Shown here in pieces: positions 1-64,000 of a stretch of DNA of 64,000 bases. The DNA is from Verrucomicrobia bacterium LW23. GTDB lineage: Bacteria > Verrucomicrobiota > Verrucomicrobiia > Methylacidiphilales > UBA1321. The translations under genes and the position numbers were made by a program. The notes beneath the pieces were generated by a model. The model was given only the letters and a program-made list of their open reading frames with translations. It made no database searches and had not been told where the DNA came from. Position 1 is the first letter of the stretch. Each line of letters opens with the position of its first letter. Location: the NCBI GenBank assembly GCA_003054695.1, contig QAZA01000010.1:345602-409601 (forward strand), given 5' to 3'.

Positions 1-670
1 CGCCAAACTTTTTGGCAAACTCCACGGAGCGCGCCTGCATCACCTTCGCGCCAAGGCTCGCCAGCTCCAGCATTTCGTCGTAGGAGAGCTCCGCTATCTT
101 GGTGGTATTGCGTACTTTACGCGGGTCCGCCGTATACACGCCGTCCACATCCGTGTAGATCTGGCAAACGCTGGCCTTCAGCACGGCCGCCAGCGCAATG
201 GCGGTGAGATCCGAGCCGCCGCGGCCCAGCGTTGTAATGTTGCCGGTCGTCGACTCGCCCTGAAAACCGGCGACGATGACGACGTTGCCAGCGTCCAGAA
301 ACTCGTGTACACGCTTGGGCGTAATGTTGGCAATTTTGGCTTTGGTGTGGATGCCGTCCGTCTGGATGCCCGCCTGCGCGCCGGTCAGCGACACGGCCGG
401 GACGCCCATGCCGTTCAGGGCCATGGCGGTCAGCGCAATGGTCGTCTGCTCGCCGGTCGCCAGCAGCATATCCATCTCGCGCTCAGTGGGTTCCGGATTT
501 ACTTTGCGGGCCAGCGCAATCAGTCGGTCGGTCTCGCCGGACATTGCGGAGACGACGACCACGACCTGGTGCCCCTCCTTGTGCCACCGCGAAACGCGGC
601 GTGCCACATTGCAAATGCGATCGGGGTCGCCGACGGAAGTGCCCCCGTATTTCTGAACGATAAGAGCCAT
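1..670 (-). CDS. lysC: Aspartate kinase, N-terminal part (runs off left edge)
   Basis: Phosphorylates aspartate, the first step to lysine, threonine and methionine; cytoplasmic. Reading the minus strand from the ATG at 670 gives [15 protein letters not shown], the classic aspartokinase opening (K7-Y-G-G-T-S). The same open frame continues with [23 protein letters not shown], in which the GRGGSD substrate/ATP loop is diagnostic, and then [13 protein letters not shown]. About 223 residues are present; the rest of the kinase domain and the C-terminal ACT domains lie outside the window. No partner gene is visible, and the next gene (1084) is divergent. Whether this is a monofunctional lysine-sensitive form or another isoform cannot be told without the ACT domains. 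Confidence 0.95.
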
Positions 671-1083
671 GGATGTAAAAGGGAAAGCTGTCATTGATAG
701 CATATCCCGTCCATAAGGCAAGCGAATACCTTGCTGGGGCAAAAGTTGCCTTGCCAAAGCGCGGGAAGGCCGACACGAGGGAGCGCTATTTTGGGACTAC
801 TAAATATGAACTATTCAATTGCAAAGGATCGTCTTTCCTGTATCCTGACAAAAGGTAGAAAGAGTGTTAGAGTATACAATTCCCCCGCTTCACCCAGGTC
901 GATTGTTCGGAGCCATTCTCGGAACTCCCGTAAATTCCTCTCTAAAGAGTGGACTTTTGCATGCGAAAAATGGCAAGCTTTACACCACTCGCCTTTTTCT
1001 GCGTTTTGCGTAGAAAGCCGCTGAGAACGACGTAATCCCGGCAACGCAAGTGAGTCACTGCACAGCAACCCTTTGGCACAGGC
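671..1083. other. Intergenic region between divergent lysC and alpha/beta hydrolase
   Basis: About 410 bases with no convincing gene. It is somewhat AT-richer than its flanks around 800-970 and must hold the promoters of both divergent genes. I looked for a lysine riboswitch because lysC is the neighbour, but saw no convincing set of nested helices by eye. Confidence 0.4.
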
Positions 1084-2580
1084 ATGAAACTCGAGGTCAT
1101 CCGAATGCTGCCGGAGAAAAGGGCCGACCGCCCTGCCCTCCTGTTTGTGCACGGTGCCTGGCAGTCCGCGTGGATCTGGCAGCACCTGTGGATGCCCTAT
1201 TTTGTCAGCTACGGCTACCCCTGTTACGCCATAAGCCTGCGCGGCCACGGGCAGAGCGAAGGCGCAGAACGTGTTCGTAATACGACACTTATGGAGTACG
1301 CGGGCGACGTGCTGCGCGTGATGAGCCAGATGGACGAAGTGCCCGTCCTCGTCGGCCACGACATGGGGGCCTATGTCTGTCTTAAGGCGCTCGAGAGCCT
1401 CTCCGCGCCCGGCGCCGCACTGCTCGCTCCCGTTCCGCTTTACGGCTCGCAATTTAAAACGTTGATGCGCAACGCGATGAAGAGGCACTGGTGGGCTACC
1501 GTTCGCGCCGGCCTTTCCGGCCGCGCCCTGGAGTTTGTGAAGACGCCCGGCGTGTGGCGCGACCTCGCCTTTGCCCCCGATACGCCGCCCGATATTGCCG
1601 CCAACACCGCCCTGCGCCTGCAGGAGGAAAGCCATGCCGTGATGCGCGATCTCAGCGGCCGCGTGCCCATTTATAAGGATCGCATCCGCACCCCCATCCT
1701 CGTCATGGGCGGTACGGAGGATCGCCTGACGCCCATGGAAAGCGTGGCCGAAGTAGCCCGCTCCCTGGACGTACCCTGCGAGCGCATGCCCCGCATGGGC
1801 CACTGCCTGATGATGGAGCCCCGGTGGCGAGAAGCCGCCGTGCGCCTGCAGGACTGGCTGGAAGGCCGAATCCCTCTGCGCAACCCCATGGGCTCACGCG
1901 CCGGCCACACCATCGAGCCCGTGCCCATTGATCTGGACCTGGGCGAAGACGACGCGGATGCCTCGGAGTACGGCTACGATGGCGACCCCGAAGACACCCT
2001 CGCCGAGGGCGAAATGGCCGATCTGCCCGCGCGCGAACGGACGGAGCGCGACCAGGTTATTGATGCTGAAGATGTTACCTTCACGCAAGGTAAAACGCCT
2101 GCGCCCGCGGTGATCGAATCTGCAGACGCCTCGGCCGAGCCTGAAGCACCTGAACTACAGGCACGTATGGAGGGAGATGCTGCAGAACCCGGCGACGTGC
2201 CTGAGGAGGAGAAGAAGGCTTCTGAAATCAACGCAAGCACCAACGCTCCAGCAACTTCCGCCGAAGAAGCTGCTCCTGTGTCAAACGCCGACCAGCCCGC
2301 AGATGCCCCGCAGATTCCAGACAACGGCCACGGCATGACGAAGCCGCCTCGCGCCCAGGTATTGCCGAAAGCGCTTGGCGTGAGTGGCAGCACGGTTCCG
2401 CAGGAGAATTTCTCCCGCCGCCCTGCCACGCAACGCATTGTCATGACGCCTCTTATGCATAACCGCACGCCTGTCCCCGGCGCCGATCGCTACCGCACAC
2501 TCCCCAGCGACCACCTGCCTGAGCGCATTCACCGCACCCCGCAAAAGCGCGCCACGACAGCCAACGGCACGTCACGTTAG
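1084..2580 (+). CDS. Alpha/beta hydrolase with Asp nucleophile and long acidic tail
   Basis: 498 residues. Residues 1-266 form an alpha/beta-hydrolase fold: oxyanion loop FVHGAW (H23-G24), nucleophile elbow VGHDMGA with Asp93 where esterases have Ser, probable acid D213 in GGTEDRLTP, and catalytic H240 in RMGHCLMMEP. A GHD elbow is the arrangement of epoxide hydrolases and haloalkane dehalogenases, so hydrolysis through an aspartyl-ester intermediate is a reasonable inference; the substrate is unknown. Residues 267-498 are low-complexity, acidic and Pro/Ala/Glu-rich, then basic at the end, and are probably disordered. That tail is unusual for the family, which normally ends near 280-300 residues. 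No signal peptide. No operon partner: the next gene lies downstream with its own leader. Confidence 0.85.
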   Translation: MKLEVIRMLPEKRADRPALLFVHGAWQSAWIWQHLWMPYFVSYGYPCYAISLRGHGQSEGAERVRNTTLMEYAGDVLRVMSQMDEVPVLVGHDMGAYVCLKALESLSAPGAALLAPVPLYGSQFKTLMRNAMKRHWWATVRAGLSGRALEFVKTPGVWRDLAFAPDTPPDIAANTALRLQEESHAVMRDLSGRVPIYKDRIRTPILVMGGTEDRLTPMESVAEVARSLDVPCERMPRMGHCLMMEPRWREAAVRLQDWLEGRIPLRNPMGSRAGHTIEPVPIDLDLGEDDADASEYGYDGDPEDTLAEGEMADLPARERTERDQVIDAEDVTFTQGKTPAPAVIESADASAEPEAPELQARMEGDAAEPGDVPEEEKKASEINASTNAPATSAEEAAPVSNADQPADAPQIPDNGHGMTKPPRAQVLPKALGVSGSTVPQENFSRRPATQRIVMTPLMHNRTPVPGADRYRTLPSDHLPERIHRTPQKRATTANGTSR

Positions 2581-2692
2581 GATTCAGAACGCTTTACTGC
2601 CAGGAACTGGTCACCCTGCGCTAACCATCGGATTGACAATATCTGATCGGCAGGCGATTCTTGCAGGTATGAGCGACAGATCGCCTATTACT

Positions 2693-4765
2693 ATGCAACA
2701 TGCTTGCCTACAGGGACATATAACGTTCCTACCTAAAGCGGCTCGCATAAAATCGGCCATTGCATGGGTAATGGCGCTTTTTATCGCATACGCATTTCAG
2801 CCCCATGTGTCAATAGCCGCTCAGCCCGCTACATCCATTCATCTCTCTCCTGCGGGCAGCGACGACGGAGACGGATCCAATGCGCGTCCCTTTGCCACGC
2901 CGCAGCGTGCCCGCGATGCGGCGCGCGACGCGCTTCGCAAGGGCGAACGCGTGGAAGTTATTGTAATGCCAGGAACTTACGAGCTTAAGGAACCCCTGGT
3001 GCTTGGGCCTGAGGACTCCGGGAAGGAAGGCGCTCCGGTTATCTGGCGCGCGCACAACACAAAAATCAGAGCCATCTTTAGTGCGGGACGGAAGGTGAAG
3101 GCAGAGAAAACCGGAGCCGTCATCACTCGGGATAAGCAACTGTATCGCATAGACTTACGCGCACAGGGAATCAGCGAATACGGCGAGATGAGCGGCGGCT
3201 TTGGCAGACAAAACAGCACCGGCCTGGAAGTTTTTGCCAGCAACATCCCCATGTGGCCGGCTCGCTACCCTAATACCGGATTCATCCGCATTGAGGAACC
3301 GCTGGGCGCCACTCCCGTCGATATTCGCGGCACCAAGGGCACGGCGGAAGCTGTTGTGCGCGTGAAGGATGCGCGCGTTGCCGCATGGAAGGACGAGAAG
3401 GATCCCCGCGCCATGGGCTACTGGTTCTGGGACTGGGCCGACGGGCGACAAAAAATCACAAAGGTAGATCCCGACACTCTCACCCTCACCCTGGCCCCGC
3501 CTTATGACAGCAGCGGCTACCGCGCCGGCCAATATTTTTATGGGTACAACCTGCTGTGCGAGCTCGATCAACCCGGCGAATGGCACCTCGATCGCGACGC
3601 TGGCGTGCTCACTCTCATCCCTCCGGAAAGTGCAACTCCGGAACAAATTTCGGTATCCGTATTGCCCCACGTTGTGCGGATGGAACGCGCCTCGCACATT
3701 GAGTTTCAAGGGTTTACGATGGAGCTATCGCGTGAGCACGTGGCTGTGGTGAAGGATTGCGAACGCGTCATCTTTTCCGACTGTATCTTCCGCAATGGCG
3801 GCAAATGGGCCGTGCATGTGGACGGAGGGCGCAACTGCACGGTGAAAAAGAGCTTTGCCGAGGGGATGGGAGAGGGCGGCATCGCGCTCCACGGCGGCGA
3901 CAGGCGTACGCTGACCCCGGGCAACCACCTGGTGGAAGGCTGCTGGATCCGCTGGTACGGACGGTGGGCGCGTACGTACCAGCCGGGAATTCGCCTGGAG
4001 GGCGTGGGCAATCGCGCGCTGCGAAATCGTATCCATGATGCTCCCCATCAAGGCATTGCGTTTCAAGGCAACGAACACGTGATGGAGTACAATGCCTTTG
4101 AGAACGTGTGCAACGAGACGAATGACGCCGGGGCTATCTACGCCTGGAACGACTGGTCCGGCCGCGGTAACTCCGTCCGCTTCAATTACTTCCACAACAT
4201 CATCGGCAATCGTGGCGAGGGCGCGCACGCGGTGTATCTGGACGACGCTTATTCTTCCGCACTCATCGAAGGCAATATTTTCTACAAGGTGTCCAAGCCA
4301 ATCCTCATCGGCGGCGGGCGAGATATACAAATTGTCAACAACCTGTTCGTCGAATGCAAGGAGCCCATCGCGATCGACGCCCGCGGCCTTAACTGGCGCG
4401 CCTACGGCTTCGATGAACTGAAGCAAAAGCTGGAGATGTGGCCCTACAAGACGCCGCCGTGGAGCACCCGCTACCCGGATCTCCCCAACATCCTGCAGGA
4501 GAATCCGATGGCACCGAAGGACATTGTAGTGGAGCGCAACCTCTCCGTGGCCTGCGGAAGGAACAAATACCTGGAGCCTGCGGCAAAGTATATCCACCTG
4601 CGGCAGAACGACTTCGAGGCGCCGCAATCGATCCTCCTCCCTCGCCGCGGCCCTGAGCTTCGCACCTCCGATGTGCCGGAGGTCGATCCCGCGAGCGAGA
4701 TTGTCCGGCGCATCGGTTTTCAGCCGATCTCCACCAAGGAGTTCAGCGTGCAACCTGTTCCATAG
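2693..4765 (+). CDS. Secreted right-handed parallel beta-helix protein
   Basis: About 690 residues from the ATG at 2693 (an ATG at 2669 and a TTG at 2633 are alternatives; 2693 best precedes the signal region). A hydrophobic segment (IAWVMALFIAYAF) followed by SIAAQ looks like a signal peptide. The mature start, IHLSPAGSDDGDGSNARPFATPQRARDAA, is the typical opening of secreted beta-helix (PbH1 repeat) proteins. The middle contains the repeating GN.FE../GGNYW-like turns expected of the helix, for example NRIHDAPHQGIAFQGNEHVMEYNAFENV. Such proteins often act on, or bind, polysaccharides, but no catalytic residues can be assigned here, so function stays open. It is flanked by a separate hydrolase gene upstream and a convergent dehydrogenase 7 bases downstream. 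Confidence 0.8.
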   Translation: MQHACLQGHITFLPKAARIKSAIAWVMALFIAYAFQPHVSIAAQPATSIHLSPAGSDDGDGSNARPFATPQRARDAARDALRKGERVEVIVMPGTYELKEPLVLGPEDSGKEGAPVIWRAHNTKIRAIFSAGRKVKAEKTGAVITRDKQLYRIDLRAQGISEYGEMSGGFGRQNSTGLEVFASNIPMWPARYPNTGFIRIEEPLGATPVDIRGTKGTAEAVVRVKDARVAAWKDEKDPRAMGYWFWDWADGRQKITKVDPDTLTLTLAPPYDSSGYRAGQYFYGYNLLCELDQPGEWHLDRDAGVLTLIPPESATPEQISVSVLPHVVRMERASHIEFQGFTMELSREHVAVVKDCERVIFSDCIFRNGGKWAVHVDGGRNCTVKKSFAEGMGEGGIALHGGDRRTLTPGNHLVEGCWIRWYGRWARTYQPGIRLEGVGNRALRNRIHDAPHQGIAFQGNEHVMEYNAFENVCNETNDAGAIYAWNDWSGRGNSVRFNYFHNIIGNRGEGAHAVYLDDAYSSALIEGNIFYKVSKPILIGGGRDIQIVNNLFVECKEPIAIDARGLNWRAYGFDELKQKLEMWPYKTPPWSTRYPDLPNILQENPMAPKDIVVERNLSVACGRNKYLEPAAKYIHLRQNDFEAPQSILLPRRGPELRTSDVPEVDPASEIVRRIGFQPISTKEFSVQPVP

Positions 4766-4772
4766 CAAGGGG

Positions 4773-5798
4773 CTAAGCTTCGTCGCTCAAATCATTCTCC
4801 AGCACAATGCGGTAGCGTGCCTTGCCGGATTTAAGGTGCTCCATGGCCTCGTTTACCTTGGACATGGGGAACGTCTCCGTCATCGGCGCAATTCCATGGC
4901 GCGCACTGAACTCCAGCATGCGGCTGAGCAGCGTGGGGCTGCCGGTTGGGGAGCCGGAGACATCCCGCTGCGCAAAAATGAGGCTGAACGCGGGGACGGG
5001 CATGGGCTGAAGATTGGCGCCGACGACATGAAGGCGACCGCGCGGGGCGAGCGCTCCGAGCACGCCATCCACGTCAATTGGCACGTTAATGGTGGAGACG
5101 ATCATGTCCAGCCGGCCCGCCAGTTCCTTAAGCACGCCATCGCGCCGCGTGTTGTGCACGTAGTGGGCGCCGAGTTGTTTGGCTTCTTCCGTCTTGCTGT
5201 CGCTAGTGGTAAAGGCGTGCACCTCGCAGCCCCATTTGTTGGCAAACTGCAGCGCCATGTGGCCCAGGCCGCCAATGCCGATGATGCCGACTTTGGCCGT
5301 GGGGGGGATACGGTACTCGTAAAACGGGTTAAACACAGTAACGCCGCCGCACAGCAGCGGGCCGGCGGTGGCGGGGTCCAACGCCTCGGGCAGTGGGCGC
5401 ACCCACGTCCACTGGCAGCGCACTTTGGTGGCAAAACCGCCGTGCCGCCCCACAATGGTGCCCTGCGCTTTGGTGCAGAGGTTGTGGTCGCCGCCCAGGC
5501 ACTGCGTGCAGGAGAGACAACTGAAAGCCGTCCAGCCGACACCCACGCGCTGGCCGGGCTTCAACCCCTTGGCCTCCGATCCCAGTGCGGAGACGGTTCC
5601 GATAATCTCGTGCCCCGGCACGAACGGGTAGCTGGTAATGCCCCAGTCGTTCTCCAGCATGGAGAGGTCGGAATGGCATATGCCACAGTGACTTACGTTA
5701 ATCTCGACATCCTCGGGCGCGAGGTCGCCAAACGTCAGGGTTACCTGCTCAAGGGGAGCGTTTGCGGAGGCTGCAGCGAAAGCACGAACTTTGGTCAT
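4773..5798 (-). CDS. Zinc-dependent NAD(P) alcohol dehydrogenase (YahK/CAD type)
   Basis: 341 residues from the ATG at 5798 (MTKVRAFAAAS). A longer reading from 5846 adds 16 unconserved residues, and family members start at this point. Medium-chain dehydrogenase: catalytic zinc site CGICHSD and PGHEIIG, structural-zinc loop with four Cys (CLSCTQCLGGDHNLC), and Rossmann motif GIGGLGHMALQFA. The sequence pattern fits the cinnamyl-alcohol/YahK-like aldehyde reductases, which usually reduce broad-range aldehydes with NADPH; this is family knowledge, and the real substrate is unknown. The gene is transcribed towards the beta-helix gene and away from the LacI-type regulator's downstream end, so a shared operon with the regulator (same strand, about 220 bases upstream) is possible. 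Confidence 0.92.
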   Translation of the reverse strand: MTKVRAFAAASANAPLEQVTLTFGDLAPEDVEINVSHCGICHSDLSMLENDWGITSYPFVPGHEIIGTVSALGSEAKGLKPGQRVGVGWTAFSCLSCTQCLGGDHNLCTKAQGTIVGRHGGFATKVRCQWTWVRPLPEALDPATAGPLLCGGVTVFNPFYEYRIPPTAKVGIIGIGGLGHMALQFANKWGCEVHAFTTSDSKTEEAKQLGAHYVHNTRRDGVLKELAGRLDMIVSTINVPIDVDGVLGALAPRGRLHVVGANLQPMPVPAFSLIFAQRDVSGSPTGSPTLLSRMLEFSARHGIAPMTETFPMSKVNEAMEHLKSGKARYRIVLENDLSDEA

Positions 5799-6018
5799 GG
5801 CAAGATGTGGTTTGAAGCTATCTGCATGTATATCGCTGAGAGTCAACGGTATCGATTCACGGCAAATCTCGTCGCACGCAAATCAGTCGCTCAGCGCATT
5901 CGGCAGAATACAGTCCGGTGGCGCCGCGCGAATCCCCTCACAAAACACTACATTCGTGCGGATTGCAATGGAGAACAGCCAAACAATCGCGTATACCCTC
6001 CGTATCCGTCACGGGATA

Positions 6019-7191
6019 TCAAAGGGCAAGGTTGGCAGGATGCGGCAAGCCGCCGGCAATTAACGCATCCGCTTCATGCGCAAGCACTTCCGAATCATCC
6101 GCAGTTACAGGATAGTGTTGACAGCACTCAGCGCCTGCCGATGCCGCGGCAGCGGGTTCGCGTACCGTTTCGCCCGGTTTCCACACGGGATCAATAAACA
6201 CGGCGTTGCGCTGGTGGGAGACCCCGCGCTTACCAGCCAGGATGAACGATTGCAGCAGGGAGACCGCCTCGACGCCCAGGCCATGCCAGTCTTCCGCCAG
6301 GCCGGATGTGGTTGTCACCGTCTCGTGCGAGATTCCGAAGGCGGCGATCGCAATATCCTGCGGAACCTGAATTCCGGCCGTAATAAGTTGGGAGAGAAGC
6401 CGTTGCGACTCGTGCCAACCGCAAATGATGGCGTCAAACCGATGCTTTTTGATCCACGCCATCGGCTCGACAGCATGCGGGGTTCCAGGCAGGAGCGGGG
6501 GCGCTTCGTCGTGCGTAATGCCCTCCACCACAAGGCACTTGAGGTAGGAAGAGAGGTAGAGATTGCGGTTGCGACGCTCGGAGTCTACATGATGCAGAAA
6601 CCCTATCCTGTTGTAGCCCTGCGACTTGAGCCTGTTGTAAATCGTCTCGATGCCAAAAAAGTGGTTGGACGCGACAAAGGCAAGCCGGGGCGACGTAACA
6701 CTGAAACCCACGCTCACCACCGAGAAGTGCTTCCACTCCATGTGCAAATCCTGCATCGTAGCCGGCATGGGGCCGACGATTATGCCGCGGATGCCACGTG
6801 CGGCAAGGGTGCGGGAGAGACGGGCCTGCCCGGACGGATCCTCCGGCAGCGCAAAGACTTCGATATGGTAGCCCAGCTCGCGGGCTCTGGCATTCATGCC
6901 TTTCAGCTGCTCGCGCATGTAGGGCGGCATGGGGGTGTTGCCCCAGCCGTTAAGCACGGCGATTTTGGTGTACTCGCCGTGCTGCCGCACACGTGTGCGA
7001 TGTGCAATAAGCGCCGACATGGCAGGGTCGGGCCTGTAACCAAGGGAGCGAGCAATCTCCTGAATGCGCTTGCACGTGGCCTCGCTGATGTTGCGGGAAT
7101 CGTTGCGGAGGGCCCGCGAGACAGTCGGGTGCGTCACTCCGGCCACTTGGGCGATCATCTTGAGGGTAACAGGATTTGCCGTATCACTCAT
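6019..7191 (-). CDS. LacI-family transcriptional regulator
   Basis: 390 residues from the ATG at 7191; a longer reading to 7263 adds 24 residues that do not belong to the fold. The N-terminal helix-turn-helix VTLKMIAQVAGVTHPTVSRALRND, ending in the hinge helix region SEATCKRIQEIARSLGYRPDP, is textbook LacI/GalR. A periplasmic-binding-protein-like sugar-sensing domain follows (GIIVGPMPA, IAIAAFGI). The C-terminus runs about 40 residues past the usual end with a Cys/His-containing stretch (ECCQHYPV). The dehydrogenase at 4773-5798 lies downstream on the same strand and could be a target or operon partner. A 19-base inverted repeat at 7274-7292 in its own upstream region is a candidate autoregulatory operator. 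Confidence 0.92.
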   Translation of the reverse strand: MSDTANPVTLKMIAQVAGVTHPTVSRALRNDSRNISEATCKRIQEIARSLGYRPDPAMSALIAHRTRVRQHGEYTKIAVLNGWGNTPMPPYMREQLKGMNARARELGYHIEVFALPEDPSGQARLSRTLAARGIRGIIVGPMPATMQDLHMEWKHFSVVSVGFSVTSPRLAFVASNHFFGIETIYNRLKSQGYNRIGFLHHVDSERRNRNLYLSSYLKCLVVEGITHDEAPPLLPGTPHAVEPMAWIKKHRFDAIICGWHESQRLLSQLITAGIQVPQDIAIAAFGISHETVTTTSGLAEDWHGLGVEAVSLLQSFILAGKRGVSHQRNAVFIDPVWKPGETVREPAAAASAGAECCQHYPVTADDSEVLAHEADALIAGGLPHPANLAL

Positions 7192-7824
7192 CGTTGAAGT
7201 GGGACAGTACCATAAGGCCTGGTAATCACTCAACCAATTTCGGGTAGAGAGCAAAAAAATCAATAGGCATTTGGTAATATTTACGATAATACAACCCTCT
7301 AAAGTTCAAATTCGTCCGCTTTACGTAGAAAATTCACATACAGGCCTTAAGCATCAATATCAGACTGTAATTTTTACATTTTACTCATTCGCCAAGACTG
7401 AGCAGAGTCTCGCCGCGGCACATGCAGAACGCTTTCCCAGGCCATATCATCGTTGCAAAGTGCAACACTACGTCCCTACAGCCATGGCCAGATCCGATCG
7501 GCCTGCGTCAGCAAACGACAAATTCCCCTCATCTTTTAGTTGCATAAAGCATCACGCCTCATCTCTTCGTCTGCTTCGCAACTGAGACGGCCAGTTACCG
7601 GCGCAGCGCTAGTACGGGCTGAAAAAGCGAACTCGTTCTTGTACCCCGAAGCCCCGGCCGAAGCGGAATGGGCAGGCCGCAAGGCGCTGAAATACAAGAA
7701 GATGCGTCTTCTGCTTTTATCGCGGCAAGGGTTGTGATAGGATTAAATCCGGTAAGCTGGTACGCTGGAGTTACGAAGCTGCCCCGTCCGATAACCTTTG
7801 CTGCCGCCGAAGCCGGTTTGACGC
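7192..7824. other. Intergenic region upstream of LacI regulator and cheR
   Basis: About 630 bases without a credible gene. The part next to the regulator (7200-7400) is AT-rich, as expected for promoters. Short open frames near 7540-7740 have no start-site support and no recognisable product. Confidence 0.4.
7274..7292. promoter_or_regulatory. Candidate LacI-type operator
   Basis: The 19 bases read GTAATATTTACGATAATAC, an inverted repeat of the form GTA-n-TAT-n5-ATA-n-TAC. It lies about 83 bases upstream of the regulator's start codon. LacI-family sites are usually 14-20 bp palindromes, but most have a central CG; this one is centred on TTACG, so the assignment is only suggestive. Confidence 0.25.
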
Positions 7825-9270
7825 ATGACTCACGTTGCCCCCCCCTACGTGCTGGATACGCTGGAGCTGCTGCGCCGCCACATGGGACTTGATCCCGCGT
7901 CGCTGGGCGTCGGCGCTCTTGCGCAGGCCGTGGCCACCGCCGCTGCCGCCGAGGGGATGGACCCAGCTCACTACGCGGAAACTTTGCCCGCCGACGGCGC
8001 GATGCTCCATCGCCTTGTGGAGCGCATTGTGGTGCCGGAGACTCACTTTTTTCGGCACCCTGGCGCGTTTGTGGCGATGCGACGCTGGCTGGAGGCAGCG
8101 CGCGTGCGGCGCGGCGTTGGCAGTGTGGTGCACGCGTTGAGCGCACCCTGCTCCACGGGGGAGGAAGCGTATTCCATTGCGATTGAGTTACATGAGTCGG
8201 GGTTGGAGTTTACGGAATTTGCCGTGCGAGGGCTCGACATAAGCCTTGCTAATATACAGTCGGCGCGAGCAGGCACCTATGGAGGAAAGGCTTTCCGCGA
8301 GGAGCGAGCACGGGAGCTGCGCGAGCGGTATTTTCATACGGCACCCCCATCCGACGCGGGCGAGCAATGGCAGATTCACGCAGAACTTGCTGCGCGCGTT
8401 AGCTTTATACAAACCAACGTGCTCGCGCCCGACCTGGCGGAAACGTTGCCGCGCTTTGACCTGATTTTTTGCCGTAATTTGCTCATTTATCTGGATAACC
8501 CTTCGCGCCGCAGAGTGTTGCATGCGATGAAGGCGATGCTACACCCCCAGGGCCTCCTCTTCGTCGGCCCGGCCGAAATGGGCGAGGCGCTTGATGCGGG
8601 ATTCGCCCGCGCGCCCTACGAAATGGCCTTTGCCTGCATGTCCGTAGAGGGCGCACGGGCCCTGGGCGTCACCAACCGCACCGCGCCGGCTCCAGCGTTG
8701 CCCAAGGCAACAGCAAGGCCACGGGAAGATGTAAGCGTCGTTTCCCCAAAGACTTACGCAAACATTCCTGCGCCGGCGCCCGCCGCGGCTACGCTAACGC
8801 CGGCAACGTCGCAACGCGCAAACGCCTCGGCATCTCCCCTGCCCTCCGCTGCGGATCGCCCGAAGCCTCCCATTGCAAGTCCAGCAACCACGGGTTCCCC
8901 CGCCGCCCCTTCGCCCCCTCCGGCGCCGGCCGCCGCCGGGGCGGACGCCTGCGCGGAAGCCTGGGCGCTGGCCAATGCCGGCAAGCTGGACGACGCGCGC
9001 GCCGCCGTCCGCCGCGTGCTGGCCGCCACCCCCAACAACGCGGACGCCCACGCGCTGCAGGGCATCCTGCAGGAGGGCGCCGGCGACAAGCCTGCAGCCG
9101 AGGCCAGCTACCGCAAGGCGTTGTTCCTCAACCCCTTCCAGTCCTCCGCCCTCCTTAGTCTGGCCCTGCTGCTGGAGGCCACCAACCGTGCCGAAGCCGC
9201 CCAACCGCTCCGCGCCCGCGCCGCCCGCCGCGCGGCGGCGGAAAAAGCCAGTGCGCCGGGGACGAGGTAA
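7825..9270 (+). CDS. CheR-type protein methyltransferase with C-terminal TPR
   Basis: 481 residues. Residues 1-270 are a CheR methyltransferase: PETHFFRHP (71-79) matches the family's TxFFR motif, SAPCSTGEEAYSIA (106-119) is the SAM-binding loop, GLDIS (136-140) follows, and FDLIFCRNLLIYL (211-223) is the NIxxR-equivalent region. A Pro/Ala-rich linker (about 285-370) leads to a tetratricopeptide region (about 372-465: AEAWALANAGKLDDARAAV, ADAHALQGILQEGAGD). CheR methylates glutamates of chemoreceptors using S-adenosylmethionine, and CheR-TPR fusions are known from WspC-like proteins of alternative chemosensory systems. No CheA, CheB, CheW or receptor gene is nearby, so its receptor must be elsewhere. 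Confidence 0.92.
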   Translation: MTHVAPPYVLDTLELLRRHMGLDPASLGVGALAQAVATAAAAEGMDPAHYAETLPADGAMLHRLVERIVVPETHFFRHPGAFVAMRRWLEAARVRRGVGSVVHALSAPCSTGEEAYSIAIELHESGLEFTEFAVRGLDISLANIQSARAGTYGGKAFREERARELRERYFHTAPPSDAGEQWQIHAELAARVSFIQTNVLAPDLAETLPRFDLIFCRNLLIYLDNPSRRRVLHAMKAMLHPQGLLFVGPAEMGEALDAGFARAPYEMAFACMSVEGARALGVTNRTAPAPALPKATARPREDVSVVSPKTYANIPAPAPAAATLTPATSQRANASASPLPSAADRPKPPIASPATTGSPAAPSPPPAPAAAGADACAEAWALANAGKLDDARAAVRRVLAATPNNADAHALQGILQEGAGDKPAAEASYRKALFLNPFQSSALLSLALLLEATNRAEAAQPLRARAARRAAAEKASAPGTR

Positions 9271-9277
9271 ATTTGGA

Positions 9278-9772
9278 TCAGAATATCGCCGGCCCGTAGG
9301 GCGAGGGTGGCGGTGAGAGAAGGATGCGAGGGTTCCTCTGATACTCAGCAAACTCCTCGTAAGTCCCAAAATAATAAATGCTTACACCTTCGCGATGGCA
9401 CAGCGTATGTAAGAGAGGTTGCCCGGTCTCCGCCCTGGCGCGAAGTGTGGCCCCGCACGGAAGATCGATCAGCGGCGTGCCATCAGACAGGCTCGCCGAA
9501 AAAGTATGCCTGGCCATTCGCGGATTTCCGAACGGAAGCACTTTCGTCGCAATCCCTTCCTTATCTTTGTCGAGCTCTCCTATTGCTATAGCAACGTTCC
9601 CCCAGGGATGAGCTCCATAACGTGGAAAATTAAGGCGAATCAACCCCCGTAAGTCCTTCTCTATCACGAGCTCAACACGTGTTGTGCAGAGGTATCTGAG
9701 GGCAGGCGCTAGAGCGCAAAGCAGTAGTATGGCTAATACTGCTAATACCATCCATGTGGTATGCGCTCTCAT
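9278..9772 (-). CDS. Hypothetical membrane-anchored protein
   Basis: 164 residues, family not recognised. An N-terminal hydrophobic stretch (MVLAVLAILLLCALAPAL, residues 8-25) looks like a signal anchor, followed by an extracytoplasmic domain of about 135 residues beginning TTRVELVIEKDLRGLIRL. The beta-rich, signal-anchored design resembles small Ig-like or DUF6843-type domains, but this is a guess. It is convergent with cheR (7-base gap) and lies 69 bases downstream of uvrA on the same strand, so it may be read through from uvrA. Confidence 0.65.
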   Translation of the reverse strand: MRAHTTWMVLAVLAILLLCALAPALRYLCTTRVELVIEKDLRGLIRLNFPRYGAHPWGNVAIAIGELDKDKEGIATKVLPFGNPRMARHTFSASLSDGTPLIDLPCGATLRARAETGQPLLHTLCHREGVSIYYFGTYEEFAEYQRNPRILLSPPPSPYGPAIF

Positions 9773-9841
9773 CTCCTTAGGTTAACGCTCGCCGCCGCCA
9801 GTTTCTTACTTGCATTGCGAACGCCGCGCCGCCCCCGCACG

Positions 9842-12800
9842 TCACGCCCCCTTCTCCAGATACGGCTTGAGAAAGCGGCCCGTGTGGGATTCGCCACACG
9901 CGGCGACTGCTTCGGGGCGGCCGGCTACCACCACGCGGCCGCCGCCTCGGCCGCCTTCGGGGCCGAGGTCGATGATGTGGTCCGCGGTTTTGATGACGTC
10001 GAGGTGGTGCTCGATAACCAGCACGGTGTGGCCGGCGTGCACCAGGCGGTGCAGGCTGTCGAGGAGGCGCTGGATGTCGGCCAGGTGCAGGCCGGTTGTG
10101 GGTTCGTCCAGAATGTAGAGGACGGGCTTGCCGCGTTGCAGGCGGCTCAGCTCGCTGGCCAGCTTGATGCGCTGTGCTTCGCCGCCGGAGAGTGTGGTGG
10201 CGGACTGGCCGATGGTGAGGTAGTCGAGGCCGAGCTCGTGCAGCACTTCTATCATTTTGCGGATGCGCGGCTGGTCCTCAAAGTACACAAGTGCTTCTTC
10301 GATAGACATATCCAGCACATCCGCAATGGTTTTGCCTTTTACGGCAACCTCCAGCGTTTCGGAGTTATAGCGCGCTCCCTTGCATGCCGTGCACAGCACC
10401 TCCACATCGGGCATAAAGAAGAGCTGCGTGCTGATGGTTCCTTCGCCCTGGCAGTCCTCGCAGCGGCCACCTTTAACGTTAAAGCTGAAGCGACCGGGCG
10501 TGTAGCCGCGCTCCACGGAGAGCGGCGCTGCGGCAAACAGGTTCCGGATGTTATCGTAGAAGCCGATGTAAGTGGCTGGGTTGGAGCGGCTATTGCGACC
10601 GATCGGCGCCTGGTCGATATTGACGACGCGACTGATGTGCGAGATGCCCTCGATGTCGTCGTGCTCGCCGGCCAGCGTGCGGGTGTCGATGAGCTCCTTC
10701 CAAAGTCGCTTATACAAAATGTCGTTAACAAGCGTGGATTTGCCGGAGCCCGACGCGCCGGTTACCGCCACAAACTGGCCCAGCGGAATCTCCACGTCGA
10801 TGTCCTTGAGGTTGTTCTCCTTAGCACCACGCACCACCAGTCTGGCGCCCGTCATCGCCCGGCGCTTTTGCGGCACGCGGATGCATTTGCGGCCGCTGAG
10901 ATATTGCCCCGTCGGCGAGCCCTCGCATGCCAGAATGTCGTCAAGAGTGCCCTGCACGACAACCTGGCCGCCGTGCACGCCGGGGCCGGGCCCCATCTCC
11001 ACCACGTGGTCGGCGGCGCGGATCGTGTCCTCGTCGTGCTCCACCACAATCACCGTATTGCCCAGGTCGCGCAAGTTGCGCAGCGTCTCGATCATCTTGA
11101 CGTTGTCCTTGGAGTGCAGGCCTATGCTCGGTTCGTCCAGAATATACAGCATGCCCATGAGGCCCGAGCCGATTTGCGTAGAGAGGCGGATGCGCTGCGC
11201 CTCACCGCCCGAAAGCGTGCCGGAGCGCCGGTTAAAGCTGAGGTAATCGAGGCCGATGCCCAGCAGCAGATCGACTCGCCCTTTGATCTCGCCCAGCACC
11301 TGCCGCCCCGCCTCCGCGCCCCGGCCATTCAGCTCCAGCGTCTCCAGAAAAGGGCGCAGCTCGTCAAAGTTCATGTCGCCCAGTTGGTGCACGCTTTTGG
11401 CCCTTGCCCCGGCGCCGCCCACCTTAAACAGCAGGCGCGTGCGGCGAAGGCGGGCGCCCTGGCAGTCGGGACATGTGTGCTCCACGGTCACCTTGTTCAG
11501 CCACTCCTCCATCATGGACTGCGCCTCGCCCTTTTGCCGGTAGCGGCGGTACTGGCGCTCGATGCGACGGGCGATGCCGCCGAATCCCATCTCGCGCCCT
11601 TCGTCGCGGCCCAGCTTGCCTTTGGCGTCGGGCGGCTGGCGCAGGGGGAATTTGGTTTCGATGCCAAAGAGGATGATGTCCTGTTTGGCTTTAGGCAGCT
11701 TCATCCACGGCGTGTCGAGGTCGAACTTGGCGTGGAGTGCAAGACTGTGCATAATGCGCCCGTCCCACGTGTCCGGGTTGTATTTAAACGCCTCCCTGGC
11801 AAAACAACCGTCGCGGATGGAGCGGCGCGGGTCGGGGATGATCAGGTCCGGATGCACTTTTTTGTCGGTGCCCAGCCCGCCGCAGGTGCGGCACGCGCTC
11901 TCCGGCTTGTTGAACATGAAGAAATCCGGCGATATATCGCCATACACCATGTGCTGCGTTTTGCTGCCAAACGTAGCGTAAAAGCGCTTTGCCACATCGT
12001 CTGGCGTACCGGGCGGAAGGTGGATTTTGAGGAGCTGATCGCCAATCAGTAACGTGTTGAGGATACCTGCCTTAAGCTGCTTCTCCATGTCGCGCGAAAC
12101 GATCAGCCGGTCCACAATCACGTCAATCTCCGGCTCCTTACCGCCAACGTCCATGGAGGAGGCCGCGCCGCCGGCGCCCGCGCCATCCTCTTCCACCTCA
12201 ACGGTTTCCGACAGATCCAGCGGCTTGCCGTCCACCAGCACGTGGCGGCAGCCCTTCTTGCGCACCTCCGTGAACAGGAATTCCAGGTCCTCCCCATACA
12301 CGGGGAAGACGGGGGCGCGCAGCTCAATCTGCGTCCCCTTGGGCAGCGCCAGCACGGCCTCGAGAATCTGGCTGGAGCTGCGCACCGGCACCGCCTCGCC
12401 CGTGCGGGGGCAGTGGGCCTCCCCCACCGTGGAGAAAAGCAGGTTAAGGTAGCTGGCCACGTCGGTCATCGTCCCCACCGTGGAGCGCGGGTTGTTGGCC
12501 ACCGTCTTTTGCTCGATGGAGATGACCGGCGAGAGGCCAAACATAAAGTCCACATCCGGCTTGGCCACCTGCGCAATAAAGCGCTTGGCAAAGGTGGAGA
12601 GCGACTCCATATAGCGCCGCTGCCCCTCGGCATAAATCGTATCAAACGCCAGCGACGACTTGCCCGAGCCGGAGAGCCCGGTGACAACGACCAGCTTGTC
12701 GCGGGGGATCTCCAGCGAGACATTTTTGAGGTTATGCACCCGCGCTCCCTGGATGGCGATACTGCTGCGCGCCGTAATGCGTTGGGCCGCAGGTGCTTCG

Positions 12801-12898
12801 GGGGTAGCTGGAAGCTTAGTCGCGGGCGAAGACGCACGAGCTTTGCCCGGCTTTGCCTGGGTGGACGCCGTTTTTCCCTTCGTCGGGGCTGTCTTCAT
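9842..12898 (-). CDS. uvrA: Excinuclease ABC subunit A (UvrA), divergent form
   Basis: 1018 residues. DNA damage recognition ATPase of nucleotide excision repair; works with UvrB and UvrC. Two ABC modules are visible: Walker [11 protein letters not shown] (K80) with [23 protein letters not shown], and a second Walker [14 protein letters not shown] signatures LSGGEAQRI occur twice, with [10 protein letters not shown] and [10 protein letters not shown]. The C-terminal zinc module (CEDCQGEG ... CTACKGAR) is intact. Oddities: the N-terminal zinc module keeps only its second pair (CRTC, 336-339), and the place where the first CxxC should be reads [16 protein letters not shown]; there is a Gly/Ala-rich acidic insert around 231-256; and a basic Ala/Pro/Lys tail occupies 1-40. 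It may be a paralogue rather than the main UvrA. Confidence 0.95.
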
Positions 12899-12957
12899 AA
12901 ATACTTGATGAATAGATCTTTATGTTACTCAATCCGATAATGTCAGTCTTCTCGCGG

Positions 12958-13908
12958 CTAAAACTCCTCCGGCGGCGCCCCGGGATCGCCCAGCAGCACG
13001 AAGGCCATCTCGTCCACCTGCACGTTACTGCGGCGCGTCATCCGCACGGGCGTGCTGGCTTTGGTGATAAGTCCTTCGTGCGCAAGGTATTCGCACGCCA
13101 GCACCACGCAGCTGATGTTGCGTTGCCGCTCAAACTCGTTGTCAATCTCCGTGGCGGATCGCACCTCGCCGGCCTCGCGCAGGTAATCGATGACGGGACT
13201 GAAGAGCAGCTCGTGGCGCTCGCGCAGGTAGGCGGCCACGTTGTCCAGCGCGGCCTCAATGGATTCCCTTGTCTTGGGCTTCTCCAGCAGATCCAGGTAG
13301 TTGGGGCGGAAGAACTTAGGGTTCAGCTTCAGCGCCTGGGGCAGCACTTCGCGGTCGGCCAGCAGGCCGCGCGAGTAGATTTCGATCTGCGCCAGCGGGG
13401 TGGCGGCCTGCAGCAGCCAGAGTGCAGAATAGTGCAGATCGCCCCGCGTCAGGAACCACTTGCGCGCTTTGTCAAAAGCGGGCAGCACAAAAATGCCGGC
13501 GCGCAGCAGCTGGTCCTGCGTATCGCGAGCACCGATGCGCTGGAGCTGAGGAAAGATCGCCTCCAGGCTGGGATCGTGCGTATAGATGAGCTTGCCTTTG
13601 GCTACCAGCGAGTGCACGAACGAGTTGCGACGGGATCCGTCCGCCATCTTGCGGAACTCAGCGCGCGTACAAAGCGTGGCGTGGATATTCACGTCCTCCT
13701 CCACAAGCGCAAGTCCTTCGTGCCGAGTGATTTTCTCATCGTCCACCGTCACGACAATCAGGTCGATGTCCGACCGCGCCCACACTTTGTCGTGCGACAG
13801 GCTGCCGCACAGGACCACGGCCAGGATGGTCTTGTCCGCCCGCAACCGCGCGACCAGACGATCCAGCGCGCGCCGAAAGCGTTCCTCAATGTCCGGGGCG
13901 GAAAGCAT
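12958..13908 (-). CDS. Nucleotidyltransferase-fold protein
   Basis: 316 residues from the ATG at 13908. The frame stays open far upstream, but that region overlaps the gene on the other strand and has no conserved content. The N-terminus shows the minimal nucleotidyltransferase signature, VVLCGSLSHDKVWARSDIDLIVV: GS at 35-36 and the metal-binding D47/D49. The middle is helical; the C-terminal 90 residues (EVRSATEIDNEFERQRNIS...) could be a winged helix. Such proteins add nucleotides to antibiotics, proteins or RNA (MNT/kanamycin-type families), and the partner here is unknown. It lies 59 bases downstream from the uvrA start, on the same strand, so uvrA could be transcribed from its promoter. 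Confidence 0.8.
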   Translation of the reverse strand: MLSAPDIEERFRRALDRLVARLRADKTILAVVLCGSLSHDKVWARSDIDLIVVTVDDEKITRHEGLALVEEDVNIHATLCTRAEFRKMADGSRRNSFVHSLVAKGKLIYTHDPSLEAIFPQLQRIGARDTQDQLLRAGIFVLPAFDKARKWFLTRGDLHYSALWLLQAATPLAQIEIYSRGLLADREVLPQALKLNPKFFRPNYLDLLEKPKTRESIEAALDNVAAYLRERHELLFSPVIDYLREAGEVRSATEIDNEFERQRNISCVVLACEYLAHEGLITKASTPVRMTRRSNVQVDEMAFVLLGDPGAPPEEF

Positions 13909-14073
13909 ATGGACGGCAGTATTTGGAAATTGGGCCAAAATGACCAGAAAAGACTTTACAGATCCTAACAAAACCGGATTGGCAAAGCCAGAATGCGACA
14001 AAGTGCAGATAAGTTGAAACTTACGCGCCTTCTGTCTTGAAAGTCCCGCGCCGAAGTCTACGCTGTCAGGAGC

Positions 14074-14634
14074 ATGGGTTCCATATTCGAAAAAGACCCC
14101 ACAGCAAAGCCCGTCCACGGCGCCTTTGCCCGAGAGCGCATCGTTACGGAGGTCGACCATATCGCCCGGGAGCGGGCGCTGCGGATGCCCACCTGGATGC
14201 GCTATCTGCGATTTGCCGGCGGCATTTTGCTGCTGGTGGGGCTGGCGCTTTACTTTCTGGATCCTTTTGTGTTTTCCGCGCGCAAGGCGCAGGCGATTCG
14301 CGCCTATCTGTATCAGCGCCAGCACGGCGATCAGAAGATTGCGGCGGCCATTCTGGTCTCGGATTACTTTGATGACCTGGAGCGTAGCAACCTGCAGCTT
14401 CGCACGGGTAATTTTGCCGCGTTTTTTGCCACTCCGGAGGAATCCAAACGGGTGGCGCAGCAGACACTTCGGTATATTGATACTCTCAAAGGCATCCACA
14501 CCGGCAATCTGGAGAAGGTCGACGGCTTGAATCGCCTTCGCTACTATTTGTTCGAGTGGCCGGGAATATTGCCGAGCATGCCTGTCTCCTGGAGTACCAT
14601 GACGCCTTACGTGGATTATCAGTATGTTCCCTAA
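14074..14634 (+). CDS. Hypothetical single-pass membrane protein
   Basis: 186 residues, family not recognised. A cytoplasmic N-terminus of about 45 residues is followed by one membrane helix (LRFAGGILLLVGLALYFL, about 45-62). The extracytoplasmic part is helical and charged (RKAQAIRAYLYQRQHGDQKIAAAILVSDYFDDLER) and ends in an aromatic-rich tail (TMTPYVDYQYVP). It is divergent from the nucleotidyltransferase gene and about 180 bases upstream of the DUF4159 gene on the same strand, so the two membrane-anchored proteins may be co-expressed. No catalytic motif is visible. Confidence 0.65.
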   Translation: MGSIFEKDPTAKPVHGAFARERIVTEVDHIARERALRMPTWMRYLRFAGGILLLVGLALYFLDPFVFSARKAQAIRAYLYQRQHGDQKIAAAILVSDYFDDLERSNLQLRTGNFAAFFATPEESKRVAQQTLRYIDTLKGIHTGNLEKVDGLNRLRYYLFEWPGILPSMPVSWSTMTPYVDYQYVP

Positions 14635-14814
14635 AGCGCACTGGTTGCAACACCGCATCCGGCTATGTGATAGCGTAGCGCTTGATTTTTTCGACATCCA
14701 AGCTGTTTTGACCTGTACAAGAGATCGCACTTTTGTTAGTCTGTTTTCCGCCGCCATTGCATCCATTGCACTGGATATCTCGTCAACGCACTAACCCTTG
14801 CGGAGGAAGCAGTT

Positions 14815-16161
14815 ATGCACGCGCCACGCCCCCAGCCGATTACCGAAGCCGTCGCCAAAAGTAAGTATTTTGCGGTGGCAGCCATGCTGCACCTGGTCCT
14901 GTTTGCGATGATTGGATCGATGGTGATTGTCCAGTCGGTGCTTGTGGCGCCGGAGATCCCAGACAATCCGTACCGCCCCGGACAGCTGGACGGGACGCCC
15001 CCGGTCATCCCCCCGGATCCCCAGCCGCCTGTCAATACCGCCACCCCGACTGATGCGATAGGCGCAACCCCTTCCCTTCCGTCCGGCCCCACCGGCGAGC
15101 CTGGCCGTGGTGATCTGGTTGGCGTCACAGGCCCCGGCGACCATGTGCTGGAGACGACCGTTAATTTTGGCACCTACCGCCCCGCCGGTAGCGTCACCGG
15201 CACTGCCACCGGCCCCGGCAGCGGCCCGGGCGACCAGCAGGGCATGGGCGTAAAGGTATCCACAAACCTGAAGACAGGCGTGCATGATTTGAAGGAGGTG
15301 GCGAAGACGCGGATGATCTGGTCGCCCGAGGGTTCGAAGTCCGGCCCGCAGGGCACCGGCGTCAACACGCGTGCCAAATTTGTAGTGCATGTGGCCAAGT
15401 ATGCAGCGGAGACCAGAGGCGACTGGCACTCCACCTTTGAGATGAACCCGGACGGCACCATCCGCCGCGGCAGCATCCCCAACCTGCTGCGTCAGGCCAA
15501 GGAGTGGAGCCGTGGCCGCCTGCAATCCGAAACAGTGCTGCAGCCGCTGGATCTGGCAAGCGGCGAGCTGCTGGAGAAGCGCCCTCCATTCGTCTTCTTT
15601 CACGGCCACGCGGATTTCAAGCTGACCGAAGCCGAGGTGGAGAACCTTCGCACCTACCTGCTGATGGGCGGCGCCGTGTGGGCCGACGCCTGCCTGGCCG
15701 GCCGCGGCAGCCGCTTTGACGTCGCGTTCCGCCGCGAGATCAAGCGGGTGGTGCCCGACGCGGACAAGAATCTGGCGCCCGCCCCGTTGTCGCACGAGAT
15801 TTATGGCGGCCCGCGCGCGTTCTTTCAGCTGGGCAACGTGCCGGTAGGGATGAACTACTACCAGGAGCCGATTGAAGTGCTTGAGATCAATGGCCTTACG
15901 GCGGTTATCTACACCAGCAACGATTACTCCGACATGATGCGCATCCCCCTGCTGCCCGGCACCGAAAAGCCAGACACCCGCCGAGGCGCCGACCGCATCG
16001 CGCTGATGCCCTTCGGCATGTGGCACAACCGCGGCACCCTCTACCGCAATTTCGAGGCACCTACGGCGGTCAAAGCCTACCAGCTCGGCATCAACATTAC
16101 TGTCCACCTGCTTACGCGGTTCGATCGCCTGCTGGAGACGTATATTCCAGACGGGAAGTAG
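14815..16161 (+). CDS. Membrane-anchored DUF4159 protein
   Basis: 448 residues, preceded by a good ribosome site (GGAGG about 11 bases before the ATG). A membrane helix (YFAVAAMLHLVLFAMIGSMVIV, about 18-40) anchors a long Pro/Gly-rich linker (45-165) of the kind seen in TonB-like or span-the-periplasm proteins. The C-terminal domain matches DUF4159: FVFFHGHADFKLTEAEVENLRTYLLMGG, then DACLAGRGSRFDVAFRREIKRV. DUF4159 has a glutamine-amidotransferase-like/ThuA-like fold and is typically encoded beside MoxR-type ATPase, DUF58 and BatA membrane gene sets; none of those is seen here. Exact role unknown. Confidence 0.85.
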   Translation: MHAPRPQPITEAVAKSKYFAVAAMLHLVLFAMIGSMVIVQSVLVAPEIPDNPYRPGQLDGTPPVIPPDPQPPVNTATPTDAIGATPSLPSGPTGEPGRGDLVGVTGPGDHVLETTVNFGTYRPAGSVTGTATGPGSGPGDQQGMGVKVSTNLKTGVHDLKEVAKTRMIWSPEGSKSGPQGTGVNTRAKFVVHVAKYAAETRGDWHSTFEMNPDGTIRRGSIPNLLRQAKEWSRGRLQSETVLQPLDLASGELLEKRPPFVFFHGHADFKLTEAEVENLRTYLLMGGAVWADACLAGRGSRFDVAFRREIKRVVPDADKNLAPAPLSHEIYGGPRAFFQLGNVPVGMNYYQEPIEVLEINGLTAVIYTSNDYSDMMRIPLLPGTEKPDTRRGADRIALMPFGMWHNRGTLYRNFEAPTAVKAYQLGINITVHLLTRFDRLLETYIPDGK

Positions 16162-16195
16162 GCGCAGGAGCGGCTTCCCCTCTTCATTTTGGTGG

Positions 16196-16239
16196 CTTGG
16201 TGGCAAAATTCCCTTCCCAAAGGGAAATCAACCACCAAG
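16196..16239. terminator. Hairpin between convergent DUF4159 gene and leuS
   Basis: The arms CTTGGTGG (16196-16203) and CCACCAAG (16232-16239) pair perfectly, with an inner stem TTCCC/GGGAA. It sits between two convergent genes and probably ends transcription in both directions, although no long T-run follows. Confidence 0.55.
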
Positions 16240-16289
16240 ATACGACGGCACCAGGTTTCAGATGCCCCGCGGGCGGGAGGGCGGGAGCT

Positions 16290-18962
<2,673 letters not shown>

Positions 18963-19014
18963 GTGACTTTGAAGTTTAAACGAAAGGGTTGATTCTACCG
19001 CAACCCCGCACGAT

Positions 19015-19641
19015 ATGGAAAGAAAATCGCTCTGCATCGCCACCCGCAACGCCAACAAGGTGGAGGAGATGACGCCGTTCCTGTCCCAGTTCTGGGACGT
19101 CAAATCCGCCCTGGACTACCCGGAAATCCCCGACGTGGAAGAGACAGGCACCACCTTTCAGGCCAACGCCGATCTCAAGGCGATCGCCATCAGCGCCGCC
19201 CTGCCCGTCGTCGTCCTGAGCGACGACAGCGGGCTGGAAGTGGACGTGCTGGAAGGCGCGCCCGGCGTCTACTCCGCCCGGTACGCCGGCCCGGAGAAAG
19301 ACGACGCGGCCAACAATGCCAGGCTGCTGGAGGAGCTGGCGGCACTCGGCGCCATGACCCGCGGCCAACGCCGCGCCCGATTCCGCTGCGTTCTCAGCCT
19401 CGCCAAAGGCGGCAAGGTCATCCAAAATTTTGAGGGCGTGTGCCAGGGCATTATCGTCAAGGAACCCCGCGGCACCGCCGGATTCGGCTACGATCCGCTC
19501 TTCCTGCCCGACGGCTTTGACAGCACCCTGGCCGAGATGGGCATGGACCGCAAAAACCGCATCAGCCACCGCTGGCGCGCGCTCCAGGCCTTCTACATCT
19601 GGTGCAAATACCGCGGCAGCAAGCTGTTGAGCGAGGCGTGA
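19015..19641 (+). CDS. rdgB: XTP/dITP pyrophosphatase (Ham1/RdgB family)
   Basis: 208 residues. Hydrolyses non-canonical purine triphosphates (XTP, dITP, ITP) to monophosphates so they are not built into DNA or RNA; cytoplasmic dimer. Diagnostic motifs: IATRNANKVEEM (8-19, SxN-K triphosphate loop), SDDSGLEVDVL (about 70-80, catalytic Asp), GVYSARYAG, GTAGFGYDPLFLPDG and the C-terminal SHRWRAL. Length is normal for the family (about 200). It shares a 52-base divergent intergenic region with leuS. A poly-G run (GGGGGGGG) just past the stop is followed by the accessory RloAB pair on the opposite strand. Confidence 0.95.
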   Translation: MERKSLCIATRNANKVEEMTPFLSQFWDVKSALDYPEIPDVEETGTTFQANADLKAIAISAALPVVVLSDDSGLEVDVLEGAPGVYSARYAGPEKDDAANNARLLEELAALGAMTRGQRRARFRCVLSLAKGGKVIQNFEGVCQGIIVKEPRGTAGFGYDPLFLPDGFDSTLAEMGMDRKNRISHRWRALQAFYIWCKYRGSKLLSEA

Positions 19642-19741
19642 GCGGGGGGGGGCCTGGGGGCTTAACTAGCTGAACCTGCGGCGCTAACCGCTACAGGATA
19701 TCACGATCCCTTGTCAACGCTTTCAAACGTTTAGGCAGGGA

Positions 19742-20410
19742 TCATGGCATTTCCTTTGGATACGAGTTGCATAGTTTTTCAGTCAAAAACTCAGCGAAGC
19801 ATCCGGCTCCGGGCAACGAGGTGAGAATTGCCCCTTTGGGGCAAGAGGATTTGTTCCGCCTAAGGTTATTGAGGGAAGTCCAGCTTACAAAGTCCGAGGG
19901 GATTTCGCCCTTTCGGTAATCGGGGACAATTCGCCGAAACTCTTGCAAGTACTCTTCTGAGTGAAAGGGCCATGCGAAGTGAGATTGTCGGCCAGAGCGC
20001 GACTGCTGGCCAAATGCAATCCATCGCTGAAACGAAGCATCGTCCAAATGCAAAGCGTAAAAATCTTCGAAATTGTGAAAGGAAAAGTGAAAATGCGGAA
20101 TGCCTGAAGCCCCTTTGCTTTTGTATGCAGTCGCGTTGTTCTTATCATTGCGTAAATACAAGTCAAAATCAGCCCAGATCCTTATAAAGCCTGCCTTGTT
20201 CCTCTCAGTTTTACAAGTTGCCTTGTACTGTTGCTTCAAGGTGCCAAAGCGGCCACCTTTAGCCACTGCATTGTAGGGACCTATCAGTTGCAAAGCCGGA
20301 AGGTACGCACCTTGATCAACTGCCTGGTCATCGAGGAAACCCTTTAATCTCTGTAAGTAGGTCCATTCAGACTTACCCTCGCAGACGATAACATAGCGAG
20401 ACATGGACAT
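19742..20410 (-). CDS. RloB-like protein (TOPRIM-type nuclease partner)
   Basis: 222 residues. The start MSMSRYVIVCEGKSEWTYLQRL carries the TOPRIM-like glutamate (E11-G12) and IRIWADFDLYLRND carries the second acidic cluster (D81, D83), the two motifs seen in RloB proteins. RloB is typically encoded next to an AAA ATPase (RloA) in restriction-modification or defence loci, and the TOPRIM fold suggests a nuclease. Here it follows the ATPase gene by 8 bases on the same strand, so they form one operon. Base composition is clearly more AT-rich than the neighbours, which fits horizontal transfer. Nuclease activity is inferred from the fold, not shown. Confidence 0.8.
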   Translation of the reverse strand: MSMSRYVIVCEGKSEWTYLQRLKGFLDDQAVDQGAYLPALQLIGPYNAVAKGGRFGTLKQQYKATCKTERNKAGFIRIWADFDLYLRNDKNNATAYKSKGASGIPHFHFSFHNFEDFYALHLDDASFQRWIAFGQQSRSGRQSHFAWPFHSEEYLQEFRRIVPDYRKGEIPSDFVSWTSLNNLRRNKSSCPKGAILTSLPGAGCFAEFLTEKLCNSYPKEMP

Positions 20411-20418
20411 ATTCAGAG

Positions 20419-21708
20419 TTAGAGTGCAGGGTGCGGGATGCCCGAATAGTAGCCCCTAAGATATTGCTTGCGGAAGTTCGTGACATTCCGAATATCGATA
20501 TTGTCCTCATCTTCCCTGAAGTCAACAAGCCTCTTCACCATAGTACCATTCATCAGCGTCTTGCGAACCAGAGCAATTTCGGATACTCTAAGTATCGAGT
20601 CGTCAAGAATATCGGTATTGTGCGTAGAGAAAATTAGTTGCGCGCCGTTTATGTTATGTTCACGCGACTTGAAGTAACGGACGATTTCCCGTAGCAACAA
20701 GGGATGAAGAGAGCACTCGATTTCATCAACAGCCAGGATGCCCCCTGTCCGGAGTGCGCATAAGACAAGTCCTACGAGGCCTGCCAACCGCTTCGTACCA
20801 TTGGACGAATGCTTGTGGAAATCAAGGTACGTCATCCCACCCGCAACATTTAAATGGGAAGTGCGAATATTGGGCGATTGACTAAATCCTGATTCGAAGT
20901 TGTTCGGGTTTAGAAGCTTTAGATCCAAGTCATCAAGAAGAGCGTCCTTATCGTCCATTTCAATCGCGGCAATGTCTACATCCAGACGGCGTACAAATTC
21001 CGTGATAAGCCGAAGCGCGTCTTTTTCGGTCGTTCTCGACACTAAGGCAAGAGAAGAGACTCCTGTCGCGAGCGGAAAAGGTGCTTCAGGAATCCACGTC
21101 ACAATTCCACCGCAAATGAAGAAAAAGGCGACGCTGAGATCCCTGTTTAGACCAGCATACTGTGTCCCGATTCGATTAAGGAAAGGTTTGGTTTGCCTAC
21201 CCCTGCCGTCCGAACATTCAACCTTTAGGATTTCTCTAAGTTTACGGTCTGAGTATTGATCCGAACTGATGCGCTTTGCGAATGTCGATTTAGGGTATTG
21301 GATTGCAAAGAGTTCTTCCCCACCCTTTACAAGCTTTTCCTCCTCTATTTCAACACCATTGAAGGTAATTTCATACCTGTACAGGTCTCCCCTTACAAAC
21401 TCTGCGGCAAAAGTGGAGTTCTGAAATTTTGGGTGGAGCAGGTTCGGCTCGTAGGCGCTGGAGATCTCCCTTCCAAGTCCTACAAAATGCATAAAGGAGC
21501 TAAGAGCTTTGAGAATATTACTTTTGCCCGAAGCGTTGGCACCGAAGTAGGCCATGCAGGGTACAAGGCGGCGCTCTTTACCTGCTTGGTGGAAGGGCAA
21601 GAGTTCGAATGTCCTGTAGCCATTTGGGGCTTTGCCTTCGCCATAGGAAAAATCCAGTTCTAACTCCAGGATCGATCTGAAATTCTTGATGTAAAACGCC
21701 GATAGCAT
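20419..21708 (-). CDS. RloA-like AAA ATPase (AAA15/21 family)
   Basis: 429 residues. The N-terminus LSAFYIKNFRSILELELDF is typical of SMC/RecF-like ATPases; Walker A is GANASGKSN (56-64); a signature-like stretch (SNGTKRLAGLVGL) precedes Walker B (GGILAVDEIECSLHPLLL); the H-loop is FSTHNTDIL. This is the AAA15/AAA21 class found in defence proteins such as RloA, AriA of PARIS, PtuA and OLD-family nucleases. Paired with the RloB-like gene directly downstream, it most likely forms an ATPase-nuclease defence module; the trigger is unknown. Low GC compared with surrounding genes. No integrase or restriction-modification gene is adjacent. Confidence 0.85.
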   Translation of the reverse strand: MLSAFYIKNFRSILELELDFSYGEGKAPNGYRTFELLPFHQAGKERRLVPCMAYFGANASGKSNILKALSSFMHFVGLGREISSAYEPNLLHPKFQNSTFAAEFVRGDLYRYEITFNGVEIEEEKLVKGGEELFAIQYPKSTFAKRISSDQYSDRKLREILKVECSDGRGRQTKPFLNRIGTQYAGLNRDLSVAFFFICGGIVTWIPEAPFPLATGVSSLALVSRTTEKDALRLITEFVRRLDVDIAAIEMDDKDALLDDLDLKLLNPNNFESGFSQSPNIRTSHLNVAGGMTYLDFHKHSSNGTKRLAGLVGLVLCALRTGGILAVDEIECSLHPLLLREIVRYFKSREHNINGAQLIFSTHNTDILDDSILRVSEIALVRKTLMNGTMVKRLVDFREDEDNIDIRNVTNFRKQYLRGYYSGIPHPAL

Positions 21709-22182
21709 GATTTAATCACCTTTTTGCACAGAGTATTTACCTTGTCGACCATCATCACGCTAATATGCGCATTTTCTTTGTCTATTGCAGGCAAATTCCT
21801 CCCCGCCAACTTTTCCTTGCATCCCCGCAGCCATGCGCTAGCATTTCCCTTCGCCCGATATTTTCCCTCGGATTGCAGTGGACCGGCCGGTGATTTGTGG
21901 ATGGCTGGTTGGTGGACGCGTAACTTATGTGGCAGCAGCAGCTTACCGCGCTGAATCTTGCGGTGGTGCTGGCAGCTTGCGGCAGCGCGCGCGGACTGGC
22001 TTTGGCGTGGGAATTTGTTCGTTGGACCTGGGCATGATGCCGATATGGCAACATGTTGTCGGGTCATCGCTGCGACTTCTCCCCTCCAATCCCCTTCCCT
22101 CTCCCCAGCTCCCTGCGCGCGGCAATGTCCGTTGATCGCAGGAGAGCGTTTTTCCATTCCCCTTCCCTTTCCCCTCATCGCC
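21709..22182. other. Intergenic region between RloA-like gene and rimO
   Basis: About 470 bases with mixed composition. It may carry promoters for the divergent pair. The only open frame of note is a 36-codon one at 21927-22037 (starts MWQQQLTALNLAVVLAACG), which looks like a tiny membrane peptide but has no ribosome site or comparative support. Confidence 0.35.
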
Positions 22183-23838
22183 ATGATTAAAGTTGGACTT
22201 ATCTCCCTGGGCTGCGCCAAGAATCTTATTGACTCCGAGATTATGGCCGGGCACCTGCATCAGGCCGGAATGGGGCTTACGCCGGATGCGACGAAGGCGG
22301 ATGTGCTTATCGTCAACACGTGCTCGTTTATCGACGCGGCCAAAGAGGAGAGCATCGAGGCGATCCTGAAGGCGAATGAGGATCGCGGGCTGAAGAAGAC
22401 GCGCAAGGGGCAGAAGCTGATTGTGGCCGGCTGCATGGCCCAGCGTTTTGCGGGCGAGCTGCAGAAGTCGATCTCCGAAGTGGACGCGTTTATCGGGCTG
22501 GATCAGATCACCAAAATTGCACCGATTATTACGGAAGTGCTTGGGCCCGAAGAAGCTGCGAAGCGCGCCAAGGCCAAAAGCACGGCGGATTCCTCAGTGA
22601 TTACGGGAAATGGCACTGCAGGCACTGGCACGGCTACGGCGCCCTTCACCTCCGCCTTTGCGCCGGAGGCTCACGCGCACGCGCAGTCTCATTCCGCCTC
22701 CACGGCGGCCAACGCCACGCAGTTGCCCCGCGCCCTCTCCGCCAACGGTGCGCCTGTGTACGGCGCAGCCGGGGTGACAGAGCGCCCGTGGGTATCCCTG
22801 GCGCCCACCGTGGGAGGCGCCCCGGTGCCGCTGCCGCAGTCCCGCGCGGAGGCGGGCGGGCCGGTAAACTATGTGACGGAGAAGCCGGTGTATATCCCGG
22901 ACTACGACACGCCGCGCTTTCGCCTGACGCCCGCGCACATGGCGTACGTGAAGATTGCCGAGGGCTGCAACCACCCGTGCAGCTTCTGCGTCATCCCCCG
23001 CATGCGCGGCAAGCACCGCAGCCGCACGGTGGAGAGCGTGGTGCGCGAGGTTCGCCAGTTGGTGGCCGAAGGCGTGAAGGAAATCAACCTTATCTCGCAG
23101 GATACCACCTACTTCGGCATGGATATGTGGGAGGGCAAAACCGGCCCCCGCCAGCCCGTGGATTCCTCGCGCGGCGACAGCCTGTGCACGCTGCTGCGCC
23201 AGCTGAACGCGATTGAAGGCGATTTCTGGATCCGCATCCTGTACACGCACCCGGCGCACTGGAGCGACGAGCTGATCGAGACGATTGCCGCGTGCGACAA
23301 AGTGGCGCGCTATATCGACATGCCGCTGCAGCACATTGCCGATAACATGCTGAACCTGATGCGCCGCGAGACAGATCGCAAGCACATCGTGGATCTCATC
23401 GCGAGGATGCGCGCCGGCATCCCGGGGCTGTCGCTGCGCACCACGTTTATCGTGGGCTTCCCCGGCGAGACGGCCGAGGATTTCGACACCCTGATGGACT
23501 TTATCCGCGAGACACGCTTCGAGCGCATGGGCGTCTTCAAGTACAGCCAGGAGGAAGGCACCCGCGCCAGCCGCATGGAAGGCCATCTGCACCACCGCAC
23601 CAAGCAGAGCCGCTGGGAAAAAGCAATGAAACTGCAGAAGGAAATAGCCCGCGACGTAAGCAAAGCCAGCCTGGGCAAAACCGTGCGCGTACTGGTTGAC
23701 CGCCCCGGCGTCGCCCGCAGCTTTGCCGACGCACCCGACATCGACGGCCGCGTGCTGGTGGATCCAAAGCTGCCCGTGGGGAGCTTCGCGGACGTGGTCA
23801 TCCGCGGGACGACGGATTATGATTTGATTGCGCGGTAA
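22183..23838 (+). CDS. rimO: Ribosomal protein S12 methylthiotransferase with long insert
   Basis: 551 residues from the ATG at 22183 (MIKVGLISLGCAKN). A radical-SAM enzyme that methylthiolates an aspartate of ribosomal protein S12. The N-terminal domain has the cluster cysteines C11, C47 (NTCSF) and C84 (AGCMAQ). The radical-SAM CxxxCxxC is C262-C266-C269 in EGCNHPCSFCVIPRMRG. The C-terminal TRAM region ends VIRGTTDYDLIA, as in RimO. Oddity: residues about 122-232 (22546-22878) form an Ala/Thr/Ser/Gly-rich low-complexity insert between the two domains, taking the length from the usual 430-450 to 551. The nearest alternative, MiaB, is less likely given the LISLGCAKNLIDSE opening, which is RimO-specific. 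Confidence 0.95.
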   Translation: MIKVGLISLGCAKNLIDSEIMAGHLHQAGMGLTPDATKADVLIVNTCSFIDAAKEESIEAILKANEDRGLKKTRKGQKLIVAGCMAQRFAGELQKSISEVDAFIGLDQITKIAPIITEVLGPEEAAKRAKAKSTADSSVITGNGTAGTGTATAPFTSAFAPEAHAHAQSHSASTAANATQLPRALSANGAPVYGAAGVTERPWVSLAPTVGGAPVPLPQSRAEAGGPVNYVTEKPVYIPDYDTPRFRLTPAHMAYVKIAEGCNHPCSFCVIPRMRGKHRSRTVESVVREVRQLVAEGVKEINLISQDTTYFGMDMWEGKTGPRQPVDSSRGDSLCTLLRQLNAIEGDFWIRILYTHPAHWSDELIETIAACDKVARYIDMPLQHIADNMLNLMRRETDRKHIVDLIARMRAGIPGLSLRTTFIVGFPGETAEDFDTLMDFIRETRFERMGVFKYSQEEGTRASRMEGHLHHRTKQSRWEKAMKLQKEIARDVSKASLGKTVRVLVDRPGVARSFADAPDIDGRVLVDPKLPVGSFADVVIRGTTDYDLIAR

Positions 23839-23949
23839 CGAGGGGCGGAAGCGGACGCCGCGAGTTCCATATCACCTCCGAGGCTAAAGAAGCGGGGGGC
23901 AAAGCCATTTGCCATTGAACCAACATCGCATGTCCAGTATGCTCAATCT

Positions 23950-24234
23950 ATGGTTTCTGCAAACACTTCACATACCAGGGTGAAAGTCGCGGTTGTCAGA
24001 GACGGGCAGGAGCAGATCATCCGTCTCCCCGCGGGCTTCGCCATCTCGGGGGACGAAATCGTTCTGGAGAAGCGAGGCGAGGAAATTGTTCTTCTGGCAC
24101 CGGGAGTGGAGCGCTCCACCGCGCGGTTCAAAACATGGAACGAATTGATTGAACATTTCAGAGAAAAGTTTCCGGAACGACTGGAATGGGAAGAACCGGA
24201 GGACTTGCCCCCCGAGCCAGCGCCAGAGTGGTAA
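23950..24234 (+). CDS. vapB: VapB-type antitoxin (AbrB/MazE-like)
   Basis: 94 residues. The N-terminal half, RVKVAVVRDGQEQIIRLPAGFAISGDEIVLEKRGEEIVL, has the swapped-hairpin AbrB/MazE pattern of VapB/MazE antitoxins that bind DNA. The acidic, Pro-rich C-terminus (EWEEPEDLPPEPAPEW) is the typical toxin-neutralising tail. It lies 24 bases upstream of the PIN-domain toxin on the same strand; autoregulation by the complex is usual for the family. The name is assigned by context. Confidence 0.8.
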   Translation: MVSANTSHTRVKVAVVRDGQEQIIRLPAGFAISGDEIVLEKRGEEIVLLAPGVERSTARFKTWNELIEHFREKFPERLEWEEPEDLPPEPAPEW

Positions 24235-24258
24235 CTTCCCAAATGCTTCCAGCATACG

Positions 24259-24642
24259 ATGGACTATCTACTGGATTCGAGCGTTTGTATCCCGCTCATG
24301 CGCAAGGATTTATTGATCACTGACAAGCCTATTCCCGCTAATTCCTACCTTTCGTCGATAGTAGTTGGTGAATTGTGGGTAGCAGCATTCAAGTACCACA
24401 ATACAGCCTTGCGTAGGGCCGAGATCGAAGAGCTTATCATCGAATTCCCTGTTCTTGCCTACACGGCAGCGGCGGCCGAACACTATGGCGACATTCGGGC
24501 CAGGCTGGAGAAGAAGGGCCTGCGCATTGGCGCGATGGACCTGCTCATCGCCGCCCACGCACGAAGCCTTGGAGCTACACTTCTGACAGGGAATCTGCGG
24601 GAGTTTCAGAGAGTGCCGGGGCTGCTGGTAGCGGCCTGGTAG
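24259..24642 (+). CDS. vapC: VapC-type PIN-domain ribonuclease toxin
   Basis: 127 residues. A PIN-domain toxin that cleaves RNA, often initiator tRNA in this family. The acidic active-site residues are D6 (LLDSSV), E38 (VVGELW) and D94 (GAMDLLIAAHA), with the conserved TGNLREF (110-116) giving the last site. Length and order (antitoxin first) match VapBC operons. A palindromic element starts 7 bases after its stop codon and may end the transcript. Confidence 0.9.
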   Translation: MDYLLDSSVCIPLMRKDLLITDKPIPANSYLSSIVVGELWVAAFKYHNTALRRAEIEELIIEFPVLAYTAAAAEHYGDIRARLEKKGLRIGAMDLLIAAHARSLGATLLTGNLREFQRVPGLLVAAW

Positions 24643-24648
24643 CATGTT

Positions 24649-24812
24649 AGACCAATTATCGGAATAAACCGGCACATTGGCGGGACGCTTTTGAGCGAGG
24701 GCGGCGTTGAGTCTTCGGTCATGCATTTTTCAAATGCACTCCCTCAGCCTCGCCTTGCCCTCATCTCAAAATCGCCTCCACCAATGTACCGGTTTATTCC
24801 GACAATTGGTCT
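24649..24812. repeat. 164-bp palindromic element, copy 1
   Basis: The sequence begins AGACCAATTATCGGAATAAA and ends with the near-reverse complement TTTATTCCGACAATTGGTCT. The match continues inwards (ACCGG.ACATTGG.GG...TTTTGAG) so that almost the whole 164 bp can fold into one long imperfect hairpin, with the tip at ATGCATTTTTCAAATGCA. It carries no gene. It lies between vapC and the convergent AraC gene. A diverged copy of exactly the same length is at 36661-36824. This is the pattern of a MITE or a mobile palindromic repeat; a double terminator role is also possible. Confidence 0.75.
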
Positions 24813-24834
24813 TATTTCCAAACCACTACCCAAA

Positions 24835-25752
24835 TCACTCCCTCTCCACCGCCCAGCTTCCCTTCCCCGGGCCGGCAGCGCTCGCGGACTGGAGGCGGAG
24901 GTGGCGGGGGGAGGCGCCGTACTCGTGGTGGATGAGTTTGTTGAAGTGGTGCAGGTCGTCAACGCCGCACTCGGCGGCGATGAGTTTGATGGGCATGGTG
25001 CTGTGCAGAAGCAGGCGGTGCGCGCGTTGCATGCGGTGGCGGCGGATAAGTTGTATGGTGGTTGCGCCGGTTTCCCTCTTTACAATACGGTTGATGTAGG
25101 GAGAGCTCAGGTTCAGATGTTCTGCGATATCCTGCACCGTTATGCGTGAAGGCAACCTTTCCTCAATAAACGCGGAAATCGACTTGAGCAGCGCGGAGCC
25201 GCGGTCCCCGGACCTAATGAGGGTGCGGGAAGCATGGGCGATGTCCCAGAGCAAACTCCAGAACAGAATCTCCGCATGCAACCTGTTGTGGGTAAGCACT
25301 CTGTGCATGTGCTGAAGCCGGTCCAGAATCTCATCCTGCGCTTGCGGCAGGTGCTGCAGAAGGGGAATCTCCACGCGTGCGGGCGCGCCTTCCTCCATGC
25401 TCTCCACACCTTCGTCCGCGCGAAAATGCACAAAAAAATGCCGATGCTTTCTGGCTCCGTAATGATAGACAATGGGTGAAGCCGGCGGCACCAGCGTTAG
25501 CGATCCCGGTACAATACGATGCGTTACGCCATGCGTCTCCATCTCCACCGTATAGAAGTACAAATGCATGCACCAGAGCCGCGGCAGCTCGTATCTCTCC
25601 TGCCCGCGGAAGCCGTGCTCCGCAAGGCCGCAATTGACGACGCAAGGCCGTGCCGCAAGCGGGAGGCGGACAAGCGTGGGGGAAAGCGTTTGGAAAGGGC
25701 TCACAGGTTTGATTTTTACCACTAATGCCGGTTTGCGCCAATTGTAAAGCAT
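24835..25752 (-). CDS. AraC-family transcriptional regulator
   Basis: 305 residues. The N-terminal part is a cupin-like ligand domain (RYELPRLWCMHLYFYTVEMETHGVTHRIVPGSLTLVPP). The C-terminal 100 residues carry the two AraC helix-turn-helix motifs: SRITVQDIAEHLNLSSPYINRIVKRETGATTIQLIRRHRM and IKLIAAECGVDDLHHFNKLIHHEYGASPRHLR. Its start is only 25 bases from the start of the divergent phytanoyl-CoA dioxygenase-like gene, so it very likely controls that gene and itself. The ligand is unknown; sugar-responsive members with this arrangement are common. Confidence 0.93.
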   Translation of the reverse strand: MLYNWRKPALVVKIKPVSPFQTLSPTLVRLPLAARPCVVNCGLAEHGFRGQERYELPRLWCMHLYFYTVEMETHGVTHRIVPGSLTLVPPASPIVYHYGARKHRHFFVHFRADEGVESMEEGAPARVEIPLLQHLPQAQDEILDRLQHMHRVLTHNRLHAEILFWSLLWDIAHASRTLIRSGDRGSALLKSISAFIEERLPSRITVQDIAEHLNLSSPYINRIVKRETGATTIQLIRRHRMQRAHRLLLHSTMPIKLIAAECGVDDLHHFNKLIHHEYGASPRHLRLQSASAAGPGKGSWAVERE

Positions 25753-25777
25753 CGCCGCTTACGCCATTCTTTTCTCC

Positions 25778-26791
25778 ATGAAACCTATCACTTTGGCGGA
25801 GGCGGCGGCCATCGCCGCTCTTGAGCAGCACCACGATACGGATCTCAGCCACGACGGCGATCATGCCGACCACAGCCACACGCACGGCCGCATTCCCGAG
25901 CTCACCGTCGCGTTCGACCTCGCCAAAGCGCGCGCTGGCGGGGCGGGAAGCCTTACCGCCGAGCAGATCGCCTTCTACGACACCGAGGGTTACGTGGTGC
26001 TGGAGCGCCTTCTCAACGCCGCCGACATGCAGCCGTTCCGCGACTCCGTGCACCTGCGCACCAACGAAATTGCGGAGGACCTCCTCCGCGCCGGGCTCAT
26101 TTCCGACAAGTGCGAGGCAAGCCCTTTTGAGACGCGGCTGGCCGATCTGTTTGCCGGGCTAACGGACCAGGATTTTCTCCGCTTTGGCCGCAGCTGGAGG
26201 GACCGCCTGCCGGGCTATTTTCACCTGATCTCCAACCCCAAAATTGTGGATGCCGTGGAGTCGCTCATCGGTGGCGAGATTTTTGCCAACCCGGTGTACA
26301 ACACGCGGCCCAAAGTGCCGGGCGTGGCGGCGGGCGCCGTGCCGTGGCATCAGGATAAATCGTACTGGCCGGGCGCCAACGCCAACCCGGTCATTACCGT
26401 GTGGGTCTCCATGGTCGATGCAACGTTGGAGAACGGCTGCCTGCACATCTGGCCGCGCACCCACAACACCCGCGTGCTGGACTGGCACGCGGACACCTAC
26501 ACAGGCACCGGCTACACGGAGATCGATCCGAAGTACCTGAAGGACGCGCGCGCCGTACCCGTGCCCATCCCCGCCGGCAGCGCTATCCTGTTTAACGACA
26601 GGTGCATCCACATGTCCACACCCAACCTGAGCAAAGGCGTGCGCTGGAGCTGCGATCTGCGCTACCAGCCTACGGGCCAGGACCCCATGAGCCACCTCGG
26701 CGCCGGATTCCTCGTCCGCAGCCGGCAGCACCCGCACCGCGTGGCGCAGCTGGACGACTGGTTGGCGAAGCGCACGGAGCGTGCCGCGTAA
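25778..26791 (+). CDS. Phytanoyl-CoA dioxygenase (PhyH) family protein
   Basis: 337 residues. An Fe(II)/2-oxoglutarate dioxygenase: metal triad H191-x-D193 in PWHQDKSYWP and distal H278 in DRCIHMSTPN, with R289 the likely 2-oxoglutarate anchor. These enzymes hydroxylate small molecules or acyl chains; the substrate cannot be read from sequence. A His/Asp-rich N-terminal stretch (residues 18-36, LEQHHDTDLSHDGDHADHS) precedes the catalytic fold (from about 60) and is unusual. The gene is divergent from the AraC regulator, which is probably its controller, and it ends before a hairpin terminator at 26814. Confidence 0.88.
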   Translation: MKPITLAEAAAIAALEQHHDTDLSHDGDHADHSHTHGRIPELTVAFDLAKARAGGAGSLTAEQIAFYDTEGYVVLERLLNAADMQPFRDSVHLRTNEIAEDLLRAGLISDKCEASPFETRLADLFAGLTDQDFLRFGRSWRDRLPGYFHLISNPKIVDAVESLIGGEIFANPVYNTRPKVPGVAAGAVPWHQDKSYWPGANANPVITVWVSMVDATLENGCLHIWPRTHNTRVLDWHADTYTGTGYTEIDPKYLKDARAVPVPIPAGSAILFNDRCIHMSTPNLSKGVRWSCDLRYQPTGQDPMSHLGAGFLVRSRQHPHRVAQLDDWLAKRTERAA

Positions 26792-26813
26792 TTCCCTCAG
26801 CACCAACAACAAA

Positions 26814-26845
26814 GGGGCGCGGCGACGTTATTTCGCCACGCCCCC
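26814..26845. terminator. Hairpin between PhyH and HNH genes
   Basis: GGGGCG-c-GGCGA ... TCGCC-a-CGCCCC pair across a short loop (CGTTATT), followed by a C-run. It sits between the convergent PhyH-like and HNH genes and likely serves both. No T-run, so a bidirectional structural terminator is a guess. Confidence 0.55.
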
Positions 26846-26854
26846 CCCCATCCA

Positions 26855-27454
26855 TTACACGGCCGCGGAGCCCAGAAACTGCCGGGCCTCCGGCGCCACG
26901 CCCGACAGGTTTCGGTAATGCAGCACGGGTAACTCGCGCGGCACAAACGGGTTACGCATCAGGCGCAGGCCGGCCTCGGCGGGCAGACGGTCCGCCTTGC
27001 GGCTGTTCACCTCGCGGCAGGATAGCACGCAATTCTCCCACGACGTGGCGCCGCCTCGGGACACGGGCACAATATGGTCGATGTTACCCTCGCCCGGCTT
27101 TAAATGCCGGCCCGTGTACTGGCAGCGGCCGCCGTCGCGGGCCCACAAGGCGCGAACGCCAAAGCGGGGGCGGCGGCGCGGCACCTTGTTAAAGCGCGCC
27201 AGCACCAGCACGGTGGGGATACGCACCAGGCCGCGAGGCGTGCGCACAGAGCGGTCGCCCTCGCGCACCGGCAGGGCAATCCACTCCTCCCAGCGCATGG
27301 GCGTAATCGACGTACCGTCGATATGCAGCGCCATGGCTGTGGCCGTGGCCAGGTGCACAAACGCCTGTTGCGGCGTGCGCACATCAATAGCCAGCCAGTT
27401 TCGGTTCAGCACCAGCACAATGGGCTGGTTGATTACGTCGTCCTCCTTTTGCAT
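26855..27454 (-). CDS. HNH endonuclease family protein
   Basis: 199 residues from the ATG at 27454, chosen because GGAGG lies just upstream (CCGGGAGGCCACC before the ATG); a longer reading from 27505 lacks support. The HNH core is RDGGRCQYTG ... NIDHIVPVSRGGATSWENCVLSCREVNSRKADR: D126-H127 and N141 form the metal/catalytic set. The usual CxxC zinc pairs are replaced (CQYTG, SCREVN). A preceding domain (IVLVLNRNWLAIDVRTPQQAF) is common in this group of small HNH proteins in cyanobacteria and verrucomicrobia. Role (restriction, repair or mobile-element nuclease) is unknown. Confidence 0.85.
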   Translation of the reverse strand: MQKEDDVINQPIVLVLNRNWLAIDVRTPQQAFVHLATATAMALHIDGTSITPMRWEEWIALPVREGDRSVRTPRGLVRIPTVLVLARFNKVPRRRPRFGVRALWARDGGRCQYTGRHLKPGEGNIDHIVPVSRGGATSWENCVLSCREVNSRKADRLPAEAGLRLMRNPFVPRELPVLHYRNLSGVAPEARQFLGSAAV

Positions 27455-27509
27455 GGTGGTGGCCTCCCGGGGGGAATCTGGTTGTGGTGTGTATGACTTA
27501 CGCAAAGTC

Positions 27510-27583
27510 TACTCGCGGAGAGATTCGAACTCTCAACCTCCTGATTCTAAGTCAGGCGCCTCTTCCAGTTGGGCTACGCGAGC
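27510..27583 (-). tRNA. tRNA with UAG anticodon (leucine codon CUA), class-I body
   Basis: On the minus strand GCTCGCG (5') pairs with CGCGAGT (3', one G.U), with discriminator A. The D-arm is GCC...GGC with GG in the loop, the anticodon stem CCTGA/TCAGG encloses CTTAGAA (anticodon UAG), and the T-arm is GAGAG-TTCGAAT-CTCTC. The variable region is only about five bases (AGGTT), whereas normal bacterial tRNA-Leu has a long variable arm. No CCA is encoded. The body resembles tRNA-Arg(UCU)-type tRNAs. The amino acid is unresolved. Confidence 0.7.
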
Positions 27584-27726
27584 GTTGGGGGATGATGGTC
27601 CATCACCGTCGTCTCGCCTCGGCCACGATCGCCGCCGCATGGTACACGCGGCGCGAAAGGCTGCGGGAAAACGGCGGCGACGGGATGGAGAAATGCGGGT
27701 GGGTCGATGTGGATTCATTGGTATAG

Positions 27727-27799
27727 TGCTCGCGGAGAGATTTGCACTCTCAACTCTCTGATCTTAAGTCAGATGCCTCTTCTGTTGGGCTACGCGAGC
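27727..27799 (-). tRNA. tRNA-like gene with UAA anticodon (leucine codon UUA)
   Basis: Closely related to the gene at 27510-27583: acceptor GCTCGCG/CGCGAGC (perfect), discriminator A, anticodon loop CTTAAGA (anticodon UAA), short variable region. The T-loop reads TGCAAAT rather than TTCGAAT and the D-loop has lost its GG pair, so the normal D-loop/T-loop contact is broken. It may be a decaying duplicate. No CCA encoded. Confidence 0.55.
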
Positions 27800-28235
27800 A
27801 AATGGATATGGGAGTGATAAGGCGTTTGCGTCACAAACGCGCAACGTGTGAGGTAGGGAAGCTAATTCTGATTGCGGCGCCCGCGTTTGCGAAGCTGGCG
27901 TACGGACCGGGTGCGGCCGCGTCCCGCAACCGCGTTGCGAGGGGAAACAAGACCCCTGCCCTGGCAACGCCGCCCCGTCCAGTCCGACGTTACCGCACCA
28001 CGCCGCGAAGGCAGAGCGGCGCGAATGGACGCAAGGCTGATAAAGCAGGAAAAGAGCAGCAGCGACAGGTTCATGGCTAAGGGCCCGGCAAGCGGGCATG
28101 GATGATGGGGGCGGAAGCTAGCGGCTAAGAATGATGCAGGATACTATAATGCTTTTTTATTCATTATAACATCGATTCCAAAAGCAACTCATCAGAATTC
28201 ATATGTTTTTTTGTACACTTTTTGTGAAGATATGG
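27800..28235. other. Spacer inside tRNA cluster
   Basis: About 435 bases between two tRNA genes. A minus-strand frame at 27862-28074 starts with a hydrophobic stretch but becomes Arg-rich and is not credible. 28140-28230 is AT-rich. I see no gene. Confidence 0.4.
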
Positions 28236-28310
28236 ACACCCCATCCGGACTCGAACCGGAGTCTCCTCGTTCGAAGCGAGGCGCTACTGATCCGTCTGAG
28301 CTATAGGGTG
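28236..28310 (-). tRNA. tRNA-Arg (UCG)
   Basis: On the minus strand the acceptor CACCCTA/TGGGGTG pairs over seven bases (one T.G), followed by T8-A9-G10, D-arm GCT...AGC, anticodon stem CCTCG/CGAGG around CTTCGAA (anticodon UCG, codon CGA) and T-arm TCCGG-TTCGAGT-CCGGA. The discriminator position is U, which is unusual for arginine. No CCA is encoded. It lies 18 bases downstream of the tRNA-Trp gene, so the two are probably co-transcribed. Confidence 0.8.
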
Positions 28311-28328
28311 CGGTAGTGTCAAAATGGG

Positions 28329-28399
28329 CAGCAAGCGTAGGAATCGAACCCACATCTTCCGGGTTGGAGCCGGTCGCTCTACCGTTGAGCTAGCAAGCT
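28329..28399 (-). tRNA. tRNA-Trp (CCA), mismatched acceptor stem
   Basis: The anticodon stem CCGG/CCGG holds the loop CTCCAAC (anticodon CCA), the D-arm is GCTC...GAGC, the T-arm is GTGGG-TTCGATT-CCTAC and the discriminator is G, as expected for tryptophan. The acceptor arms are AGCTTGC and GCTTGCT, which leaves two U-U mismatches in the middle of the stem. It may be a decayed or mobile tRNA rather than the main tRNA-Trp. Confidence 0.65.
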
Positions 28400-30308
28400 A
28401 AATAATAGAAGAATTATTCTGACAAAGTATATGCCTCTACCCTATGTATTTTATCTGCACCAGGTATGCCTCTTCTATACTTGTGATCAGTCCGCAATGC
28501 TTCACATCTTCGTAAGGCAGGATACGAACTTGACTAGCACGAAGAAACGAGGGATAGGGTGGAGTGTGGCGTTTAGTTACGAGGTCAAGATGATTGAGGT
28601 GCTGAGCCTCTGTTCGGAGATTGGGCCAAAGCCAATCCCGTTCCGGCCTTCAAGCGCAGTGCTGAGGAGATTGGAAGGGTCGGGCGTCAGAATCCGTAGT
28701 CCCTCGCAGGGCTCCGCATCGCGCAGCCTGCTCAGGGGCCAGGTCGTAGGGAGTGTTAAAGAGTCGGCATTCGACGATCGTGGAGAACGTGCCCTAGTAA
28801 CCCTCCGTGTACTCCGTGTTTTCCGTGGTTAATAACTGCCCTTTGAACTGAAAGTGAACCACGGATTACACGGATTGCACCGAGGGGAAGGAGAGAGTTC
28901 CTCGCGTGCAGTTCGAGTTCGAATGTCGACAGCCGCTTGAGCCTGTCGGTTCATGACGCAAGTCGTTGATTATGAATACTGCGGCAGTTTAGCGCGGGAG
29001 GTTAAATTGCTTATTATCAATAGGTTAAGAAGGCACAAAGCTAAACCCGATGGATGCTCCGCTCGGTTCAGGGCTTGTCTGGCCTCCGATGAGGTAGCGA
29101 AGAGCCGCCGAACGGGAGCGAGACGCGGTGGACGAGGAGCTTTCGGATGGGCAAGCTTGCCAAGGCAAGGGCGCTGCAAGCATCGCGTTCGCAGCGGCGC
29201 CGCATCCGCCATTCAGCAGGCGGAGCTCAACACCACAACGTCAGACGCATCTGCCGCTGTCGCACCGTCGCGCTTTCCGCCACGCGGCCGGATGTAGCCA
29301 ACTGCGGGGAACTGGGCGCGTGCGCTCAGCTTCTGGCGGATGCGGGGGCAACACTTTTCGCAGCGAATGTCGCGACAGAAGATGTCGTGGCAATGCTCCG
29401 CATGCGGGTGGATATGCCGCGAGCCTGAACCCGCCCCGGCCAGCGCTTTGTAATCGACGCGGCAGGTACGAACTGGGTGCCCGGGTTGCCTGAGGTTGTA
29501 CCCGAGCCTGGCAGCAACAGGCTGCGCAGGCGGGGAGTGAGGCGATGAAACAACGGCATCCGTTCCATCGCACCGAGGAGCGTTGCATCAGCATACGACC
29601 AGGCGCGGGGCGCGGGTGCGGAATGTTGTGCGGTGATGGAGGATGTCGTTTTCATAACAGTTAGTGGAACTGGTTGTTGTTATAGTGGATGCTCGCGAGT
29701 TTGGCAATAGATATTGCAAAAAAATTCCGGCTGCCCTTTTTCACTGCTTCATCCATGCACACATTGACTTCCGGAAAGCTGACCATACAAGCTCTGCCGC
29801 TCATTATCATCCTGGGCCATTACGTGCATACTGTTCCGTGTACTTCACGCAATCTATGTCCGAATCCCGACCCGGGCCCTGCGGCACATACCAGCAGTGG
29901 AGGCGATAAGGGGCGGGGCGTTTGTAAGAGATCTTTTGTTCATTTCCAGCAACAAGCATCCACTGAAAATCATCTTTTGTTCTCTTTCGAGCTTCACACA
30001 TCTGTTCTCCTTCGCCCCTCCCCAAAACCGCCTGCCTGGCACTCTCCCGGGCTGGCTTTCAGGGCCGTTTTGTGCGATATTTGTGCGATGTAAGGACCTG
30101 CACTTGCTGCATGCGCGCGGTGCGGCGCCCGCTTTTCCACACAAACTCTTCTTTCTCAGCGAAATAGCATTGACTCCGTTGCCAGAATTGCACAAAAGGC
30201 ATTAGGACATTTTCGCGCCCGGCCATCGCGGCCTGCGGCAGCACGCAAAGACAGCAACGCAACTCGGCGGCCCGCCCGCTCCCAGCTCTCATCCAGGCAC
30301 CCCTTCCC
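28400..30308. other. Gene-poor stretch with repeat remnant
   Basis: About 1.9 kb with no gene I can support. Open frames on both strands (for example 29147-29428 plus, 29326-29655 minus, 29689-30093 plus) overlap each other, lack ribosome sites and give Arg/Pro-rich, unrecognisable products. It contains one copy of a dispersed 135-bp element (28801-28934) and AT-rich patches around 29640-30000. Decayed coding DNA is the simplest reading. Confidence 0.45.
28801..28934 (-). repeat. Dispersed ~135-bp element, copy A
   Basis: Read on the minus strand it starts GGCTGTCGACATTC and ends with GGAAAACACGGAGTACACGGA. The inner part is palindromic: CCGTGGTT ... TTTCAGTTCAAAGGG ... AACCACGG. The same order of blocks occurs on the plus strand at 32804-32940. 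No coding capacity. Confidence 0.75.
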
Positions 30309-31394
30309 ATGTCAGAAAACACTCCTGAAGGCTCTCCGACACCGCCCCGCGTCAAACCCGTGCTGGCCCCGCCCACCGCCAAGGCCGCCGTCCCCAAAAA
30401 GGAGACGCTGCGCATTACCCTGCCCCCGCGCCGCGCCAGCCAGCAGCTGAATGTGCCGCTGCCCACCGCGCGCGCCGCGTTTACCGAGGAGGCGCCCAAG
30501 CCGCTGCCCCAGCTTATCAAACCGCCGGCGCCCGCAGGCGCGGCCCCCTCGCCGCAAATCCCCCCCGTCTCGGCCGTGCTGCCGCCCGCCGCGGTCAGCG
30601 CCATCAAGCCGCCGGCCGGCTTGCCGACGATTCAGCCGCCTTCCGCAGCCGCGGCCCCCGCGCCTGCCGGCCTTAAGCCGCTGCCCGTGCTGGCCCCGCC
30701 TCCCGGTGGAATCAAGCCGCCTGGCATTACGCCCCCCGGCGCTATTGCGCCTCCCGGCGGGGCTCTGCCCGTGCTGCGTCCCCCGGGCGCCGCGGGTGCT
30801 CCCCCTTCCATTTCTCCTCCGGCCGGTCTGGCGCCGCTGCCTGGCGCGGCCCCGTCGCCGTCGGCGCTGCCGACGCTTCGCCCGCCCGGCGCGCCTGCTG
30901 CGCCTGCCGGCCTGCCGCACGCCCCGGCGCCGCTCTCGGCCCTGCCGGCGGTAAAGGCTCCGTCGGCGGACCCCGCAACGGCGGCGATTCCTGCGCCGGC
31001 CAAGGAGACGATCCAGATCCGCAATCTCAAGGGCGGCAACGTGCGCCCGCCGCAGTCGCGCCAGCCGGCGGCCCCGCCGTCCACAGCCATCCCCACCCCG
31101 GTGCCTACGCCCGGCACGGCCAACCCGGCTGTGATTCCGCCCGCGGGCGGCATTCGTCCGGCGTCCGCCGCGCGTCCCGCGTCTTCCGCGGCCGGCACGG
31201 CGGCCAAGTCCTCCGTTGCGCCTTTGGCGGCCTCCACCATCGCGCGTCCGGCGCCCGCCACGGCGGCCTTCAAGCCGGTTGTGGATGAGGATGACTCCGA
31301 GACGCCGCCCCTGGTCATGTGGCTTTCCGGCGCTGCCGCCGCGCTCAGCACCATTGCCGCGGCCTACCTCGCCTACAACACGTTCGGCGTTTAG
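30309..31394 (+). CDS. Pro/Ala-rich protein with C-terminal membrane anchor
   Basis: 361 residues, no recognised family. Almost the whole protein (1-325) is Pro/Ala-rich low complexity with repeated LPxLxPPGxxxAP and IKPPG units and few charged residues. The last 30 residues are one hydrophobic helix (PLVMWLSGAAAALSTIAAAYLAYNTFGV), so it is anchored at its C-terminus. Short basic motifs near the N-terminus (KETLRITLPPRRASQQ) look like the LR-rich motifs seen in Verrucomicrobia and Planctomycetes proteins of this style. Reading frame choice is supported by the strong third-position GC and by the clean membrane helix. Function unknown. Confidence 0.7.
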   Translation: MSENTPEGSPTPPRVKPVLAPPTAKAAVPKKETLRITLPPRRASQQLNVPLPTARAAFTEEAPKPLPQLIKPPAPAGAAPSPQIPPVSAVLPPAAVSAIKPPAGLPTIQPPSAAAAPAPAGLKPLPVLAPPPGGIKPPGITPPGAIAPPGGALPVLRPPGAAGAPPSISPPAGLAPLPGAAPSPSALPTLRPPGAPAAPAGLPHAPAPLSALPAVKAPSADPATAAIPAPAKETIQIRNLKGGNVRPPQSRQPAAPPSTAIPTPVPTPGTANPAVIPPAGGIRPASAARPASSAAGTAAKSSVAPLAASTIARPAPATAAFKPVVDEDDSETPPLVMWLSGAAAALSTIAAAYLAYNTFGV

Positions 31395-31528
31395 AGAAGT
31401 CGAACCGGATTCATCGCATCGCTCCGCGCCCCGCCGGCCAGGCACTCAACGCCTGGCCGTGGCGGGGCGCAGTGTTTTTGGACGCTGCACGCTTGTCGAC
31501 ACGCCGGTTGTACGCTACTCTCCGCGAC

Positions 31529-31879
31529 ATGGCCGAAACCACTGAAAAGAAGGAAGAGGAAGCGGTACCCTGCGTTAAGGATTACGACTTTGCCGCCAAG
31601 GTGCTGAACGCGCCGGGCGTCGTTCTTGTCGAGTTTTTTGCGGAATGGTGCGGCAATTGCCGCCATGTTGCCCCGTTGCTGGAGCAGATTGCCAGGGAAA
31701 ATCCCGGCCGCCTTCAGGTAGTACGGGTAAACGTGGAGAAGGAGCCCGGCCTTACCCAGGAGTACGGCATCTCCACCCTGCCCAGCGTCCTGTACTTCCG
31801 CGGCGGCGCCGTTGCCGATCGCAAAATTGGCCAGTACACCAAGCGGGAGATTCTGGCGAAGCTGGCGTTTTTGGGATGA
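31529..31879 (+). CDS. Thioredoxin-like protein with WCGNC site
   Basis: 116 residues from the ATG at 31529. Thioredoxin fold: VVLVEFFAEWCGNCRHVAPLLEQIA gives the active site W40-C41-G-N-C44, and ISTLPSVLYF contains the cis-proline (P85). The usual WCGPC has Pro where this has Asn, which changes redox potential in known variants. No signal peptide, so cytoplasmic. Its stop codon overlaps the start of the biotin ligase gene (ATGA at 31876-31879), so the two are translationally coupled. Confidence 0.92.
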   Translation: MAETTEKKEEEAVPCVKDYDFAAKVLNAPGVVLVEFFAEWCGNCRHVAPLLEQIARENPGRLQVVRVNVEKEPGLTQEYGISTLPSVLYFRGGAVADRKIGQYTKREILAKLAFLG

Positions 31880-32802
31880 CCGAACAGCCACCCGCCGCGC
31901 CGCCTTTGCCACATCAGGTGGCGGACGACATCTGGTGCCCGGACGCCGTGCTGGCTCTCTGCCGCAGCACGGGCCCGGGCATGAGTGCAGGCTCTGCGCC
32001 CGCCGTCGAGGCCCCGATGGCGTGCCCGTGGCAGGTGCTCCTCTTTCACGAGACGGCCTCCACCAACGACGTGGCGCTGCGCGAAGCCGTGCATGGCGCG
32101 CCGGCGGGGCTGGTGGTAGCAGCCGCGGCGCAATCGGCAGGGCGCGGACGCCAGGGGCGAGCCTGGGTATCGCCGCGCGGAGCCGGCCTTTACGTCTCGT
32201 TTTTGCTAAGGCCGGCGCTGGAGGCGGCGCATGCCTCGCGCCTCACGGCCATCGCTGCCGTGGCAGCGGCGCGCGCCATGGACGAATCGCTGGCGGCCAG
32301 CGGCGGCCCGGGTATCCGCACCGCAATCAAGTGGCCTAATGATTTGCATGTGCACGGGCGCAAGGCGGGCGGCATTCTTATCGAGGCGGCGATTCACGGC
32401 GGGCGCATCAGCCACGCGGTTATCGGCATCGGCATCAATGTACATCACCGCCGTGACGATTTTCCGCCGGAGCTGAGCGACACCGCTACCTCTCTGGCCC
32501 TGGCGCTGGCGCTCGCGAGTGGGGGAGAGGAACGGGGCGAGCCATCCTCGCCCCTGCGGCGAGTGGAGCTTTTGGCCAGGCTGATGGACAACATGGCCAA
32601 CAGCCTCGCCACCCCCTTCGAGACCCTGCGCGCCGAGTGGGAGAGTCGCTGCTCCACCCTGGGCCGCACCATCACCATCCGCCAGCCCGACGGCACCCTG
32701 CTGCAAGGCACCGCCGCGGCGCTGGACGATACCGGCGTGCTGCATGTGGAAGATTACGAAGGCCGCACGCACCGCGTCCACGCCGGCGAGGTACTGGGTT
32801 AG
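31876..32802 (+). CDS. birA: Biotin-[acetyl-CoA-carboxylase] ligase
   Basis: 308 residues from the ATG at 31876. Attaches biotin to the carrier subunit of acetyl-CoA carboxylase through biotinyl-AMP. Motifs: ETASTNDVALREA, AQSAGRGRQGRAWVSP (the biotin/ATP loop), KWPNDLHVHGRKAGGILIE, and VIGIGINVHHR; a short SH3-like C-terminal domain ends GRTHRVHAGEVLG. It lacks the N-terminal DNA-binding domain of E. coli BirA, so it is not expected to be a repressor. Residues 1-45 are a variable leader. Overlaps the thioredoxin-like gene by four bases. Confidence 0.94.
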   Translation: MTEQPPAAPPLPHQVADDIWCPDAVLALCRSTGPGMSAGSAPAVEAPMACPWQVLLFHETASTNDVALREAVHGAPAGLVVAAAAQSAGRGRQGRAWVSPRGAGLYVSFLLRPALEAAHASRLTAIAAVAAARAMDESLAASGGPGIRTAIKWPNDLHVHGRKAGGILIEAAIHGGRISHAVIGIGINVHHRRDDFPPELSDTATSLALALALASGGEERGEPSSPLRRVELLARLMDNMANSLATPFETLRAEWESRCSTLGRTITIRQPDGTLLQGTAAALDDTGVLHVEDYEGRTHRVHAGEVLG

Positions 32803-32803
32803 A

Positions 32804-32940
32804 GGCTGTCGACATTCAAGCCTGAATCGAATCGCATGCCAGGATCTCCCCATCCTCTCCATGCAGTCCCTGTTTTCCGTGGTTAAATTTCAGTTCAAAG
32901 GGGAGTTATCAACCACGGAAAACAGGGAGTACACGGAAGG
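32804..32940 (+). repeat. Dispersed ~135-bp element, copy B
   Basis: Begins GGCTGTCGACATTC just after the birA stop codon and ends AACAGGGAGTACACGGAAGG. The inner palindrome CCGTGGTT...AACCACGG and the block TTTCAGTTCAAAGGG are shared with the inverted copy at 28801-28934. The rest of the gap to 33186 holds no gene I can see. Confidence 0.75.
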
Positions 32941-33186
32941 GAAAAGGAGTTGGGACGGAATGCCGCCAGGGCGACGACAGCCATGCACCGTTCTCCACGG
33001 CAGTCGAGTGTCAACCCGAGCCGCTTTGTCGCGATGCATTGTCCGCGCGGTAAAGGCCACGCCGCAGGCGGAGGCTGGGAATCTTGTTTGCGCTGAAGGG
33101 CCGGCAGGTATAAGGTGGGCGGCTCCGGTCGGGACATCGTGCCACGGGCCGGGCGGGCGTGGTATCCTCCAATTTTTTTCTCCTAC

Positions 33187-33543
33187 ATGACACAAACAAG
33201 CTCCTCCGTGGCAGGCGCGGGTGCGGCCGGCCTTCGTGGCAAAAAGCTGGGCGTTTTGCTGGCCACGGCGCCTGCCAGCTCCAACTTTGCGCCGGTGGTG
33301 GCGCTGCTCAGCACCGCGCTGGAGGAGGGGCTCTCCGTCTACTTATACTGTATTGATGACGGCGTACGCTGCGCTGGTACCGCGGAGTTGCAGGCGCTTA
33401 AGGCGCGGGGGCTTAACCTGTTTGCCTGCGCCTACGGCGCGCACCGCCGGCATATTGCGGTGGACGAAACAGCGGCGTTCTCCGGCCTTACCGTGGTGTC
33501 AGACCTGATTGCGGGCACCGATACGTTTATCGCCTTTACCTAA
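33187..33543 (+). CDS. DsrE/TusD-like protein
   Basis: 118 residues from the ATG at 33187. The core KKLGVLLATAPASSNFAPVVALLSTALEEGLSVYLYCIDDGVRCA matches the DsrE/DsrF fold (peptide-binding and sulfur-relay proteins). The conserved catalytic Cys of TusD-type sulfur carriers is not clearly placed (C55 in YLYCIDDGV and C62 are the candidates). A second small protein of the same style follows at 33631, so the pair may act as a heteromer. Role unproven. Confidence 0.75.
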   Translation: MTQTSSSVAGAGAAGLRGKKLGVLLATAPASSNFAPVVALLSTALEEGLSVYLYCIDDGVRCAGTAELQALKARGLNLFACAYGAHRRHIAVDETAAFSGLTVVSDLIAGTDTFIAFT

Positions 33544-33600
33544 GGAGTCGCCAAGGAATAAGGTAAACAACTTTGACCTTAGTCTCTGGCGACTCCTAAG
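33541..33600. terminator. Hairpin after DsrE-like gene
   Basis: Starting at the stop codon, AGGAGTCGCCA and TGGCGACTCCT pair exactly, and AAGGT/ACCTT extends the stem; a T-rich stretch (CTCTTTTTCC) follows. Either a terminator or an attenuator ahead of the next gene. Confidence 0.6.
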
Positions 33601-33630
33601 CGCTCTTTTTCCATCCCCCCATCACCCGCT

Positions 33631-33981
33631 GTGAAACCCAAAACTCTCGTTTGCATCTCCACTCACCCCGCGGAAAGCCCGCGCCCTGCGGAAGGAATCC
33701 GCATCGCGGCCGGCGTCGGGGCGTGGAAGAAGACGGACGTTACCCTGGTGCTGCGCGGGCCTGCCGGCTACGCGCTTACGGAATACGTGGATGAGTATGT
33801 GGACGAAGACAATTTCTCCCGCTACCTGCCCATTGTCGCCGATTTTGGACGCCCCATCTACCTGGAGAACTCCTTTACGGATACGGATGCGCTCGAGCAT
33901 TCGCCGTGGAAGTATGAAGTGGTTACCCCGCAACAGGTTGCCCGGCTGTTTGCGGAGCACGACCACGTGCTTCAGTTTTAG
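33631..33981 (+). CDS. DsrE/F-like small protein
   Basis: 116 residues. The pattern CISTHPAESPRPAEGIRIAAGVGAWKKTDVTLVLRGPAGYAL resembles DsrE/DsrF/TusC-like proteins: a beta strand, a P-loop-like turn, then a helix and VTLVLRGPAG. It lacks cysteine except C8, so sulfur transfer is unlikely unless partnered. It follows the DsrE-like gene after a hairpin and precedes the GT9 genes. Confidence 0.6.
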   Translation: MKPKTLVCISTHPAESPRPAEGIRIAAGVGAWKKTDVTLVLRGPAGYALTEYVDEYVDEDNFSRYLPIVADFGRPIYLENSFTDTDALEHSPWKYEVVTPQQVARLFAEHDHVLQF

Positions 33982-34127
33982 CGGCAGATCCGGATACACG
34001 GCGGAGGCGTTGCCTGATTCGCACAACCTGATTGCTGCCACAGCGCCTGCCCGCAACGCTTCCCCTTGCTCTGTCCCGCCCCACGCACCGCTCGCAGCCT
34101 TTCTCCGCCCCTTTTTTGCCTGGATCC

Positions 34128-35513
34128 ATGAATCCCGCCTCCGCTCCCGCAAATTCCTCGCCCGCAACGGCTTCTCATGCCGCGGCATCGGGTGCGGGGT
34201 CTCGTGCCGGCAGCGGGCAGATTACGCTTAGCACCAGAGTGGCCGCCTGGGTTGCGCCGGCGGCGGCCCGCTGGGCGGCGTGGATGGGTGGCGCGCGCGC
34301 GAGCTCGCAAAGCGTGGCGAAGGACGCCGCCGCGTCCCCCTGGCAGCCGGGCGGGCGTCCGCGAATCCTTATCCTGCGCCGCAATCGCATGGGCGATATG
34401 CTGTGCGCCTACCCGCTGGTGCGCGCGGTGCGCACAGCCTTTCCCGGCGCTGTCATCCATATTGCGTGCGATGCCATGGCGGCGCCCGTCGCCCGGGCCT
34501 GCCCGCATGCGGACGGCGTGGTGCAGCTAAGCCCCGGCCTGCACCGCTGGCACATGGCGGTGCGCAACGCGCCCCGGCTGCAGGGCTACGACGCGGCTAT
34601 TGCGGTAAAAGGCGGCTTCGACCTGGTACTGGCCCTGCTGTTGAGGATAACCAACGCGCCCATACGCATCGGCTTCGCGCCCAAGGCGTCCGCCACCGAT
34701 CCCGCGCCGACCGGCCCCGCCAGCCTGCCCGCGCCGGTCGCCGATTTCTACACCCACACGCTGCCGCCGCCCCCCTGGGGCGAGCACCAGATGGAGACGT
34801 GCCTGCGCCTCGCCGCGCCCCTGCTGCACATAGCGCAGCCCCAGGCGCCGGCGCTGGAGCTCCCCAGCGGTCCCGCACCACAGCGCATGGACCTGGCGGA
34901 GGCGATCCGCAACAGCGCGCCGGCCATCAACGCGGAGGTGGACGCGTGGGCGGCGAACGCGCTCGGCGCTATCTCTCCGGACCTTGCAGTGGCATGCGGC
35001 TCCGCCGAGCGCCCGCGCCTGCCCCTCGCTCTGGTCAACATCAGCAGCACCGCGCCGCTTAAGTGGACCGACGCGCAGCTGGCCGAGCTGGCCCGGCGCC
35101 TGGCCGCGGAGCTGGGACTGCACACTGCCCTTGTGTTCGCGCCAGCCGACGCCTCGCGTGCCGCCGCCATTGCCGCGGCCGCCCGCCCCGGCGCTGCGGC
35201 TGGCACTGCAGCATCGCCCGCCGTTACCGCTCTGGCCACGCCCACGCCGCTACATCTGGCGGCGGTGCTGCGGCGCTCAGCGTTTTTGTTTAGCCCGGAG
35301 GGTGGCGCGGGGCATCTGGCGTCATTTACCGGCACGCCGCTGGTGCTGCTGTGGTCCGAGGGGCCGTACGAGAAGTGGCACGCGCGGGCGGAACGATGCC
35401 GCGTTTTTCGAGCCGATCTCGCTCATGCGGATCTCGCCCATTCGCAACCGGTTACGGTGGATGCCGTGATCGCGGGCATCCGCGAGGAAGGCTACGCGGA
35501 GGTGGCGCCGTGA
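34128..35513 (+). CDS. Glycosyltransferase family 9 (heptosyltransferase-like)
   Basis: 461 residues from the ATG at 34128. GT9 fold: RPRILILRRNRMGDMLCAYPLVRAVRTAFPGAVIHIAC (the GD.L..P..RAL opening) and FLFSPEGGAGHLASFTGTPLVLLWSEGP (the GG.GH.A donor loop). These enzymes move heptose or similar sugars from ADP-heptose onto lipopolysaccharide core. Residues 1-70 are an extra Ala/Ser-rich leader. It overlaps the next GT9 gene (GTG at 35510 inside its stop codon), so they are translationally coupled and probably act on the same acceptor. Confidence 0.88.
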   Translation: MNPASAPANSSPATASHAAASGAGSRAGSGQITLSTRVAAWVAPAAARWAAWMGGARASSQSVAKDAAASPWQPGGRPRILILRRNRMGDMLCAYPLVRAVRTAFPGAVIHIACDAMAAPVARACPHADGVVQLSPGLHRWHMAVRNAPRLQGYDAAIAVKGGFDLVLALLLRITNAPIRIGFAPKASATDPAPTGPASLPAPVADFYTHTLPPPPWGEHQMETCLRLAAPLLHIAQPQAPALELPSGPAPQRMDLAEAIRNSAPAINAEVDAWAANALGAISPDLAVACGSAERPRLPLALVNISSTAPLKWTDAQLAELARRLAAELGLHTALVFAPADASRAAAIAAAARPGAAAGTAASPAVTALATPTPLHLAAVLRRSAFLFSPEGGAGHLASFTGTPLVLLWSEGPYEKWHARAERCRVFRADLAHADLAHSQPVTVDAVIAGIREEGYAEVAP

Positions 35514-36661
35514 AGTGGTTTAACGCCCTGCATGCCGGCGCCTACCGCGCGGCCTTTGGCCTGCGCGCCCGCCTTCGCCCGGCCCGCAAGACGCCGATTG
35601 CGCTTGGGCCGACGAGTCGCGTACTTGTATTTACATGCGCGGGCATTGGCGACACCCTGACCGATTCAGTTGTGCTAAAAGCGCTGGCGGAAACGTGGCC
35701 GGGCATTTACATCGGCGCCGTCGTGCACACGCGGCGGCGCTCGTTACTCGATCATAACCCCTTCTGCAGCAAGGTCTTCCCCTTTAGCAAAGGGCCCTTT
35801 GCCTTTGCGCGCCTGGCCCGCGCGCTGCGTGCGGACGGGCCTTGGGACGCCATCCTGCACCTGCGCGGCAACGATCCCGAGCCCCGCTGCCTCTCGTGGC
35901 TGGTCAATCCCGACGTAACGGTGAGCGTTCCGCAAATGACGAAGCTGGGCCACCTGTGCGGCCACACCATTGTGCAGCCCGACTGGGACGACACGCACGG
36001 CGTGGAGCAAACGTTGCGCATCGCCCGCTACGTGGGCGCCGATACGGCGGAGCCCCACCTGGTGTACCAGGTGCGCGAAGCCGAGACCGCCGAGCTGCGC
36101 GCGCGCCTGCCCGGGCTGGGCGTGGCGGTCGATCGCCCCCACCTGGTACTACAAATCGGCGGCGGCCGCCGTGCCTCGTGGCGCGACTGGCCCGTGGAGC
36201 ACTACGCCTCCCTCATCCGGCTGGCCGCGCCCCTGGGCGCCGAGCTTATCCTGCTGGGCGGCAAGGACAACGCTGACCGCGCGCAGGCCATCGAGAAGCT
36301 GTGCGAGGCGGGGGACGTGCGGCGCGAACTGGAGCGGGGCGGCAGCCGCGTGCGCAACCTTGCCGGCCACATTTCCCTGGCGCACTCGGCCGCGCTGCTT
36401 GCGGGCAGCCGCGCGGTAGTGTCGACGGACACGGGCATCATGCATTTATCCTTTGCCGTCGGGGCGCGCGTCGTGGCGCTTATCCATTGCAACAACCCGG
36501 CGCATCGGGTGGGGCCGTGGGGATATGGCGATCGCCACCGCGTGGTGCAACTGCCTCGCCCGCAAGGCTATAAATCGCCGGCGGATGCCAGCATGCACGA
36601 TTTGCGGCCGGAGGTGGTGGCGGAGAAGCTGGGCGAGATCTGGCAGCCAGAGAAAAACTAA
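35510..36661 (+). CDS. Glycosyltransferase family 9 (heptosyltransferase-like)
   Basis: 383 residues from the GTG at 35510, overlapping the previous stop by four bases. GT9 motifs: SRVLVFTCAGIGDTLTDSVVLKALAETWPG, PHLVLQIGGGRRASWRDWPVEHYASLI, and the acceptor/donor loop VSTDTGIMHLSFAVGARVVALI. Paired with the previous GT9 gene, a lipopolysaccharide core or other glycan assembly is the likely role. Its stop codon touches the first base of the second 164-bp palindromic element. Confidence 0.92.
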   Translation: MKWFNALHAGAYRAAFGLRARLRPARKTPIALGPTSRVLVFTCAGIGDTLTDSVVLKALAETWPGIYIGAVVHTRRRSLLDHNPFCSKVFPFSKGPFAFARLARALRADGPWDAILHLRGNDPEPRCLSWLVNPDVTVSVPQMTKLGHLCGHTIVQPDWDDTHGVEQTLRIARYVGADTAEPHLVYQVREAETAELRARLPGLGVAVDRPHLVLQIGGGRRASWRDWPVEHYASLIRLAAPLGAELILLGGKDNADRAQAIEKLCEAGDVRRELERGGSRVRNLAGHISLAHSAALLAGSRAVVSTDTGIMHLSFAVGARVVALIHCNNPAHRVGPWGYGDRHRVVQLPRPQGYKSPADASMHDLRPEVVAEKLGEIWQPEKN

Positions 36662-36824
36662 GACCAATTGCAGCCGTTCATCGGTACAATGGCGCAGGCG
36701 ATTTTGGGTTATGGGCGTGCTGCAAGGGAGGGCGTGCATCAGCCTATTGCTTGATCGGAGTTTCAACGCGTCCATCACCCCAAAGCGGCCCGGCAAAAGG
36801 CCAATCAACTGGACGAGATGGTCT
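36661..36824. repeat. 164-bp palindromic element, copy 2 (diverged)
   Basis: Starts AGACCAATTG and ends GATGGTCT. Blocks in the same order as copy 1 read from its right end: AGACCAATTG, CGGTACA.TGG, GGCGATTTTG, GGGAG.G.GTGCAT, TCAACGC and CCAAT. Length is 164 bp, the same as copy 1. It begins at the last base of the GT9 stop codon. Confidence 0.6.
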
Positions 36825-37309
36825 GACTTGTCGCATGGGTCGAATGTCCTGTTGGTTAAAACTTTCGGCACTGTTTTTAAGGCGGGGCTTCTGGCAACAG
36901 GGCGGAGAGGCGCGGTACCGATCGATACACAATTTTCCGACTAGAAATCTGCGAGTATCGGCAAAAAAAATCCGCGCGAAATGCACGAAAACTTTGACTT
37001 AACGCAACTTGCGCGATACAAGCTTTTTCCATAATAATTTACGCTTACTTACAGAATCAAACCATTGCCAAATCGCATCCAAAGCGGCCGTACGCCAAAT
37101 AAAAGTCTTGCATGTCTATAGGGTTTGAAGTTTATAGAACATATTCCTCTTGCATTTTCGACGCATATTTGTAACAAACCATTGCGCAGCGCAATCTGCA
37201 ACAGGACGCAAAACCTAACGACCAAAAAATATCCGTCCCGGCACCCCATGCCGGCTTCGCGGGGAGCGGTTGACCAGCCGTTCCAATCACCTCACGGGAG
37301 AATACCTAC
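36825..37309. other. Leader region of first porin
   Basis: About 485 bases, AT-rich from 36950 to 37210, with no credible gene. It must carry the porin promoter. A ribosome site (GGGAG) lies ahead of the ATG at 37310. Confidence 0.4.
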
Positions 37310-38650
37310 ATGAAGTCCACACTCAAAACATGGGTGCTGTCGCTCGGCCTGATGGCCGCGGCGAGCATTGCCCCTGTGTTTGCCCAGGACAGCGCCCTGG
37401 TAGAGGCGCTTGTCAAAAAAGGCATCCTGACCAATGCCGAAGCCGATGAAATCAAAGCCGACCTGGTGAAGGAATACCAGAAGACCGGCGGCGGCAAGAT
37501 CGAGCTTGGCAGCCACGTCAAAAAGCTGAAACTGTACGGCGACGCCCGCCTGCGTTACACGTGGGATCAGCGCGACGTCAAGTCCCCTTCCCGCACTCCC
37601 GCCGTCACCGGTGGTGAGGATCGCCACGTCCAGCAGTCCCGCACGCGTTACCGCCTGCGTGTGGGTGCCGAGTACAAGTTTACCGATAACTTTGAGGGTG
37701 GCTTCCAGCTCGCCTCCGGCGCTCCTAACGACTCCGCCAACCAGTCCTTTGGCGCGGGCTATGGCAAGTTCGGCATTAATGTTGACCTGCTGTACCTCAA
37801 GTACAACCCCGCCGACTGGGTTAGCCTCATCGCTGGTCGTCAGAAGCTTCCCTTCTACACCACCGACATGATCTGGGACGCCGACATCAACCCGGAAGGC
37901 GCCACAGAAATCTTTACGTGGCAGGCCAACGACTGCGTGACGGTGGACTTTATCGCCGGCCAGTACTACTTCGCCGACAATAACGAAAACGCGACCGCCA
38001 CTGTTGGCAACACCGACGTCTGGCAGTTCTACGAACAGGCCAAGGTTACATGGAAGCCCACCAAGGACATCTCCGTCATCCTCGCCCCCGGCGTACTGAC
38101 CTACACCGCTGGCAGCACGGTCCCGGTGAACACGGGCAGCCCCTCCTTCCTGACGGCGGATGGTGCAAACAATCTCAACCTCCTGCTCTTCCCGGGCGAG
38201 GTGAAAGGCAAGATTTGCGACCTGCCCGTGCGTGGTTACTGGGACTTCTCCTACAACACCGAAGGCTCCGCCCGCGTGCAGCAAACCTACGGCGTCTCCT
38301 CGCAGAATCGCGACCTGACCGACGACATCGCCTGGCTGGTGGGCGTGAAGGTTGGCGACAACAAGAAGAAGGGCGACTGGTCGCTGGACGCCAACTTCCG
38401 CACCGTTGGTCTCGGCGCTGTAGACCCGAATCTGGCCGATGCCGACCCGCTGCTGGGCTACCTGAACCAGCAGGGCGTGAAGGTAAGCGGTACGTATAAC
38501 TTCACCGACTCCGTCACCGGCACAATCTCCTACTTCACCAGCTGGAGCTACAAGGACGACCTGAACGTGCCCCAGATGGGCGGCGCCTCCGCGCTCGTCA
38601 ATGCGGACCGCACGAACCTGCTGCAGTGCGATCTGAACTGGAAGTTCTGA
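37310..38650 (+). CDS. Outer-membrane porin 1
   Basis: 446 residues. Signal peptide MKSTLKTWVLSLGLMAAASI to A25 (VFA), then the mature start QDSALVEALVKKGILTNAEA, a short helical segment shared by all three porins here. The rest is a beta-barrel: alternating strands (KLYGDARLRYTW, YRLRVGAEYKFTDNFEGGF, VSGTYNFTDSVTGTISYFTSW) and a terminal aromatic (DLNWKF) used by the BAM complex. Matches the putative-porin family Porin_5. It lies directly upstream of two further porin genes and has its own terminator at 38729. Confidence 0.92.
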   Translation: MKSTLKTWVLSLGLMAAASIAPVFAQDSALVEALVKKGILTNAEADEIKADLVKEYQKTGGGKIELGSHVKKLKLYGDARLRYTWDQRDVKSPSRTPAVTGGEDRHVQQSRTRYRLRVGAEYKFTDNFEGGFQLASGAPNDSANQSFGAGYGKFGINVDLLYLKYNPADWVSLIAGRQKLPFYTTDMIWDADINPEGATEIFTWQANDCVTVDFIAGQYYFADNNENATATVGNTDVWQFYEQAKVTWKPTKDISVILAPGVLTYTAGSTVPVNTGSPSFLTADGANNLNLLLFPGEVKGKICDLPVRGYWDFSYNTEGSARVQQTYGVSSQNRDLTDDIAWLVGVKVGDNKKKGDWSLDANFRTVGLGAVDPNLADADPLLGYLNQQGVKVSGTYNFTDSVTGTISYFTSWSYKDDLNVPQMGGASALVNADRTNLLQCDLNWKF

Positions 38651-38728
38651 GGCTTCCCGCCTGAGCTGCCGAGCTGATGCCGCCGATTCCGGGGGCGTCA
38701 GCGCGGCCTTGGAAATGCTTACGCAAAT

Positions 38729-38761
38729 GCGCCGCCTCCGGCCCCGGGGACGGCGCTTTTT
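38729..38761 (+). terminator. Rho-independent terminator after porin 1
   Basis: GCGCCG (38729-38734) pairs with CGGCGC (38751-38756), enclosing a GC-rich inner stem, and is followed by TTTTT. Classic intrinsic terminator. Confidence 0.85.
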
Positions 38762-38891
38762 CGTGTACTTTTGCCGGCACGAGATGGCAACCTGAAGCCC
38801 GTCCAGCGGGAGCCCGGCCCGGCGGGCATTGCGGCGACGCCATCTCAGCGCAGATCGCGGCAGGCGTTTAACCTGAAGGATCACAATATTG

Positions 38892-40220
38892 ATGCTCCTC
38901 CCCTTCCCCACCGCAGCACAGGCTGGCGCAATCGCGGGGCTCCTCATGGCAAGCTCGCTGCTCTTTGCGCCGATTTCCCCGGCCGTCGCGCAGGACTCCG
39001 CGCTGGTCGACGCGCTCGTCCGCAAAGGCATTCTCTCCAGCGGCGAGGCTGAGAACATAACCTCCGATCTCGTGCGGGAATACCAGACAACCGGGGGTGG
39101 CAAAATCGAGCTGGCCAACCACGTCCGGCACCTCAGCATTTATGGTGACGCGCGGCTGCGCTATCAGTGGGATCAGCAAAAAGCGCAGGCCGGCGGGGCC
39201 GTCTCGCCCTCCAACAAAACGCGCGTTCGCCTGTGCCTGGGCGGCGAATACACGTTCTCGGACCAGTGGAGCGCCGGCGTGCAGCTCCTTACCGCCACGG
39301 TCAACGATTCCGCCAATCAGAACATCGGCGCCGGCTACGGCAAGTTTGGCATTAACGTAGGGTTGCTTTACCTGAACTGGCGGCCTGCGGACTGGCTTTC
39401 GCTCACTGCCGGCCGACAGCGCAACCCCTTCTACACCACGGACTTAGTGTGGGACGGCGATATCTGCCTCGAGGGCTTGGTGCAGGTCGCCGCGTGGAAG
39501 CCCGGCGACAGCCTCTCCCTCACTCTCACCACCGGCCAGCTCTACTTTGCGGACAACCCCGAAAACGCCGCCGTGGGCAATGTGGACGTGTGGCAGTTTG
39601 TGGAGCAGGCCCGGCTGGACTGGCAAGTGGCGCCGCACGTTACCGTCACGCTGGCGCCGGGCGTCAGCACCATGACCGGCGGCAGCACGCTCGGCATCAA
39701 CACATCGGCCGTACGTTACCTTACCGCGAGCGGGGCGGATAACCTGAACCTGCTGCTTTTTCCCGGCGAGGTCCGTTACGACGGCGGCACACTCCCGCTC
39801 AAGTTCTACTGGGATTTTGCGTACAATACCGCCGGCGCGCGCCGCGTGCAGCAAACCTTTGCGGTGGCGCCCTCCCAGCGCGGGCTGGATGATAGCATTG
39901 CCTGGCTTATCGGAGTGAAGGCAGGGCGGGCGCGCAAGAAGGGCGACTGGTCCGTGGACGTCAACTTTCGCACACTGGGGCTTTCGTCGGTCGACTCCAA
40001 CCTCAGCGACGGCGATTTTGCGGCGGGCAACCTCAATCAGCAGGGCATTAAAGTGTCCGGCCAGTATCGCTTTACCGACAGCGTTACCGGCGGCATAAAC
40101 CTCTTTAGCACATGGTCTTATAAGGATGATCCAGACGTGGCGGCTTTGGGCAACGCCGGTGGTATTGTCAGCATAAACTCGCAACAGCTGGTGGAGTTTG
40201 ACTTGCAGTGGAAATTCTGA
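38892..40220 (+). CDS. Outer-membrane porin 2
   Basis: 442 residues from the ATG at 38892; a TTG one codon earlier is possible. A signal peptide ends near A33 (ISPAVA/QDSALVDALV). Same architecture as porin 1 but more diverged: QTTGGGKIELANHVRHLSIYGDARLRYQWDQ, GGEYTFSDQWSAGVQLL, and the C-terminus VEFDLQWKF. AAGGA lies upstream of the start. It carries its own terminator at 40284, so each porin is probably expressed separately. Confidence 0.9.
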   Translation: MLLPFPTAAQAGAIAGLLMASSLLFAPISPAVAQDSALVDALVRKGILSSGEAENITSDLVREYQTTGGGKIELANHVRHLSIYGDARLRYQWDQQKAQAGGAVSPSNKTRVRLCLGGEYTFSDQWSAGVQLLTATVNDSANQNIGAGYGKFGINVGLLYLNWRPADWLSLTAGRQRNPFYTTDLVWDGDICLEGLVQVAAWKPGDSLSLTLTTGQLYFADNPENAAVGNVDVWQFVEQARLDWQVAPHVTVTLAPGVSTMTGGSTLGINTSAVRYLTASGADNLNLLLFPGEVRYDGGTLPLKFYWDFAYNTAGARRVQQTFAVAPSQRGLDDSIAWLIGVKAGRARKKGDWSVDVNFRTLGLSSVDSNLSDGDFAAGNLNQQGIKVSGQYRFTDSVTGGINLFSTWSYKDDPDVAALGNAGGIVSINSQQLVEFDLQWKF

Positions 40221-40283
40221 TAAACATACGTGGTTAGAGATGCAAATGCCCTTCTGTTTTGGGGCGTTTTACCTCGGTACAGC

Positions 40284-40322
40284 GGCGCTTTAATCGTGTG
40301 AACGAATTGGAGCGCCTTTTTT
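40284..40322 (+). terminator. Rho-independent terminator after porin 2
   Basis: GGCGCT (40284-40289) and AGCGCC (40311-40316) form the outer stem, extended by AATCG/CGAATT, followed by TTTTTT. Confidence 0.8.
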
Positions 40323-40517
40323 GTTGCGACATCTATTTGTTACCTGTTCTCCATCAGGCTGTAACAGACCATATGCAACCTGCGGGGGTTCGCGAGAGTC
40401 TGGAGAGACCACGTTGCTCGGCGGCGACTGCTCTGCCCCCCCAAAAGGAGTTGGGAAGGGCGGTCGGTGCCAGTCGGTGACACCGCGAAGCTACTAACCT
40501 ACAGGAGAACAAACCAA

Positions 40518-41876
40518 ATGAAGTCCACCTTGAAGAAGTGGTGCATCGCGGCGAGCCTGCTGGCTCTCACAGCCATGCCCCTGCTCGCACAGGACAGCGC
40601 GCTCGTCGAAGCGCTCGTTAAGAAGGGCATCCTCACCAATGCCGAAGCCGAAGACATCAAGGCCGACCTGGTGAAGGAGTACCAGAAGACCGGCGGCGGC
40701 AAGATCGAACTGGGCAGCCACGTCAAGAAGCTGAAACTCTATGGCGACGCGCGCCTGCGTTACCAGTGGAACCAGCAATCCATCCAGACTCCCACCCGCG
40801 CCGCGGGCAACCCGGTCCCCGCTGCTCTTGACTACGACATCCCCCAGAGCCGCGCCCGCTATCGCCTGCGCCTGGGCGCCGAGTACAAGTTTGCCGACAA
40901 CTTTGAAGGCGGCTTCCAGCTCGAGTCCGCGACCTCCAACGACTCCGCCAACCAGAGCTTTGGCTCCGGTTACGGCAAGTTCGGCATCAACGTCGGCCTG
41001 CTGTACCTCAAGTACAACCCCGCCGACTGGGTAACGCTGACGGCCGGTAAGATGAAGAACCCCTTCTACACCACCGACCTGATCTGGGATAACGACATCA
41101 ACCCCGAAGGTGCTGCCGAAATCTTTACCTGGAACCTGAACGACTGCACCACGGTTGACTTCGTGGCCGGCCAGTTCTACTACATCGACAATAACGAGAA
41201 CCAGACAGCCTCTGTCGGCAACACGGACGTGTGGCAGTTCTGGGAGCAGGTCAAGGTAACCTGGAAGCCCTCCAAGGACCTCTCCATTATCGTCGCCCCT
41301 GGCGTGCTGACCACCACTGCCGGTTCCACCGTCGGCTCGGCCTCCGCGATCCAGACCAGCAGCCCCAGCTATGCTCAGACCGTCGGCGCGGACAACCTGA
41401 ACCTGATCCTCTTCCCCGGCGAAGTGAAGTTTAAGCTCGGCAGTGTGCCGGTGAAGACCTACTGGGACTTCGCCCTCAACACCTCCGGCTCTTCCCGCGC
41501 TCAGAAGACCTTCGGCATCACCGGCAACCAGAACCGCGAACTCACCGACGACATCGCGTGGCTCGCCGGCGTCAAGGTTGGCGACAACAAGAAGAAGTGC
41601 GACTGGTCGCTCGATGCGAACTTCCGCACCATCGGTATGACTGCGGTTGATCCTAACCTCAGCGACTCCGACTTCGGCCTCGGCTTCGTAAACCAGCAGG
41701 GCGTCAAGGTCTCCGGTACCTACAACTTCACGGACTCCGTGACCGGTACTGTGACCTACTTCACCAGCTGGGCCTACAAGAACAACCTGGACGCGACCAA
41801 GATGGGCAATGCCACCGGCATCACCAACGCCGACGACGTGCAGGTCCTGCAGTGCGACCTGAACTGGAAGTTCTAA
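40518..41876 (+). CDS. Outer-membrane porin 3
   Basis: 452 residues from the ATG at 40518, with GGAG upstream; an upstream GTG adds 17 unconserved residues. Signal peptide MKSTLKKWCIAASLLALTAM to A24 (PLLA/QDSAL). Very close to porin 1: the mature N-terminus QDSALVEALVKKGILTNAEA is identical and the barrel strands align throughout, ending CDLNWKF. It looks like the product of a recent duplication of porin 1, with porin 2 an older copy between them. Confidence 0.92.
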   Translation: MKSTLKKWCIAASLLALTAMPLLAQDSALVEALVKKGILTNAEAEDIKADLVKEYQKTGGGKIELGSHVKKLKLYGDARLRYQWNQQSIQTPTRAAGNPVPAALDYDIPQSRARYRLRLGAEYKFADNFEGGFQLESATSNDSANQSFGSGYGKFGINVGLLYLKYNPADWVTLTAGKMKNPFYTTDLIWDNDINPEGAAEIFTWNLNDCTTVDFVAGQFYYIDNNENQTASVGNTDVWQFWEQVKVTWKPSKDLSIIVAPGVLTTTAGSTVGSASAIQTSSPSYAQTVGADNLNLILFPGEVKFKLGSVPVKTYWDFALNTSGSSRAQKTFGITGNQNRELTDDIAWLAGVKVGDNKKKCDWSLDANFRTIGMTAVDPNLSDSDFGLGFVNQQGVKVSGTYNFTDSVTGTVTYFTSWAYKNNLDATKMGNATGITNADDVQVLQCDLNWKF

Positions 41877-41924
41877 TCGCGACGCGGACCGACTCACTGT
41901 CTCCGGCCTGAACCCATCCACTTC

Positions 41925-41974
41925 CCGCCCGAACGCCTGAGCCGGCGTGGTCATCACGGCTCAGGCCCGGGCGG
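41925..41974. terminator. Strong hairpin downstream of porin 3
   Basis: CCGCCCG-aac-GCCTGAGCCG and CGGCTCAGGC-CCGGGCGG pair almost perfectly. No T-run follows, so it may be a processing or stabilising structure for the abundant porin message rather than the terminator itself. Confidence 0.65.
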
Positions 41975-42049
41975 CGAAAAGCAGAGGGTCAGCCGAGAAG
42001 AGGCGGTCCGCGCCCGACGGTCTCCCCACGGCGTAACGCCATTTCAGCC

Positions 42050-42088
42050 AACCGCCCCGGTAACACAACTCGTGTTGCCGGGGCGGTT
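42050..42088. terminator. Second hairpin downstream of porin 3
   Basis: AACCGCCCCGG-AACAC and GTGTT-CCGGGGCGGTT form a long stem with a short loop (AACTC), followed by TTCTGTTT. The most likely intrinsic terminator for porin 3. Confidence 0.7.
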
Positions 42089-42176
42089 CTGTTTCCTCCG
42101 CGGAGGTGGTGAGATTTCAAACGGGTGTCAGACCAGTTTCCGATGGAAACGGCAAGCCTCACGCGCATGCAACAAA

Positions 42177-42211
42177 AAAGGCGCCGAGGGCAAAATGGCC
42201 CCTGCGCCTTT
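42177..42211 (-). terminator. Intrinsic terminator of MoaD-like gene
   Basis: Read on the minus strand: AAAGGCGC ... GGGCC-ATTTT-GCCC ... GCGCCTTTTTT. Stem plus T-run on the minus strand, about 115 bases after the MoaD/ThiS-like stop codon. Confidence 0.75.
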
Positions 42212-42324
42212 CGCGTCCGCCGTCTTTCGACCGGCGCAACGCGTGTTCTCGGAAAAAGTGGAGCGGACTGCACTGCTACAGTGCTCTCGAGCCCAGCCCC
42301 GCCCAGCCGCTGTCGTGATAGCCT

Positions 42325-42603
42325 TTAGCCGCCTGCGATCGCCGGCTCGATAAAGATTTCGTCGCGATCCGTAACCGGAGTGTCTTTGTCCTCCATAAAG
42401 CGGACGTTTTCGCCGTTAACGTAAATGTTGACGAAACGCTGAATGCGCCCCGTCTTCTTATCCAGCAGCCGCTCCGCGATGGAAGGAAACTGCGCGTCGA
42501 GATCGAGAATCACCTCGCCAATAGTGGTCCCCTTCGCTTCAACAGTGTCTTTGTTGTTGGTCAGATTGCGAAGAGGCGTGGGAATGGAGACCTGAAGTGC
42601 CAT
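42325..42603 (-). CDS. MoaD/ThiS-like sulfur-carrier protein
   Basis: 92 residues from the ATG at 42603. Ubiquitin-like beta-grasp fold: VSIPTPLRNLTNNKDTVEAKGTTIGEVILDLDAQFP, then FVNIYVNGENVRF and EIFIEPAIAGG. The terminal Gly-Gly is the site that is adenylated and thiocarboxylated in MoaD, ThiS and CysO. Which pathway it serves (molybdopterin, thiamine or cysteine/methionine) cannot be told, because no E1-like or synthase gene is adjacent. It ends at the intrinsic terminator at 42177-42211. Confidence 0.88.
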   Translation of the reverse strand: MALQVSIPTPLRNLTNNKDTVEAKGTTIGEVILDLDAQFPSIAERLLDKKTGRIQRFVNIYVNGENVRFMEDKDTPVTDRDEIFIEPAIAGG

Positions 42604-42742
42604 AGGAACCCTCACAATAACACACCCCGCCCCTGCACGGCAAAGTGTTTTCTCATGGTTGAAACAACAGATCAGATCCGCCCCCCCCCGAAAGCGGCGC
42701 CGCCCGCGTGCACGTCCCCGCAGGCCGGCGCCGCGTTGTTTA

Positions 42743-43210
42743 TCAGCCGCCGTGCGGCGTCGTCATCACCATCCACGTTACGCCAAACTTGTCCTTCAGC
42801 ATACCGTAGCTGCTGCTCCAAAACGTCTTGGCCACAGGCATGATTACCTCGCCGCCGGCCACCAGCGCGTTGAAATACTCCGACGTCTTCGCGTCGCTGG
42901 GCGTGGAGATCGCCAAAGAAAACCCGTCGTGCTTGATCTTGCCCTCGCACATACCGTCGGACGCCATCACCTCCGTATCGCCGATCGTGAAACTCATGTG
43001 CATGATCTTGTTGCCGTCGATGCCCGACGCGCCTTCGCACGGCTCCGGGCTGTCCTTAAAGCGGAGAATAACATTCTCCTTCGCCTCCACGGCCCTTTTG
43101 TAAAACTCGAACGCCTCCTCGCACTTGCCGTCAAAAAACAGATAGGCCTGAACTACAATGCCCGTGCGGGCCTTCGTTGCCGGCTGGGCTTCCAGTGTCG
43201 CTGTGCTCAT
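42743..43210 (-). CDS. VOC-family protein (PhnB/glyoxalase-like)
   Basis: 155 residues from the ATG at 43210; the frame is open upstream but without conserved content. Two beta-alpha-beta-beta-beta modules: VVQAYLFFDGKCEEAFEFYKRAV ... HMSFTIGDTEVMASDG, then GFSLAISTPSDAKTSEYFNAL ... VTWMVMTTP. This is the PhnB-like branch of the vicinal-oxygen-chelate superfamily, whose activities are mostly unknown (many bind antibiotics or are simply 'YjdN-like'). No operon partner. The two modules lack an obvious complete metal-binding triad, so a binding role is as likely as catalysis. Confidence 0.88.
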   Translation of the reverse strand: MSTATLEAQPATKARTGIVVQAYLFFDGKCEEAFEFYKRAVEAKENVILRFKDSPEPCEGASGIDGNKIMHMSFTIGDTEVMASDGMCEGKIKHDGFSLAISTPSDAKTSEYFNALVAGGEVIMPVAKTFWSSSYGMLKDKFGVTWMVMTTPHGG

Positions 43211-43454
43211 TTTATCGTAAGGATGAAGTTGCCTGAATGTGTTGTTGGGAAGGTTATCCATCAGCGCCAGGCACTCGCCCGCGCCACCCTTCACCTTACG
43301 ACGAACGGCCCCGCCCCGCCGGGACATTTGTGTGAAATATTTATTTTCCTCACCGGCACCCGCCTTTTCCCATGCAAAAAGCTGCTTCCGGCCCGTTTGC
43401 AATCCTAAAGGGCTGGGACATATTAAGGAGATGCCCTGAACCCACCCGTGCGTC

Positions 43455-45818
43455 ATGCCAGCCGACACTTTTTTCCCCTCCATCCTCCCCCCCGATCCTC
43501 GCGACGACAAGCCCTTGCCACACGACTCTCGCGAGAACGCATCCCCTGCGCCCTGCGCAGCCGACGGCTCCACCACCCCGTTCGACGCCGAAAGTGGTGC
43601 TGAAACTGCCGCGCTGCAGGAAAAGATCCGTACGCTGGAGGCCAAGATGGATCGCCTGAACCAGCAGCTGGATCGCTGGTCCGGCGAGGCCCCCGCCCTC
43701 GCGGTCACGCCTGTCGCCGACCCTCGCCAGCCCGCGTGGCTCACGCCCTTGCTTGCAGGCGCCACCCTCGTACTCGTTGCCGCCCTGACCTACGCGCTTT
43801 TGTGGGAACTGCCTGAGCGCGAACGTGTTGCACGCAACGATGCAGTCCGCGAAACCCAGCGCGGCGGCCTCATCATCGACAGCTCGCCCCCCGGCGCCAT
43901 GGTCACCGTCGGCGGCGAGGCAGCCGCACCGGCTCCCGCACACCTGTCCAACCTGCGCACCGGCACCCAGAAAGTCGTGATCTCCGCCGAAGGCTACGAG
44001 CCGCTTACTCTCAAAACGGACATCCGCGCCGGCGAATTCACCGACATGGGGCGGGTTATACTCAAGCCGGCCGTCGCCACCCTCAAACTTACATCTCCCT
44101 TAACTGCAGCTACTTACGAGGTGGAAGCACGCCCAGCAAAGGACGGCCGGGCTTCCGCGCCGCCCCTGGACAACAAGCCCGCAGGAGGCCTGCCGGCCTC
44201 GCTCAGCCTCCCACTGGGCGCCTACCGCGTCACCTTCCGCTGCAAGGGCTTTCCCGACAAGTACTTCGACATCGAACTGATCCGTGGCGAGACCCGCGAA
44301 CTAACCTGGGCCACCGACTTCTCCACCCTCGCGGTCGACTCCACGCCCGCCGAGGTGGAGCTGTCCCTCAACGGCACCGCCATGGGCCCCGCTCCGCTTC
44401 TGGCCCAGGTGCCCGCGGGCCCGCAAAAGATTGTTGCCAAACGCACCGGCTGGCCCGACCAGACCCGCGAAGTGACGCTGGAACCCGGTCGCCGCGCCGA
44501 CATCACCTTCGACTTCAAGCCCGCCAGGTACGACCTGACCAGCGAGCCCGCCGGCGCCAGCATCCGTAAGAAATCACCACAAGGTGTTGCAGGCCAACCG
44601 CTTGGCACAACGCCCCATACCGTGGAGCTCCCCCCGTCCGACACGGAATTTGAGCTGACGCTCCCCGGTTATCTGCCCGCCACCATCAAGGCCAGCCCGG
44701 GCTCCGGGGAGACGGTGAAGCTTGCGGCCACCTTGCGGAAGGTTCCCGACACGATGCCCAAAATCGGCGAAAACTTCACGCTTGCAAGCACATCCGCCTC
44801 CTCAAACCGCCTGGCTGAGTCCTCCGAGGTGAACGACGAGCCGTCCGAAAATGCGCCTGCAAAATCAACGCAAATGCCTGCGCTGGAGATGGTTTGGTTG
44901 CCCGGCCTGCAGATATGGGTGGGCCGTTACGAGGTAACCCAGGCCGAGTACGAACGTGTCGCCGGTGTGAATCCCAGCACCTTTCGACACCCGCGCAATC
45001 CGGTGGAGAACGTGAGCTGGACTGACGCCGTAGCCTTTTGCGAGCGCCTGACCCAGCTCTCGAAAGAGGCCGGCACCCTGCCCCGGGGCTACGTGTACCG
45101 CCTGCCGTCCGATGCGGAATACTCTCTGTATGTGGGAGATGCGTCGCTCGATGTATCCGTCACCAGCCGCGATTTCCGCCGCAAAGGCCCCGAGGAAGTC
45201 GGAAGCCGCGCCCCCAACGAGTTCGGCCTTTACGATGTGCGCGGCAACGTGTGGGAGTGGGCCGACGACTGGTACGACTCCATCATTACCAAACAGGAGC
45301 CCCACCCCTCTAACCCTCACGGCGGCAGGAAGTTCCGTGTGCTGCGCGGCGCCTCCTGGGAGGATCGGACCACCGAGAACCTGGACGTCCGCGCCCGCGC
45401 CTACGCGGAGCCCGGGACGGTAAACGACCGCGCCGGCCGCCGCTATGGCTTCCGCGTCGTCCTCGCCCCTCCTCTTCCCGCGCCGGCCTCCGCCGACACC
45501 AGGGCCGAGCCGCCCGCCGAAACCACTGTGGAGAAGCAACCGGCTGCGCCCACGCGCGATTCGGCCGGCAGTGGCACTCCTGCGCCGGTTTCTCCCGAGA
45601 GCACCTCCGTACCTCCAACCTCTTCGGACAAAGCCACTTCCACAAACCAACCCGCCGCGACAAAGCGGCTGGCGACCACCACGGCGGCCACACCCACAAC
45701 CGTCAAGTCGGCCTCGGACTTCGAGATCCGGCCGCTGTCGGATGTCGACACCGTGCCGGACCTGCGCTCGCCGGATATGACGCCTCCCCCGCGCGACTAC
45801 CAGCCCTCGGCCCCCTGA
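43455..45818 (+). CDS. Membrane-anchored PEGA and SUMF1-like protein
   Basis: 787 residues. In order: a disordered start; a coiled coil (51-75, AALQEKIRTLEAKMDRLNQQ); a membrane helix (97-118); two to three PEGA domains (GGLIIDSSPPGAMVTVGGE from about 137; STLAVDSTPAEVELSLNG; DLTSEPAGASIRK); a Ser-rich linker; a formylglycine-generating-enzyme-like (SUMF1) domain from about 478 (MVWLPGLQIWVGRYEVTQAEYERVAGVNP ... NEFGLYDVRGNVWEWADDWY ... RRYGFRVVLA); and an acidic Pro-rich tail. The catalytic cysteines of true FGE are missing (RGASWEDRTTENLDVRARAY), so it is probably a binding or regulatory module. Convergent with the WD40-like gene; the two share the style of outer-surface or kinase-linked assemblies. 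Confidence 0.88.
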   Translation: MPADTFFPSILPPDPRDDKPLPHDSRENASPAPCAADGSTTPFDAESGAETAALQEKIRTLEAKMDRLNQQLDRWSGEAPALAVTPVADPRQPAWLTPLLAGATLVLVAALTYALLWELPERERVARNDAVRETQRGGLIIDSSPPGAMVTVGGEAAAPAPAHLSNLRTGTQKVVISAEGYEPLTLKTDIRAGEFTDMGRVILKPAVATLKLTSPLTAATYEVEARPAKDGRASAPPLDNKPAGGLPASLSLPLGAYRVTFRCKGFPDKYFDIELIRGETRELTWATDFSTLAVDSTPAEVELSLNGTAMGPAPLLAQVPAGPQKIVAKRTGWPDQTREVTLEPGRRADITFDFKPARYDLTSEPAGASIRKKSPQGVAGQPLGTTPHTVELPPSDTEFELTLPGYLPATIKASPGSGETVKLAATLRKVPDTMPKIGENFTLASTSASSNRLAESSEVNDEPSENAPAKSTQMPALEMVWLPGLQIWVGRYEVTQAEYERVAGVNPSTFRHPRNPVENVSWTDAVAFCERLTQLSKEAGTLPRGYVYRLPSDAEYSLYVGDASLDVSVTSRDFRRKGPEEVGSRAPNEFGLYDVRGNVWEWADDWYDSIITKQEPHPSNPHGGRKFRVLRGASWEDRTTENLDVRARAYAEPGTVNDRAGRRYGFRVVLAPPLPAPASADTRAEPPAETTVEKQPAAPTRDSAGSGTPAPVSPESTSVPPTSSDKATSTNQPAATKRLATTTAATPTTVKSASDFEIRPLSDVDTVPDLRSPDMTPPPRDYQPSAP

Positions 45819-45837
45819 TCGAGGCGCGCCGGGCCGC

Positions 45838-48516
45838 TCAAATATTCGTACGCAACGGCGCCGGGGGCAAAGGTGCAGCCGCCTCCTGACGCGCGGAACC
45901 ATCCGTGCGGCGCACCTGGCTTCCTCGCTGTAAATCCTTGCGATTCATTGGCATGGAGGCACGCTGGATAATATCGGACTTGAGCGATACGATCTCGAAC
46001 GCCCCCGGCTTGCCGGCGCCTTCCTGCCGCACCACAAACGTGTTGCGCGATAACCCCTGGATGCCTTCCTCGCTGTTGCGGATGGTGTAGCGGAACTTGA
46101 CGACAACGCGGTAAATGCCCGCCTTTGCCTTCGTAACTTCCGGCGCACCAAGTACTTCAAACTGGCGATCCGGCCACTTGGACTGGTAGTCCGCCACGTA
46201 CCCTTCGATCGTCTCGCGGCTGGCCTTGTAGTCAAAGTACTCCACGCGCTCTGCAAACATAGCCGCCTGGTTGGCCGCCGAGCCCGTGTTGCCCGCACGG
46301 AAATAGCCCATGATAAAGCTCCGCACCTCGTCAGCAGGAGTGGCTCCGGACTTGGGAGGCAGCGTCGTCGCCGTCGACGTGCTCGCATCCACCGACCGCT
46401 CCTTTACAGACTTGGGATTAGGTGTCTTGACAGAAGTGACTGTAGCCGTGGACTTTTCGTTGGATACCTTGCTTTCACTCGGCTTCTCGGGCTGCTTGTC
46501 CTTCTCCTGCTTTGCCACCTTGGTGCTGCCCGTGTTGCCTTTGCCCGCGCCCTGGCGGGGGCGAACGCCCGCATTGCCGCGGGGCGAGTTGGCGCGATCG
46601 GCCAGCGTAATCCCGGTGGAGTCGCGGGAGCTCAGCATGTCGGCGCCGTGTTTGGCAAACAGCTCGCGCGCTTTGGCATTGGCGGGATTCAGCAGAAGCG
46701 CGAGATGCGCGGCGCTGCCGGTCCCGTCCTTCACCAGGCGGGCTTCCAGATCGGGCACCTTAACGTCGCTGTAAGGCGCAATGTGTCGTTCCGCGCGGTC
46801 GGCCAAAATCCAGCGGCCCACGGGCAGCCAGTCGTCCACCGCCACGTCCGCGGCATTCAGCTCCTTGCGCATAACTTCCAGGCTGCCAAGGGGATCCGCG
46901 ATCGGCGCGACCTGGCCGCCATCGGCAAGCTGGCTGCCGCCCAGCGCTTCGGCCAGGCGCGGCAGCCACTCGGGCGCCGCGCTGTCGGGGGCCAGGTACC
47001 AGGTAAACGTTTTGCCGGCGGGCGTGGTACAGCGGATGGACGTTGCCTTTTCCTCCACATGCCAGGCGGAGCGACGGCCTTCGCCGGGGCGCAGTTCGTC
47101 GCCGAGCGGATCTGTAAGAGGCACAAGGGTTTCCGCATCAAACAGGGTGCCGCGACCACCGGCGTCTACCGCCAGCAGATACTGGCCGTCCTTGCTGTAC
47201 GCCGTTACCATAGCCGCAAATGCCAGAGAGAGAGGATGTTGCGTAAGCGAAGGAATATCGCGAAACTCCACAAGGCCTCCGGAACCCGACTCGGGAACCG
47301 TCGACGTCGCGAGGATTTTGCCGGAGGGATGGAGCGCGGTGGATGTCACACGGCCTTCGACGGTCATTGCCACCACCGGCTTCTCGCTGACAAGATTCCA
47401 GACTTCCACGTAACTGGTTGTCGGCGAAGTATCTCCGCTTGTCGACGTCACCAAACGCGAGCCATCGGCCATCCACGACGCAGCCTGAATCGTCGTGCCC
47501 TGCGCGGTAATGCGCGGCCCTTCGCGCTTGAGCGTTGCCAGATTCCATACCTCCAGAATCACGCGGCCGGCGCCAGCAGTCGCGTCGCCGGAACCCGTTG
47601 CATCCAGCGGCTTTACGTCGCGGCCCTGCAGAATGACCCGGCGTGAATCGGGGCTGAGCGTCCGCATCTCCACCGCATAGCCAGGCTGCAGGCTCAGGGC
47701 CTTCTCAAAGGGGGAAATGAGGGTGCTGCCCGAGTCATCACCTGCATCGCCGGAGACTTCCGCGACCGGCTCAATCACGGCGCTGCCGCGCATCGTATCC
47801 CAATAATGCACAGGCACTTCCGGGGCCAGCGGACCTTTCCAGCTCTTCACGTCGGCGGAGGAGGCGGCGAGCCAGCGGCCGTCGGTAGTAATAGCGGCGG
47901 AACGCATCGGGGCATCCTGGGGGATGTCCATCCACGGCATATTTGTTGTGGCATCAAGCAGTTGCAGCAAAAGGCCGCCGTTCAGCGCGCGCAGGCGGCG
48001 GGCACCTTCCGGCGTGAGGCTGGCCAGCCGTTCAAGGGCGGTGGCGGATGTATCGACAGGCGTAAGGCGGCCCATTGCCGCGCTGCTATCTTCTTCGCTG
48101 CTAAAGGCTTCCGTAGATGGCGAGATATTTGCCGGCTTCCACCTGGGGCTTTTGACATCCGCCGCGGCCACGGGCATGGCCCAGTTGCGGTACTGCAGCA
48201 GGCTCATCAGGCGAATCTCCGCCGGGCGGCTGCCGCTGGTGCGGATGGCGCGCGCGAGGCACGCCATCGCCTGATCGTGCCGGCCCAGCCGCAGCTGGCG
48301 GTCGGCCTCCAGGATGTCGGCGCGCGCCAGCTTGCCGGACAGTTGCCGCAAGCGCTCCTTGCTCTCGGCCTCCAGCTCCGCAGGTGTAGGCGTGGTTACC
48401 ACCGGTACGGGCGCCGGGGCGGGCTTAAGCAGCGACATGCTAAAATAGCCCAGCGCGGCGAGTACAAGCAGGCCCAGCCCCACGGGCACGAGCGAAGAGG
48501 GAAATTTACTTGCCAT
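45838..48516 (-). CDS. Membrane-anchored WD40-like protein
   Basis: 892 residues. An N-terminal membrane helix (VPVGLGLLVLAALGYFSMSLL, about 11-31) is followed by a helical segment, then at least five degenerate WD40-type blades (SAAITTDGRWLAASSADVKSW, RTLSPDSRRVILQGRD, ASWMADGSRLVTSTSGD, TALHPSGKILATSTV, AYSKDGQYLLAVDAGG). A basic Ser/Thr/Lys-rich linker (about 665-750) leads to a C-terminal NTF2-like domain (DEVRSFIMGYFRAGNTGSAAN). Convergent with the PEGA/SUMF1 gene, 19 bases apart. Function unknown; a scaffold role is the family expectation. Confidence 0.8.
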   Translation of the reverse strand: MASKFPSSLVPVGLGLLVLAALGYFSMSLLKPAPAPVPVVTTPTPAELEAESKERLRQLSGKLARADILEADRQLRLGRHDQAMACLARAIRTSGSRPAEIRLMSLLQYRNWAMPVAAADVKSPRWKPANISPSTEAFSSEEDSSAAMGRLTPVDTSATALERLASLTPEGARRLRALNGGLLLQLLDATTNMPWMDIPQDAPMRSAAITTDGRWLAASSADVKSWKGPLAPEVPVHYWDTMRGSAVIEPVAEVSGDAGDDSGSTLISPFEKALSLQPGYAVEMRTLSPDSRRVILQGRDVKPLDATGSGDATAGAGRVILEVWNLATLKREGPRITAQGTTIQAASWMADGSRLVTSTSGDTSPTTSYVEVWNLVSEKPVVAMTVEGRVTSTALHPSGKILATSTVPESGSGGLVEFRDIPSLTQHPLSLAFAAMVTAYSKDGQYLLAVDAGGRGTLFDAETLVPLTDPLGDELRPGEGRRSAWHVEEKATSIRCTTPAGKTFTWYLAPDSAAPEWLPRLAEALGGSQLADGGQVAPIADPLGSLEVMRKELNAADVAVDDWLPVGRWILADRAERHIAPYSDVKVPDLEARLVKDGTGSAAHLALLLNPANAKARELFAKHGADMLSSRDSTGITLADRANSPRGNAGVRPRQGAGKGNTGSTKVAKQEKDKQPEKPSESKVSNEKSTATVTSVKTPNPKSVKERSVDASTSTATTLPPKSGATPADEVRSFIMGYFRAGNTGSAANQAAMFAERVEYFDYKASRETIEGYVADYQSKWPDRQFEVLGAPEVTKAKAGIYRVVVKFRYTIRNSEEGIQGLSRNTFVVRQEGAGKPGAFEIVSLKSDIIQRASMPMNRKDLQRGSQVRRTDGSARQEAAAPLPPAPLRTNI

Positions 48517-48972
48517 GATAAGTCCTTGCTCAAAAAGGTGTTACGGTTGCAGTCCAGCGGCGGCGTCCGGTGCGTTTTGCTGCCGTCTGGTTAATCCCGG
48601 CGGGGTGAAGGCATGCGGATATGTCGAGCCATGCAATGTGCGCAATACATTTGTTTTACAGGTTATTATACAGGAAGTCAACGCTTTCCGATAAAAACAC
48701 ACATAAATCGCTGTTATACAGGATAATAAGAATGAAAATAAATTTTTTAGCGTGAAAGACGGACAACGAATCCCCTCCCGTTATCTATTCGCACTTTTCC
48801 GCCGCCACATTTCACAAAATGCCCAAGCCTGCCCTGTTGCGAGGAGAAAAGGGTGCCAGCTGTATTCAATCTGTATTGCTACTCTAAGCTTGAAATGATC
48901 GCATTGTATTTGTACTAGATCAATATAGCCGTTTCACCCGACTCATCCGCCCTACCTCGAGGTCATTCGCCC
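48517..48972. other. AT-rich intergenic region between WD40-like and giant secreted gene
   Basis: About 455 bases, clearly AT-rich (48650-48780), between two divergent genes. It contains the decamer TTATACAGGA twice (48666-48675 and 48714-48723), 48 bases apart, which may be regulator sites. No gene. Confidence 0.45.
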
Positions 48973-51900
48973 ATGTACGTCCCGCGCACCAGGCTCCGCC
49001 CGCTCCCCAACCGCCGCTCCAACCAGTTGATCGCGTTACTGTTATGCGCAGTATTGCTGACAAGCCAGCCGCTCGCGGCCGAGTCCCCCGCGCCCGCCGG
49101 CAGCGACACCACAAAGCTGGTTCGCCAACTGACCGGCGCCCCCACACGCGCCGTATGGATTCAGGACGCCGGTGAGACGGCGTGCGTGATGTCCGAGCGC
49201 CCCACGCTGCGCCTTATCGGCTTTGACAGCGAAGACGGCAAAGGCGAGCGCGCCATCGTGCCGGATATCCGCCGCTACGCCAAACCGCTTCTCTCCGCCG
49301 ACGGCCAACGCGTCTTCTTCGGCGACAAAGAGGCTGGCACTGTGTGCGTCGTCGGCTTCGACGGCAAAGGGTTCCGCACCCTGGTTTCCAACGCCTCCTT
49401 TGACGACGTGTGGACCGACCCGCGCACCGGCGTGGAATGGGTATACGCCACGGTTAAGGAAAAGCGCGGCGCCGAGGAGATCCCCGTGGTGCGCCGGTTT
49501 CGCGTGGACAAGCCCGAGGTGAGCGAGCTGGTGTGGGACAAAATGCCCATCTCCCAGTTTATGCTCAGCGGCGACGGCCGCCTGGCCAGCGGGGGCGGAG
49601 ACGGCGGCAACAGCCCGCAAGGCGTGCTTACCCTGCCCAATGGCACCTTTACGCAACGCGCCGGCGGCTGCTGGCCCAGCATGAGCCCCGATACCAGCCA
49701 CCGCATGTGGGTCTTTACGGGCAGCCACCGCTCCATCCACTTTTTTACGCCCACCAACAAAAGCGGCACGGCCTATAACGAGGGGATACGCTTCGATCAG
49801 ACACCAGGCATTACGCTCAAGGGACGCGAGGAGGTGTACCACCCGCGCTGGTCCAATAACATCCGTTTCTTTGCTGTCACAAGTCCTTTAAGTGAATGGA
49901 GTTACAAGGCGGAGGCGAAGATTCCCAACAATGTTGCGGAGAATGTTGAGATTTACCTGGGCAAATTTGCCCCGGACATGAAGACCGTCGAGCGCTTTGT
50001 ACCCATCAGCGCCAACAAGCGCGGCGACTATTGGCCCGACGTGTGGATCAAGCCCTCCGACGAGCAGCTGGCCGAGCTGACCAAAGGCACCGCCGCGCCC
50101 CCGCCCGCCGACGAATCGCTCGCGAAGGCGCCTGATTCCAAAGGCCTTGTGTATGTGTGGGATACGGGCGCGCAAGGCAACCAGATAGCCGATGCCAAAA
50201 CGGGCGCCATCCGCCAGTGCGGTGGACAGTTTCGCGGCGAGGGGCGTTTCGGGCGCTATCACGTGATGGATCTCCACGGGGGATCCTGGGTGGCCGATGG
50301 CGCGGATAGTGCTCTGCTGGAAGGTGTTAAGACGAGCAAATCCTTTGCGGTGGAGGCAATCCTCACGCCCGACGGGCCTGTTCCGCCCGAGGAAGCACCC
50401 AAAGTCATCTTCTCCTTCGCGGACAAAGCGTACGGCCAGCCCGCCAACGTACTGGCCCCCGCCCAGGGTAACATGCTGCTGGAGCAGCGGGGCGAATGGC
50501 TGGCGATCCGCCTGCGCTCAGGCAAAAGCGCCGAGCTTTCGCAACCCATTCCGCTGGTGCGCCTTATGCAAGGCGTTCCGCAACACATCGTGGTCAGCCT
50601 CACCCCCGAGGGCAGGCTGGCGTGCACGCTTGACGGCGCCCGCGTGATTCTGCCGGACTCCGCAATGCCCGGCAAAGCCATCGTGGATGCCATCGCCGCC
50701 TGGACGCCGCAGCACCTGTGCTTTGGCGATACGTATCTCCCTGATCCCCAGGCACTTCCCGCCAGTTCAACGGATTCCGGATCGCCCACCAACTGGCGAG
50801 GCCAGATGGAAGGCGTCGCGATTCTCAGCCGCGCCGTTTCGGAGAGCGAAGCACGCCAGCGCTACGCCATGGCACTTGAGAAGCGCGGCGGATCCCTTGC
50901 AGCAGCAGCCGCCGCCCCGACGCCCGAGCCATTGCCCCCAGGCGCCCGCAAGCCGATCGACACAATCGTCGTAGAAGCAAAACTGACCGGGACATGCCCC
51001 CCGGCGGATCCCAAGGGCATCGCGCCGTACAAGCGCAATCTCTCCATCCAAAAGTATGAGATTCAACGGGTTATCAAAGGCCGGCTGGACGAGAAGGAAA
51101 TCACCGTAGCGCAGTGGTCCGTGCTGGACGGCCAGGTCGTACCCGCTTACACGCGCCTGGCAGCCGGGCAAACGTACACGCTGGCGCTGGAGGCCTGGGA
51201 GGCGCGCCCCGAGCAGGAAAGCGAGCGCTCCCTCAGCGGCAACTTCGACGGCGACGCGCTCTCGCTCTTTTACGAGGTGCGCCCCCCCGCCGCCTCCACC
51301 ACGTCCACCGCCGCCTTACCTGCCCTGGACCTTGCTGGCCCCGTCGCCACCACCCGGCCGATGACCGTGGGGGAGGTAAAGGCAGTGCCCGGCGCCTCGG
51401 CCCCGGCGCTCAGCCTCGGCGCGCCGCTTACCATTGCGGGATCCGAAACGCCGCTGGCTCTCTCGGAGAAGAGCGAATTTCGCCTCAACGGCCAGCCTTT
51501 GCTTCTCAGCAACTCCTCGCTACGCAACGTTGCGCTGGCAGGCACGGTGCGCCTGGGAGGCAACGGCTCAGTCGCGGCGGCGACCGTGGTGGATGGCGGC
51601 ACCGGCTACCTGCAGGCGCCCCGCGTCGTCTTTACCACGGGCTCTCCCAACGCAGGGGCCGGCGCATCTGCCGAAGCCGTGATGGGGGTTGCCCATTTTG
51701 ACCTGACGGCGGTGGGCAGCGGGTTCACCACAGCGCCGCATGTTGTTGTGGCTGCGCCAGATACAGCAGGCGGGCGCACCGCCCAGGGGCGCGCGTTCCT
51801 CGACAAGGCGGGCGGCACCATATCCCGCGTGGAAGTTACCGACGCTGGAACCGGCTACACGCGCCCCCCTCGCGTAACGCTGCGCGGCGGCGGCGGCAAG

Positions 51901-53469
51901 GACGCGATGGTGGAAGCGACACTTTGTCTCACAGGTATCGTCATGACCAACGGCGGCAAAGGCTACACCGCGCCCCCTGCCATTACCCTGCAAACCGCAG
52001 ACGGCCAGGGATCAGGCGCACAAGCCATTGCCGCTACGCAGCTTACGACCATGCGCTACACGGATACAGGAGCATCATGCTTACTCACCTCGTCCGGCAC
52101 TGTTGATCAGGACGGAGCAGCGATTATCTGGGACTGGGCGTCCTCCGTCCGTAACACGGGCAACCGCGGCTTTACTAACCGAGGCACCTGGACCATGAAG
52201 CAAGGCGCTGTCCTGCAACTGGTTACGGCATCCGGCATGAGTCACTCCATGGGCGGCACCAACGCGGAGGGCGCCACGCTGCGAGTGCTCAGCCGCTCGC
52301 GCATCGGCGTTTCTCGCCTGGAAAACAGCGGCACGCTGGAGCTGGGCAACGGCGCGGTGGTAGGCCACCCCGACTTCGCCGCGGGCGAGGCGTCGATTGT
52401 CAACAAAGGCGCCGGGGAGATTGCCATCTCCGGAGACGAACCTATACACTTTGGCTTCATCAGTGAATACCGTACAGGCAAACGTCGTATAGATAATGGC
52501 AGTACGGCTTCCGACAAAGCCACATTCATTTTAGGCAACGGAAAGGATAAACCGGAACTCATCACAACCGGTGGCGAAGTGGAGTTTGCCAATGCTGCAG
52601 GCTCGACGGTAGCCATTCGCTCGAACGCCACTATGTCCTTGATTACCAACGACAACGGATCTAATCACGCGTTCAACAGCCGCACTGCAAAGGTGGAGAA
52701 CTCCGGCAGCTTTCACCTTGCCGGAACCCTGCGTGTCCAGGGCAACCATGGAGGCTTTACCGGCATCGACAACGCCGGCAACCTCTGTATCGAAGGCACT
52801 ACCGCTACCATAGAACGCCTTCGCAATAGCAGTGGCCCCGGAGGCGTTTATCATGAAGAAGAGACTTCATGCCGCATTGTCAATAAAGCAAATGCAAACC
52901 TAAGTGGCAACGGCATGCTCTCTTATATTAACAGCACAAGCCGCGATGCAGGTAGGTTTCTTCGTATCATTAATTCAGGTACCATCACGCCGGGAATTAT
53001 TCAGGAGAATCAGAATACAAGTAGCGCCGGAAAGCTTACGCTGCATAACGTCAACCTCCGCTTCGGCAATCTCCCCGCTAAAGATAAGAACGCCCCCAAG
53101 GAGAAACGTGACAGCAAAACCCCGCCGCCACGGGAGCTTGCCGAGGGCGTGGACAAATCCGGAGGCACGCTTCGCATTCGCATCGCCGGTCCGGCAGGAA
53201 GTGCGCAAAGCTCTGATCTCCTGGCCCTTACAAGCGACACCAAACCGGAACAAGGCCCCACGGGCGAGGTGGAACTGCTCAAAGGCGCCGGCTCGCGACT
53301 GGATATTGTGACAAGAAACGGTGCCAGGCCCAAAGGTACTTACCGTATCCTTACGGCTACTGGAGGAATGCTGGGCACGTTTGATTTGCTCGCATACAAT
53401 GGACGCACGGACTCCGTTCCTTACACAGTTCAATACGGCAAGGATTATATAGATGTTGTCTTTCCCTGA
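48973..53469 (+). CDS. Giant secreted protein with propeller, LamG-like and beta-repeat regions
   Basis: 1498 residues. A signal peptide (LIALLLCAVLLTSQPLAAES, about 19-38) is followed by a TolB/WD40-like propeller region (about 40-360), a LamG/concanavalin-like domain (about 410-640: SFAVEAILTPDG ... MLLEQRGEWLAIRLRSGK ... WRGQMEGVAILSRAVSESEARQRYA), then about four repeats ending GxGYTxPPxVT (GGTGYLQAPRVVF, VGSGFTTAPHVVV, AGTGYTRPPRVTL, GGKGYTAPPAITL, about 870-1010), and a Gly/Asn-rich beta-repeat tail (1030-1480) like autotransporter passengers but without a barrel. First gene of an operon with an MBOAT acyltransferase and two AlgJ-like proteins, so it may be the polysaccharide-linked surface or polymer-binding protein. 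No enzymatic motif was found. Confidence 0.8.
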   Translation: MYVPRTRLRPLPNRRSNQLIALLLCAVLLTSQPLAAESPAPAGSDTTKLVRQLTGAPTRAVWIQDAGETACVMSERPTLRLIGFDSEDGKGERAIVPDIRRYAKPLLSADGQRVFFGDKEAGTVCVVGFDGKGFRTLVSNASFDDVWTDPRTGVEWVYATVKEKRGAEEIPVVRRFRVDKPEVSELVWDKMPISQFMLSGDGRLASGGGDGGNSPQGVLTLPNGTFTQRAGGCWPSMSPDTSHRMWVFTGSHRSIHFFTPTNKSGTAYNEGIRFDQTPGITLKGREEVYHPRWSNNIRFFAVTSPLSEWSYKAEAKIPNNVAENVEIYLGKFAPDMKTVERFVPISANKRGDYWPDVWIKPSDEQLAELTKGTAAPPPADESLAKAPDSKGLVYVWDTGAQGNQIADAKTGAIRQCGGQFRGEGRFGRYHVMDLHGGSWVADGADSALLEGVKTSKSFAVEAILTPDGPVPPEEAPKVIFSFADKAYGQPANVLAPAQGNMLLEQRGEWLAIRLRSGKSAELSQPIPLVRLMQGVPQHIVVSLTPEGRLACTLDGARVILPDSAMPGKAIVDAIAAWTPQHLCFGDTYLPDPQALPASSTDSGSPTNWRGQMEGVAILSRAVSESEARQRYAMALEKRGGSLAAAAAAPTPEPLPPGARKPIDTIVVEAKLTGTCPPADPKGIAPYKRNLSIQKYEIQRVIKGRLDEKEITVAQWSVLDGQVVPAYTRLAAGQTYTLALEAWEARPEQESERSLSGNFDGDALSLFYEVRPPAASTTSTAALPALDLAGPVATTRPMTVGEVKAVPGASAPALSLGAPLTIAGSETPLALSEKSEFRLNGQPLLLSNSSLRNVALAGTVRLGGNGSVAAATVVDGGTGYLQAPRVVFTTGSPNAGAGASAEAVMGVAHFDLTAVGSGFTTAPHVVVAAPDTAGGRTAQGRAFLDKAGGTISRVEVTDAGTGYTRPPRVTLRGGGGKDAMVEATLCLTGIVMTNGGKGYTAPPAITLQTADGQGSGAQAIAATQLTTMRYTDTGASCLLTSSGTVDQDGAAIIWDWASSVRNTGNRGFTNRGTWTMKQGAVLQLVTASGMSHSMGGTNAEGATLRVLSRSRIGVSRLENSGTLELGNGAVVGHPDFAAGEASIVNKGAGEIAISGDEPIHFGFISEYRTGKRRIDNGSTASDKATFILGNGKDKPELITTGGEVEFANAAGSTVAIRSNATMSLITNDNGSNHAFNSRTAKVENSGSFHLAGTLRVQGNHGGFTGIDNAGNLCIEGTTATIERLRNSSGPGGVYHEEETSCRIVNKANANLSGNGMLSYINSTSRDAGRFLRIINSGTITPGIIQENQNTSSAGKLTLHNVNLRFGNLPAKDKNAPKEKRDSKTPPPRELAEGVDKSGGTLRIRIAGPAGSAQSSDLLALTSDTKPEQGPTGEVELLKGAGSRLDIVTRNGARPKGTYRILTATGGMLGTFDLLAYNGRTDSVPYTVQYGKDYIDVVFP

Positions 53470-53524
53470 AGTCGGCACTATGAAACAACATCTACTGTAG
53501 CAACCTTAAGGGAGTACCACCACC

Positions 53525-55000
53525 TTGGTCTTTAGTTCTCACATCTTTGTATTCTACTTTTTGCCACTGGCGCTGGCGGCATACTATGCCCTTTCCGCAG
53601 CGCCCCAGCGGTGGCGAAATCTCGCGCTAACTCTCTTTGGCTACGCGTTTTACGGATGGGCGGAGCCCCAGTTTATTCCGCTGATGTTTGCGACGACTTT
53701 TCTGGACTGGCTCATCAGTTTGGTCATCGCACACAATACGTGGCGGCTGTGGACCGTCTGGTATAAACCTGTCACATGCCTGCCCGAGGGCGGGGAGCGA
53801 ACGCCCACGCAGTGGTGGGCCCTGTTTCTCTCCATGGCCGCCAACCTGATCGTCCTTGGCTTCTTCAAGTACTTTAATTTTGGGGTGGATAGCTACAATG
53901 CCCTCGCAAAATCAATGGGCATGGAAAGCTACCAGTGGGATACTTTTTTCCGCGTCATCCTGCCACTCGGCATCAGCTTTTACACCTTCCAGGCGATGAG
54001 TTACACAATCGACGTGTACCGCGGCGACGCCAAAGCGATGCGCAATTTCGTCGACTTCTCCTGCTTCGTTTCGATGTTTCCGCACCTGGTTGCCGGCCCC
54101 ATCCTCAAATTTTCCTACCTTGCGGATCAGCTTGAAAACAGGACACTTACACGCGAAAAGTTTGCCCGGGGCGTAGCGTTCTTTGCCGTGGGTATGTCCA
54201 AAAAAATCCTGTTGGCCAACCCGTGCGGCAAGGTCGCGGACCTTACGTTCAATGCTGGTTCCGTCAGCATGATCGACGCGTGGTACGGCGCGATAGCCTA
54301 TGCGTTCCAAATATACTTTGATTTCAGCGCCTACTCCGACATGGCTATCGGCCTCGGGCTCATGCTCGGCTTCATCTTCGCCAAAAACTTTGACTCCCCT
54401 TACCAGTCTGCCTCCATCACCGAGTTCTGGCGCCGCTGGCACATTTCACTCTCCTCCTGGCTGCGGGATTATCTCTATATCCCACTTGGTGGCAACAGGT
54501 TAGGAGAGGCCCGCACCTATGCTAATCTCATGCTTGTCATGCTTCTCGGCGGCCTGTGGCACGGCGCGTCATGGAATTTTGTGATCTGGGGCGCCATCCA
54601 CGGCGGCATGCTCGCGTTCGAGCGAAGCCAGGGCAAACAAGGCTTCTTCATGCAACTGCCCCATCCCGTGCGGGTGGCGATCACCTTCCTGGTTGTCGTG
54701 TTTGCGTGGGTGTTCTTCCGCGCCAAGGACTTACCTACGGCGCTGGCCTATTGCGGCAGCATGCTCGGCATTTCCTCGGTGCAACCCGGTAGCGACCTCC
54801 TTGCCGGGATCATTTACCAACCTTATTACATCCTTAGCTTGCTATTAGCTGCGTTCATTACCTGGGCCGGGGTACAAACGTGGGATTACACACGTAAACT
54901 CAACAGCAGTAAGGCCGTACTTATTTTCACACTCTTCTGGCTGTCGCTTCTGATGATGACAACGCAGGCCTATAACCCATTCATTTACTTCATCTTCTAG
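53525..55000 (+). CDS. AlgI-type MBOAT O-acyltransferase
   Basis: 491 residues from the TTG at 53525 (GGGAG about 12 bases upstream). The start MVFSSHIFVFYFLPLALAAYY is the characteristic opening of AlgI/PatA-type MBOATs. About ten membrane helices. Key motifs: GISFYTFQAMSYTIDVYRGD, YFDFSAYSDMAIGLGLMLGF, FWRRWHISLSSWLRDYLYIPLGGNR, and the invariant histidine in LGGLWHGASWNFVIWG. These proteins pass acetyl groups across the inner membrane for O-acetylation of alginate or other glycans. The two SGNH-type genes downstream would be the periplasmic transferases that finish the job. Confidence 0.95.
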   Translation: MVFSSHIFVFYFLPLALAAYYALSAAPQRWRNLALTLFGYAFYGWAEPQFIPLMFATTFLDWLISLVIAHNTWRLWTVWYKPVTCLPEGGERTPTQWWALFLSMAANLIVLGFFKYFNFGVDSYNALAKSMGMESYQWDTFFRVILPLGISFYTFQAMSYTIDVYRGDAKAMRNFVDFSCFVSMFPHLVAGPILKFSYLADQLENRTLTREKFARGVAFFAVGMSKKILLANPCGKVADLTFNAGSVSMIDAWYGAIAYAFQIYFDFSAYSDMAIGLGLMLGFIFAKNFDSPYQSASITEFWRRWHISLSSWLRDYLYIPLGGNRLGEARTYANLMLVMLLGGLWHGASWNFVIWGAIHGGMLAFERSQGKQGFFMQLPHPVRVAITFLVVVFAWVFFRAKDLPTALAYCGSMLGISSVQPGSDLLAGIIYQPYYILSLLLAAFITWAGVQTWDYTRKLNSSKAVLIFTLFWLSLLMMTTQAYNPFIYFIF

Positions 55001-55002
55001 CC

Positions 55003-56889
55003 ATGAGCTCCGTGCCCCCCAACAAAGCCGGCAACGACGCCAGGCCGTACCATCTGCTTACCCGCGAGGAGGTGGCGGAACTGGAGGTAGGGACAACTGA
55101 TGTCTCTCCCCGTATGTGCCTGGTATTCATCGGCTTATTCCTGGTTACCATCCTCAGCATACCCGCTGTGCAGCATGTGCTGGATCTGCGCGAAGGTCGC
55201 CTCCCCCGCGCCTGGTCCGCAGTCTTCATCCCCATGGATGCATGGCGCGCGGGGACGGCGCCCGAAGCGGAAGCTGGCGCGCCAAGTGATTCATGGCTAA
55301 GCACTTGGAATCGCATTCAGGCAGCCAACACGCGCTTCATGCGCGACGTCAAGGCATTCGAAAAGGATTTGGAGGACAACTCTTTCCTGGCCATCGCCGC
55401 CATCCCGCCCACGCAGGCATTCACGGCCCGGTGGCTGGGGCTGGGAAACGAGCAGGCGATCGTGGGGCGCAACGGCTGGCTCTTTTACCAGCCGGAAATC
55501 GCCCACATCACCGGCGAAGGCTTTCTGCGGCAGGATGTTATGCAGGCGCGAGCGAGAGCCGGCCATGCAGGCGAGGCCATCCAGCCCGACCCCGTACGTG
55601 CCATTGTGCATTTTCGCGACCAACTGGCGGCGCGCGGCGTGCATCTCGTAGTAATGCCAGCGCCCGTCAAGCCCATGCTGGAGCCTGAGCAGCTTTCCGG
55701 GCGCTACGAAAGCCGCAAGGAATCCGCACGGATTCCTTTGCGCAATCCGTCGCATCTCACTTTTATTCAAGCACTTGAGGAGGCAGGCGTCGATGTCCTG
55801 GATGTCGCCGACGCGCTGGCAAAGCAGAAACTGGCCACTGGCAAACCGCAGTTTTTGACGACCGACACGCACTGGACGCCGGAGGCGATGAACCTGGCCG
55901 CGGGCCTGCTTGCGGACAAGCTTCGCACGTTGCAAAACGTTGATCTGGAAGCACCTCCGCCACCCATGGGCGCCCTGAGCACGGGCGGGCGACAGCAAAA
56001 GAGCGAGGCGGTGGAGGGTCGAGGCGATATTGCGCTGATGCTGAAGCTGGCCCCAAATTCCCAATTATACCCGCCACAACCCGTTACTGTACAACGCGTT
56101 ATACGGGCCGACGGAACAGACTGGCGCCCGGACCCCAACGCATCCGTGCTGATTTTAGGGGACAGCTTTTGCAATATTTTTTCGCTGGAAGCCATGGGCT
56201 GGGGCTCCTGCGCAGGTTTTGCTGAGCAGGTCAGCTTTCACACGCAGGAACCTGTCGATACGATCCTGCGTAACGATGCCGGCGCATTTGCGACACGCGA
56301 GTTGCTGGCCAGAGAGCTTGCGCAGGGCCGTAACCGCTTGCAGGGCAAGAAGATACTTGTGTGGGAGTTTGCCTCGCGCGAGCTGTCGGTTGGCGACTGG
56401 AAGCTGATCGACTTGCCAGCGCAACCTGCACAACAGCCTGTCCCTGAGAAGGTTGCGGCTACGCCAGGCACCAATGCCTCGGCCCTGACGGTGAACTCCG
56501 AAGGCTTTCTGACCCCGGCCCCAGGCGCGCCGCCGGCAACCGTTACGGGGGTGGTTCGGGCCATTTCCGCGCATCCACGCCCGGGATCGGTGCCCTATAA
56601 GGACCACATTTTTGCCGTGCACCTTGCGGAGATACGCGGGCCGGGAATCCCCGAAAAATCGCAGGCCCTTGTGTATCTCTTTAGCATGCAGGAGAATACG
56701 CTAGCTTCAGCCACGCGATGGAAGGCCGGCGACACCGTAACCCTGCGCCTTCAGGCATGGAGCGACGTGGCGCCCCGCCTGGAACGGCTGAACCGCAGCG
56801 AGCTTGATGCCGAGGAGTTGCAGTCGCAAGATCCGTGCTGGGGCGAAACCGTTTCCGCGGATGGCGCCATTGGCTCCGGCAAACCTTAA
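55003..56889 (+). CDS. AlgJ/AlgX-like SGNH acetyltransferase-type protein
   Basis: 628 residues, 3 bases after the MBOAT stop. A cytoplasmic leader and a membrane helix (CLVFIGLFLVTILSIPAVQHVL, about 38-59) anchor a periplasmic SGNH-fold domain: GRNGWLFYQPEI, FRDQLAARGVHLVVMPAPVKPML, the catalytic-pair motif TTDTHWTPEAMN (DxxH), and LILGDSFCNIF (GDS nucleophile block). This is the AlgJ/AlgX group that transfers acetyl from AlgI to the polymer. A C-terminal extension (about 505-628) after a Pro-rich linker looks like a small beta domain. Second of three acetylation-type genes in the operon. Confidence 0.9.
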   Translation: MSSVPPNKAGNDARPYHLLTREEVAELEVGTTDVSPRMCLVFIGLFLVTILSIPAVQHVLDLREGRLPRAWSAVFIPMDAWRAGTAPEAEAGAPSDSWLSTWNRIQAANTRFMRDVKAFEKDLEDNSFLAIAAIPPTQAFTARWLGLGNEQAIVGRNGWLFYQPEIAHITGEGFLRQDVMQARARAGHAGEAIQPDPVRAIVHFRDQLAARGVHLVVMPAPVKPMLEPEQLSGRYESRKESARIPLRNPSHLTFIQALEEAGVDVLDVADALAKQKLATGKPQFLTTDTHWTPEAMNLAAGLLADKLRTLQNVDLEAPPPPMGALSTGGRQQKSEAVEGRGDIALMLKLAPNSQLYPPQPVTVQRVIRADGTDWRPDPNASVLILGDSFCNIFSLEAMGWGSCAGFAEQVSFHTQEPVDTILRNDAGAFATRELLARELAQGRNRLQGKKILVWEFASRELSVGDWKLIDLPAQPAQQPVPEKVAATPGTNASALTVNSEGFLTPAPGAPPATVTGVVRAISAHPRPGSVPYKDHIFAVHLAEIRGPGIPEKSQALVYLFSMQENTLASATRWKAGDTVTLRLQAWSDVAPRLERLNRSELDAEELQSQDPCWGETVSADGAIGSGKP

Positions 56890-56899
56890 CTTATTGAAT

Positions 56900-57991
56900 A
56901 TGAAGTTCTTACCGTTTTCCAAGCAAGTCGGTGCAGTGTTGCTTTCAGTGCTTGTGGCATCGCTGCCCGCGCCGGCGATTTCAGCGGAGCCGGACGCGTT
57001 TTTCCGAACAACCTGCGCGGCCAAGGCGGGCGAAAGCGGTACGACCGTGGTGACCGGTCGCGACGGCTGGCTGTTTCTTCCAGCGGAACTACGGCATATC
57101 GGGGCCGGCAAATTTTGGGGGGCGGATGCGGCAAAGGTGAGCAAGGCCACGAAGCCCGAAACGGCAGATCCGCTGCCTGCCATCGTGGATTTTAAAGAGC
57201 AACTGGCGGCGCGAGGCATCGAGTTGATTCTTGTGCCAGTGCCGGCCAAGGCGCTGGTGTATCCGCAGGCGGTATTTGGCGAAAAAGAGAGTGCGCTTCC
57301 GGCCGGGTTGCGGTTGGACACGGTTCACCAGGACTTCTATAAACAGCTGAGCACCAACGGTATAGCTGTGCTCGACCTGATGCCTGACTATTTGGCGCAT
57401 CGGGACGACGCGGGGACGGGCGTACTGTACTGCAAAACGGACTCGCACTGGGCGCCGCGTGGGATTTCACTGGCGGCGGAAAAAATTGCCGCATTGCTTG
57501 ACGGTAAGGACTGGCTCAAGAAGGCTCGAGCGAACGCTGCGGTCAAAACCGTTGCTAAGGAACAAGATACGGAGATTACCGGGGACCTGGCCGCGATGCT
57601 CCCTCCCGACGCCTCGCGCCCGAAGGAGAAGCTGGCGCTGAAGATTATCGGCACCGCCGACTCAGCCGGTGCAACCCCGGTGGCGGCGGACAAGGCGAGC
57701 CCGGTGGTGCTGCTGGGCGACAGCCATAATCTGGTGTTTCACGCCGGCGGCGACATGCTGGCCGCGGGGGCCGGCCTGCCCGATCAGCTGGCGCAAACGC
57801 TTGGCATTGCGGTAGATGTGGTGGCCGTGCGGGGCTCGGGCGCAACGCCGGCGCGGGTGAATCTGATGAGGCGGGCGAAGGGAGATCCTCAGTACCTGGC
57901 GGGCAAAAAGGTGGTGATCTGGTGCTTTTCCGTACGAGAATTCACGGAGAGCTCGGGGTGGGCGAAAGTGACGCTTCCGCCAGCGAAGTAG
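56900..57991 (+). CDS. AlgJ-like SGNH acetyltransferase-type protein
   Basis: 363 residues from the ATG at 56900, 10 bases after the previous stop. A signal peptide (VGAVLLSVLVASLPAPAISA, about 10-29) leads to a secreted SGNH domain: GRDGWLFLPAELRHIG, FKEQLAARGIELILVPVPAKAL, CKTDSHWAPRGIS (DxxH pair), and VVLLGDSHNLVFH (GDS nucleophile). The shared GRDGWLF/GRNGWLF and TD(T/S)HW blocks show it is a paralogue of the previous gene. With AlgI, AlgJ and AlgX-like members in one operon, an exported polysaccharide is probably acetylated here. Confidence 0.9.
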   Translation: MKFLPFSKQVGAVLLSVLVASLPAPAISAEPDAFFRTTCAAKAGESGTTVVTGRDGWLFLPAELRHIGAGKFWGADAAKVSKATKPETADPLPAIVDFKEQLAARGIELILVPVPAKALVYPQAVFGEKESALPAGLRLDTVHQDFYKQLSTNGIAVLDLMPDYLAHRDDAGTGVLYCKTDSHWAPRGISLAAEKIAALLDGKDWLKKARANAAVKTVAKEQDTEITGDLAAMLPPDASRPKEKLALKIIGTADSAGATPVAADKASPVVLLGDSHNLVFHAGGDMLAAGAGLPDQLAQTLGIAVDVVAVRGSGATPARVNLMRRAKGDPQYLAGKKVVIWCFSVREFTESSGWAKVTLPPAK

Positions 57992-58035
57992 TTGCGCGCG
58001 AAAAGGTTGCGTTGCATTACCCGGCAGCGCACCAG

Positions 58036-60015
58036 CTACGCGCCCGCGCGCTCCGGCCCAGGCTCCGCGGCTTTTGCGCCCACCTCATCCATCTGCTCCA
58101 GCGCGGCGGAGCGCTCGCCGGTGGTGGCCGCTTCAGCGGCGTCGGCCAGGCAGCCGTCGCGGATAGCGGCTTCGGTGGCGGCGATAAACTTTTGCGCGGC
58201 GGGGAAGTACTCTGCGGTGCCTCGGATTTTGGCGAGCTCGCGCAGGCTTTCCGCCTCGCGGGCGCGGAAGACGGCGAGCGCGCTTGCGGTGGAGTCGGGG
58301 CAGACACCGAGCTCGCGCAGGGTATCGGAGGCGAGATCCAGCGCGCTTCCGAAATATTCGTGATACACGTTGTCTATGTTCCTGTTTATCAAGTCGTAGG
58401 CATGGTCGCGGCTGGTGGCCCGTGCCAGGATTTTGACGTGCGGAAAGTGATGGCGCACGTTGTCGACAATCTCCAGCGCCTTGGCTTCGTTGTCGATCAT
58501 CAGAAGCAGGAGCTTCGCGTTCTCGATGCCGGCGGCGCGCAGGAGATCGAGGCGCGAGGCATCGCCGTAATAGCCTTTAAGTCCCACGCTGCGAAGGAGT
58601 TCGATCTGTTCGGAATCGAGGTCGAGAATGGTGGCGCTGACGCCGTTGGCGCGGAGGAAACGAGCCGCGATATTGCCAAAGCGGCCGAAGCCGGCGATGA
58701 TAACGGGGCAATGCTCGTCGATCTTGTCGGGCTCGCGCTCCGGCACGGGGGCGCTCGTGCGCAGGCGCGGCACAATCACCTTCTCATGCAACGCAAGCAG
58801 CAGGGGTGTGGCAGCCATGCTAAGGGCGATGCTAAGTGTCAGCAGCTTAATGGTTTCCATGGGAAACACCGCGTGCTGGGCGGAGAAGCTGAGGAGGACA
58901 AAGCCGAATTCGCAGCCCTGGGAGAGCGCGAAAGCGAAGAGCAGGGAGCCCTCCAGGCCCAGTCGGAACGCTCGACCCAAACCCCACAGTACCAGGAACT
59001 TGACGACAATAAGCGTAAGGATGAGCCCAATGACAACAACGAGGTTGGCGCGCAACAGGGCGAAGTCGATACTTGCCCCAACGGCGATGAAAAAGAGGCC
59101 GAGCAGGAGGCCTTTGAAGGGGGCGATCTCGGCCTCCAGCTGGTGGCGGTATTCGCTGTCGGCCAGTACAACGCCGGCGACGAAGGCGCCGAGGGCGGGA
59201 GAGAGGCCCACTAAATCCATAAGTAGCGTGGTGCCAAAGACTAACAGTAGGGCGCTGGCGGTAAAAAGCTCCTGAAGGCGCGCGGCGGCGATAAGGCGAA
59301 ACCAGGGGCGCACGAGGAAGCGGCCGCCAAGGAGAGCGCCGAAGACAAGCACCAGCTTGCTGATGTGGAACAGATGCTCCATGACAGTAAAGCGGGCCGC
59401 GCTCTCGCCCGGCACGGCGCTGATGGCAGTGACCGCGGCGTGGGCGTGGTTGATCTGGCTTTTGTCGAGGACGAGTGTGCCTGTCGACATGGCCAGCAGA
59501 GGCAATACGGCGAGGATGGGAATGACAGCGAGATCCTGAAAAAGCAGCACGGAAAAGGAGGCTTTGCCGCCCGGCGTGCCAAGGAGGCCTTTCTCCTTAA
59601 GTGATTGCAGCCCAATGGCTGTGGACGACAGGGAGAGTATCAGCCCGGCCGCAATGGAGGTGTTGAGGCTGAAGCCGGCCAGCACGCCGACGAGGGCGAG
59701 CGCCACGGTTGTTAACACAACCTGCAGCCCGCCCAGGCCAACTATGGCGCTACGCAGGCGCCATAATGTAGCGGGGTGGAGCTCCAGGCCGACAATGAAG
59801 AGGGTGAGGATGACGCCAAACTCGGCGACGTGCATGATGTCCGACGAGCGCTCGCCGACGATGTTGAGAGCAAAGGGCCCGATGGCGGCGCCGGCCAACA
59901 GGTAGCCGAGCACGGAGCCCAGCCCCAGCCGCTGGGCAATAGGCACGGAGATAACGGCCGCAGCCAGGTAGCCCGAGCAGTGCTGGGCGATTGTCGGTAA
60001 ATCCATGGATGCCAT
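58036..60015 (-). CDS. CPA2-family cation/proton antiporter with TrkA-N domain (Kef-like)
   Basis: 659 residues from the ATG at 60015 (an ATG at 60006 is also possible). About 12 membrane helices in the first 390 residues (GSVLGYLLAGAAIGPFAL, SLSSTAIGLQSLKEKGLLGTP, the SLSSTA motif being typical of CPA2). The C-terminal cytoplasmic part is a RCK/TrkA-N Rossmann domain: CPVIIAGFGRFGNIAARFLRANG, with GYYGDASR. This is the KefB/KefC group of K+/H+ or Na+/H+ antiporters. A linker of acidic residues and an Ala/Glu-rich tail follow. No KefF-type ancillary gene is adjacent. Confidence 0.93.
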   Translation of the reverse strand: MASMDLPTIAQHCSGYLAAAVISVPIAQRLGLGSVLGYLLAGAAIGPFALNIVGERSSDIMHVAEFGVILTLFIVGLELHPATLWRLRSAIVGLGGLQVVLTTVALALVGVLAGFSLNTSIAAGLILSLSSTAIGLQSLKEKGLLGTPGGKASFSVLLFQDLAVIPILAVLPLLAMSTGTLVLDKSQINHAHAAVTAISAVPGESAARFTVMEHLFHISKLVLVFGALLGGRFLVRPWFRLIAAARLQELFTASALLLVFGTTLLMDLVGLSPALGAFVAGVVLADSEYRHQLEAEIAPFKGLLLGLFFIAVGASIDFALLRANLVVVIGLILTLIVVKFLVLWGLGRAFRLGLEGSLLFAFALSQGCEFGFVLLSFSAQHAVFPMETIKLLTLSIALSMAATPLLLALHEKVIVPRLRTSAPVPEREPDKIDEHCPVIIAGFGRFGNIAARFLRANGVSATILDLDSEQIELLRSVGLKGYYGDASRLDLLRAAGIENAKLLLLMIDNEAKALEIVDNVRHHFPHVKILARATSRDHAYDLINRNIDNVYHEYFGSALDLASDTLRELGVCPDSTASALAVFRAREAESLRELAKIRGTAEYFPAAQKFIAATEAAIRDGCLADAAEAATTGERSAALEQMDEVGAKAAEPGPERAGA

Positions 60016-60060
60016 GCGCTTACATCGTTAAGGTTGGGGAGGCGCGCGAAGGAGCAGGCA

Positions 60061-60114
60061 GGGACATTCCGTGTCCCAGGGACACGGTTTGTCCCTGGGG
60101 ACATGCTATGTCCC
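60061..60114. repeat. Three back-to-back GGGACA-N5-TGTCCC palindromes
   Basis: GGGACATTCCGTGTCCC (60061-60077), GGGACACGGTTTGTCCC (60079-60095) and GGGACATGCTATGTCCC (60098-60114) follow each other with spacers of one and two bases. Each is a perfect 6+6 inverted repeat around five bases. They lie between the antiporter start and the downstream end of the lipase gene. Confidence 0.85.
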
Positions 60115-60140
60115 TGGGGCGAGCCGTGTGCACGCGCGGC

Positions 60141-61811
60141 TTAGCGTGGCGTACCCGCCTCCTTACGCAGGATACGTTTGATTTCTTCCACCGCGGCGGG
60201 GTAGCGGAAGGTATTGTGGCCGCCGCGCACCACCAGCTCGGATTCAGCACCGGCAAGGTGGCTGCTTTTGTAGGGAACAACGCCGTCGGTGCCGAGTTCC
60301 CTGGGCCCTGCATGTCGTTGGCCTGCAATGGTATGGAAGGGCACTTCGGGCGGAATCTCGGCCAGGGCGCGCAGGGCGGTGCTTTTGGGGGAGAGCGTAC
60401 GGATGGAGGAAAAGTGGCCGTCGCGATAGAAACGCAGAGCCTCGGGCGTCATCTTGTCGGGGTTATCGTTGGCTATTTGCGTAAAGCCAACGCGCAGGGT
60501 GCGCGGCAGGCGGACGAGGAGATTGCCGATGATGCCGGCCGGCGAGTCGGCGACCGGACTGCCCCGGTGCGGTGCGGAGACAAAAATGGCGCGCACGACC
60601 CGGCGGTTGCGCGGAAACGTCATGATGCGGTGAAGCTGGGCGATGTCGCCGCGATCGCCGGCCAGTTGCTCGGGCGGCACGCGGAAGATACTGGCCCACA
60701 AGCGGTTACCGCTTGCGCTCACCAGGGTGTGGCTAATGACGCCACCCATGCTGTGGCCCAGCACGACAATGCGGCGTGTGGCGGGGTCGCTGCTGTCCGG
60801 GTCGATGTTGTGGAGCAGCGCGTTGAGGCTCTCGCGCAGGCGCAGCGCGTTGGCCAGCACGGGCGTTCCGCTGGTGTAGTAAAATTGCCATACCTGATAG
60901 CGGGCGCGCAGGACGGGGTCCTGCCGTATGGAGTTGACGAGCAGGCCGAAATCGACGGGCGTGGACTGAAGGCCGTGCACCATCAGCAGGGGGATCTTGT
61001 GCGGATCGTACGGATCGAGCATGTAGATTTGCTGGCGATGGGTTTTGATCTCCGGGTTAAGCATGCCGCCAAAGCCAAGGCGCTTGAGGTGGGCGGCGCG
61101 CTTGATCAGCATCAGCCCGTCGGCGGATACATCGCGCGCCAGGGGCAGCGTGGCGCCGTTAAGGGTAACGGTGGCGGCGGTGTTGGGCACGAGATCGAGC
61201 ACGGCCCGCGAGCCGGCGCGGGCGGGGCGGCCCGGGCGGTAGATGGCCGTTGCGCCCTGAAAGAGGCCCTCGCGCGGGTAAAGATCGGCCTGAGATGTGG
61301 CGTACTCGATGATGACCGGGATGCCGGCGCCGGGCGTGAATGATCCCGGCGTCGCCTTGGCCAGGTAGAGCTTGCGCGGTTGTATCGTCCTGGCCTCGTG
61401 GGGGATATGCGAGGCGACGGGAGGAATGCGCAGGTCGATACCGGCGGCGGCCAGGCGCGTGCGGGCGGTTTGCGGCGCAGTTCCATCCAGCGCGGCCGCC
61501 AGCTTGTGGGTAGCGGCGTTGTATTCTGCCAGGATGGTCGGCGAGGGCGCGGATCCCCCCCTGCCACGGCCCAGCGAGTGATAGGCGGTATCGGCGACAG
61601 CGCGGTCGGCAGGCGTGAGGCCGGCGAAACCCAGGCCGCGCGTGGCCGCAAGGCCGGCGTCCGGTTGCCGCAGCGGGGCGCAAGATGTGAGGAGAAGGAG
61701 GGCAATCGCTGCCATTGCCACGGGCGCAAAGCAGGCAATGCCGATGCGAAGGACGGCGGCCTGCTCTCTCGGGCTTGGTTTACGGACACCGGAAATGCAG
61801 GGGTTAGACAC
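60141..61811 (-). CDS. Lipoprotein alpha/beta hydrolase (lipase/esterase)
   Basis: 556 residues from a GTG at 61811; an ATG at 61715 is possible, but the GTG supplies the positive charges needed for a signal peptide. A lipobox, LLLLTSC, around the first 50 residues makes it a lipoprotein. The hydrolase part shows oxyanion loop LLMVHGLQSTPVDFG, nucleophile elbow VVLGHSMGGVISH, and probable acid/His region DGVVPYKSSHL ... VVRGGHNTFRYP. An extra N-terminal domain (about 50-270) precedes it. The substrate is unknown; lipase, acyl-hydrolase or wax-ester activities are all possible. Confidence 0.85.
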   Translation of the reverse strand: MSNPCISGVRKPSPREQAAVLRIGIACFAPVAMAAIALLLLTSCAPLRQPDAGLAATRGLGFAGLTPADRAVADTAYHSLGRGRGGSAPSPTILAEYNAATHKLAAALDGTAPQTARTRLAAAGIDLRIPPVASHIPHEARTIQPRKLYLAKATPGSFTPGAGIPVIIEYATSQADLYPREGLFQGATAIYRPGRPARAGSRAVLDLVPNTAATVTLNGATLPLARDVSADGLMLIKRAAHLKRLGFGGMLNPEIKTHRQQIYMLDPYDPHKIPLLMVHGLQSTPVDFGLLVNSIRQDPVLRARYQVWQFYYTSGTPVLANALRLRESLNALLHNIDPDSSDPATRRIVVLGHSMGGVISHTLVSASGNRLWASIFRVPPEQLAGDRGDIAQLHRIMTFPRNRRVVRAIFVSAPHRGSPVADSPAGIIGNLLVRLPRTLRVGFTQIANDNPDKMTPEALRFYRDGHFSSIRTLSPKSTALRALAEIPPEVPFHTIAGQRHAGPRELGTDGVVPYKSSHLAGAESELVVRGGHNTFRYPAAVEEIKRILRKEAGTPR

Positions 61812-61997
61812 AGGTTCTAGCCGTAGCGTTTCCGACCGCGGATGGCGAATGTTTTTGTGGAGGATTTTGAGGCGGGTGGGCGTGCGTGCAAACCGGCAGG
61901 GGCCACTCGTCTTATTGGTGTCGGTAACGGGCGTTGCGCCAAAGAGAACAGCAGGGCGTGAGCGCTCTGACTTATAGCATCCTGATGCTTGTCGTAC

Positions 61998-62405
61998 ATG
62001 CATATAAAGAAATGTGTTATGCAAGATTTCATCTATATTATTTTTGCCATTTACGGTTGTTGCTTTGTCTATTGCTGCGCCACGGTAAGCACACTTGCCT
62101 CGCAGGAGGAAGCACTGGAGCAAAAGAAGAACCCTGTCTCGCACGTGATTGCGGAGCTGAAGCGGGAGACAGGCCGCCTGAACATTATGGCGTTGCCCAG
62201 GGGCACGCAGAACGCATTCGACACCTTTCTTCGGAGCGGCGGCAGTCGCATTGTCAATGGCGAGTACCCGGCCGGCTGCAAGTATCCGGATATGTTTCAC
62301 TTTACCATCTACGCCAACGCCGTTACCGGCGAGTACTGGGTGCATCAGACCGGCGGGCGCGCCGGTGTCTCCAAACATTACGGGCCAATGCAGCAGCAGC
62401 ACTAA
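61998..62405 (+). CDS. Small secreted or membrane protein
   Basis: 135 residues from the ATG at 61998 (an ATG at 62019 is a later choice). A hydrophobic, Cys-containing N-terminus (MQDFIYIIFAIYGCCFVYCCAT) followed by SQEEALEQKKN suggests a signal or anchor with a possible lipobox-like Cys. The rest is a small domain (YPDMFHFTIYANAVTGEYWVHQTGGRAGVSKHYGPM). No family recognised. It is divergent from the lipase gene. Confidence 0.6.
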   Translation: MHIKKCVMQDFIYIIFAIYGCCFVYCCATVSTLASQEEALEQKKNPVSHVIAELKRETGRLNIMALPRGTQNAFDTFLRSGGSRIVNGEYPAGCKYPDMFHFTIYANAVTGEYWVHQTGGRAGVSKHYGPMQQQH

Positions 62406-62536
62406 AAGGCGGGCGGATTTTGAGGCACTTTTGGACGAACAGTGCGGTAGCATTTGCAAAAAAATAGACGAAAGTTACTTATTCAGTCTTCCTTCTTGTA
62501 AAGTTAAGGAGAGTGCGGTTGCATTGTGCAATCTCC

Positions 62537-63784
62537 ATGAAATTCTCTCGCGATGCGTCTGTCATCCTTATAGTGGCCGTCGTACTTATTGTCAGCGGCC
62601 TTACGTTTCTCTCCATCCGCATGTTCAGCGGGCTTACCGATGAGGTTGAGCAGGAGCAGTTTCAGTTGATGGAGACTATCCTCAATGCGAGCATTCGCGC
62701 GGCGGAGGAGCGCGCGCTGGCCCGCGCCGAGCTTATCGCCAATCTCCCCTCCGCGCGCAAATTGCTGGCCGCCCGCGACCGCGCCGGCCTGCTGGCGGAG
62801 TTTGGCGACACGTTTAAGGTGCAGAAGGAGAAGTACGGCGTCGACCAGATCCAGTTTCACATTCCTCCCGCCACCTCCTTCCTGCGCCTGCACCGGCCAC
62901 CGGATCCCAACAAGCCGTTGGACCCGGCCGACCCGGCCTACGGCGACGATCTCTCGCGCTTCCGCCCCATGGTACGGCTGGTGAATGAGGACCAGGTTCC
63001 CCGCAAGGGCCTGGTGATTGCGCGGACGGGGCCGGCCATTTTTGGCGTGGCGCCGATCAAGGACCCCGCGGGCGTGCATACGGGCTCGGTCGACTCCGGC
63101 CTCAGCTTTGCGCCGGTGCTGGACTCCCTTAAAGCGCGCTACCAGATGGACCTGGTGCTGTTTATGGCGGAGGAGCCGCTGAAGAAGTTTGCGACCGGCC
63201 TGCCCGCGCACATCATTACGGAGCAAAACCGGCGCGGCAAGTACGTGATGTTCCAGGCCACCCACTGGGGGCTGATGCAGCAGCTTGTCGGCGAGTCCGA
63301 GCTGGCCACGCTGACGACAACGCGCTACACGCGCACCGTCAACCGCGTCACCTACGGCATTGTGCTGTTGGATTTGAAGAACGCGGCGGGTGACCCCCTG
63401 GGCGTGCTGGCGTGCGCCAAGGATTTCAGCGCATCGCGTGCGGCGGCGGGGCGCTCGCTCATCTGGCAATCCATGCTGGCGCTGTGTGCCATTCTGGCTC
63501 TTGCTGGCGTCATCATCGTGGTGATTCGCGGCTTTGTGCTGCGACCGCTGGAGGTGCTGGGCGAACGCTTTACCGAATTTGTCGAAGGACATCCGCCCCG
63601 ACCCATGGAAGGCGAGTTTTGTGCGGAAATGCAAAAGTTTGTGGAGGGCTATGACCGGCTTCGTCAACTACAGACAGCGGAGTACCCGCCGGAAAGGCCC
63701 GCCGCCACTCCCGAGCCCGACGCGGCCTCGTCCTCGACTGACGCCGCGCCGGCCGCCGCCGCTAAGCACGAGGAGAAATCGTGA
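62537..63784 (+). CDS. Membrane sensor protein with dCache-like domain
   Basis: 415 residues from the ATG at 62537. Two membrane helices (about 7-29 and 308-333) flank a periplasmic domain of about 275 residues. Its sequence FHIPPATSFLRLHRPPDPN ... DDLSRFRPMVRLVNEDQVPRKGLVIARTGPAIFGVAPIKDPAGVHTGSVDSGLSFAPVLDSL is the hallmark of double-Cache (dCache_3-like) sensor domains, which bind small molecules in the periplasm. After the second helix only a short coiled linker (VLRPLEVLGERFTEFVEGH) and an Ala/Pro-rich tail remain, so there is no kinase, cyclase or methyl-accepting output domain. The stop overlaps the next start (GTGA at 63781-63784), so the two products are coupled. Confidence 0.85.
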   Translation: MKFSRDASVILIVAVVLIVSGLTFLSIRMFSGLTDEVEQEQFQLMETILNASIRAAEERALARAELIANLPSARKLLAARDRAGLLAEFGDTFKVQKEKYGVDQIQFHIPPATSFLRLHRPPDPNKPLDPADPAYGDDLSRFRPMVRLVNEDQVPRKGLVIARTGPAIFGVAPIKDPAGVHTGSVDSGLSFAPVLDSLKARYQMDLVLFMAEEPLKKFATGLPAHIITEQNRRGKYVMFQATHWGLMQQLVGESELATLTTTRYTRTVNRVTYGIVLLDLKNAAGDPLGVLACAKDFSASRAAAGRSLIWQSMLALCAILALAGVIIVVIRGFVLRPLEVLGERFTEFVEGHPPRPMEGEFCAEMQKFVEGYDRLRQLQTAEYPPERPAATPEPDAASSSTDAAPAAAAKHEEKS

Positions 63785-64000
63785 AGATTTACCTCTCCAC
63801 CCTGCTTTGCGCAGCGGTCATCGTCGCCATTGCCCTGGCGGCCGACGGCCCGCGCCCCGGCCCGGAGAAGAAGCCCGACCTGCCGCAGCAGCTGGGCCTG
63901 CCCATTAACGTGCTTACCGCCGTCTATTTCCTCAAGATCGACGAACTGGAGGAGAACGAGAATCACTTCAAAGGCACTGTCGACGTTCGTCTTCGCTGGC
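63781..64000 (+). CDS. Putative pentameric ligand-gated ion channel, N-terminus (partial)
   Basis: Starts with GTG at 63781. The visible 73 residues are a signal peptide (MKIYLSTLLCAAVIVAIALA), a short charged linker (PGPEKKPDLPQQ) and the start of a beta sandwich, PINVLTAVYFLKIDELEENE ... VDVRLRW. That pattern (V.V...VYFL.I.ELDE....F.....V.L.W) is how the extracellular domain of prokaryotic pentameric ligand-gated channels (GLIC/ELIC family) begins. The gene is cut by the window edge, so the Cys-loop-equivalent and the membrane helices are not visible. Other beta-sandwich proteins cannot be excluded. Confidence 0.6.
   Translation, partial: MKIYLSTLLCAAVIVAIALAADGPRPGPEKKPDLPQQLGLPINVLTAVYFLKIDELEENENHFKGTVDVRLRW

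Follow-up and report, generated by a model that had tools for sequence, protein, structure and literature searches.

The cellular role of prokaryotic pentameric ligand-gated ion channels (pLGICs), and what most of them sense, are largely open questions. The closest described systems are those of Tasneem 2005 (PMC549065): fusions of Cache domains and periplasmic binding proteins (PBPs) to pLGICs, PBP operons, and one Cache operon (Rhodopseudomonas), for which functional cooperation and chemotaxis were proposed. Since Cache-pLGIC fusions and one operon were already reported there, the concept of a Cache protein serving a channel is not new; we found no published test of this two-part receptor proposal, and no paper joining pLGICs and Verrucomicrobia. 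In DeCLIC, a bacterial pLGIC, an extra periplasmic module was reported to affect gating (PMC12664993). A published census placed the dCache_3 domain on kinases, chemoreceptors, and c-di-GMP enzymes, and on no ion channels (PMC4822843). The locus described below is a divergent variant of the Cache-pLGIC pairing with an enzyme neighbour, of which no earlier report was found.

The window, i.e., the whole stretch of 64,000 nucleotides analysed, corresponds to positions 345602-409601 of contig C10 in a 6.6 Mb genome (G000; 95% complete). The sensor gene at 62537-63784 (+ strand) encodes 415 amino acids from an ATG at 62537 to a TGA stop at 63782-63784. Translation may instead start at an in-frame TTG at 62519 (421 amino acids), because the best placement of a ribosome-binding site, a putative AAGGAG at 62506-62511 (+), is 7 nt before this codon. 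The channel gene starts with GTG at 63781 (+), and overlaps the sensor stop codon by four bases (GTGA; 63781-63784), as noted in the sequence-only reading; a ribosome-binding-like GAGGAG (63770-63775, +) is located within the end of the sensor gene, 5 nt upstream of the GTG. The part of the channel gene in the window (63781-64000) covers the signal peptide and the first part of the ligand-binding domain (LBD). Since the contig extends 1,362 bases past the window end, the entire gene was readable (L002:4382-5476; 364 amino acids), and ended at the window-equivalent position of 64875. A small ORF with a hydrophobic N-terminus at 62019-62405 (+; ~128 amino acids), with no Pfam match and no family, is possibly the first gene of the sensor/channel transcript. 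A transposase-like helix-turn-helix ORF (L002:5654-5963) beyond the window end starts 177 bp after the channel gene; it lies at the contig end, and the contig may therefore break in a repeated element.

The sensor was described from the sequence alone as a two-helix membrane protein with a dCache_3-like periplasmic domain and no output domain, and the Pfam and hydropathy analyses agreed with this description. PF14827, whose cut-off is 25.7 bits, matched residues 39-296 with a score of 80.3 bits (E 2.1e-22), and this domain is flanked by hydrophobic helices, one within the first 34 residues and the other between residues 304 and 343. An output domain (kinase, MCP, or GGDEF), which is usual but not defining, was absent, and there was no other Pfam match at E<1. 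The overall layout was TM1, a double Cache ectodomain, TM2, a short HAMP-like cytoplasmic helix region (read by eye against a dCache_3 chemoreceptor, with no Pfam HAMP match), and an Ala/Pro-rich tail. The closest relatives found were dCache_3 chemoreceptor ectodomains; assignment as a chemoreceptor proper was rejected because of the absence of a signalling domain. Among the conserved residues of the distal subdomain, P110, R117, H119, D137, L139, and R143 were retained, while E160 and R169, both invariant among the relatives covering those positions, were replaced by V and F, respectively. Ligand binding may thus have been lost or changed (a different ligand, or none). The alignment-free AlphaFold prediction reached a pLDDT of only 45, and was set aside as poor. 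The sensor was the only dCache_3 protein found in its genome; across the phylum Verrucomicrobiota, the domain scored above the cut-off in 37 of 388 genomes, and almost every other ORF found to carry it exceeded the sensor gene in length (500-2,000 codons in most cases), as would be expected if output domains are encoded as well. Plasmid-borne dCache_3 matches were chemoreceptors, or Cache proteins without an adjoining pLGIC.

The 73 channel residues in the window gave no Pfam match by themselves, so that the suggestion of a pLGIC could only be decided with the sequence past position 64000. The full 364 residues matched Neur_chan_LBD (PF02931; E 2.4e-7, 30.9 bits against a cut-off of 26), with GLIC as the best PDB match (E 3.1e-11), while matches to NCBIfam ligand-gated channel models were below the cut-offs of those models. 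Scored against a profile that was derived from 48 further Verrucomicrobiota pLGICs and left this protein out, it reached 148 bits over residues 8-361 (354 residues), covering all four helices. This wider family is clearly pLGIC, since its profile (A4) retrieved GLIC-based chains over the LBD and membrane domain (5e-69). A signal peptide, the Pro-loop FPFDRQ (residues 152-157), the conserved Arg before M1 (R227), and four C-terminal hydrophobic helices (hydropathy peaks at 228-256, 261-289, 300-331, and 338-364) were all present; the helices and a channel-family profile match were the two features on which the proposal of a channel had depended. Neur_chan_memb (PF02932), the other half of the suggested profile search, did not match at E<1, and was also missed by several other Verrucomicrobiota pLGICs. 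Based on these profiles, the gene product is a full-length, divergent pLGIC homologue, and the profile matches ruled out a chance ORF. Acidic residues ahead of M2 suggest a preference for cations. The protein formed a long isolated branch of uncertain placement in the pLGIC tree, was alone in the compared set in carrying a full 7-residue M1-M2 insertion, and lacked the LPxxxYxT motif after M2 (in the M2-M3 loop; common but not defining, and also missing from a few relatives); normal channel gating cannot be assumed from these properties. The same genome contains a second pLGIC-like gene (L056:4761-6389 on contig C45; 542 amino acids) with a low-complexity N-terminal extension of ~220 residues and no Cache neighbour.

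The most likely reading, plausible with a rough probability of 0.55, is that of a split ligand-gated receptor with two subunits. The dCache_3 protein, having no signalling output of its own, would serve the pLGIC encoded by the overlapping gene as an auxiliary subunit in the periplasm. On sensing a small molecule, or some other signal in the envelope, it would alter how the pentameric channel gates, via ectodomain contacts or via contacts of TM2 with the membrane helices of the channel; ions would then cross the inner membrane in response. Physical contact, the ligand, the direction of the effect, and ion selectivity are all points that we infer. The observations in favour are the identities of the two proteins, the full-length channel homology, the gene overlap, the lone genomic dCache_3, and a fused protein elsewhere in the phylum; those against are the lack of recurrence of the Cache-pLGIC pair in the 42 other Verrucomicrobiota genomes that had pLGIC matches and were scanned, the changed E160 and R169, and the divergence of the channel. 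The elements of the receptor first proposed from the sequence (a dCache_3 sensor, an operon-type overlap, and a real pLGIC) were found; conservation of the gene order in related genomes, suggested as a check in the sequence-only reading, was not. If a Cache protein does regulate a pLGIC in trans, its soluble domain would provide a testable route to the ligand, and the pair would be a bacterial parallel to the auxiliary subunits of animal channels.

The fused protein, from a distant member of the Verrucomicrobiota (G291; L110:184-2205 and L115:3283-5304), has 673 amino acids in the order TM-ectodomain-TM-TM-LBD-4TM, and a gene for a periplasmic binding protein (Peripla_BP_5) begins 12 bp after its own gene. 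Its ectodomain had no Pfam assignment, and the end of the ectodomain weakly resembled the aspartate Cache chemoreceptor CcaA (E 7e-4, far under the model cut-off). The idea of a split receptor fits because of this two-helix ectodomain-pLGIC fusion together with the published Cache fusions and Cache operon. A PBP-pLGIC fusion was also found in another genome (G425).

How often the pair occurs bears on whether the two genes are merely chance or recently acquired neighbours without direct cooperation, next to a transposase at which the contig breaks. Among the 43 Verrucomicrobiota genomes with pLGIC matches that were scanned, dCache_3 was beside a pLGIC in this genome alone (0 of the 42 others); in the rest of the order, channel matches were only weak or distant, in genus g15; and the transposase-type ORF closely follows the channel gene. 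Viral and plasmid sequence searches found no pLGIC, and a contig scan seeded on stretches other than FPFD-Q added one distant pLGIC locus, of Opitutia. However, the overlap and the ribosome-binding site are of the type found in translationally coupled operons, fused sensor-like and pLGIC proteins and Cache operons exist elsewhere (PMC549065), and with one dCache_3 and two pLGICs among about 5,500 genes, adjacency by chance would be expected in the order of 1 in 1,000 or less. We accordingly consider mere neighbourhood to be improbable. The Cache protein may alternatively be a separate one-component sensor that acts on another partner (chemotaxis arrays or a histidine kinase) via its HAMP-like tail, and shares only its regulation with the channel. 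Its closest relatives are chemoreceptors, and partners do exist, because the genome encodes 7 MCP signalling domains and 14 CheW domains; with these chemotaxis genes, the chemotaxis proposal of Tasneem 2005 also remains open. Nevertheless, no HAMP domain was recognised in the sensor, which also lacks the MCP signalling domain that array membership requires, the four-base overlap argues for a shared complex, and dCache_3 occurs only once in the genome, which makes a separate sensor equally improbable. A further explanation concerns the channel, which would keep the pLGIC fold without conducting and serve the sensor as a binding or scaffold protein. The isolated branch, the altered M1-M2 and M2-M3 regions, and the lack of a match to the Pfam channel-helix model are consistent with such a role; since the four helices, the Arg before M1, and the Pro-loop are all retained, and other Verrucomicrobiota pLGICs miss the same model, it appears very improbable.

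The split receptor may also be extended, rather than excluded, by the neighbouring gene at 60141-61715 (- strand; start codon uncertain, from 61715 to 61811), which is divergent, lies ~0.8 kb before the sensor, and encodes an esterase/lipase-like lipoprotein α/β-hydrolase (GHSMGG). When the genes around 53 pLGIC loci were clustered, this hydrolase was the one functional family recurring across several bacterial families. It was present in 1-3 copies in 26 of 45 pLGIC genomes, and in six of these 26 it was no more than 7 kb from a pLGIC: besides the present locus, it overlapped the channel start by 4 bp from upstream in G271 and G565, abutted the pLGIC downstream in G639, and was 2.8 and 6.6 kb away in G368 and G601, respectively. 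In the pLGIC tree, the channels linked to it were placed in three separate regions. Linkage was expected in 0.27 genomes against the six observed (Poisson P about 5e-7, or 9e-6 leaving out the present genome), an association that is suggestive rather than formal because the 7 kb cut-off was picked after the data were seen and G271 and G565 belong to the same genus. In an enzyme-receptor module of this type, both the Cache protein and the channel would sense a molecule that the hydrolase makes or removes, for example a fatty acid, some other carboxylate, or protons; esterases act likewise on molecules sensed by nerve receptors. Besides the overlapping and abutting genes, the ligand chemistry of GLIC points in this direction: protons activate this channel, and short carboxylates as well as DHA modulate it (PMC10859675, PMC5378477). 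Against this, the gene of the predicted hydrolase is divergent in the present genome and outside the sensor/channel operon, and the genes are unlinked in the other 20 of 26 genomes. Cooperation of the hydrolase with the receptor is unlikely, but less so than the three alternatives to the split receptor given above. The full three-part module, in which the lipoprotein hydrolase makes or destroys an ester-derived ligand, the dCache_3 protein is a co-receptor, and the pLGIC gives an ion current, is somewhat more doubtful; if true, it would be functionally similar to an esterase plus a neurotransmitter receptor. The recurring hydrolase provides a second handle on ligand chemistry.

Several other neighbours were observed around pLGIC genes. 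In G558, a glutamate-receptor-type channel gene (L066:201-1319, -; SBP_bac_3 and Lig_chan, E 8e-12) adjoins a pLGIC gene with no gap (L066:1320-2417, -), placing two unrelated classes of ligand-gated channels in one apparent operon. An antiporter gene (Na_H_Exchanger and TrkA_N; L123:5783-8014, -) is located 43 bp upstream of the pLGIC in G228, and a KefB/C-type cation/proton antiporter gene is present in the window at 58036-60015 (-), beyond the hydrolase from the sensor/channel pair; a similar antiporter-pLGIC pairing was seen in Microbulbifer (PMC549065). In two families (G368, L012/L074; G424, L014), a divergent pLGIC gene is followed by a gene for an outer membrane protein that is two-partner-secretion-like by resemblance. 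A Ysc84/SYLF-type lipoprotein is the neighbour of the pLGIC in two genomes (L127:5608-6192 and L153:3043-3615), G271 and G601, the latter judged by sequence resemblance, and a DUF1254-type gene was near the pLGIC in both of these genomes.

Among known systems, the Rhodopseudomonas operon is similar to the present locus in having a stand-alone Cache gene in an apparent operon with a Cys-loop/Pro-loop receptor homologue (PMC549065); compared by description, the present locus differs in its dCache_3 protein with two membrane helices, its Verrucomicrobiota host, and its highly divergent channel. The Cache/MCP-N-pLGIC fusions of Methanosarcina, Cytophaga, and Microbulbifer (PMC549065), and that of G291, also place an extracytoplasmic sensor region before the pLGIC core, but in one polypeptide instead of two. 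The extra module of DeCLIC is a fused two-lobe NTD, whereas the Cache protein here is encoded in trans. The α2-δ subunit of animal voltage-gated calcium channels is a Cache-containing protein that acts in trans on an ion channel; the partner channel family is unrelated to pLGICs, and this analogy, already drawn by Tasneem 2005 (PMC549065), only concerns how the system works. GLIC, the proton-gated channel of Gloeobacter, shares with the present channel an LBD plus four helices, the Pro-loop, and the absence of a large intracellular domain; the present channel differs in its M2-M3 loop, and carries the 7-residue M1-M2 insertion relative to its Verrucomicrobiota relatives. To our knowledge, GLIC has been studied as a channel without an accessory subunit, whereas the channel described here would be one of two subunits together with its Cache partner.
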